Positions 1-46,452 of a stretch of 46,452 bases of DNA are shown in pieces. The notes beneath the pieces were generated by a model that worked only from the letters and a program-made list of their open reading frames with translations, was not told the DNA's origin and ran no database searches. The number at the start of each line of letters is the position of its first letter. Position 1 is the first letter of the stretch. Location: NCBI GenBank assembly GCA_030600545.1, contig JAUVLV010000015.1, forward strand, positions 1-46,452. Direction: 5' to 3'. This stretch comes from Candidatus Aegiribacteria sp. GTDB lineage: Bacteria; Fermentibacterota; Fermentibacteria; Fermentibacterales; JCC-6. The translations under genes were made by a program, and so were the position numbers.

Positions 1-26
1 GGGGCCGGGCCTAACATCTAAACATT
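1..26. repeat. Left arm of 26-bp perfect inverted repeat flanking the RAYT gene
   Basis: ggggccgggcctaacatctaaacatt is the exact reverse complement of 1006-1031. Confidence 0.9.
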
Positions 27-924
27 ATGTCGGTTTATTACTCGTATTTAGGGAGTCATGAGTTTGATAAACTTGTCTTTCTCTGATTATTCTTCCGATT
101 GTTACAACATGCATATTTATAAACTCAGCAATTTCTTTCTGAGTGTATCCATGCTTTGAATATGCTGTGAAGATCAATTTATTTCTTGATTCTTTAGTAA
201 GGAATCTGAGATCTTTAAAGAGTGAGGATAGATTCTCTCTGCATGCATATCGCTGTTCCCTTGTAATATCTATATTATCCTTGTATTCACCGATTCTGTT
301 AGTAAGTACTTCCATGAAACTTTTGTTACCCAGAATCAAACCAGTTCTGATATCCTTCATTGGTGAATCAGCGTTGATGCCATCCATAACGAAGTTTATG
401 TAACTTCTACGAGCAAGTGAAAAATCACTGTCAAACTGGGCTAGAATCCAGTCTGTTGTCAGGAATGGACTGATTTTTTCAGCAGTACCAATGGTATGAC
501 AATAGCTGCTCCACTTGTATTCTGATGGATGATTTACAATCCCGGCTCTCACAGGATTGAGAACAATATATCGGCACAGTTCAAGGAGATAGTTATCTCT
601 TTGCACAATAATAGCTTTGAATCTTCCTTGAAATACATGACCAACGTGATCATATTGCTTATTGAAATACTGGGCATAAATCGAGTTTAACCTGTGTATT
701 CCTGCAGACAGATTGGCATCAGGAGTCTCTATAAGTAAGTGGTAATGGTTTCCCATGATACAGTATCCATGACAAATGAAGTTGAATGCTTTGGTACAGC
801 TTTCCAGAGTATCAAGAAATTTGTACCTGTCATCATCATCTATGAAGATTATAGCTTTACCGTTGCCACGTGCGGTAACGTGATACAAGGCTCCCGGATA
901 TTCGATTCTCAATTGCCTGCTCAT
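25..924 (-). CDS. REP-associated tyrosine transposase (Y1_Tnp / RAYT family) with C-terminal helix-turn-helix-like region
   Basis: 299-aa ORF. N-terminus RIEYPGALYHVTARGN, HUH-type motif GNHYHLLIETP, then VGHVFQGRFKAIIV and LELCRYIVLNPVRAGIV are typical of Y1_Tnp/RAYT. The C-terminus KHGYTQKEIAEFINMHVVTIGRIIRER looks like an HTH. Confidence 0.93.
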   Translation of the reverse strand: MSRQLRIEYPGALYHVTARGNGKAIIFIDDDDRYKFLDTLESCTKAFNFICHGYCIMGNHYHLLIETPDANLSAGIHRLNSIYAQYFNKQYDHVGHVFQGRFKAIIVQRDNYLLELCRYIVLNPVRAGIVNHPSEYKWSSYCHTIGTAEKISPFLTTDWILAQFDSDFSLARRSYINFVMDGINADSPMKDIRTGLILGNKSFMEVLTNRIGEYKDNIDITREQRYACRENLSSLFKDLRFLTKESRNKLIFTAYSKHGYTQKEIAEFINMHVVTIGRIIRERQVYQTHDSLNTSNKPT

Positions 925-1005
925 ATTACCAGTTTACTCATAAATGGGATGTATTTCAAGTGCTGAAAAAAATAGGTACAATATCATTGATAATAAAATA
1001 GACAA

Positions 1006-1031
1006 AATGTTTAGATGTTAGGCCCGGCCCC
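1006..1031. repeat. Right arm of 26-bp perfect inverted repeat, overlapping the 3' end of the SHMT-like gene
   Basis: aatgtttagatgttaggcccggcccc is the exact reverse complement of 1-26. It contains the stop codon of the SHMT-like CDS. Confidence 0.9.
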
Positions 1032-2453
1032 CCTGAGGTTATCGGCGAAGAGTTTTGCGTATTCACCGGTCGGGAACGCTGATTCCAATGCTCCTGCAGC
1101 AAGAGTAATACTCTCTTTCAGGGGAAGGGTGTAGCGCATTACTGTAAATTTCTTCCGGAAATCGGCCACCTCATCGGCAACATCTTCGTTCTTTATGATT
1201 ATTCTTGCCATCAATTCCGCCAGTTGACCGAAATCATCTTCGTTCATTCCGAATCTGGTCATTTCCGAAACGCCTGTTCTTATACCGCTTGAGTAAAGGA
1301 ACGTTTCGTCATCGGGAAGAGCCTGGTAATTGACGATTATATTGTTTTCCTGGAGGCGGTCAGCGACTTCAGAACCCTCGCCGTGTTCCACCACACGGAC
1401 AACAACCTGATGTGTATGGGTGTATCCGTCAGCCGGATCACCTTCAACCGCAAGTCCGTTATCGGCAAGGTGTTTTGCGAAGGCTCTTGCGTTGGAAAGA
1501 ACCTTGTTCTGGTATTCATCCTTGAATGCGTTCATCTCGGTAGTGGCAACAAGAAGTCCAAGAAGGGTGGCAAGATGGTGATTGCTGGTGCTTCCGGGGA
1601 AAGATCTGCTCTTGATATCCAGCCAGAGTTTTCTCAGAGGGGTTTTCTTTACCATGTTGCTGACTATTACACCGCGCTGTGGCCCGAAGAAGGTTTTATG
1701 GGTCGATCCGGTAACAACATCCGCACCATCCGCAAGCGGAGTCTGGAAAGCTCCGTAAATACCGAGTACATGAGCCATGTCGTACATGATGATCGGCCTG
1801 TCATCCCAGTCCGCAACCTCGTCGGCCATTTCCTTGACCGGTTCAGGGTAGAGGAACATACTCTTTCCGAAGATTACGAGTTCCGGACGGGTCTGGCGGA
1901 CCGTTTCGAGCATCCTCGGTACATCTATCCTGTAGGGATTGCTTTCCATCACAGGGAAATTGACGCAGTTCTCTTTACCGGTCTCAGGATTGATATCCAC
2001 GAAATTGAAAAGCGCTCCGAAGGGCTGGCTGGAAAGGTGGCCTCCCAGCCCCAGATTGTTGTTCATAACGGAGTGAAGCTTTCTGAAAGTTCCATCAGGG
2101 GTGGACCGATTCACGAATTTAGTTGCTGCTTCAAAAATGATCTGGTTCGCCATCTGACCGCTTATTGGTCTTAATTCAGCTTCCTGGCACTGGAAATACT
2201 CCATTATTGCTTCTACGGCCTCTTCCTCTATTTCTCTGATGAAATCGGTTCCATGATAGAAATAGACTTCCTTGCCTTTCATTCTTTTATGCTCAGCGTA
2301 TCTGCCGGCTGGATCACACAATTCGCAAATTTTAACAAGGGGACTGGCAGTATTTTCAGAGGGGATAAGATTAACACACTTTCTCTGTCTCCACAGGTTG
2401 TTTTTGCGTATTCTTCCAAATAGTTCATCCATTTTTTGCGACAAATCGGCCAT
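1011..2453 (-). CDS. glyA: Divergent serine hydroxymethyltransferase-like PLP enzyme
   Basis: 480 aa. NLIPSENTASPLV, SGQMANQIIFEA, MYDMAHVLGIYG and a PLP-lysine motif TGSTHKTFFGPQRGVIVSN match the SHMT fold; several canonical motif residues differ. Confidence 0.75.
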   Translation of the reverse strand: MADLSQKMDELFGRIRKNNLWRQRKCVNLIPSENTASPLVKICELCDPAGRYAEHKRMKGKEVYFYHGTDFIREIEEEAVEAIMEYFQCQEAELRPISGQMANQIIFEAATKFVNRSTPDGTFRKLHSVMNNNLGLGGHLSSQPFGALFNFVDINPETGKENCVNFPVMESNPYRIDVPRMLETVRQTRPELVIFGKSMFLYPEPVKEMADEVADWDDRPIIMYDMAHVLGIYGAFQTPLADGADVVTGSTHKTFFGPQRGVIVSNMVKKTPLRKLWLDIKSRSFPGSTSNHHLATLLGLLVATTEMNAFKDEYQNKVLSNARAFAKHLADNGLAVEGDPADGYTHTHQVVVRVVEHGEGSEVADRLQENNIIVNYQALPDDETFLYSSGIRTGVSEMTRFGMNEDDFGQLAELMARIIIKNEDVADEVADFRKKFTVMRYTLPLKESITLAAGALESAFPTGEYAKLFADNLRGAGPNI

Positions 2454-2483
2454 GATTCTACTCCTTATCAGCTTTTAATGAAT

Positions 2484-3314
2484 TCAGATAGTTTCAAGAG
2501 ATCCTCTTACTATGTCCGGTGACAGTACTATAATGCAGGCTCCCCGGTGATTATCCAAATCTCCGGTTATCTCCTCGATCGAAGCTATCATTTCGTCAAG
2601 AGTATCTGCTGGAACGAGTGCAAGAATGGTTCTGGGTTCAGGCTGTGAACTACCTAGCACGTCAAGAAATCCAGCAAAAACAGGAGCTCCATAGAGAATT
2701 TGACTCATAAGGTTTCCCTCATGGGTTATTGCTCCGGGAAGACCCATTTCCAGAAAGAGTTCAATTATATCGTTGTAAACATCATCTTCCTGAACAATAA
2801 TGAGTATAAGCTTATTGAAATTTCTATCCTTGCATGAATCAAGGGTAGTCGCCGGTGCTGCATGATAAAGAAAAGCTTCCCTGAGAGCATATGAGGTTGA
2901 ACTGCTGAGCATTTCGTACCTGGAATTTCCGATACCAAGTACCCTGCTTGCCGCGGCAAGCAGTCTCAAATGCATTTCCGGATCTTCGGGCGGGCCTACT
3001 ATAGCACAGAATATATGCACACTTCTGTTGTCCATGGCATCGAAAGATATTCCTCTGGCTGAAACGCCAAGAGCAAGCGCGAAATTTTTCATGCCTGCAA
3101 CCTTGCAGTGGGGAATTGCGATTCCCTTTCCGAAACCGGTGGATCCCATTTCTTCTCTTTCCAGAAGGCCATTCTCGATACTTTCCAGACTGGTTCCGGC
3201 AGCGTTTGGGGATTTCGCGATGAGTCCTGCAAGACTTCTGATAATTTCTTCTTTTGTTTTACCCGAAAGCTCTATGGTGCATGACTCAGGTGAAAGGTAT
3301 TTTGAAATATCCAT
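2484..3314 (-). CDS. PTS EIIA (fructose/nitrogen type) domain protein with probable P-II-like C-terminal domain
   Basis: 276 aa. EIIA motif EREEMGSTGFGKGIAIPHCK includes the phosphoacceptor His. The C-terminus FNKLILIIVQEDDVYNDIIELFLEMGLPGAITHEG...PVFAGF resembles P-II/GlnB-like folds. Confidence 0.8.
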   Translation of the reverse strand: MDISKYLSPESCTIELSGKTKEEIIRSLAGLIAKSPNAAGTSLESIENGLLEREEMGSTGFGKGIAIPHCKVAGMKNFALALGVSARGISFDAMDNRSVHIFCAIVGPPEDPEMHLRLLAAASRVLGIGNSRYEMLSSSTSYALREAFLYHAAPATTLDSCKDRNFNKLILIIVQEDDVYNDIIELFLEMGLPGAITHEGNLMSQILYGAPVFAGFLDVLGSSQPEPRTILALVPADTLDEMIASIEEITGDLDNHRGACIIVLSPDIVRGSLETI

Positions 3315-3316
3315 AA

Positions 3317-4549
3317 TTACTCCAGTTTAGCGCCGCGTACCACAGAATACCTTGAAAGCGGTGGCCCGGCAAGTTCGTTAACGAGTACGGAGAAGAGTAC
3401 AATATTAATCAGTGTAGCGGTGATGGATCTATTAATCGCAAAGTAGGGCATTGTGTCAAGAAACAGCACAAGACCTATAGCTACGCCGGCCTGCGGGAGC
3501 ATTCCAAATCCAAGATATTTCTTGATTAGAGGATCCGAATGGGCTGCGGACGCTCCGAAATGTACTCCAAGAATCTTTCCGGCAGCTCTGGCCAGAACAA
3601 ATATTCCACCCATTAGTAGAATTTGAGGCGAGGTCAGGATGGCTAAGTTCAATTCGGTACCGGCAATCGCGAAGAAGGCTGCGTAAAGGGGCGGAGAAAT
3701 CGAATCCAGAGTATTGATGATCCTGTAGGTTTTCCTTGACAGGTTCGCCATCACAGTACCCGCAGCCATACTGGCGAGAAGAGCGCTGAGATGAAAACTG
3801 TTGGAGATCGCTGAAAGAATAAGTACAACTCCGAGTAAAATTATCAGTACTTCGTTGGTTCTTCTCCTTCTTCTGGTCAGAAGATGCAGTATCCATCCTG
3901 CAAATGCCCCGATTGCAATTGATGAGAAAATCTCAATTACAGCATGGAAGACCGAATGAACAAGACCTGTAGCTGATCCAAGAGAATTACCGGCAATGGC
4001 TGTGACCACCGCAAAGAGCAGTATGCATCCTGCATCATCAAGAGCTACGATTCCATACAGGTGATCCACAAACGGTCCTCTAGCCTTTAGTTCTCTGATG
4101 ATCGCAACTGTAGCCGCAGGTGCCGTTGCAGACGCTATGGCTCCCAGAATTGCTGCGTATTCGAGCCTCATTCCAGCGATAACCAGTCCGGCTGTAACAA
4201 GTATGAATGCACCAAAAAACTGGAAAAGCGTTATGATAACCACCGGCTTTCCGATGGTTCTCAGTTTCTTCAGGCTGAATTCACTTCCAATCACCAGAGC
4301 GATAAGAGCAAGGGCGATCTCGGTTATAGAAGCGAGAGTCTCATCGAGGTCTTCATGAACAAGGCCGATGCATGAAGGCCCCAGCAGCAAGCCCGCAAGT
4401 ATAAAACCTGTTATGGCCGGAAGTCGCACTTTCTCCGCAAGCCGTCCCATGAAATAACTTCCCATGAGAAGAATCCCGACTCCGAATACGATATGGTGGC
4501 TGAAAACCTCGCGAAGTTCCAGTATGTAACCTGATATATCTGAAAACAT
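3317..4549 (-). CDS. Cation:proton antiporter, CPA2/KefB-like membrane domain
   Basis: 410 aa, polytopic. RLPAITGFILAGLLLGPSCIGLV and ALALIALVIGSEFSLKKLRTIGK are typical of Na+/H+ exchanger (CPA2) proteins. Confidence 0.88.
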   Translation of the reverse strand: MFSDISGYILELREVFSHHIVFGVGILLMGSYFMGRLAEKVRLPAITGFILAGLLLGPSCIGLVHEDLDETLASITEIALALIALVIGSEFSLKKLRTIGKPVVIITLFQFFGAFILVTAGLVIAGMRLEYAAILGAIASATAPAATVAIIRELKARGPFVDHLYGIVALDDAGCILLFAVVTAIAGNSLGSATGLVHSVFHAVIEIFSSIAIGAFAGWILHLLTRRRRRTNEVLIILLGVVLILSAISNSFHLSALLASMAAGTVMANLSRKTYRIINTLDSISPPLYAAFFAIAGTELNLAILTSPQILLMGGIFVLARAAGKILGVHFGASAAHSDPLIKKYLGFGMLPQAGVAIGLVLFLDTMPYFAINRSITATLINIVLFSVLVNELAGPPLSRYSVVRGAKLE

Positions 4550-4683
4550 CTAACCTCCCAAACAGGGCACCAGAATAATTCGCTGATGCCTTCGGGTCAA
4601 CCTTGGTTATGCAGGTCAGTTCCTGAAGTCTTATATTCCATGGAATGTATTTAAACAATAAATATCAATGAAAGGCAGACACA

Positions 4684-5788
4684 TTGAATCTGGAAGATAT
4701 ACGAGGCGGCTATTTAAGGATGTTCGATAGAATTGCAAGACTAAAGGAGGGTCTTTGACTTCGTCGAACTTGAAGAAAAAGAGCAAAAGCATAACAAAAT
4801 AATGGCTGAACCGGGTTTCTGGGACAGCAGGGAAAAAGCAATGCAGAGCATTGAGAAGAATAAACGGGTCCATGCATGGCTTGATCCCATTCGCGAAATT
4901 GAAAGTAAGCTGGAAAATCTGAAAATTGCTGTGGAACTGCTCGAAATCGCTTCCGATGATGATCTTACGAATGAAAGCTCAATTAATCTTGCCGCCATTG
5001 AAAAAAAGCTTGACAGGCTGGAGTTCGTGCAGATGCTCTCCGGTCCCCATGACAGGAACGATGCAATATTGACTATACGTTCCGGGGCCGGGGGACAGGA
5101 CAGCCAGGACTGGGCGGAAATGCTCATGAAGATGTACATTCACTGGGCTGAAAAACAGGATTTTGACGTAGAAGTACTCAGCGTAAGCGAAGGCGGTTCG
5201 GAAGGTGGTATCCGAGAAGCTACTTTGTCTGTTAAAGGTTCCTGGGCTTATGGGTACTTGCGGGCTGAAGGCGGTATTCATCGCCTGGTTAGAAAATCAC
5301 CTTTCGACCAGAACCACAGGCGGCATACAAGTTTTGCTTCGGTATTTCCGCTGCCGGATATAGAAGATGAGATAGAAGTTGAACTGAATGACGATGAAAT
5401 CAGAGTTGATACTTTCAGAGCAAGCGGCGCGGGTGGACAGCATGTTAATAAAACAGATTCGGCAGTGAGAATGACCCATATTCCCACGGGGATAGTGGCA
5501 ACATGCCAGAATCAGCGGTCTCAGCACCGGAACAGGGAAGTAGCCAGGAGAATCCTGAGGGCTAAATTGTACAAGTTCGAAGAGGATAAAAGGCGGGAAG
5601 AGAAGGCCAAACTGGAGAAAACGAAAAAGGATGTATCATGGGGACATCAGATAAGGTCATACGTCATGCATCCTTATAAAATGGTAAAAGATCACCGAAC
5701 CGGAATAGAAACATCCAATATTGATGATTTTCTTTCCGGTGAGATACAGGAATTCATAGAGGAATATCTAAGAAAGAGCAGTCAGTAA
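4684..5788 (+). CDS. prfB: Peptide chain release factor 2, expressed by programmed +1 frameshift
   Basis: Zero frame from TTG 4684 (AAAGG 8 nt upstream) or ATG 4720 reaches ...IARLKEGL then TGA at 4756-4758. AGGAGGG-t-CTT-TGA-C is the RF2 shift site; the +1 frame continues DFVELEEKEQKHNKIMAEPGFWDS... into the 4802-5788 ORF, which has the GGQ motif (RASGAGGQHVNKTDSAVR). Confidence 0.93.
4746..4759 (+). promoter_or_regulatory. RF2 programmed +1 frameshift site (internal SD-like GGAGGG plus CTT TGA C)
   Basis: Sequence ggagggtctttgac; the slippery CTT codon is at 4753-4755 and the in-frame TGA at 4756-4758. Confidence 0.92.
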
Positions 5789-7251
5789 TGAGTGATGAAA
5801 AAAAAACAGTAAGAGAAGAAAAATTACTTCGATTGAAGGAAGATCTTAATATCAATCCCTATCCCGCAAGATGTCTTGAATCGATGTCAATTGACGAGAT
5901 CAGGGATGCGGGCGAGACAGAAGATAACATTGTTGCGTCTGGAAGGCTTACGGGTAAGCGGGAGCATGGAAAAACAGTATTTGCAGACCTGCGGGATGGG
6001 ACAGGATCTATCCAGCTGTATTTAGGCAGGAAGGTGCTCAGTGATAGAGACTGGTCCGTTCTGAATCTGCTTGATCTCGGTGATATAGTTCAGGTGAAGG
6101 GATCTGTTTTTACCACCAGGACCGGAGAGCTTACTGTCAAATGCGAAGGGATGGAACTGCTCAGTAAAAGCCTGAAACAACTCCCCGTTGTAAAAGTGGA
6201 TGCCGAGGGCGTGGCTCATGATGAAGTTACCGACAGGGATTTCCTCTACAGACATAGATGTGTAGATCTCCAGGTGAATCGGGATTCTCTTGACAGATTC
6301 GTCAAACGAAGCAGGATCATATCAGCTTTAAGATCGTACCTTGATTCCATAGGATTTCTTGAGGTTGAAACACCCGTACTCCAGCCATTGTACGGAGGCG
6401 CTGCGGCAGAGCCTTTTGAAACCATGTATGGAAGCATGAACCAGCAGTTCTATCTCAGGATAGCCACCGAGCTGTATCTTAAGAGGCTGATAGCCGGAGG
6501 GATTGACAGGGTATACGAGCTTGGAAAAGACTTCAGAAATGAGGGTATTGACAGGACACACAGCCCAGAATTCACTCAGCTTGAACTTTACGAAGCATAC
6601 GCTGATTATAGTGTAATGATGAACAGATTCGAGGATATGTTTTGCGCTGCAGCCGAGGTTGCCGGTCACGGTGACAGTTTTGTGTACCAGGGAGAGAACA
6701 TAGATATCACGCCTCCATTCCGAAGAACAGGTTTTCTGGATTCTCTCCGGAAGGCAAGCGGCGAGGATCTTTTCTCCTGGGAGATTGAGGATCTGAGAAG
6801 GCTTATCGATAAAAACGGTATAATCACTCAGGCTGATGACCGCATTACAATGCTTGACAAGCTTTTTGATCATTATGTCGCCCGCAGGATTCAGCAGCCA
6901 ACCTTTGTAATCGACTATCCAGAAGAGCTTTCGCCCCTTGCCAAGAGGAAGGAGGGCGCTTCAGGTGTAACCGAAAGGTTCGAAGTATTTATTGCCGGGC
7001 TCGAGTTAGCAAACGCTTTCAGTGAGCAGAACAATCCGGTACTCCAGAGAAAAATTCTGAAAGAACAGGCCGATGCCAGCATGCACAGAAAAGGTGAGCT
7101 TGATGAAGATTTCCTCTACGCTCTGGAAACGGGTATACCTCCGACAGGCGGCATGGGAATTGGTGTTGACCGTCTTGTGATGATACTTACGGATACGGGC
7201 AAAATCAGGGATACCATACTCTTTCCGCATTTAAGACGGAATGATCAGTGA
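5788..7251 (+). CDS. lysS: Lysyl-tRNA synthetase, class II
   Basis: 487 aa. ATELYLKRLIAGGIDRVYELGKDFRNEGIDRTHSPEFTQLELYEAY and the C-terminal GGMGIGVDRLVMILTD are class II LysRS motifs. The start overlaps the prfB stop (TAATG). Confidence 0.96.
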   Translation: MSDEKKTVREEKLLRLKEDLNINPYPARCLESMSIDEIRDAGETEDNIVASGRLTGKREHGKTVFADLRDGTGSIQLYLGRKVLSDRDWSVLNLLDLGDIVQVKGSVFTTRTGELTVKCEGMELLSKSLKQLPVVKVDAEGVAHDEVTDRDFLYRHRCVDLQVNRDSLDRFVKRSRIISALRSYLDSIGFLEVETPVLQPLYGGAAAEPFETMYGSMNQQFYLRIATELYLKRLIAGGIDRVYELGKDFRNEGIDRTHSPEFTQLELYEAYADYSVMMNRFEDMFCAAAEVAGHGDSFVYQGENIDITPPFRRTGFLDSLRKASGEDLFSWEIEDLRRLIDKNGIITQADDRITMLDKLFDHYVARRIQQPTFVIDYPEELSPLAKRKEGASGVTERFEVFIAGLELANAFSEQNNPVLQRKILKEQADASMHRKGELDEDFLYALETGIPPTGGMGIGVDRLVMILTDTGKIRDTILFPHLRRNDQ

Positions 7252-8498
7252 AACTTTTACTTATTTTCCGTATAGCCTGGCGTCAAATACTCAGCAGATC
7301 CAACTCCGGTTTTGTAAGGACTGTTTCCTTGCTTTCCATTGCGGGAATTGCCATAGGGGTCGCGGCGCTGTTAATACTGAATTCCTTCATGGACGGTTTT
7401 TCAGAATCCATACTGAAGCAGTTGTCTTCCATTCATCCCCCGATGGAGATCAGGACTCCCGGCGGTTTTGTACTTGAGCCGGAGGCTATTCGATTTGCGG
7501 ACAGCCTGGCTGGCATATCGGAGAATATTACATTTGTTTCTCCTGTGCTCGAGAAAACGGTAGTTGTTGCCGGGAACAGTGGAGATGTTGCCGGAGTCCG
7601 TATAAGAGGAGTGGACTGGGATATGGAGCCTTCCCTGGTTACCGGGGAGAGGCTAAGTGATCTGGACATATCCGGAAGGGGAGCGGTACTGGGCACCACA
7701 CTTGCAGAAAGGCTTGGTGTTTCCAGGGGAGATACCATCAGGCTTGCTTCTACGGATGCAACACAGTTTTCTGCGATGGGAAGGCTGCTCGTTGACACCA
7801 TTGTATCCGTTCGTGTAAGCGAAGTAACGAATTTCGGTATTGAGGAGTACAATTCTTCAATAATAATCACGGATCTTACAACAGCTTCGCTGCTTTTCAG
7901 AAATCCTGTTGCCGCAACATCGTTGAGTGTAGGCCTGCTGAAGGACGCGGATCCTGTATATGAAGCGGAGAATTTAACCTCTCTTTTGAGAGAATCCTAT
8001 ATTGCAGGAGAATGTGATTACATGGTATGCAGTGCTTTTATATCGGCTCATAGAAATCTCTTTGCGGCACTGGGGCTGGAGAAAACGGGAATGAACATTG
8101 TGCTTGCGCTGATAAGTGTTGTTGCGCTGCTGAATCTTCTCAGCGCTCTTAATATGATCGCCATTGAGCACAGGAGAGATACGGGGGTTTTAAGATCAAT
8201 GGGAGCGTCTCCAGGCATAATCGTTTCCACAGGACTGATGCAGGGTGGTATTATTGGTGCAGGCGGTGCACTAGCAGGGAGTATTTTTGCGATAATTGTC
8301 GTTATTGCGATTAACAGATACTTCCCCATAAGGCTTGAAAGCAGTGTATACTGGATTGACATGCTTCCCGGGGAAGTACAACCGCATCTTATTGCTGGAA
8401 TTATCTGTGCAACCATTACAGCCTGTTTCATCGCAGCCATTATACCTGCTTTGCATGCAATTAGAGTGTCCCCATCGGAAGCGGTGAGATATGAATGA
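7248..8498 (+). CDS. LolC/LolE-type ABC transporter permease (FtsX/MacB_PCD architecture)
   Basis: 416 aa. N-terminal IAWRQILSRS...GVAALLILNSFMDGF, periplasmic domain, C-terminal FtsX TMs (IEHRRDTGVLRSMGASPGII), and adjacent LolD-like ATPase. Confidence 0.88.
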   Translation: MKLLLIFRIAWRQILSRSNSGFVRTVSLLSIAGIAIGVAALLILNSFMDGFSESILKQLSSIHPPMEIRTPGGFVLEPEAIRFADSLAGISENITFVSPVLEKTVVVAGNSGDVAGVRIRGVDWDMEPSLVTGERLSDLDISGRGAVLGTTLAERLGVSRGDTIRLASTDATQFSAMGRLLVDTIVSVRVSEVTNFGIEEYNSSIIITDLTTASLLFRNPVAATSLSVGLLKDADPVYEAENLTSLLRESYIAGECDYMVCSAFISAHRNLFAALGLEKTGMNIVLALISVVALLNLLSALNMIAIEHRRDTGVLRSMGASPGIIVSTGLMQGGIIGAGGALAGSIFAIIVVIAINRYFPIRLESSVYWIDMLPGEVQPHLIAGIICATITACFIAAIIPALHAIRVSPSEAVRYE

Positions 8499-9171
8499 TA
8501 ATATTGTACTGTCAGCAGTTGATATATGGAAATCGTACGGGAAAGGAGCCACTTTTCTTTCGATTCTCAGAGGTGCAAATATTAATATATCGAAAGGGGA
8601 AGTTGTATCGATCTCGGGTCCGAGCGGCTCGGGCAAAAGTACTTTCCTGCATGTCTGTGGAGTACTCGATCCCCCCGATCGTGGTACGGTATCCGTTGGC
8701 GGAACAGATGTCTGGTCTGTGAATGAATCCAGAAGGGCAAAACTGCGAAACGCTGATCTTGGTTTTGTATTTCAGTTTCATCACCTGCTTGATGAGTTCA
8801 CACTTCTGGAGAATGTGGCAATGCCATCCATGCTGGCCGGAAACTCACGGCGGGATGCTCTTGAATCCGCATCGGAAATTCTTGAAGAAGTCGGATTGTC
8901 CAGCAGAGGGAGGCACTTCCCTTCGGAGGCTTCGGGAGGGGAGCGTCAGAGAATTGCTGTAGCACGGGCATTAATATTATCCCCTTCCGTTGTACTGGCC
9001 GACGAACCAACGGGAAACCTTGATTCATCCAACAGCAGAATTGTCGAGGATCTGATGTTTGAGCTGGCCGAAAGAAGAAATCAGGCTTTCATTATCGCGA
9101 CTCACTGTATCGAGCTTGCGCGAAGAGCTCACAGATGTCTTGAACTGGAAGATGGGATATTTCGCTCCTGA
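8491..9171 (+). CDS. lolD: ABC transporter ATP-binding protein, LolD-like
   Basis: 226 aa. Walker A GPSGSGKST, signature ASGGERQRIAVARAL, Walker B VVLADEPTGNLD. Overlaps the upstream permease gene. Confidence 0.9.
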   Translation: MNDNIVLSAVDIWKSYGKGATFLSILRGANINISKGEVVSISGPSGSGKSTFLHVCGVLDPPDRGTVSVGGTDVWSVNESRRAKLRNADLGFVFQFHHLLDEFTLLENVAMPSMLAGNSRRDALESASEILEEVGLSSRGRHFPSEASGGERQRIAVARALILSPSVVLADEPTGNLDSSNSRIVEDLMFELAERRNQAFIIATHCIELARRAHRCLELEDGIFRS

Positions 9172-9280
9172 GATGTCGATGATTGCAGAGTTTTCCCCGC
9201 AGGATTATCTTTCAGGAACAAATGACCGCATTTTCGAATAAAAGCATTCCGTAACCGGGATTACTCACAGAGGAGGATAA

Positions 9281-11755
9281 GTGCCGGAAAAACTGACAGA
9301 GAAAGCACGGGCCGCTCTGGAAATATCGGTCCATGAAGCTGAACGATCAGGGCAGAGTAAGGTAGCCTCCGAGCACATTCTATTCGGTTTGATTTCTGTA
9401 AAGGGATCCGCGGCTTTGATCATTCTTCACGAGCTTGGCGTAAGAATTGGCGTATTGAGAACAAGGCTCGAGAACCTTATGCGCAGGCCGGTATCAAACG
9501 AGATAACCCTGCGTGAGGTAGGCTGGACCACCAAAGCCCGTCTGGTCAGGCGTGAGGCTATTAGAAGAGCTGTAAGCAGCGGTGCGGTTGAAACAGGTAC
9601 ACATCACCTTCTTATGGGTCTCATGTCAGTAGGAAACTGCCAGGCTTCCAGTATCCTCAGAGAAAAAGGCGTATTTCTGAAGGCCGCTGAAGAAGCTGCC
9701 GCAGAACTTCCACCTCATATTGAGTCAAACAGTGCTGAAAAACAGAAAAATATACAGGAAATACCGGGGATAGACTATTTCTCCAGAGATTTAACAAGAA
9801 TGGCAAGAGAGGGTAAGCTTGATCCTGTTATCGGCAGAGAACGGCAAATAAACAGGTTAATGCAGGTTCTTTGCCGAAGGAAGAAATCAAACCCTATTCT
9901 TATAGGAGAACCGGGCGTCGGAAAAACGGCAATTGTGGAAGGTCTTGCGGGGCTTATTTCCCAGGGGAAGACACCAGATCTGATAACGGGAAAACGGATA
10001 CTCGCCCTTGATATGGCCGCAGTGGTCGCGGGGACGAAATACCGGGGGCAGTTTGAGCAGAGACTGAAAAAATTGCTTGGAGAGATTTCCGAATCTGGAG
10101 ATATCATACTCTTTATCGATGAAGCGCATGTACTTGTTGGAGCCGGTGCAGCCGAGGGTGCCATGGATGCGGCCAATCTTCTTAAACCGGCCCTCGCAAG
10201 GGGGGAATTACAGTGTATCGCAGCCACGACACTTGATGAGTACAGGAAACGTATTGAGAAGGATGGAGCACTTGAGAGAAGATTCCAGCCCGTTCCTGTT
10301 GATCCTCCCGGAGTGAATGAGACGATCGAGATTCTGGAAGGCCTGAGGCAGAGGTACGAAGAACACCATGGAACGGTTTATACAGATGAAGCGGTGCAGG
10401 CTTCGGCAAAACTTGCTGCCAGGTATATCAGCGGCAGATTTCTCCCTGATAAAGCTATCGATGTCATGGATGAAGCGGGGGCGAAGAATAGAGTATCACA
10501 TTGCACTCTGCCTGATCACTTAAAAGAAATGATGAATGATCTTGCGGAACTCAAGAGCAGAAAAAAAGAAGCATCTCAGAACGATGAATTTGAAGGCATC
10601 CTGAGATTGCGGAAAGAAATAAAGAACTCTGAAAAGGAGCTTGCCGAAGCACGCTCCATCTGGCTGGCCGGTGTTCAGATATCTCCGGTTTCAGAAAAGC
10701 AGGTAGCTGAGGTAGTCGCGGATATGACAGGCATTCCTGTAAGCAGGGTTGGAAAGAGTGAGACCGCCAGACTTCTGGATCTTGGAGACAGGCTTGAGAG
10801 CAGGATTGTAGGACAGAAGGAAGCGATAGCAAGTATTACCAGTGCCATCAGACGTAGCCGGGTAGGGCTCCGGGACGTGAACAGACCGACTGGAACATTC
10901 CTTTTTCTGGGTCCTTCAGGGGTTGGAAAAACAGAGACAGCAAGAATACTTGCCGAACTTGTATTCGAAGATCCATCGGCTCTTATCAGGATAGATATGT
11001 CCGAATTCCAGCAGAGTTTTGCCGGATCAAGGCTGATTGGCGCGCCTCCAGGATATGTAGGCTACGATGAGGGAGGACAACTGACGGAAAAAGTTCGTAG
11101 AAGACCTTACTCCATAGTACTTTTTGATGAAATTGAGAAAGCGCATACTGATCTTTACAATATGCTCCTGCAGGTTATGGACTACGGCAGGATGACCGAT
11201 AATTACGGCAGAGAGATAGATTTCACGAACACAATTCTGATAATGACAAGCAACATTGCCTCCAGAGACCTTCTCAGCAGAGGCAAACTGGGATTTTCAA
11301 CGGATGACAAAGCTACCGAAACCGAACGAATTGACGAATTGGTGATGGATGCCGTGAAAAACCAGTTCAACCCGGAGTTTCTCAACAGGCTGGACGAGAT
11401 CGTAATATTCAACCCCCTCGAATTCTCTGATATGGAGAAAATCGTTTCCCTTCAGATGAAGGATGTTGAAGAGCGATTGGAAGAACTTGGTATCTCTCTT
11501 GTTCTGTCTCCCGAGGCCATAACACTCATAACAGAAGCCGGTTACGATCCTGAGGCCGGAGCAAGACATATAAGAAGAACGATAAGAAGGCTGCTTGAGG
11601 ATCCGCTGACGGATTCAATATTGAGAAGTGAATTCTCATCAGGAGACACGATTCTTGCAGTGCGGGATGGTAATCGTATCGTTTTCAGGATACCGAGGGA
11701 AAACAGTGAGAATGAAATTACATCGAACACAATACATGGAAGAGTTGAGAATTGA
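9281..11755 (+). CDS. clpC: ATP-dependent Clp protease ATP-binding subunit, ClpC-type
   Basis: 824 aa. Clp_N repeats, two Walker A motifs (GEPGVGKTAIVEGLA; GPSGVGKTETARIL), a UVR-like middle region, and GAPPGYVGYDEGGQLTEKVRRRPYSIVLFDEIEKAH. Confidence 0.95.
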   Translation: MPEKLTEKARAALEISVHEAERSGQSKVASEHILFGLISVKGSAALIILHELGVRIGVLRTRLENLMRRPVSNEITLREVGWTTKARLVRREAIRRAVSSGAVETGTHHLLMGLMSVGNCQASSILREKGVFLKAAEEAAAELPPHIESNSAEKQKNIQEIPGIDYFSRDLTRMAREGKLDPVIGRERQINRLMQVLCRRKKSNPILIGEPGVGKTAIVEGLAGLISQGKTPDLITGKRILALDMAAVVAGTKYRGQFEQRLKKLLGEISESGDIILFIDEAHVLVGAGAAEGAMDAANLLKPALARGELQCIAATTLDEYRKRIEKDGALERRFQPVPVDPPGVNETIEILEGLRQRYEEHHGTVYTDEAVQASAKLAARYISGRFLPDKAIDVMDEAGAKNRVSHCTLPDHLKEMMNDLAELKSRKKEASQNDEFEGILRLRKEIKNSEKELAEARSIWLAGVQISPVSEKQVAEVVADMTGIPVSRVGKSETARLLDLGDRLESRIVGQKEAIASITSAIRRSRVGLRDVNRPTGTFLFLGPSGVGKTETARILAELVFEDPSALIRIDMSEFQQSFAGSRLIGAPPGYVGYDEGGQLTEKVRRRPYSIVLFDEIEKAHTDLYNMLLQVMDYGRMTDNYGREIDFTNTILIMTSNIASRDLLSRGKLGFSTDDKATETERIDELVMDAVKNQFNPEFLNRLDEIVIFNPLEFSDMEKIVSLQMKDVEERLEELGISLVLSPEAITLITEAGYDPEAGARHIRRTIRRLLEDPLTDSILRSEFSSGDTILAVRDGNRIVFRIPRENSENEITSNTIHGRVEN

Positions 11756-13983
11756 GATATAGTATAGCATTTCTGGTACTTGTGATATCAGTTTCGCTCG
11801 CGCTTGAGGTTGGTCTGGTGGAAGTGACCGGTAATTCCTTCGTGAGCACAGACCTTATTACAAGGGTTTTCGGACTGGAAACAGGGGATGTTTATACATC
11901 TGCTGCTGCCAGCAGGGGAACCAGGGATCTTTTCGGACTGGGATATTTCAGCAGTATCGAATTGCAGGCTGACACATCCGGTGGAGTTACCAACCTTCTT
12001 ATTGTCGTAAACGAGAACAGGCTGCTCAGCAGAATTGAATTCAGCAATCCCGAATGTCTTGATGAGGACGATGTTCTTGATTCACTCTCACTGTTTCCCG
12101 GTCAGACCGTTTCACCGGGACAGGTTGAAGAGGCGCGCATGGTAGTACTGCATTTCTACGCTGAAAAACACAGGCACCAGGCTGTGGTTACACCCGTATG
12201 GATTGAACCTGACAGCGGCAACAGAAGCGTTCTGGTATTCGAATGTGAAGAGGGGCAGGACATCAGAGTCGGGGAGATAGATTTCTTTGGCAATACGGTA
12301 TTCAATGATGGAAAACTACGCGGCGAAATGGATACAAGGCAGGATTCCTTCTGGCGGTCAGGAAGGTACAGAAAAAGTGAGTTTGACGCCAGCCTTGATT
12401 CTGTGATAGTCTACTATCAGAACCATGGATATCCCGAAGCCAGGATTCTTGATGTTGAGGAATCGATGCTCGAAGACGATCGGCATCTGAAGTTCGAAAT
12501 TACGATTGATGAAGGAGGATACCGCACATTCGGTAACATTTCATTTTCGGGCAATGAAGCATTTCCGGATTCAATCCTTCTACCAGCCATGGATATGGAA
12601 CCGGGGGATGAGTACAGCAGTGAGAAGCTCAGTTCCTCCCTTATGACAATGTACGAAATGTTTCAGGAACTGGGATATTTCTATGCAGGTATCGATCCGG
12701 TGATATCTGCCGGTGAAGCTGAAGGATCTCTGGATGTTGCCTATATAGTAACCGAAGGCGAGAGGGCTCACATCCGCAGGATAGAAATCACAGGGAACAA
12801 CAGAACGCTGGAAAATGTCATCAGGAGGGAGTTAACCGTTTATCCCGGAGACATGTTCCGGAGGTCGGCTCTTATGAGAAGTTACAGGAATATCTACTAC
12901 CTGAATTATTTCAGCAATGTTGGTGTGGATTTCCGTTATCTGGAAGATTCACCTGATGTTGACATTCTCTTTGATCTCGAAGAGAAAACTACAGGAAAAG
13001 CTGGAATAGGAGCGGCATACGGAGGCGGTACAGGATTCAGCGGATTCGTTGAACTGGGCGAGACCAATCTGTTCGGACGTGGACAGAATGTTACCTTCAA
13101 TTACAAATTCTCCAAAACCCAGCAGGATATCCAGGTTAGTTTCACAGAACCGTGGTTTATGGATACACCTCTGTCACTTGGCGGCGAGCTCTTTCATACT
13201 ACCTACAATGAATCGGAATATGACCGCCGCAGGACGGGGGGAGCTGTCATAGTAGGCCGTTCTCTTCCATGGGTGGACTACGCATCAGCATCAATTAAGT
13301 ACAGTCTGGAAAAGGTCGATGTATTTGATATTACATCCGATACTACAAGTTACTATTACTCACTCCGTGATATAGACTGGCCCAGGTGGACAAGTACTGT
13401 CAGATTGAATTTTACAAGAGATAGCCGGGACAGGCAGATGTTCGCCTCCAGAGGTTCCAGAAACAGCCTTACCGGTGAGTTTGCCGGGGGTGCCCTGGGC
13501 GGCAATATCGGATTCCAGAAATACCTTATCGATTCAAGCTGGTACGTTCCATCCTTCTGGAAATTCATCTTTTTCCTGAGAGCAAGAGCAGGAATGGTGA
13601 CTTCTCTGGCTGGCAATGAACCTCCGGCGTACGAGCTTTTCGAATTGGGAGGAACAGGTTTTTATGGCGTCAGGGGGTATGGCTCCGAGACAATCGTTGC
13701 CCGGGACGGTTATGAAACTGTAGGTGGAAGATCAATGCTCATACTGACCGCTGAATACAGATGTCGAATCATCGATCAGCTTCAGCTGGCTTTATTTGCA
13801 GATGCCGGGAATACCTGGGATTCATGGTCTTCAAGTGATTTTTCCGATCTGAACCGGGGAGCCGGAATCGGAATAAGGATCGAAGTACCTATGCTGGGTG
13901 TCATCGGATTCGATTACGCCTATGGCTTTGATGGTCCGCAGCGCGGCTGGGAACCGCATTTTCAATTTGGTACAATATTCTGA
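11752..13983 (+). CDS. bamA: Outer membrane protein assembly factor BamA
   Basis: 743 aa. Signal peptide, multiple POTRA repeats (e.g. IRRIEITGNNRTLENVIRRELTVYPGDMFRRSAL), C-terminal barrel with GTGFYGVRGYGSETI and terminal Phe. Confidence 0.94.
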   Translation: MRYSIAFLVLVISVSLALEVGLVEVTGNSFVSTDLITRVFGLETGDVYTSAAASRGTRDLFGLGYFSSIELQADTSGGVTNLLIVVNENRLLSRIEFSNPECLDEDDVLDSLSLFPGQTVSPGQVEEARMVVLHFYAEKHRHQAVVTPVWIEPDSGNRSVLVFECEEGQDIRVGEIDFFGNTVFNDGKLRGEMDTRQDSFWRSGRYRKSEFDASLDSVIVYYQNHGYPEARILDVEESMLEDDRHLKFEITIDEGGYRTFGNISFSGNEAFPDSILLPAMDMEPGDEYSSEKLSSSLMTMYEMFQELGYFYAGIDPVISAGEAEGSLDVAYIVTEGERAHIRRIEITGNNRTLENVIRRELTVYPGDMFRRSALMRSYRNIYYLNYFSNVGVDFRYLEDSPDVDILFDLEEKTTGKAGIGAAYGGGTGFSGFVELGETNLFGRGQNVTFNYKFSKTQQDIQVSFTEPWFMDTPLSLGGELFHTTYNESEYDRRRTGGAVIVGRSLPWVDYASASIKYSLEKVDVFDITSDTTSYYYSLRDIDWPRWTSTVRLNFTRDSRDRQMFASRGSRNSLTGEFAGGALGGNIGFQKYLIDSSWYVPSFWKFIFFLRARAGMVTSLAGNEPPAYELFELGGTGFYGVRGYGSETIVARDGYETVGGRSMLILTAEYRCRIIDQLQLALFADAGNTWDSWSSSDFSDLNRGAGIGIRIEVPMLGVIGFDYAYGFDGPQRGWEPHFQFGTIF

Positions 13984-14058
13984 TAGACAACCGAACGTAC
14001 CCGGAATCCCGGATCGCTTATTTAAGACTGATCGTTACGTATTTGGAGGATTACAGTT

Positions 14059-14565
14059 ATGAAAACGGCTATACTTTTAGCTGCTGTTGTTGCTTCGTTC
14101 ATCGCAGCACAGACAATCGCAGTGATCGATTCGGAAAGAATATTCGATAATCTGGGTGAGGTTACCGACGCGACAGAGCTTCTTGAAAATGAGATCCTGG
14201 AATGGGAAGCCCGTGCGGATTCGCTTCAGGATGAGATCGATGCCATTGAGACCGATCTCGAATATACGATGGTAATGAGTCCTGACCGGAGAAGGGAGAG
14301 GGAAGTCCTTCTAGAAGATAAATCAGTGGAACTTCAGGATTTCCTTTCGCGGACATTCGGCCCGGGAGGTCTGGTCGAATCGCGAAACAGTCAGCTTGTA
14401 TCACCAATAGTAGCCAGTATTAACGAAGCGGTTCAGGAGATAAGCCTTGAGGAAGGCTACGATATCGTATTGGATACATCGGGTGGATTGGTAGTATATG
14501 TATCCAATTCAATTGATATAACAGATATGGTTCTTGAAAAACTATCTACCGGAAGCAGCGACTGA
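14059..14565 (+). CDS. OmpH/Skp-like periplasmic chaperone
   Basis: 168 aa. Signal peptide, then [19 protein letters not shown] and coiled-coil; C-terminal [32 protein letters not shown]. Located between bamA and lpxD. Confidence 0.87.
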
Positions 14566-14566
14566 T

Positions 14567-15589
14567 ATGAAGCTATCCATCCTGGCCGGAAAGCTCAACG
14601 GAAAACTTGAGGGACCGGATGGAGATATAGAAGTCGAGGGTGTGTCCACACTTCAGGATGCGAAACCTGACCAGATCTGCTACTACGGCAACAGACTTTA
14701 CAGGAAATATCTTAAATCCACCAGTGCCCTTGCTGTAATATCCAGAGAAATGGTTGAATCCTCAGCAGCGAACATCATTCTGGTAGAGAAACCCTATAAC
14801 GCTTTCAGGGAAGCACTGATCCTTTTCAGGAAGGAAACACCGTCTGGTTTCAGCGGAATTCATCCCACTTCCGTGATTCACCAGGATTCGGTAATCGAAC
14901 GGGATGTAACGGTAAAACCGAACGCTGTTGTTGATGCCCGTGCCAGGATTGGCAGGGGCGCTTTGATAGGTGCGGGTACCTTCATCGGTCCGGGAGTTAC
15001 CATTGGCCGTGATACTGTTATTAACTCAGGAGTAAGGGTTTATCATGACTGCGTCGTAGGCAGCCGTGTGATAATTCATTCGGGGGCGGTAATCGGATCC
15101 GACGGATTCGGTTTCATAGCCGACCCCGATGGTCATCTCAAGGTACCCCAGAACGGTAATGTCGTTATTGAGGATGATGTTGAAATCGGCGCGGGATGCA
15201 CAATCGACAGAGCTGTAACCGGCAGTACTGTAATAGGCAGGTTCTCCAAGCTGGACAATCTTGTTCATATCGCTCATAATGTAACGGTTGGTTCGGGCTG
15301 CCTGATCGCGGCACAAACCGGAATAGCAGGCAGTACTGTAATCGGATCAGGCGTAACCTTTGGTGGTCAATCGGGCATAACAGGACATATTACTATCGGG
15401 GATGGCGCCGTAATCGCAGCTCAGGCCGGAGTAATGAAAGCTGTGCCACCCGGAGTTACAGTATCCGGTTATCCAGCTCGCTCACACATGAAATCACTTC
15501 GGGTGAATGCCGCACTGGCTGATCTACCTGATTTCAGAAGAAAAGTTATGAAATTTATGGAGAAGTTCAGTAATACAGAAGAGGAATAA
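14567..15589 (+). CDS. lpxD: UDP-3-O-acylglucosamine N-acyltransferase
   Basis: Start placed at ATG 14567 (track starts at 14534). Left-handed beta-helix hexapeptides; [40 protein letters not shown] is an LpxD motif. Confidence 0.95.
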
Positions 15590-15592
15590 TAA

Positions 15593-16909
15593 ATGAACCA
15601 TTATCAGACTACACTTAAAAAGCAGGTTGTTTGCAGCGGAATCGGTCTTCATCTTGGCAAAGAGACTGCTATCACTTTCAAACCTGCTCCAGCAGATACT
15701 GGAATCGTATTCGTGAGGATGGATGTGCCAGGCAGACCCAGAATAAAAGCCTGCGTTGAGAATGTCAGGCAGGTAGAAGAGCAGTCGAGAAGAACTACTC
15801 TCGGTTACGATTACTACGAAGTTCATACTGTTGAGCACGTTCTTTCCGCACTGTACGGCCTCGGGATAGATAATTGCATTATTGAACTTGATTCCGACGA
15901 GCCTCCCGAACCCGAAGATGGTTCTATCAGAAAATATATAGAAGTGCTTGAGAGTGGCGGAATTGAGAAAATTGAGGGCAAGCTGTGCAAGATAATCAAG
16001 ATCGAAAAGCCAATCAGCATTGATTCATTCGGAGCCAGCCTTACAGCTGTACCATACGATGGCCTGAAGATCAGTTTTACAATTAATTACGACAATCCTG
16101 TTCTGGGAACACAGTATCTTTCCATCGACATTACTCCTGATTCCTTTAAAAATGAAATCGCTCCAGCTAGAACATTCTGCCTTTACGAAGACGTAAAACA
16201 CCTTCAGGAAAAGAACCTGATCAAGGGAGGAACGCTGGAAAACGCTGTTGTAGTTGGTGATGATGGAATCCTCAACGATGAACCACTGAGATTTCCGGAT
16301 GAATTCGTACGGCACAAGATATTAGATCTCATTGGAGATCTTTCGTTATTGGGCGCAAGGCTTAATGGTCATATCATATCTGCCAAATCCGGCCATGCAT
16401 CCAACGTGCAATTCGTTAAGAAAATTGGAGAAGCACATAGAATAGTTAAAAATTCACTCCCGCTTGCTGAAAAGAAATGGGACATTAACGATATTATGGA
16501 TCTGCTTCCCCACAGGTATCCATTCCTCCTTGTGGACAGGGTGCTTGAAGTTGAAGCGAACAAGAGAATAGTAGGTCTGAAGAATGTCTCCATAAATGAA
16601 TCCTTTTTTCAGGGTCATTTTCCCGGGAAACCCATAATGCCCGGTGTGCTGATAATCGAGGCGATGGGACAGGTAGGCGGGCTTATGCTGTTCAACTCGG
16701 TTGATAAACCTACCAACTGGCTTGTTTACTTCACGGGACTTGACAAAGTCAGGTTCAGAAACCCGGTTCAGCCCGGGGATCAGGTTATTTTTGAATTGGA
16801 AATGATTCAGAGAAGAGGCCCCATGTGCAAAATGAAAGGTGTCGCAAAGGTTGACGGTAAAATAGTGGTAGAAGCGATGCTCATGGCTATGCTGTTGGAG
16901 AAGGAATGA
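15593..16909 (+). CDS. lpxC-fabZ: Bifunctional UDP-3-O-acyl-N-acetylglucosamine deacetylase / 3-hydroxyacyl-ACP dehydratase (LpxC-FabZ fusion)
   Basis: 438 aa. LpxC part: SGIGLHLG, VEHVLSALYG, HKILDLIGDLSLLG. FabZ part: INDIMDLLPHRYPFLLVDRV, FQGHFPGKPIMPGVLIIEAMGQ. Confidence 0.95.
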   Translation: MNHYQTTLKKQVVCSGIGLHLGKETAITFKPAPADTGIVFVRMDVPGRPRIKACVENVRQVEEQSRRTTLGYDYYEVHTVEHVLSALYGLGIDNCIIELDSDEPPEPEDGSIRKYIEVLESGGIEKIEGKLCKIIKIEKPISIDSFGASLTAVPYDGLKISFTINYDNPVLGTQYLSIDITPDSFKNEIAPARTFCLYEDVKHLQEKNLIKGGTLENAVVVGDDGILNDEPLRFPDEFVRHKILDLIGDLSLLGARLNGHIISAKSGHASNVQFVKKIGEAHRIVKNSLPLAEKKWDINDIMDLLPHRYPFLLVDRVLEVEANKRIVGLKNVSINESFFQGHFPGKPIMPGVLIIEAMGQVGGLMLFNSVDKPTNWLVYFTGLDKVRFRNPVQPGDQVIFELEMIQRRGPMCKMKGVAKVDGKIVVEAMLMAMLLEKE

Positions 16910-17667
16910 TCCATCCGACTGCCGTAATTGACTCCGATCTGCCCGGCGATGTCGAGATCGGGCCATATGCGGTTATCGGCCCGGAAGTACAACTTGGAAA
17001 AGGAGTACGAATCGGACCCCATGCCTATGTAACCGGGCCTGCACTGATAGGTGATTCTGTTTCTATCGGCCCATCAGCAGTTATAGGTACCGACCCGCAG
17101 GACTTGAAGTATAACGGTGAACGGACAGAGGTAATAATAGGTTCCGGAACAGTCATTCGCGAATTCGCCAATATCAACAGAGGAACAATTGAATCCGGCA
17201 GAACATCTGTTGGATCAGATTGTCTTATAATGGCTTATGTACATGTTGCCCATGACTGCACTATAGGTGACAGGACAATTCTTGCTAACGCGGTAAACAT
17301 GGCGGGACATGTGGAGATAGGTTGCGATGTCACCATTGGGGGTGTTGTTCCGATTCACCAGTTCGTTCGGATTGGTGATCATGTCATGATCGGTGGCGGA
17401 TACAGGGTCAGCAAAGACGTTCCTCCCTTTGTTCTCGCGGGTGGAACTCCCCTGGCAGTACTCTCGCTGAACAAGATTGGACTTCGCAGAAAAGGTTTCT
17501 CTCGTGAAAGGCTCAACAATCTTGACATCGTGTTCAGGTATCTCTTCAGAGAAAATGGTATTCTCACTTCAAAGGCCCGCGGTCTGACAGAAGACAATAG
17601 TATCTCCGATGAAGCAAAACAGCTGGCTGATTTTATTCTATCAAGCTCAAGAGGAGTCATCAGCTGA
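16906..17667 (+). CDS. lpxA: Acyl-ACP--UDP-N-acetylglucosamine O-acyltransferase
   Basis: 253 aa. IHPTAVIDSDLPGDVEIGPYAVIGPEV, IGTDPQDLKYNGERTEVIIG, and NINRGT (LpxA). Confidence 0.96.
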   Translation: MIHPTAVIDSDLPGDVEIGPYAVIGPEVQLGKGVRIGPHAYVTGPALIGDSVSIGPSAVIGTDPQDLKYNGERTEVIIGSGTVIREFANINRGTIESGRTSVGSDCLIMAYVHVAHDCTIGDRTILANAVNMAGHVEIGCDVTIGGVVPIHQFVRIGDHVMIGGGYRVSKDVPPFVLAGGTPLAVLSLNKIGLRRKGFSRERLNNLDIVFRYLFRENGILTSKARGLTEDNSISDEAKQLADFILSSSRGVIS

Positions 17668-18170
17668 CGGTTTCATGCGTTTTTCTGTTACCGATTCTGT
17701 TTGTTATTTCCATAGTAGATCCAAGTGGTGGGGATGATGGATACACATACAGGGACAGCCTCTATAATGACAGTACTGAAGTGAGCCGTTATCAAAGTAC
17801 GGACATAACTTCAGTCGTAAGAAAAAACCCGTCAACAGCCATTCTGCGTTCCGCGGTACTACCCGGGTGGGGTCAATTCTACAACGATGAACCTTTGAAG
17901 GGCGTGCTGTTCGGTACAGTGGAACTGGGATTGCTTTCATGGCTGATTGCTGAACATATAGCCTCTGAAGACGCAAGAAACAGCAATGATGATTCCGCCT
18001 ACCAGCTGCACAGCCAGAGAAGACTTGATCTTATCTGGTACACATCCGCTGCATGGCTCTTTGGCATGCTTGATGCGTACGTTGATGCCTATCTGTATTC
18101 TTTCAGCACGGAGAACGAGGAATTCGAGAAAGAAACAGGTATCGGCGCAGCAGTCTTCATCGATTTGTGA
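17664..18170 (+). CDS. DUF5683-like membrane protein, likely with N-terminal signal/TM segment; start uncertain
   Basis: NPSTAILRSAVLPGWGQFYNDEPLKGVLFGTVELGLL is DUF5683-like. The track starts at GTG 17781, but the frame is open upstream to CTG 17664 (SVFLLPILFVISIV-type hydrophobic stretch), with GAGGAG at 17651-17656. Confidence 0.7.
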   Translation: MTVSCVFLLPILFVISIVDPSGGDDGYTYRDSLYNDSTEVSRYQSTDITSVVRKNPSTAILRSAVLPGWGQFYNDEPLKGVLFGTVELGLLSWLIAEHIASEDARNSNDDSAYQLHSQRRLDLIWYTSAAWLFGMLDAYVDAYLYSFSTENEEFEKETGIGAAVFIDL

Positions 18171-18183
18171 AAGGGAATAAGGA

Positions 18184-18783
18184 ATGCTTCTGAGTGTATT
18201 ACTGATGATGGCAGGTGAAGAAGAGAATCCTGACATCGAGCTGCTCAGGAAAGCTAAGAATGGAGACCGCGATGCTTTTGGAGAATTGTTCAGGAAATAC
18301 GAGAAGCGGGTATTCAGAGTGGCCAGGCGGATGTGCGGAAGCGATGATGAAGCCTGGGATATCACTCAGGACGCATTTATCAGAGCTATGCAGGCAATGG
18401 ATAGATTCGATACGAAGTACCGCTTCTTCACCTGGATATACAGGATTACAACTAACCTCGCGATCAACTACTCAAAAAAGAAGATGAGAAGGCGGGAAGT
18501 GCATTTCGAAGAAGCTTACAGTGCTGAGGGACAGCAGGTGATCGAAGATAACCTGGCTGACAGAGCCGCAGGTGAACAGCTGGCAAGGTCTGTAACAAAG
18601 GCTGTAGAAAAGCTTACTCCCGCACTGAAGGTTGTCTTTGTATTAAGGGTCGATCAGCAGCTGAGTTACCAGGAGATAGCCGAGAGCCTTGATATTGCCA
18701 TAGGAACCGTAATGTCCAGACTCAACCGGGCAAGGGATAAGATAAGGGAAGAACTGGGTTTGATGCTTGGAGAATGGGAATGA
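18184..18783 (+). CDS. RNA polymerase ECF-type sigma factor
   Basis: 199 aa. DAFGELFRKYEKRVFRVARRMCGSDDEAWDITQDAFIRAMQAMDRFD (region 2) and LDIAIGTVMSRLNRARDKIREEL (region 4). Confidence 0.95.
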   Translation: MLLSVLLMMAGEEENPDIELLRKAKNGDRDAFGELFRKYEKRVFRVARRMCGSDDEAWDITQDAFIRAMQAMDRFDTKYRFFTWIYRITTNLAINYSKKKMRRREVHFEEAYSAEGQQVIEDNLADRAAGEQLARSVTKAVEKLTPALKVVFVLRVDQQLSYQEIAESLDIAIGTVMSRLNRARDKIREELGLMLGEWE

Positions 18784-19943
18784 ACTGTCCTGATTTTGAA
18801 ACTCTGATGGCGATGCTCGATGGCGAACTTCGGGAAGAACAGCTGAAGGCGGTATCTGAACATGTGATGTCCTGCGGTAAGTGCAGGAAAATTATCGATT
18901 CCCAGAGAAAGCTGGAAGCATCATGGAGAGACAGTTTCGTGGAACCGGATAATAAAGAATTCCGCAGTCTGGAACGGAGTGTTTTTAACAGAATAAACCG
19001 CCGCTGGCGGTGGAAAGCTCTTGTTCCCGCTGCTGCCGGGATCATCGCCGTACTCCTTGGAGTCAAACTCATACTGAATAATCAGCCGTCCCTTGACAGA
19101 GTTACCGATTTATCAAGAACCGAACATCTTGAGTATGTAACTGATGCCGAGAAGTCCGGGGAAGAACAGATCGAATTCTTACCTTCAGGCGTTGGTGATA
19201 TTGAGAATGAAACTGCTGAATCCACACCGGATTTTGATTCTTCTGAAAGTTGGCTTTCATCTGAAGATGCTGTATTGCAGACTTTCAGCGATACAGGTTA
19301 TGGCTATGATGGTGTTGTGGAAGGGGAATTGGCTCAAACACAAGTAGTGGTGGTTGGAGGATGTGCCGAAGAATCTCTGAGAGGCTCAGTCGGCTTTGTC
19401 CAGGAAACCGACAGAGAGATCATTACAGGCGGCGCAGTTGCAGGAAGCGGTGGCGGTGGTAATTTTTACAACGCAACGGAGGAATTAGAAGAGTCTGAAA
19501 CCACTGATGAGATCATTTTCATGGGAGCAGAGGAAATTCCCGTCTGCGAGGAACCGGTTGAAATAAACAGAGACATTACCCTTTCATTGGATGCCGATAC
19601 TACAGGGCTTGAGACTGCAACAACTGTCACATCAACGGTATCAGCTCCTGAGGCAATGGAAGACAACATGGTATCTGACCGATCTACTGAGTCTTACACC
19701 AGGTTTCATGAGTTCTCGTACGGTAATCTCGAGGTGGCTGATGGAGAGGTTTACGTTAAACTTGCATTTGACGTAAACGGTATTCCTGACAGCAGCACTG
19801 CATTTCTTCTCGATTCACTTTTTGCCGACTGGAATGAGTATATTCCATTTTATTGCAAAGATACGCTCCTGATTGTTCCCCTTGCGGATGTTCAGGATTT
19901 GTTAATGGATGGGAATATTGAACCAGCCGAAACTATTGAGTAG
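18774..19943 (+). CDS. Membrane-anchored anti-sigma factor with zinc-finger (zf-HC2) domain and long acidic extracytoplasmic region
   Basis: 389 aa. HVMSCGKC zinc-finger motif, one TM segment (ALVPAAAGIIAVLLGVKLIL), overlap with the sigma gene. C-terminal VYVKLAFDVNGIPDSSTAFLLDSLFADWNEYIPF. Confidence 0.85.
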   Translation: MGMNCPDFETLMAMLDGELREEQLKAVSEHVMSCGKCRKIIDSQRKLEASWRDSFVEPDNKEFRSLERSVFNRINRRWRWKALVPAAAGIIAVLLGVKLILNNQPSLDRVTDLSRTEHLEYVTDAEKSGEEQIEFLPSGVGDIENETAESTPDFDSSESWLSSEDAVLQTFSDTGYGYDGVVEGELAQTQVVVVGGCAEESLRGSVGFVQETDREIITGGAVAGSGGGGNFYNATEELEESETTDEIIFMGAEEIPVCEEPVEINRDITLSLDADTTGLETATTVTSTVSAPEAMEDNMVSDRSTESYTRFHEFSYGNLEVADGEVYVKLAFDVNGIPDSSTAFLLDSLFADWNEYIPFYCKDTLLIVPLADVQDLLMDGNIEPAETIE

Positions 19944-19954
19944 GGAGAAACAGT

Positions 19955-21265
19955 ATGCGATTAATCAGATCAGCCATATTTACACTAGTGATTACCGGAG
20001 TTCTTTCGGCCTCTCTGCCCAGGCTTGCAGTCGTATCCATAGACTTTGATGAATTCGCGCCTGACAGTGTTATTCTAGGCGAGGTTTTTGACGAACTTGC
20101 AGAAAGCGGAAGGTTTCAACTCGTTGAACTTGGAGAAGAAGCTTTCATGAATACTACCCCTGATTCTTTAATAAATTACATCAGGACACTTGCGGCGAAT
20201 CAGGGAATTGATGTTTTCCTTGCATTAGAAATACTCTATCCGGAAGAAAGTGATCGGACGGTCTTCCGGAACGATTCGCTGATGACCTTCAGAACCATTT
20301 CCGTCGATGTACTCGGCAGATTCTATTCATCCACGGGAACACTCATCGGAACGATAAGAAATACGGTCACAAGAGAGGAAGTCCTGCCGTATTCTCCGGA
20401 CAGACACAGACTCGCAGTTCTGTCAGCCAGGGAACTGGCTTCAAGAGCAATACTGGAACTGTTTCCGATAGAAGTTACCTTTATCGCTTCGGACAGCGAA
20501 GTGTTTACAGTTCCCCTGGGAAGTGATCAGGGAATCGGTAATGGAACCATTATGGCTGTCGTCGCTTCATCTTCAGGAATACCTGATGATATTGCTGACT
20601 ACCAGCAACTCAGAAGCAGAGGTCTTCTTCAGATAATGGAGGCGGGGAACACTCAATCAACAGCGAGGCTATTGTCCGGCCATTTGACAGATGGAGGAAC
20701 CGTAATCGCAGTAGAGCAGTCGGCTCCTGCTATTCTTTTTCTTGAGTACAATGGCTGCATGATATCATATGAACCGGGTGCAGGTCTTGATAATGACGAT
20801 ACTAAGTTGAGCAATAATATCAGGCTCGGCGCGGAAATGGCAAAATGGGGATTATCTTTAGGAGGTGGAGTATCCGCTGGAGGACTGGAACACTCTTCCA
20901 TCATCGGAATCGATCTTCAGGCGGGCAGGAGAATTCCGATCAACAGTCCATCTCTTGGACTGAGACTGTCTGCAGGCGGTGCGCTGGCCTTCCATATGCA
21001 GGATGTAAGATCTGAACTGTTGTCATCCAGCGCGACAGCTATTTCTGTTTCGGCTATAGCCGACGCCACAATGGAATACCTTTTTTCAGGACATCTGGGA
21101 TTTCAGTTTGGAGTAACGGGTATTCTGGGCACATCTGCCAGCAGCTGGACAGTGCAGGAGTATACTGGTCAAGTCAGGGATGCCGAGCCGGATGAACTTT
21201 ATTACACTGAATTGAAGCATGGCCCGATTGGTGTTCATGCGGGATTGATGTACTTTATTTTTTAG
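19955..21265 (+). CDS. Secreted/outer-membrane protein of unknown function (possible CsgG/TolB-N-like N-terminus, C-terminal beta-barrel-like region)
   Basis: 436 aa. Signal peptide; PRLAVVSIDFDEFAPDSVILGEVFDELAESGRFQLVEL; alternating-polarity C-terminal segments ending LMYFIF. Confidence 0.6.
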   Translation: MRLIRSAIFTLVITGVLSASLPRLAVVSIDFDEFAPDSVILGEVFDELAESGRFQLVELGEEAFMNTTPDSLINYIRTLAANQGIDVFLALEILYPEESDRTVFRNDSLMTFRTISVDVLGRFYSSTGTLIGTIRNTVTREEVLPYSPDRHRLAVLSARELASRAILELFPIEVTFIASDSEVFTVPLGSDQGIGNGTIMAVVASSSGIPDDIADYQQLRSRGLLQIMEAGNTQSTARLLSGHLTDGGTVIAVEQSAPAILFLEYNGCMISYEPGAGLDNDDTKLSNNIRLGAEMAKWGLSLGGGVSAGGLEHSSIIGIDLQAGRRIPINSPSLGLRLSAGGALAFHMQDVRSELLSSSATAISVSAIADATMEYLFSGHLGFQFGVTGILGTSASSWTVQEYTGQVRDAEPDELYYTELKHGPIGVHAGLMYFIF

Positions 21266-21962
21266 TCAGACTGCTCTTCCATGGTTTCTGAGCCATTCCA
21301 CGTTCCCAGATTATTTCCAGTGATGACCATGTTGCTATCGCGAATATTACGCCTCCGATAATTCCCGAGAATATAGTTCCGTGTACAATTCCAAGTGCAA
21401 GCGAACAGCCTGCAATCGCAGCTGTAAACAGTATCAGGATAGTTGCCGCAAGGGATGATGGCCCCCATTTGGATATCACTCTAACTCTGGCAAGCTGAAT
21501 TCCCCAGACTACGAGAGGATAACCTGTCGCGCCGAAGACAGCCGCAGGGATATCCCTGAGAAACAGCATCCCGATAGTCCATAAAATGGCCATGGGAAGA
21601 AAAACAAGGACTGCTTTTCTGCTGAGAGGGGAAATCCAGTTCATCTGCTGCGGTATATCGCATAATGCAGTCCATATCAGCAGACCGGCAGTAAAACCAA
21701 GAACAAGGGAGGCTTCGCCATTACCGATAAAACAGCTGAAAACCGTTCCGGTAAGACCAAGGATAAAAAGGACCAGGACGAATACCTTCGGGCCAATCTG
21801 ACCATTTTCGTTGATTTTAACAAAGAGCTTTGCCCCGAGAAGCTGAAGGAAAATGAAAAGGAGAAAGGAAGCAATAGCGAAGAATCCCGTTACGGCATAA
21901 TCCCTTAAAGTAAGGTCAGCAGCAAGAGAGAGATTCGCGGTCAGTAGATTTAGAATACTCAT
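21255..21962 (-). CDS. Polytopic membrane protein of unknown function
   Basis: Likely start MSILNLL, near 21962, rather than the track start at 22001. Multiple hydrophobic helices; no family recognised. Confidence 0.7.
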   Translation of the reverse strand: MSILNLLTANLSLAADLTLRDYAVTGFFAIASFLLFIFLQLLGAKLFVKINENGQIGPKVFVLVLFILGLTGTVFSCFIGNGEASLVLGFTAGLLIWTALCDIPQQMNWISPLSRKAVLVFLPMAILWTIGMLFLRDIPAAVFGATGYPLVVWGIQLARVRVISKWGPSSLAATILILFTAAIAGCSLALGIVHGTIFSGIIGGVIFAIATWSSLEIIWERGMAQKPWKSSLTKK

Positions 21963-22118
21963 ATTTTTCCTTCCTCCAAGCAAATTTGCATAATATAGCA
22001 ATCATCGTCAACGACCATGTTTGCACAAGATGGTCCATATGGTCATATATTCAGGTGTACCGATAATGTTTCATTATAATTATCATAGTAAGCCGATGGT
22101 TAATAAGGGAAGGTGTAG

Positions 22119-24263
22119 ATGAATTCAGTACGGTTGCTCATATCTTTTTCCGTTGCTGCACTTTTTATCTCATGCGGAGGGGGCAGTGAAGCTGCGGTTG
22201 AACTGCACGATGAAACCGTTTCCATTGCTGCCGGCAAGGGTGTGTTCATTAAAATGACTCTTGCATCGGAGGAACTTGAAAGTTCTCTGCTATACAGGGA
22301 TGAAATACCCGTTGAATTGAGAGTGTCATCGGATAACTGCGTTTCAACCATTACAGCAATGCTCGTACCGGGTTGCGGTTCAAAGCCCTTGGACAGAATT
22401 GAATACCTGTCCGGCAGTGATGTTCGGAACCTTGATACCAGCTATGTAAGAACAACCGGTGAAATCCCTGGATTTACGGTTGTGATGTATGTGAAAGGTG
22501 ATTCCAGTGTAGTGGAAAGGGTATGGAACAGGGGCAGCGGCGAACTTGCAGTTCTTCAGGTAAAATCCGGAAATACTTCGTTTAACATTCTTCTGACATC
22601 CACCAGTGGGCTATTGAGCACTGCAGAGGTCGTCGAACCAGCTGGGGGCATGTCCCGTTCGGTATACCTTTCCGACCGCTATAGGAACGAGATTGTAGAA
22701 GAAGTCAATGCGGATGTTGCTGTGCCTCCCGAAATCACACACAGAATAATTCTATCTGTTGACCCGATGGAAAGGAAAATGACCGTATTGGATTCGCTGA
22801 CAATCGATTTCCGGACAACCCAATCCGACAGTCAGTTGATGATGTATCTTCCATACTGTGATGACGGAACCTGTTTTGAGGCACTGACCGGGACTGTTTC
22901 GAGCTGGGACGATTCCGTACTATGCACTGCTGATTCCACAAGATTATTCTCAGGTTTGTATTCCGGAAACTGGAGCGGATTCATTTCATCTTCCACCGGC
23001 AGGATTATGGTAAACGGGCTCCATATAAATCCATTTACATCATTTCAGAGCGGTATGTGGTTCTATCCGGGCTGCAGTGATCCATCGGTTTACACACTCG
23101 ATATTTCAGTACCAGACAACGGTTACGAGGTTTATGTACCTCTTCAGGAAATCTCAAGAAATGTGCACGATTCACTCCTTACCATTTCCTATATATCCCC
23201 GATAGGGGGGATCAAGGGCCCCCTTGCCTGGGCGACCGGCGGTTTTACTGCTAATAGTATAGCAGGGGGTAGAAGCAGTTTTATCTGCCTTGAATCGGAT
23301 TCCACAGCACTGGGGATGATCGATCTCGCGGATGATATTACAGAAGTTCTATGGCGCAACATGGGTTACGATGGAGCCAGGCTTGACATTGTTGTTGTAA
23401 AAAGCCTGGATGTACCAGTATTTATTACTGGTCCCGGATGCGTGTTTCTTTCAAGGGATATGCTTGCCTCCGTCAGGGGATATGAAACGTGGTCCGATTC
23501 TCTTGTCCATGGAACAGCTGTTCCCGCAACTTCAATAGTATTTGAAACAGCAAAGGCTTACCTGGCTGGAAGTACATACCTTTCTGCGAGTCTCAGGGAT
23601 ATGCTTGCGGCATGGTCAGTCTACAGATTTGCACTTTCAGCGGATGAATTGGTTTCAACACAGCTGCTCGAAGCTTTCAGAAAATATTACCTGTACACTT
23701 CTGAGGTTACCGGAGGAATCGAATTCGCTATAGCGGATCCACAATTGAGCGATTCTCCACTTCATGATCCTGTAATATTCGGAAAGGCTCCGGTTGTCAT
23801 AGAGTTTCTCATCCATGAGATCCCGGCATTTGAAAGAGCTATTCCCAGGGCACTTGGTAATCTGCGTCATTCCGGTGATTCCTTCAGCAGACTGTTTTCA
23901 GCAATGGGAATTCCGGAAAGCAGCGGATACGGGGAGATGTTCTTTCAGTGGCTTTACAGTCCAGGTGTGCCGCAGCTGGAAATTTTCTGGATGGATTCCT
24001 CCGGCACTCTCAAACTCTGGGTAGAGCAGTTACAACCCGGACAGGATTTCCCTCTTGGTTCCATACTTGATGAAGTTCATGTATCATTCAACGAAAGCTA
24101 TCCCATTGAGCTGGAACTGTCACACGGTTCTACAGAAGGATTATACGTGGGCGATCAATCCATTACAGTAGATAGAATTATTGCGATCGATATCGATCCC
24201 GATGGTTTACTTCCAGCTGACATAGTTTACAGACATATCAATCACGAACCGAATGACATATAA
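22119..24263 (+). CDS. Lipoprotein with M1-aminopeptidase-like architecture, zinc site apparently lost
   Basis: 714 aa. Lipobox LFISC; beta-rich N-terminal domain (HRIILSVDPMERKMTVLDSLTIDF). Expected HEXXH region reads FETAK (23541-23555). C-terminal KAPVVIEFLIHEIPAFERAIPRAL. Confidence 0.55.
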   Translation: MNSVRLLISFSVAALFISCGGGSEAAVELHDETVSIAAGKGVFIKMTLASEELESSLLYRDEIPVELRVSSDNCVSTITAMLVPGCGSKPLDRIEYLSGSDVRNLDTSYVRTTGEIPGFTVVMYVKGDSSVVERVWNRGSGELAVLQVKSGNTSFNILLTSTSGLLSTAEVVEPAGGMSRSVYLSDRYRNEIVEEVNADVAVPPEITHRIILSVDPMERKMTVLDSLTIDFRTTQSDSQLMMYLPYCDDGTCFEALTGTVSSWDDSVLCTADSTRLFSGLYSGNWSGFISSSTGRIMVNGLHINPFTSFQSGMWFYPGCSDPSVYTLDISVPDNGYEVYVPLQEISRNVHDSLLTISYISPIGGIKGPLAWATGGFTANSIAGGRSSFICLESDSTALGMIDLADDITEVLWRNMGYDGARLDIVVVKSLDVPVFITGPGCVFLSRDMLASVRGYETWSDSLVHGTAVPATSIVFETAKAYLAGSTYLSASLRDMLAAWSVYRFALSADELVSTQLLEAFRKYYLYTSEVTGGIEFAIADPQLSDSPLHDPVIFGKAPVVIEFLIHEIPAFERAIPRALGNLRHSGDSFSRLFSAMGIPESSGYGEMFFQWLYSPGVPQLEIFWMDSSGTLKLWVEQLQPGQDFPLGSILDEVHVSFNESYPIELELSHGSTEGLYVGDQSITVDRIIAIDIDPDGLLPADIVYRHINHEPNDI

Positions 24264-24302
24264 CCCGGTTGCTCATCCTGTAGATTCCGGAGAATAGCTT
24301 AA

Positions 24303-28359
<4,057 letters not shown>

Positions 28360-28431
28360 TATGGACTTATGACCAATGATTCAGTCGAATTATTTCATAG
28401 TTTTAAATAAATACCCTCCGTCCCTATTTTT

Positions 28432-29514
28432 TTAGTTTGCCGCCTTGAACTTCTTCATGAATTCAACTAAAGCTTCAACACCTTCGTAGGGCATGGCATT
28501 GTAGATCGAGGCTCTGCAGCCGCCCACGGATCTGTGGCCCTTCAGCCCGATAAGATCGTTCTCAGCGCCTTCAGCTATGAACTTCTTTTCCAGTTCCTCG
28601 GAGGGAAGGCGGAAGGTTACGTTCATCAAGGATCTGCTGTCCTTTTCCGCGGTACCCCTATAAAATCCATTACTATCGTCCATATAGGAGTAAAGGAGAC
28701 CGGCTTTCTTCACGTTAGCCGTCTCAACAGCTTCAAGGCCGCCCTGTTCCAGTATCCATTTCATTACAAGACCCACAACGTAGACAGGTAAGGCTGGAGG
28801 AGTATTGAAAAGGGAGTTCTTGCCAAGATGGGTTGCGTAAGAAAGCATCGTTGGAACTTCTTTATTCGCCTGATCAGCCCAGGATCGTCTGATAATTACC
28901 GCCACGACGCCTGCAGGACCTATATTCTTCTGGGCACCGGCGTAAATGAGAGAGAACTTGCTGAAATCAAGCTTTCTGGAAAGAAAACCGGAAGACATGT
29001 CACAGACCATGGGAACATCACCTGTCTCGGGGAAGTTCTTCATCTGGGTTCCCACCAGAGTGTTGTTGCTTGTGGTATGGACGTATGCAGCTCCCGGAGT
29101 AAGGTTAAATTTCTTGGGGATGTAGCTGAAATTGGCATCCTCACTGCTGGCAGCGATGTTCACGTCACCGAAGAATTTTGCCTCTTTGACAGCCTTCTTT
29201 GCCCATCCTCCCGTAACGACGTAGTCGGCTGTCATCCCATTCTTTAGAAAGTTGAATGGAACTGCGCAGAACTGGGTGCTGGCGCCGCCGCCGAGGAAAA
29301 GCACTGCGTACTCGTCTTCTGAAAGCCCCATGATATTGAGCATGTTCTTCTGTGTTTCGCAGAACATACTGTCGAACTGGGCAGAGCGGTGGGATACTTC
29401 CATAATGGACATTCCCATGTTGCTGAAATTCACAACACCCTTCGAAGCTTCCTTCACGACATCGTAAGGAAGCGTAGCCGGTCCTGCGAAAAAGTTGTAT
29501 ACACGTTCGGGCAT
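28432..29514 (-). CDS. serC: Phosphoserine aminotransferase
   Basis: Start placed at 29514 (MPERVYNFFAGPATLPYDVVKEA). YAGAQKNIGPAGVVAVII contains the PLP lysine. Confidence 0.95.
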   Translation of the reverse strand: MPERVYNFFAGPATLPYDVVKEASKGVVNFSNMGMSIMEVSHRSAQFDSMFCETQKNMLNIMGLSEDEYAVLFLGGGASTQFCAVPFNFLKNGMTADYVVTGGWAKKAVKEAKFFGDVNIAASSEDANFSYIPKKFNLTPGAAYVHTTSNNTLVGTQMKNFPETGDVPMVCDMSSGFLSRKLDFSKFSLIYAGAQKNIGPAGVVAVIIRRSWADQANKEVPTMLSYATHLGKNSLFNTPPALPVYVVGLVMKWILEQGGLEAVETANVKKAGLLYSYMDDSNGFYRGTAEKDSRSLMNVTFRLPSEELEKKFIAEGAENDLIGLKGHRSVGGCRASIYNAMPYEGVEALVEFMKKFKAAN

Positions 29515-29610
29515 TTTCTGTCTCCCTGGTTTAAAGTTATACCGATATGAATGAACAATCGTAACAGTGCAAATATGTTTCCTGTGACTGTTGTTTCGCA
29601 AGTGTCTGTG

Positions 29611-30702
29611 TTAGACTCTTGATGCCCTTGAAAGAAGGAATATGCCAAGGGCAATAAAAACGATGTCCGCTATGCTTGCCGCAAGAAGGGGGGGGAGAGC
29701 TCCCTTGTGACCAAGGGTCTGGCCGAACCGCAGAAGCGAGAAAAAGAAAAAAGCCAGCAGTACAGCCAATCCAATACTCGATGCTTTCCCGCTCCTTGGG
29801 TTTCTAAGGGCCAGCGGGGCTCCCACAAATACCATAATAAGATTTGACAGTGGGAAGAAGAATTTCAGATAGAATTCAACAAGATCTCCCCTTGTATCAC
29901 CCCCGGCTTTTTCTACGCTTTCTATGTAGTTACTGAGTTCTATGAAGTTCATCTCTCCGGGGGCTTTCTGCCTTGAACCGAAATTTCCGGGGTTTTCAGT
30001 TATTTCCGGAATTACAAGTGTGTCAGCTGTTGAAAAAGCCAGCGCTCCCGATGGCCCGAAGATTCTGTCAGTTGTATTTATACCGGCCCAGGAGGAATCG
30101 AACCACACCATTCTGTCCATATCAAGCCTTCGGGTGACCTTGCTGCTGTCATCGAACCATTCGATGGTTACATCGTCCATCATTTCAGTTTTGCCATTGA
30201 AAAAACCTATATCCAGTATTGAACCGTCCGGTGACCTGTGGGCGAAGTTACTTCTTCTCGAGTAATTTATGGGTTCCTGACCATCTATTTCAACTCTCTT
30301 TATCTGTGTCTGCTGGTATGTGGCATTGGCAACTATGAAGTCACCGACGCCAAGTTCGAATATGGATGTGAGACCACCGACGATGAGCAGCGGCAGAAGT
30401 ATCCTTGGTACGCTTATTCCCGCGCTCCTCATTGCCACCAGCTCGTTTCTTCTTGAGAGGGATGAAATCAGGAACAACGAACTCAGAAGAACGGCTACAG
30501 GCAGAACCAAGACAATTATATAGGGCAGTCCGTAGAAGTAGTATGTCAAAAAAGCCCCTACGGAAACATCTTTATCAACCCATCTTGTAAAATGGTCGAA
30601 AGCGTCTACGCTTACGAAGATGATGACGAATGATAAAACAGCTACAAGTATCATCCTGATAAATCTCGAGGCAAGATAAACATCGAGCTTTCTGAATATC
30701 AT
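29611..30702 (-). CDS. lptG: LPS export permease LptG-like (YjgP/YjgQ family)
   Basis: 363 aa. IIVLVLPVAVLLSSLFLISSLSRRNELVAMRSAGIS and C-terminal TMs; overlaps the lptF-like gene by 4 nt. Confidence 0.88.
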   Translation of the reverse strand: MIFRKLDVYLASRFIRMILVAVLSFVIIFVSVDAFDHFTRWVDKDVSVGAFLTYYFYGLPYIIVLVLPVAVLLSSLFLISSLSRRNELVAMRSAGISVPRILLPLLIVGGLTSIFELGVGDFIVANATYQQTQIKRVEIDGQEPINYSRRSNFAHRSPDGSILDIGFFNGKTEMMDDVTIEWFDDSSKVTRRLDMDRMVWFDSSWAGINTTDRIFGPSGALAFSTADTLVIPEITENPGNFGSRQKAPGEMNFIELSNYIESVEKAGGDTRGDLVEFYLKFFFPLSNLIMVFVGAPLALRNPRSGKASSIGLAVLLAFFFFSLLRFGQTLGHKGALPPLLAASIADIVFIALGIFLLSRASRV

Positions 30703-32117
30703 ACTGAACCGCGATTCTGCATGTCATCAGAAGCATGTTTTCCATGCCTGCTGCTGAATCTTCTGAAAAAAGATCCTGCTGCTGTGGTCAGTCTGCCAAG
30801 GGGCAGTGGGTTGCCTTCATGGAGACTCCTGATTGTCAGCACTGTTCCAAAGGCGCCAAGTATGATATTCGGTAGCCACATGGAGAGGAACGCAGGCATC
30901 ATTCTTCTGTCCGCAAGCTGTTCTCCGGCTATGAGGAAAAGGTAGTAGACAAGAATAACCAGCAAGCTTACTCCAAGAGCAATACCGGCGCTGCCCTTCC
31001 TGGTTGACAGCCCGAGGGGGACACCAAGAAGCACGAATACTATACATGCGAAAGGTATGGAGTACTTCTTCTGTATTTCTACTCTGTACCTGCTTATGCT
31101 CCGCTGAAGCGAAGCCTTGCGGTCTGCCAGAATGCGAAGGTCGCTTGATTGCTGCGCAAGGAAATTCCTTGACAGATTGAACCATGTGCGAGAGTCAACG
31201 CTGTCAGGAGGAGGGAAAGTGCCCCTTCCTGTGGATACAGCTGAATTATTGATCATGGCAAGAATGGGTGCGCTTCCGGTGCTGACCAGTGAATCCTCGA
31301 ACAGTTCAGCCTGTTCCTCAAGGGAATCAACAAGAGCTCGCATATGGCTCGAAGAAAGCTCCCTGTCTCCACGGTTATCCCTGTTCTGACGGATTAATTC
31401 TTCGGATCTGGTGATCTCAACGGTATATATCGCGAAATCCAATTTTCTGTATTCACCGGATTCTGAGAGTTCATGTATCTGCCCGTCTGTAAGAACAAGG
31501 CGGAAGCGGTTTGCGGAAACCGGCTCCATTTTTCCCTTAAGGGCTGTGATTGTTCTTCCGGGCATACCGGGAACCCGTTCATGTATAACAACGTTTTGCA
31601 GTTCGCCGGTCAGGTCATCCTTTTCCTCGACGATTATCCTGTAATTCTCAATATCCTCAACGAACATACCGGGGATAATCTTAGCGGCCGGGCGCATTGT
31701 GCCTATGTCAAGCAGGAGGTTTTTGGCAAGGTGGTTCGCATCCGGCAGAACGTAATTATTGAAGAGTACCATGGTTGCGACGAGGAAGACCGCGGTCAGC
31801 ATGAGAGGTTTAATCAGCACGAAGATGCTTATGCCTGATGCTTTCATTGCGGTAACCTCAAGATCGGATTCCATTCTGCCAACCGCCATGAGGACACCGG
31901 CCAGAACTCCCATGGGAATCACGACAGCCACCATCGAGGGAAGCAGCAGCAGGAAAACTTCCACAACGGTTCTTACCGGTACCCCTTTGCTTACGATCAT
32001 ATCAAGAAGATCCAGCAGTTTGTCCAGCAGCATCACAAAGGTGAAGATACCTGCGGAAAGAAGAAATGGTGAAATGAATTCCTTTAATGTGTAAACTTGC
32101 AGTTTTTTCATATACAT
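30699..32117 (-). CDS. lptF: LPS export permease LptF-like (YjgP/YjgQ family)
   Basis: LLPSMVAVVIPMGVLAGVLMAVGRMESDLEVTAMKASGIS and IPFACIVFVLLGVPLGLSTRKG. Start likely near 32117 or 32111 rather than 32156. Confidence 0.88.
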   Translation of the reverse strand: MYMKKLQVYTLKEFISPFLLSAGIFTFVMLLDKLLDLLDMIVSKGVPVRTVVEVFLLLLPSMVAVVIPMGVLAGVLMAVGRMESDLEVTAMKASGISIFVLIKPLMLTAVFLVATMVLFNNYVLPDANHLAKNLLLDIGTMRPAAKIIPGMFVEDIENYRIIVEEKDDLTGELQNVVIHERVPGMPGRTITALKGKMEPVSANRFRLVLTDGQIHELSESGEYRKLDFAIYTVEITRSEELIRQNRDNRGDRELSSSHMRALVDSLEEQAELFEDSLVSTGSAPILAMINNSAVSTGRGTFPPPDSVDSRTWFNLSRNFLAQQSSDLRILADRKASLQRSISRYRVEIQKKYSIPFACIVFVLLGVPLGLSTRKGSAGIALGVSLLVILVYYLFLIAGEQLADRRMMPAFLSMWLPNIILGAFGTVLTIRSLHEGNPLPLGRLTTAAGSFFRRFSSRHGKHASDDMQNRGSV

Positions 32118-32347
32118 CTCATTATAGGCTTTCAGAAAAATCGGACAATAAGGCAATTATACCCTTTATCAGGTTATCTTTCCACCTGGGAGCTTGTCCG
32201 ATAATGTGCATTGAGCAGAAGATCATCGCAGTTGAGATAGAATGCTGGAAGTAATTGACGATAATATGCGGCGTTGGAGTAGAGTATGTGTAATGAATCC
32301 GGGCTAATATCTGGAACCATAAGCAACCGGAGGACTAGTATCCTGAT

Positions 32348-35300
32348 ATGAGAATAAGAACCGGAACTCTTTCATGGATAACACTGTTTATACTGGTCAC
32401 ATCCGCAGGAGCGGCAGGAGTAAGTGCTCCCAGGCTTATTCCCGCTTACCCCTGGGAGACCGAATACTCTACCGATCTGCTCGTTGATCCAGGTGTATCC
32501 TGGCATCTTATAAACTCTGTCCGAAGCCGTTTCATATGCTGGCGACTTTTTCATGGCACCATCCCGGTCTCCACGCAGGGCTGTTCTTCCATTGATGAGA
32601 TGAATCTGCGGTCGATGGAATGGAAACTCCGTGATATCTGGATTACTATGAACAGAAATAATTGCATGCGCATAGCGAGGGATCAGGGATCCCTCATACC
32701 GACAATTTACCTGCCTCTGGACATGCCGCCGATACTTGCAGGTGCCATTGGCGAAGGTGGACAGATCGATATCAGCGGTCATCAGAAAATTACCCTTTCA
32801 GGGGTAACCCATTACAGGCCCAACGCGGTTGCAATAGAGGGAGATAGCCAGTCTCTTTTTCCGGATCTGAAAATGGAGCAGGAGCTGCGGGTTCAACTGG
32901 AAGGAACCATCGGCGAAAAGATACACGTTGATGTCGATCATGACAGCCGGAGGAGCTTCAGACCTCAGAGCAGCCTGAGCCTGCGATACGAAGGATACGA
33001 GGACGAGATAATACAGAGTATTGAGATGGGCGACATCAGCCTTTCAATAACCGGGCCGGAATTCGTTTCGTACAGTATCCCCCATCAAGGATTATTCGGG
33101 GCCAAAATACTTGCCCAGGTTGGTCCAGTTGAATTTACAACCATCGCAAGCCGCGAAGCCGCGTCCACAGAATCCTCAGAATTTGTCGGTCAGTCCACCA
33201 TGGTTGAAGACAGTATTCTCGACATACATCCAGCAAACAATTACTTCTTCTACACCTCACCCGATTCCCTTGTGCAGCCTCAGATCGCATCGATCAGGGT
33301 TTTTCAGGATGACGATATTGCAGCCAATAACGAGGAAACCGGGGCGGTCGAGGGGGCATGGTTCATTGAAGGAGGGGATACCGGAACCGGTAACTGGGAT
33401 GAACTTCAGCCCGGCCCTGATCTGGACTACGTTCTGGTCGATTCAGCCACAACCATCCGTTTTATCAGGCCTGTCAACAACAATTACAGGATAGGCATCT
33501 GGATGGTCACCACAGAGGGTGACACAATCGGTAATGCCACTGCTGGTACGGATTGGAATCTGAAACTGATAAAACAGATCAATCCCCTGCCAGACTATCC
33601 AACCTGGAGTTACGAATTGCGGAACAGATACTTCCTTGGGGCAAACAACATAGTTCGGGAGAGCTTCAACTGCAGCATCTACCTTGACAGGTCGGGAGAG
33701 GATCCTGTCCAGAGTCAGGATGGAATTCCCTTTATTGAACTTCTTGGACTTGATACAAATGGAGATGGTTCTCTAGCGGACGAGGAGAGTGCGGTTGACT
33801 GGGATAACGGATTTCTGGTGTTCCCGAAGATCAGGCCCTTCACTGATCCGATACTGGATGTTACGAACCCGGTTGTTTACAATGAAAATAACCCTCTCCC
33901 GACTCAAAGCAAGTACTTCATAGAAGTGAGCTATAGGGCGGCATCGACCACATATTCACTCGGACGGATGGGGATAATACCCGGCAGTGAAAAGGTTACA
34001 CTTACAGTAGCGGGAAGTACCAACACACTGGTCAAGGACGTGGATTATACGATCATATACGAAATTGGGCTGCTGACCCTTATGGGAGAGGCCGCTGAGG
34101 ACGCCCAGAATCCCAGCAACACACTACGCGTCACATTCGAATACCTTCCCCTTTTCGCCGCTCAGAAGAAGACACTGATAGGAGCCAGGGCTGTTTACGG
34201 TATCGGATCGGATTCATGGCTGGGAGCTACGGTGATGTTCGAGAGCGCCAGCACCCCCGGCGACAGACCCAGGGTAGGTGAAGAATCCACAAGAACAATG
34301 GTAGCCGATATTGACGCGCATTTGGAAACAGAGCCAGAATTCCTTACAGATTTCGCGAATATGATTCCCGGGATCAACACTGAAGCTCAAAGCAATGCGA
34401 CCATTTCCGGTGAAATAGCCATGAGTTTTCCCAACCCCAATGTCGATGGTGAAGCATATATCGACGATATGGAGGGCACTGAAACGGCCTTCCCTGTGGG
34501 GCAGAGCAGATCTGCATGGCACCTTTCAAGTACTCCCGATCCTTCTGCTTCCCAGGACAACCCTGTGGGAGAAATCCGCTGGTACAATACATACAGAAGG
34601 TGGAAACTTGAAGACATCGTGCCGAATGTAACAGGAAGTCAGGAAGATAATTATGTGAACAATGTACTGGAACTATATTTCCAGCCGGAGGATGACAGCG
34701 AATATTCGTGGGGCGGCATTCAAAGGTGCATGGACAAGTACGGGCTGGATTTTTCAAGGAAGACTCATATCAGAATGTACATCAGAGTTACAGGTTCAGC
34801 TCAGAGCGGAAACATCTGTCTGGACCTGGGCGAGCGGATAGACGAGGATTCCTACTGGCTCGAGAGAACGGCAGGCGAACTTGTCAGAAGGGCCAATGGT
34901 GAACTTGACACAGAGGATCTTAACACCGACGGTATCCTGTCGAACGATGAGGACACAGGACTGGACAATCTCTGGGATAATGAGGAGAATCCTCCCGAGG
35001 GCGGCGATCCCAATATGGATAACTACCATTACGACGGGAACGATCCTCCATCCGTAAGATACGACAGGATAAACGGTGCGCAGGATAACAATCTTCTTGA
35101 TACAGAAGATCTAAACCGAAATGGAATACTTGATCGGTCCAATTCGTTCTTCCGTATAAACATACCCATTGATGATCCGGATTATATAGTATCCGGACCA
35201 AATGCGAATGGATGGATGCTAATAGAGATCCCGCTGGAGGATACTTCGGTAGTTTCTGTACCCGGGTTTGTAACGGGTACACCCACGTGGGAGAAGATAA

Positions 35301-37939
35301 GCTACGCGAGGCTGTGGATGGATGGTTTTGCAGATGCTGATACTGTGCAGATATATGACCTTGAGGTAGTGGGAAACAGGTGGGAGGAGACAGGTGTATT
35401 ACTTGTTGATTCAACAGGTACGCCTGTACTGGCATCGGAAAAATTGTACGTTTCCACGGTTAACAACAAAGATAATCTTGATTACGCCAACAATCCCCCT
35501 CCAGGTGTGGATCCGGGGGAGGATGAGTACGGTGACCCAAGGCTTGAACAGTCCCTCGCTCTGGAAGCCGAGAATATAGAAGGGGGGCATTACGGACTGG
35601 CAACCCAGGGTTTCTACAGCGGAGAGGATTATACTGGTTACAAGCAGATTCGATTCCTTGTACACGGTGAAGAACAGTACGATTCAGAGCTTGTTTACAG
35701 GCTGGGGACCGACAGCCTTAATTATTACGAGATAGGAGTCGGTATAGAACCGGGCTGGCAGATAGTAGAAGTGAAGCTTGATGATCTTGTTAATCTGAAG
35801 GCCAGGAAGGATGAATCTGAACTGGAGTACATGAAGGAAGGTAATCTGGCTGTATTGGGTTCTCCCAATTTTGCCAGGATCATGGAGATGAGCCTTGGAC
35901 TGCAAAACAACTCAGAGACTCCGCTGAATACCTCGGTATGGGTTGATGATATTACACTGAACCAGCCATGGAGCAACACTGGAACGGCACACCGGGTGAC
36001 GGTGGGTGTTGATATAGCCGATCTTCTATCCTTAAGCGGTGACTACAGAGAGATAGATTCCGACTTTCACGGGCTGGGAAGCAGTTCCGGGCAGGGATAC
36101 ATGAAAACTATTTATAACGCAGGGGCAACGATGTATCTCAACCGTTTTACGCCGCCCCTCTGGGCACTTTACGCCCCGGCTAATTTCGCATGGTCGCTTG
36201 ATATCTCCAGACCCGTATTTCAGTCTGGCTCCGATTTCCGCCTCAGCGATGATGAATCATGGGACGAGCGGACGCAGACTAGAAGTTGGAGTACTGGTTT
36301 TCAGCTCAGAAAGAACAGTTCGGCTGAATCATTGGTTGGCAGGTATTTTATCGATCCATTCCGGTTTACACATACCTATTCCAGAGGATACGGTATGACA
36401 CCCTCAACCAGGGATACATCAAGCACAGCTGAGGGGGCGCTGTCGTACGATATGAACTCCGGACGAATGCAGCTTCTGGATCTTCCGGTTATTGATTATT
36501 TCAGGATCAGGCCCACCAGGGTGAGCTGGTCCCTTTCGCGCAGGAACAACTGGAACACCAGGTGGAGCTTTGTCAATGATGATACCGTACAGACCCGGAT
36601 CACTATATTGAGAACTCTGTCCTCCAACGGTGCAATTACTTTCAACCCCTGGAAGGGATTGTCCGCGAGCGGTTCCCTTGGCCTTGTCAGAGATCTTCTG
36701 TACCCCTGGGAGGGAAATGCGGGAATTAACGTCGGACGGGAGATATCAAGGAATCAAAGTATCAGTGTTTCCCAGGATATTAATCTGTTTGATTATCTGA
36801 ACCCCAGATTCTCTTTTGATTCCCATTACGGGCAGTCAAGGCTTGCTCCGCACACACTGTCAGGGGCAGATTCTCTGGGACTGCCAGGGTATTCGGTTTC
36901 AGCCACCAGGAGAGTAAATGTCAGGATAGGACTTGTTCATACCATACGAAGCCTTGCGAGGTTGCGTGATGAAAGGCTTGATGAGGAGGCTGAATCGGGA
37001 AGTCCGAGATGGTTACTGATAAAGCTCGAACGATGGGCTAACATGATCAATGATCCGAGTGTTACCTATTCGGAAACCGAAGGCAGCGAGTATCGGGATA
37101 TGTACTTCATTCCCGACTGGCGATACCAGACGGGTTTTGATCCGGTGCTGGATGACGTGATTCCGTGGGACAGGACAAAAGGATGGAACCTTCAGGTCTC
37201 AGGAGGATTCAGACCGGTATCGACAATGTCTGTCAGGCTGGAGTACAGGTCATCCGAGAACAGGAATCTTTATTCCGGGTTCTGGAACAATCAGAGATCG
37301 AAGACATGGCCCTCGATTTCCCTATCCTGGTCCGGATTGAACAGGCTCGCGGGTCTGAGTAATATTATAAGAACGGGTACTGTCAATTCCGGGTACAGCA
37401 TTGAGACAACTGAAAGTGGAAGATATGAAAGTGATGTTTATATTCCGACTACGGAAACGAAGAAAACCAATTGGACGCCACTCTTCAATATAAGCTTCAC
37501 ACTTCTGAACGATGTACAGATTTCTCTCAGCGACAACTTGACCAATACAGTAATGCAGAGCTTCACCGGCACGCAGGCAAAAACGGAAAGCAGCAACAAC
37601 AACCTTAAATTCCGTATTCAGTACTCATTCAGTTCTCCGGGCGGCTTTGCCATACCGTTTCCGCTTATTGACAGGCTTCGGATAAGTTTCCGGAGCGACC
37701 TTACAACGAGCCTCAATATAACCAGGTCGAGTACCAGGAGTGAGCTTCTGGGAAGTACAGTTGGGGTGCAGCTTCAGACCGACAGAGAGGAATGGCGGAT
37801 TGAACCTGCACTGAATTACGATTTCGGTATGGTAACTGCAGGGCTTACGGGTATTTTCGGCTGGAAAACCGATAAAGTTAATTCTCAGTATGACCAGCGG
37901 GATATAGGTATGAACATCTGGGTGACAATCAATTTCTAA
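32348..37939 (+). CDS. sprA: SprA/Sov-like giant outer-membrane protein (type IX secretion translocon family)
   Basis: 1863 aa with signal peptide. GLFGAKILAQVGPVEFTTIASREA, YIDDMEGTETAFPVGQSRSAWHLSS, WMLIEIPLEDTSVV, DTEDLNTDGILSNDED, and beta-rich C-terminus ending in Phe; all recognisable SprA features. Confidence 0.85.
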   Translation: MRIRTGTLSWITLFILVTSAGAAGVSAPRLIPAYPWETEYSTDLLVDPGVSWHLINSVRSRFICWRLFHGTIPVSTQGCSSIDEMNLRSMEWKLRDIWITMNRNNCMRIARDQGSLIPTIYLPLDMPPILAGAIGEGGQIDISGHQKITLSGVTHYRPNAVAIEGDSQSLFPDLKMEQELRVQLEGTIGEKIHVDVDHDSRRSFRPQSSLSLRYEGYEDEIIQSIEMGDISLSITGPEFVSYSIPHQGLFGAKILAQVGPVEFTTIASREAASTESSEFVGQSTMVEDSILDIHPANNYFFYTSPDSLVQPQIASIRVFQDDDIAANNEETGAVEGAWFIEGGDTGTGNWDELQPGPDLDYVLVDSATTIRFIRPVNNNYRIGIWMVTTEGDTIGNATAGTDWNLKLIKQINPLPDYPTWSYELRNRYFLGANNIVRESFNCSIYLDRSGEDPVQSQDGIPFIELLGLDTNGDGSLADEESAVDWDNGFLVFPKIRPFTDPILDVTNPVVYNENNPLPTQSKYFIEVSYRAASTTYSLGRMGIIPGSEKVTLTVAGSTNTLVKDVDYTIIYEIGLLTLMGEAAEDAQNPSNTLRVTFEYLPLFAAQKKTLIGARAVYGIGSDSWLGATVMFESASTPGDRPRVGEESTRTMVADIDAHLETEPEFLTDFANMIPGINTEAQSNATISGEIAMSFPNPNVDGEAYIDDMEGTETAFPVGQSRSAWHLSSTPDPSASQDNPVGEIRWYNTYRRWKLEDIVPNVTGSQEDNYVNNVLELYFQPEDDSEYSWGGIQRCMDKYGLDFSRKTHIRMYIRVTGSAQSGNICLDLGERIDEDSYWLERTAGELVRRANGELDTEDLNTDGILSNDEDTGLDNLWDNEENPPEGGDPNMDNYHYDGNDPPSVRYDRINGAQDNNLLDTEDLNRNGILDRSNSFFRINIPIDDPDYIVSGPNANGWMLIEIPLEDTSVVSVPGFVTGTPTWEKISYARLWMDGFADADTVQIYDLEVVGNRWEETGVLLVDSTGTPVLASEKLYVSTVNNKDNLDYANNPPPGVDPGEDEYGDPRLEQSLALEAENIEGGHYGLATQGFYSGEDYTGYKQIRFLVHGEEQYDSELVYRLGTDSLNYYEIGVGIEPGWQIVEVKLDDLVNLKARKDESELEYMKEGNLAVLGSPNFARIMEMSLGLQNNSETPLNTSVWVDDITLNQPWSNTGTAHRVTVGVDIADLLSLSGDYREIDSDFHGLGSSSGQGYMKTIYNAGATMYLNRFTPPLWALYAPANFAWSLDISRPVFQSGSDFRLSDDESWDERTQTRSWSTGFQLRKNSSAESLVGRYFIDPFRFTHTYSRGYGMTPSTRDTSSTAEGALSYDMNSGRMQLLDLPVIDYFRIRPTRVSWSLSRRNNWNTRWSFVNDDTVQTRITILRTLSSNGAITFNPWKGLSASGSLGLVRDLLYPWEGNAGINVGREISRNQSISVSQDINLFDYLNPRFSFDSHYGQSRLAPHTLSGADSLGLPGYSVSATRRVNVRIGLVHTIRSLARLRDERLDEEAESGSPRWLLIKLERWANMINDPSVTYSETEGSEYRDMYFIPDWRYQTGFDPVLDDVIPWDRTKGWNLQVSGGFRPVSTMSVRLEYRSSENRNLYSGFWNNQRSKTWPSISLSWSGLNRLAGLSNIIRTGTVNSGYSIETTESGRYESDVYIPTTETKKTNWTPLFNISFTLLNDVQISLSDNLTNTVMQSFTGTQAKTESSNNNLKFRIQYSFSSPGGFAIPFPLIDRLRISFRSDLTTSLNITRSSTRSELLGSTVGVQLQTDREEWRIEPALNYDFGMVTAGLTGIFGWKTDKVNSQYDQRDIGMNIWVTINF

Positions 37940-38118
37940 AATCCCATTTCTGAGATCCCGACGTTGAACTGTCTGGTCATTTACAATATTTATGTATATG
38001 CTCATTGTTGTTGGAACAGGACAATACACCTTTAATTGGAATGTACAATAAATCATGAGCAGGTATAATAACAGCAGTGTTCCTCGTTCGATCAGGTGTA
38101 AGTTAATTTGGAGGTTTA

Positions 38119-39906
38119 ATGAACATTAAGATCGGTCAGCTCCTTCTGAATTCCGGCATTATTTCAAACAGGCAGCTTGAAGAGGCTCTCAGTAGACAGA
38201 GTGAAGATAATAACAGACTGGGATACCATCTGGTGCAAATTCAGGCCATTTCTGAAGCTGATCTTAATAAATTTCTTGAAAGACAACAGAGTATTGAGAG
38301 TTCAAATCTCGATAAAGTAGATATCGAAGAAGATGTAATTAACCTTATAACAGGTGATATCGCCAGAAGGTATGAAGTTATTCCCATCAGCAGAGAGGGC
38401 AGAAAACTGATTGTAGCCATGACCGATCCAAACAACCTCTTTGCGATTGATGACCTCAGGTTCTCACTGGGAATGGATATAGAACCTCATATATGTGCCT
38501 CAAGTATGATAAAAAGAGCTCTGTCAAAATTTTATGCGGAATCCGAAGCCATCGTACCGATTGATGAAAGCAATAAGAAAAAGGGCAACAGTATACATAC
38601 TTCTCTTGCAGATATTGATGACGAGGGTATAGCTACGGATACGGACATGCTTATCGGTGACGAAGTGTTTGAATCCATGATCATCCAGGAGGATGAAGAA
38701 GAGGATATAGAGGAGGAAGACCTTGATTTCGAAATTGCGGATTCTCCAGTAGTCAAGCTGGTAAACAGCCTTATCGCGGATGCTGTAAGGAGGAGAGCCA
38801 GTGATATTCACTTCGAACCTTTTGAGAGATTCGTAAGGGTAAGGTTCAGAATCGACGGTGTTCTTCATGAAGTCATGCGCCCCAGCAGGAAGTACAGATC
38901 GGCGATGGTCAGCCGTCTTAAAATACTGGGTGGAATGAATATTGCCGAGCATCATCTTCCTCAGGACGGAAGGCAGAAGATACTGGTAGGCAATAGATTT
39001 GTTGACCTCAGACTTGCGACCCTGCCTACACTTTTCGGCGAGAAGGTTGAAGTAAGGCTCCTGGACCGCAGCGCCGTTATTCTTGACCTTGAAAAACTCG
39101 GATTCGAAGAGGAGCCTCTCAAGGAATTCAGAAGGGGTATTAAAAGACCATTCGGGATAGTCCTTGTTACCGGACCCACCGGATGCGGTAAAACAACCAC
39201 GCTGTATTCCGCCATTACCGAGCTTAACGATATCGGCGTGAACATAATGACAGCTGAGAACCCGGTTGAGTTCAATCTCAAGGGAATAAACCAGGTCCAG
39301 ATGAATTCCGATGTCGGATTGACTTTCGCCAACGCCCTCAGAGCATACCTCAGGCAGGATCCTGATATAATCATGGTTGGAGAAATAAGGGATAAGGAAA
39401 CCTGTGAGATCGCTATAAGAGCCGCTCTGACCGGTCACCTGGTGCTTTCAACTACCCATACCAACGATGCTCCAAGCACCATCAACAGGCTGATTGACAT
39501 GGGTACTGAACCCTTCATGCTCAGCACATCAGTGGTTTGCATAGCCTCTCAGAGACTTATCCGAAAGATATGTCCCAAATGCAAGACTCAGATACATGTT
39601 CCCGATGATGTCTTTGTTGAAGCTGGAATTGACCCTGAACGGTTCAGAAATATCAAATTGTACGAAGGTATGGGCTGTTCATACTGCACCAATACAGGTT
39701 ACAAGGGCAGAATGGGTATTTTCGAAGTTATGCGTATTGACGATGACATAAGGCGGCTGATAGAGGCAGATGCCAGCAGCATAGAGATCGAAAAAGCAGC
39801 ATTGGAAAAGGGTATGATAAATCTCAGGGAATCTGCTATCAGGAAGCTGGAAGCCGGGCTTACTACGTTCGATGAAGTTCTAAGGGAAACAATTGCGAAC
39901 TCTTAA
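38119..39906 (+). CDS. pilB: Type IV pilus assembly ATPase, PilB/GspE family (paralog 1)
   Basis: 595 aa. N-terminal MshEN-like domain; Walker A GPTGCGKTTTLYSA; DPDIIMVGEIRD; tetracysteine CPKC...CSYC. Confidence 0.93.
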   Translation: MNIKIGQLLLNSGIISNRQLEEALSRQSEDNNRLGYHLVQIQAISEADLNKFLERQQSIESSNLDKVDIEEDVINLITGDIARRYEVIPISREGRKLIVAMTDPNNLFAIDDLRFSLGMDIEPHICASSMIKRALSKFYAESEAIVPIDESNKKKGNSIHTSLADIDDEGIATDTDMLIGDEVFESMIIQEDEEEDIEEEDLDFEIADSPVVKLVNSLIADAVRRRASDIHFEPFERFVRVRFRIDGVLHEVMRPSRKYRSAMVSRLKILGGMNIAEHHLPQDGRQKILVGNRFVDLRLATLPTLFGEKVEVRLLDRSAVILDLEKLGFEEEPLKEFRRGIKRPFGIVLVTGPTGCGKTTTLYSAITELNDIGVNIMTAENPVEFNLKGINQVQMNSDVGLTFANALRAYLRQDPDIIMVGEIRDKETCEIAIRAALTGHLVLSTTHTNDAPSTINRLIDMGTEPFMLSTSVVCIASQRLIRKICPKCKTQIHVPDDVFVEAGIDPERFRNIKLYEGMGCSYCTNTGYKGRMGIFEVMRIDDDIRRLIEADASSIEIEKAALEKGMINLRESAIRKLEAGLTTFDEVLRETIANS

Positions 39907-39917
39907 CGGAGGGTATT

Positions 39918-41726
39918 TTGCTTAGCAGACTGGCTATGATGCTTCTGGAATCCGGAATGGTCACGCAGGATGATATTGACCAGATTACCAGCACGTACGG
40001 TCCCGGCGAAATTGAGATTGCGGACCAGCTGGTTGCGATGGGTATAGTACCCGAAGACCTTATCACCGAATTCCTGGCCGAAATATATTCTGTTAAGCCG
40101 GTGTTTCTTAATGAACTTGAGCTTGATCAAGCTCTTGCACAATCACTCCCGGATGAAACTGCGCGAAAATACCTTCTAGTTCCATTTAAGGAAGACAAGG
40201 ATTACTTCTACATCGGAATGGGGTCGCCGGGGGATCTGTACGCAGTTGATGATGTTAAGTTCGCTGTAGGAAAAGAAGTAATCGTCTATGCTTCAGCTCC
40301 GTCTGCGGTCAGAAGAGCGCAGAATGACCTTTACGGCAAGCAGGATGCCCTCGTATCGGTGAAAGACCATCTGGATGACTATGAGGAAGAACTTGATGAT
40401 CTGGAAGTAGTGCAAACTCTTGGTTACGAAGATGAAGAAGAGGAATATGAGGATAGCAATCTCGATGATGAATACTCACATGTTATGGAAGGCCCCATAG
40501 TTGGTTTTGTAAATGCGATCATCGCCAAAGCTGTACGTACCGAAGTCAGTGATATTCATATAGAACCTTACGAGAAATATCTCCGGATAAGATACAGGCG
40601 CGACGGTAAGTGTTTCGTGGTCAGAAAGCTTCCCAAGAAAGTGCAGCCTCAGATCTTAAGCAGATTGAAAATAATGGCGAATATGAATATAGCGGAGAGA
40701 AGAAAAACACAGGATGGGCGCATCAAGGCAATGATCGATGGAAGATCAATCGACTTCCGCGTCAGTGCGGTTCCTACGGTTAACGGCGAGAAGATCGTGC
40801 TGCGTATACTTGACAGGGGCAGCCTAGAATTTGACCTGAAGGAACTTGGTTTTCCAGAAGATGCGTTAAAAGTATTCATGCGGGGGGTCAGCTCTCCATA
40901 CGGTATTGTTCTGGTTACCGGCCCAACAGGAAGCGGCAAGACAACGACTCTTTATTCTGCTCTCAGTGCGCTGAATACGGATAACAGGAACATTCATACC
41001 GCTGAAGAACCGGTGGAATACAGTATTGAAGGCTTAACTCAGACACAGATAGATTTCAGTATGGGATACGACTTTGCTTCAGCTTTAAGGGCAATCCTCC
41101 GGCAGGACCCCAACATAATCATGATAGGTGAAATAAGAGATCTGGAGACAGCCAGCATCGCGATAAAGGCCGCGCTTACCGGTCATCTTGTTTTCTCCAC
41201 GATACATACCAACGATGCTCCGAGTACAGTGAACAGATTGATTGATATAGGTATAAAACCATTCCTGGTAGCATCAGCGGTTCGAACTATCATGGCCCAG
41301 AGACTTGTCAGAAAAATCTGTGAAAACTGTAAAACACCCCATGAGTATTCAGATGATGAATATCTGGCAGCGGGGGTTGACCCTGCTGAAATGGCTGGAC
41401 ATACAACATATATAGGTAAAGGATGCAGTAAATGTGGTGGCTCCGGTTGTAGAGGAAGAATAGGTCTTTACGAAGTGCTTCCAATTGATAAGAATATAAA
41501 ACAGGCTATAATTGAAAGGGTCACTGCAGGTCAGTTACGGGTTTTGGGTGTAAGAAACGGAATGAGGACACTTAGAATGGATGCTGTTGCGAAGCTGAAG
41601 GCAGGTATCACAACACTTGATGAGGTTATCAAGATAGTTGAGGATGACCTGGAAGTGAAAAAAGCTATGGAGGAATTGAAGGGTGAAATAGCTCAGCAGC
41701 AAACAGAGGAAGGACATTCGGCATAA
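39918..41726 (+). CDS. pilB: Type IV pilus assembly ATPase, PilB/GspE family (paralog 2)
   Basis: 602 aa. Walker A GPTGSGKTTTLYSA; DPNIIMIGEIRD; CENC...CSKC. Immediately downstream of paralog 1; TTG start. Confidence 0.92.
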   Translation: MLSRLAMMLLESGMVTQDDIDQITSTYGPGEIEIADQLVAMGIVPEDLITEFLAEIYSVKPVFLNELELDQALAQSLPDETARKYLLVPFKEDKDYFYIGMGSPGDLYAVDDVKFAVGKEVIVYASAPSAVRRAQNDLYGKQDALVSVKDHLDDYEEELDDLEVVQTLGYEDEEEEYEDSNLDDEYSHVMEGPIVGFVNAIIAKAVRTEVSDIHIEPYEKYLRIRYRRDGKCFVVRKLPKKVQPQILSRLKIMANMNIAERRKTQDGRIKAMIDGRSIDFRVSAVPTVNGEKIVLRILDRGSLEFDLKELGFPEDALKVFMRGVSSPYGIVLVTGPTGSGKTTTLYSALSALNTDNRNIHTAEEPVEYSIEGLTQTQIDFSMGYDFASALRAILRQDPNIIMIGEIRDLETASIAIKAALTGHLVFSTIHTNDAPSTVNRLIDIGIKPFLVASAVRTIMAQRLVRKICENCKTPHEYSDDEYLAAGVDPAEMAGHTTYIGKGCSKCGGSGCRGRIGLYEVLPIDKNIKQAIIERVTAGQLRVLGVRNGMRTLRMDAVAKLKAGITTLDEVIKIVEDDLEVKKAMEELKGEIAQQQTEEGHSA

Positions 41727-41727
41727 T

Positions 41728-42798
41728 ATGATTATTAAAACTCTGTTAAAGGAAATGATGGAAAGACGGGCCACCGATCTTCATCTTACAGTTGGAACAC
41801 CTCCTGTTGTCAGGATAGATGGTGAACTGGAAAGAATGGAGTACGACCCTCTTACAGCACAGGATACACAGAACCTCGTCTACAGCCTTTTAAAGGATGA
41901 ACAGAAAAAGAGGTTCGAGCTTGAAAAAGAGCTTGACTTTGCCTTCGGGATAAAAGGACTCTCAAGGTTCAGAGCCAACGTATTTTTTCAGAGGGGCTGC
42001 ATTGCCAGTGCCATCAGGTCCATTCCCCATGAGATACTTTCATTCGATGAACTCGGACTTCCACATGCTGTAGAAACTTTTTCGGAAAAACGGCAGGGGC
42101 TGATCCTTGTTACCGGTCCGACAGGATGCGGCAAATCCACTACACTTGCCTCAATAATCAGGAAGATCAACGCGACAAGGCATTGTCATATAATCACCAT
42201 AGAAGATCCCATAGAATACGTACACCATCATGATAAAGGTATCATTAATCAGAGGGAGATAGGACAGGATACAAAGTCCTATGGAAATTCATTGCGATAT
42301 GTACTCAGGCAGGATCCCGATGTAGTACTGATTGGTGAGATGAGGGATATGGAAACAATGCAGGTAGCCCTGAACATCGCTGAAACAGGCCACCTTACAA
42401 TGGCCACACTGCACACTAACTCCACCTACGAATCCATCAACAGGATTATCGACTCCTTTCCAGCTGCAAGCCAGGACCAGGTCAGAAGCCAGTTATCATT
42501 TGTAACAATAGGCGTTCTTACGCAGCAGCTGGTTCCAAAGGCCAGAGGAACGGGGAGGGCGCTGGCTGCGGAGGTTCTCGTCTGTAATCCTGCAGTCAAG
42601 GCAACGATTCGCCAGGATAAGCTTCACCAGATATACGGACTTATGCAGGCCGGGCACAAACATGGTATGAGAACTATGAACCAGTCTTTATTTGAGCTTT
42701 TCAAGAAGAAGGAAATAACAAGAGAGGTTGCCCTGGAACGTTCCCACGATATTGGGGAACTTGAACAGATGATAGCAACCGGCAGAGAGATTATTTAG
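41728..42798 (+). CDS. pilT: Type IV pilus retraction ATPase
   Basis: 356 aa. MMERRATDLHLTVGTPPVVRIDGEL, GPTGCGKSTTLASIIRKIN, DPDVVLIGEMRD, AETGHLTMATLHTNS. Confidence 0.96.
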   Translation: MIIKTLLKEMMERRATDLHLTVGTPPVVRIDGELERMEYDPLTAQDTQNLVYSLLKDEQKKRFELEKELDFAFGIKGLSRFRANVFFQRGCIASAIRSIPHEILSFDELGLPHAVETFSEKRQGLILVTGPTGCGKSTTLASIIRKINATRHCHIITIEDPIEYVHHHDKGIINQREIGQDTKSYGNSLRYVLRQDPDVVLIGEMRDMETMQVALNIAETGHLTMATLHTNSTYESINRIIDSFPAASQDQVRSQLSFVTIGVLTQQLVPKARGTGRALAAEVLVCNPAVKATIRQDKLHQIYGLMQAGHKHGMRTMNQSLFELFKKKEITREVALERSHDIGELEQMIATGREII

Positions 42799-42813
42799 CG
42801 ATAGGAGGCGAAA

Positions 42814-44025
42814 ATGCCTGAGTTCAATTGGGAAGGAACAAACAGAGCCGGCAGAATGATGTCGGGAAAGATTTCTGCTAAAAAAAAGGCAGAAGCGCAA
42901 GAACTCCTCACTCAAAGAGGGGTGAATGTAACCAAGATCAAGGGCAAAGGGTTCGATATACAAACCTTTGGTGTTATAGGAACGGGCGTCAAGGAAAAGG
43001 AACTGGCTACATTCACACGGCAGTTCGCTGTGATGATCAACGCAGGACTTCCTCTGGTCAAATGTCTTCAGATACTCAGTCAACAGCAGGATAACAAGAT
43101 TTTTGCGGAAATTATCGAAGATGTTACAGCGGATGTGGAAAAGGGAGGAACGCTGGCGGATGCCCTGGGTCAGCACAATAAAGTATTCTCCGATCTCTAT
43201 GTGAATATGGTCGCTGCGGGTGAGCAGGGCGGTATTCTGGATACAATCCTTGACAGGCTTTCCATACACCTTGAGAAATCAACCGCTCTCAAGAGTAAAA
43301 TAAAAACAGCCATGATGTATCCAGTGGTTGTTCTGATGGTAGTTGTCCTGGTCGTAATGGCTCTATTGTTGTTCGTAATACCGATTTTCGAGCAGATGTT
43401 TGCTGACATGGGCGGCGAATTACCCGGACCAACTCAGTTCGTTGTAGGTCTTTCCGAATTCGTTCAGAAAAACATCATTCTTATTCTGATAGGTTTTGCT
43501 GCGATCATTACCGGCTACAAGATGTACTACAAAACTAAAAACGGTGAGAAAGTTATCGATGCAATCAAGCTTAAATTACCCATCGTCGGTATTATGCTGC
43601 GAAAAATGGCAATCGCCCGTTTCTCAAGAACTCTGGGTACACTTATATCAAGTGGTGTATCCATACTTGATGGTCTGAGCATCACATCGAAAACCTCTGG
43701 TAACAGGGTAGTAGCGGACGCGATCATGGAAGCGCGGACCAGTATCTCCGGAGGTGAGAATATCTCCAATCCGCTGCAGGCTTCCGGTGTTTTCCCGGGC
43801 ATGGTGACACAGATGATAGCTGTCGGCGAAGAGACCGGCGGAATCGATACTATGCTCATGAAAATCGCTGATTTCTACGAACAGGAAGTTGATACGTCTG
43901 TAGCAGGCCTTACGGCAGTACTCGAACCGGTCATGATCGTGATTCTGGGTGGAATAGTTGGTGGTATTGTTATTGCCATGTACCTTCCGATTTTCGATCT
44001 TATTGGAACAGTGGGAGCGGATTAA
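42814..44025 (+). CDS. pilC: Type IV pilus inner-membrane platform protein
   Basis: 403 aa. Two GspF domains: FTRQFAVMINAGLPLVKCLQIL and FSRTLGTLISSGVSILDGLSIT. Confidence 0.95.
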   Translation: MPEFNWEGTNRAGRMMSGKISAKKKAEAQELLTQRGVNVTKIKGKGFDIQTFGVIGTGVKEKELATFTRQFAVMINAGLPLVKCLQILSQQQDNKIFAEIIEDVTADVEKGGTLADALGQHNKVFSDLYVNMVAAGEQGGILDTILDRLSIHLEKSTALKSKIKTAMMYPVVVLMVVVLVVMALLLFVIPIFEQMFADMGGELPGPTQFVVGLSEFVQKNIILILIGFAAIITGYKMYYKTKNGEKVIDAIKLKLPIVGIMLRKMAIARFSRTLGTLISSGVSILDGLSITSKTSGNRVVADAIMEARTSISGGENISNPLQASGVFPGMVTQMIAVGEETGGIDTMLMKIADFYEQEVDTSVAGLTAVLEPVMIVILGGIVGGIVIAMYLPIFDLIGTVGAD

Positions 44026-44073
44026 CCGTAAGTTCAGTGCCGTACCTGCTGATATCTGGTACGAGGATAGAAT

Positions 44074-45729
44074 ATGCATAGAAGCATATTAACAATGACG
44101 CGCCGCACCTGGCTTCAGGTGGGGCGCCTTATTGTATTCGGTCTTTTCATACTTTTCGGTGTTCTGTTTCTGGGATGGTCCAGGGTGGGTATACTCTACT
44201 CCTCTGTAGGCGTTGCTGTAATCGTTACAGTTGCAGCAGATATATTTTTCAGAAAAACCTTTCGGGAAAGCGAATGGCAGCTCTGGGTAATATTCACACT
44301 GGATTCGATTCTGGCCTCAGTGCTGATTCGAATGGCCGGCGGCTTCGACGGCCCCTTAACCGCTTTATTCTTTATTCATACCTTTCTTGCAGGTGTATAC
44401 CTGGGCATACACGGCGGAGTAGTGATAGCAGCCCTGGATTCTCTGATGGTCGCCTCCCTGGCTTTCATTACCATATCAGGAGTGTTTGATTACAGTCCCA
44501 CCGGGAGTTCTCTGGGAAAGCTGTTGAATACTTTGCCATCGCATGTGACTTTTCAGTACGCTCTCCTGTTTGTAATGATATACGCAGGATTCCTTACAAT
44601 AACAGGTCTTGTTTCAGGTTATCTTTCACAGCATCTGTTGTTCGAAAAGGGAAGGGCTGATGGTATCCTCAGACAACTGAGGGAAGCCAGGACCATGTCC
44701 CGGGAAATACTTGAAAGCCTTTCAGACGGCATACTCGTAATAGACAATTCCGGCGTTCCGGTAAGTATAAACAACGCAGGGCTTAAGATTCTTTCCATGG
44801 GTGATAACTGGAAGGAAAGGGTTATTAACACCGACATCTATACAATGCTGAGGGAATTTCAGCTTTCCGAAGGAATGCCTTCGGTCATAGAGGTAAGTAT
44901 AAACGATGAAATCCTGGAATGTCGAATGGGTACATTTCTCGATCATGAAGGCAACGCGTCTGGTGCACTTATGGCCGTAACAGATATTACAGAAACCTTC
45001 GAACTTAAAAGGCAGCTTCAGGAGCAGGAGAAGCTGGCGGCGATAGGCAGGCTTTCAAGCACCATGGCGCATGAAATAAGAAATCCTCTGGCATCCATGA
45101 GCGGAGCGGCTCATATTCTCAAGATGGGAACACTGGACTGGAAGAAAACGGACAGAATGACCAATCTGATAAGCCATCAGGCAAAGAGGATATCGGAGAT
45201 AATAGAGGGTTACCTTGAGCTTTCAAGAAAAAATACCGTATCCTACACGAATCCTGTATCACTGGAAGCAGTAGCGATGGAAGCCATTGAAGTCGCAAAA
45301 CAGGGTTTTGCATCGCAAACCATGATAGAATCTCACATTGAAGGTAATTTTATTGTATTCGGTAATCAGGCCAGGCTGGTTCAGCTGCTTACGAACATCA
45401 TGCGTAACAGTGCTGAAGTCCTTAAGAATTCCCCGGATGGTAGAATTACTGTTTCCCTTGTTAATTCACCTGTGGATGGTATGGTTGAACTCAATGTACA
45501 TGATAACGGGCCCGGAATCCCCGATGAGGTTCTGGTACAGATGTTCGACCCGTTCTTTACTACAAAGGAAGAGGGAACGGGACTCGGTCTTTTTGTAGCT
45601 CGTAAAGTAGCTCGTGACCATCGGGGTAGAATAGATATAGATTCAGGACCGGGAGAAGGAACTACAGTCAGTGTAAGCATTCCGATAGCTCCACCCGATA
45701 CCGTTGCAGCTGAAGCTGGAGGAAAATAG
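44074..45729 (+). CDS. pilS: Membrane sensor histidine kinase, PilS/NtrB-like
   Basis: 551 aa. N-terminal TMs, PAS-like region, H-box STMAHEIRNPLASMSGA, HATPase motifs NIMRNSAEV, DNGPGIPDE, EEGTGLGLFVARKV. Confidence 0.9.
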   Translation: MHRSILTMTRRTWLQVGRLIVFGLFILFGVLFLGWSRVGILYSSVGVAVIVTVAADIFFRKTFRESEWQLWVIFTLDSILASVLIRMAGGFDGPLTALFFIHTFLAGVYLGIHGGVVIAALDSLMVASLAFITISGVFDYSPTGSSLGKLLNTLPSHVTFQYALLFVMIYAGFLTITGLVSGYLSQHLLFEKGRADGILRQLREARTMSREILESLSDGILVIDNSGVPVSINNAGLKILSMGDNWKERVINTDIYTMLREFQLSEGMPSVIEVSINDEILECRMGTFLDHEGNASGALMAVTDITETFELKRQLQEQEKLAAIGRLSSTMAHEIRNPLASMSGAAHILKMGTLDWKKTDRMTNLISHQAKRISEIIEGYLELSRKNTVSYTNPVSLEAVAMEAIEVAKQGFASQTMIESHIEGNFIVFGNQARLVQLLTNIMRNSAEVLKNSPDGRITVSLVNSPVDGMVELNVHDNGPGIPDEVLVQMFDPFFTTKEEGTGLGLFVARKVARDHRGRIDIDSGPGEGTTVSVSIPIAPPDTVAAEAGGK

Positions 45730-46452
45730 TGAGCAGACCTATTTCGGTAATGATAGTTGATGATGAGAAGCCCATGCTGGAATGGCTTTCCATCCTTCTC
45801 GAAGAACATGGTTACGATGTCTCGTGCTGTTCAACCGGTGAACAGGCATTGGAAGCCGGACTGAAATCCATGCCGGATATACTGGTTGTTGATGTTAAAA
45901 TGCCTGGAATAAGTGGTTTCGAAGTTCTTTCGCAGCTCCAGGAAAAATCTCCTGGTCTTATCGGTATAATAATGACAGCATTCTCAAGTGTGGATTCCGC
46001 GGTTAAAGCAATGAGAGAGGGAGCGACAGATTACCTTGTGAAACCATTCGAAGTTGATCAGCTTCTTATTGCCATAGAGAAAGCCCTCAGTGAAAGGGAG
46101 CTTAAAAGGGAGAACAGGGAACTTAAGAAGAAAGTCCGGTCAAAATACTCCATTGAGGGAATAATCGGAAAATCTAAACCCATTGTAGAACTGCTTAAGA
46201 AAGTAAGGATGGTGGCTGACAAGGACAGTACAGTTCTTATAACCGGTGAAAGCGGAACTGGCAAGGAGCTTATAGCAAGGGCCTTACACAGCATAAGCTC
46301 CAGGTCTGACCAACCTTTCCTTGGAGTGAGCTGCGGCAGTTTTTCCAGAAATCTTCTCGAAAGTGAACTCTTCGGTCATGAAAAAGGTTCGTTCACAGGT
46401 GCATACAAAGAAAAGGAGGGTCTCCTTGTAGCTGCAAGGGAAGGCACGTTCT
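45729..46452 (+). CDS. pilR: Sigma-54-dependent response regulator, PilR/NtrC-like (truncated by window end)
   Basis: My translation from GTG 45729: SRPISVMIVDDEKPMLEWLSILLEEHG...ILVVDVKMPG...TAFSSVDSAVKAMREGATDYLVKPF...IIGKSKPIVELLKKV...ITGESGTGKELIARALHS...ELFGHEKGSFTGAYKEKEGLL. Missing from the ORF track because no stop lies in the window. Confidence 0.93.
   Translation, partial: MSRPISVMIVDDEKPMLEWLSILLEEHGYDVSCCSTGEQALEAGLKSMPDILVVDVKMPGISGFEVLSQLQEKSPGLIGIIMTAFSSVDSAVKAMREGATDYLVKPFEVDQLLIAIEKALSERELKRENRELKKKVRSKYSIEGIIGKSKPIVELLKKVRMVADKDSTVLITGESGTGKELIARALHSISSRSDQPFLGVSCGSFSRNLLESELFGHEKGSFTGAYKEKEGLLVAAREGTF

Follow-up and report, generated by a model that had tools for sequence, protein, structure and literature searches.

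RAYT-like genes with a long terminal inverted repeat (TIR) on either side are known as TIRtrons or TIRYTs, and the part of Di Nocera et al. (2013, PMC3733652) drawn on here describes TIR families that also occur in dimers and clusters, with GGGGWSAS at the arm end in part of the published TIRs. The sections consulted of another study assign TIRYTs to TnpAREP subclass 2.1, which carries HTH domains at the C terminus (PMC6006769). RAYTs have also been found flanked by inverted REPs, without signs of IS-like mobility (Nunvar et al. 2010, PMC2817692), and in the work on REPINs they are described as apparently incapable of self-mobilization (Bertels and Rainey 2011, PMC3116915). Published work has given no sign of RAYT gene mobility (PMC2817692, PMC3116915, PMC6006769). 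The open questions addressed here are how RAYTs spread repeats and whether RAYT genes still move. The original prediction for the locus described below held that terminal inverted repeats are not a known feature of RAYTs, which is wrong, such arrangements having been published (PMC2817692, PMC3733652). Our literature search found no work on transposases in Aegiribacteria.

The window, i.e. the whole stretch of DNA analysed here (46,452 nt), is the complete contig C16 of a 2.29-Mb, 74-contig MAG of Candidatus Aegiribacteria sp. with an estimated completeness of 73%; position 1 is a contig end. Positions 1–26 are the exact reverse complement of positions 1006–1031 (both given on the forward strand), whereas by arithmetic about 2e-7 perfect 26-bp inverted repeats would be expected by chance in 46 kb. 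Ungapped extension through the imperfect inner parts (27–36 and 996–1005, forward strand) yields 36-nt arms at 1–36 and 996–1031 that are 92% complementary, confirming both the exact repeat and its imperfect inward continuation as originally predicted. On the reverse strand, positions 25–924 encode a RAYT of 299 aa, the stop codon of which (25–27) overlaps the final two bases of the perfect left arm; the outer edge of this arm is the contig end. The SHMT-like gene (1011–2453, reverse strand; Pfam SHMT, E = 4e-41), orthologues of which in the genus have a RAYT downstream, adjoins the cassette with its 3′ end and is completed by it, the perfect right arm (1006–1031) encoding the C terminus GAGPNI*. 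Both ORFs agree with the original description. The last six codons and the stop of the SHMT-like protein (1011–1031) come from a mobile arm, and in lineage-B genomes, defined below, SHMT ends in NLRKLT* instead. The gene found on the left side of the cassette in relatives had no match in a search of the window's own genome, the contig ending at that point.

The RAYT protein matches Pfam Y1_Tnp (E = 1e-10) and NCBIfam REP_Tyr_transpos (E = 7e-22; 78 bits, two below the cut-off of 80), and carries HYH at residues 60–62 and the catalytic Tyr119; HUH and Tyr119 are kept in 13/13 RAYTs examined. Its C-terminus gives a weak, sub-threshold match to HTH_3 (E = 0.005), and that of the RAYT of G001 matches HTH_23 above its cut-off (E = 1e-5). 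A sequence search of solved structures gave no match. Thirteen members of the genus carry an intact RAYT gene at this 3′ end of SHMT, and dN/dS of 0.14–0.25 indicates constraint by purifying selection. An arms-included unit corresponding to 1–1031 (~1.03 kb) is also found in G014, G002, G011, G006 and G010, and in inverted form in G007. We consider it very probable that this unit is a complete arm-bounded cassette, a TIRtron, in which a gene for a RAYT-type (IS200-like HuH/Tyr) transposase lies within lineage-specific terminal inverted repeats, and that such RAYTs spread arms and occasionally move the cassette. The transposase would most likely recognise its own arms; acting in trans, it would spread short arm-bounded inverted pairs, which are REPIN/MITE-like, through the genome, and acting in cis it would occasionally move the whole cassette. 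We infer that arm cutting is the work of the RAYT and that this enzyme acts on single-stranded DNA.

The window arm belongs to a dispersed family. Pattern searches, with the reversed pattern as control, found at least 13 copies of its 22-nt core in its own genome at ≤3 mismatches (reversed control, 0), located on contigs C16, C21, C26, C35, C38, C43, C70 and C74; the genome-wide search for the 26-mer that had been proposed was therefore positive. Across 19 genomes of the genus, the arm counts follow the RAYT lineage at SHMT, with 10–28 copies in genomes of lineage A, 3–15 in those of lineage B, and none in the lineage-C genomes G001 and G004 or in G008, which lacks a RAYT; the reversed control gave 0 in every genome. 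Lineage-B arms are few, and the lineage-C arm in its G004 version has 14 copies, found in G004 only. In a scan of 84,980 species genomes, the exact arm pattern returned 61 stretches, all of them from Candidatus Aegiribacteria or Candidatus Fermentibacteria. The dispersed arms and the presence of the cassette in relatives support the first of the three explanations offered originally, namely, a RAYT-associated element with its ends on the 3′ end of a gene. The second, an inverted duplication of the SHMT (glyA) end, was rejected, since arm copies are present at many loci without SHMT sequence and other arm families bring different SHMT ends.

At least three arm families are found at SHMT, going with RAYT lineages A, B and C, and comparison of the assemblies shows that they match the dispersed copies of each genome. 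The lineage-A arm, GGGGCCGG, departs from GGGGWSAS at position 5, the lineage-B arm, GGGGTCAG, fits it, and the lineage-D arm, GGGGTCGT, departs from it at position 7. The lineage-D RAYT has 54% protein identity to lineage A, and its arms read GGGGTCGTATCTTGAATTTTGG. Within single genomes, arm variants are common to the copies: the GGCACC end is present in all 17 listed arms of G005, and nearly all arms of G006 read TTTAAATG, a pattern that would follow from maintenance of a separate set of arms by each RAYT. Almost every RAYT sampled in the family has inverted arms of its own. This extends to more distant RAYTs at L057, L058, L059 and L060 (34–43% identical), the arms of which end in GGGACG in some cases, so arm-bounded RAYTs are common in the family.

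The arms often occur in inverted pairs of about 72–146 bp with GGGG outermost, and on folding the two arms of such a pair form a single long hairpin (z of −12 to −13 against shuffles). A single arm is not palindromic and folds no better than its shuffles, which led us to reject a REP with its own hairpin as the identity of the arm; the GTAG head is likewise absent from the arm consensus. The small units thus have the architecture of a REPIN without the REP. No consistent excess of 2–9-bp direct repeats, as expected of a short target-site duplication, was found at 57 lineage-A and 43 lineage-D units, and empty sites of small pairs in relatives are not clean to the base. At lineage-D units, the flanks show inverted symmetry (TTATC...GATAA) in excess over shuffles at 2–4 bp. 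Two lineage-D pairs (L201:575–720 and L205:566–711) are nested in lineage-A pairs, and the bases beside the inner element differ between the two in a symmetric manner, ATC...GAT in one and ATA...TAT in the other.

The cassette site is the convergent 3′–3′ junction of the SHMT-like gene and a neighbour gene, the latter known from relatives. Where the junction is assembled, nearly every member of the genus has the RAYT next to SHMT, with both genes pointing the same way. All of these comparisons were made on assemblies, the genomes being incomplete drafts and mostly or all MAGs. They show a difference of cassette between the sister species G002 and G009, the SHMT genes of which are 95.6% identical: G002 carries a lineage-A cassette and G009 a lineage-B one, and identity breaks off at the SHMT-side arm and is regained at the outer boundary of the opposite arm. 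Well-supported branches of the SHMT tree force at least three such A/B cassette changes. Furthermore, within lineage A the dS of RAYT is 0.19–0.86 of that of SHMT, many pairs being 2–5 times less diverged (e.g. 0.25 for RAYT versus 1.29 for SHMT in G014/G002), a reduction that could in part reflect locus-specific rates. Between G014 and G002, the cassette is 91% identical, as opposed to 74% and 68% for the adjoining 100 nt on the SHMT side and the other side, respectively. Such a step in identity at the arms speaks for a cassette that moved as a discrete unit and against exchange by way of the genes on either side. The closely related G006 (L096) and G010 (L097) have similar SHMT and RAYT but different genes, probably paralogues, beyond the cassette, with identity there of at most 61% per 100-nt window versus 69–88% for G005/G006. 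The end of C23 and the start of C55 of G009 (L101, L102) share exactly 127 nt within the 5′ end of the RAYT gene, an overlap suggestive of a branch of the assembly graph at this gene.

The identity step bears on the alternative that the RAYT is domesticated and immobile, its cassette standing at SHMT by descent, its arms maintained in trans and the differences at the site arising by homologous recombination through flanking genes. Although its presence at SHMT in most genus members under purifying selection would fit such an account, as would the treatment of RAYTs in the literature as single-copy and non-mobile (PMC2817692, PMC3116915, PMC6006769), we regard it as unlikely: flank-driven exchange was not seen, the cassette being more similar than both of its flanks, and the lineage-D RAYT lies at different loci in different species. 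Indeed, comparison reveals an insertion polymorphism for lineage D. Site D1 is occupied in the clade of G006, G010 and G017 and empty, with its flanks adjacent, in eight species (G002, G005, G007, G009, G011, G013, G015 and G016), for seven of which the empty junctions were aligned; several of the D1-empty species carry a lineage-D RAYT elsewhere. For this lineage, the immobile account is hard to hold.

Lineage D also presents apparent stages of decay to MITE size. At site D2, a full cassette of ~930 bp is found in G007, G009 and G015, a 376-bp remnant in G013 and an 81-bp unit in G002. The right 55 nt of the 81-bp unit (L171:101–181, G002:C8) match the cassette end (cassette L183:3995–4924, G009:C67) with one difference, and on this sequence series a MITE was apparently born in place by internal deletion of a full lineage-D RAYT cassette. 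Several further internally deleted RAYT copies exist at other loci, which also speaks against an immobile RAYT.

The ends of the elements bear a second kind of trace. Of 277 arm ends, 21 have a tandem duplication across the outer arm boundary, made up of the final few bases of the arm and a few flank bases (e.g. at L204, L222, L190, L194 and L241), whereas 0.18 were expected with random boundaries and 0 with shuffled flanks; swapping flanks between units was uninformative as a control because all units end alike. The duplications are 12–16 bp long, mostly 12–14 bp, and the inner breakpoint lies 6–8 nt inside the arm in 19 of the 21. Such duplications would result if two staggered nicks were made around the boundary of the element and then filled in. 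In addition, direct duplications flank 4 of the 15 larger cassettes or remnants tested, of 98, 73, 40 and 21 bp around L190 4000–4356, L193 2483–2807, L187 3651–4584 and L184 3999–4932, respectively; their variable length is unlike that of a normal target-site duplication. Tentatively, and with somewhat less than even confidence, we read the locus as a recently active RAYT mobile element that would move between species as a cassette, repeatedly enter the SHMT 3′–3′ junction, flip in place and leave a footprint of its cut geometry, namely, a tandem duplication with one breakpoint 6–8 nt inside the arm and the other 5–9 nt outside. If so, extant genomes record how MITE/REPIN-like units arise from an autonomous parent.

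The flipping in place is seen in comparison as a single precise inversion. Compared with G002, G007 has ~1.08 kb of sequence, both arms included, in reverse orientation; the SHMT-side bases at the junction are the same as in G002, and so is the outer base on the other side, which comes from a second contig. This inversion would require the RAYT and would not have arisen by ordinary arm-to-arm recombination. The contig of G007 stops within the left arm, and that of the window stops where its left arm has its outer edge; populations with a mixture of orientations would fit these contig ends, which are not evidence on their own. The precise inversion also raises the alternative that the arms are the recombination site of an invertible switch, serving mainly for phase variation through flipping of the RAYT segment and not for transposition. 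Several orthologous small pairs with interiors in opposite orientation (e.g. L305/L247, 80% identical directly versus 97% when inverted) would agree with it, but small pairs are alike at many loci and a flipped interior may represent replacement by another copy. Moreover, the inversion at SHMT is found in one genome only, and a switch leaves the dispersal of arms and the presence or absence of cassettes unexplained, which makes it very improbable that switching is the main role of the arms. Least credible of all is an artefact of assembly or binning at the end of a contig, including the inverted state of G007: the named genomes compared are MAGs and the window and G007 contigs stop in the left arm, but for the arms this reading, together with the chimeric assembly listed as a third explanation originally, is refuted by the presence of both arms within single contigs of six relatives (G014, G002, G011, G005, G006 and G010), the final k-mers of several MAGs (127–141 according to record titles) are longer than the arms, and the junctions of G007 agree with those of G002 at single-base level.

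The genus provides a natural series with matched arms, comprising intact, exchanged, inverted and internally deleted cassettes, an 81-bp MITE and an empty site, so that arm recognition and cutting are directly testable on defined substrates.

Among known systems, the cassette is most like TIRtrons/TIRYTs: a RAYT-like gene lies within long terminal inverted repeats other than GTAG REPs, the arms start with GGGG and have copies elsewhere as dimers or clusters, and HUH and Tyr are kept. A C-terminal domain of HTH type may be a further likeness, its match being weak and sub-threshold in the window protein. It differs in that lineage-A arms read GGGGCCGG rather than GGGGWSAS, which lineage B fits. 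As in REPtrons, a transposase gene is placed between inverted copies of a genome-abundant repeat, and repeat and gene co-vary; unlike in REPtrons, there is no GTAG (or GTRG) head and no stem-loop in a single arm, and the RAYT gene is found at more than one location. The small units resemble REPINs in having two inverted copies with a short spacer, one long hairpin and a cognate RAYT, and in behaving as miniature non-autonomous mobile units, whereas the arm is not palindromic, the family is small (about 10–30 arm copies per genome) and the 81-bp unit is traceable to internal deletion of a RAYT cassette. A Y1 HuH transposase and the lack of target-site duplication at small units are shared with IS200/IS605 elements. 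The latter are without terminal inverted repeats, whereas the ends described here are inverted copies of each other. Classical DDE MITEs and IS elements differ from the present units, which have no short target-site duplication of fixed length. Overall, the TIRtron cassette in the window is a kind of object already known, and what is new relative to the consulted parts of the literature is the comparative evidence for whole cassettes that move, are swapped at a single site, become inverted and decay to MITEs, as seen in sister species with different cassettes, the lower dS of RAYT, the precise inversion, the different loci and empty site of lineage D, the internal deletions and the 12–16-bp tandem duplications.
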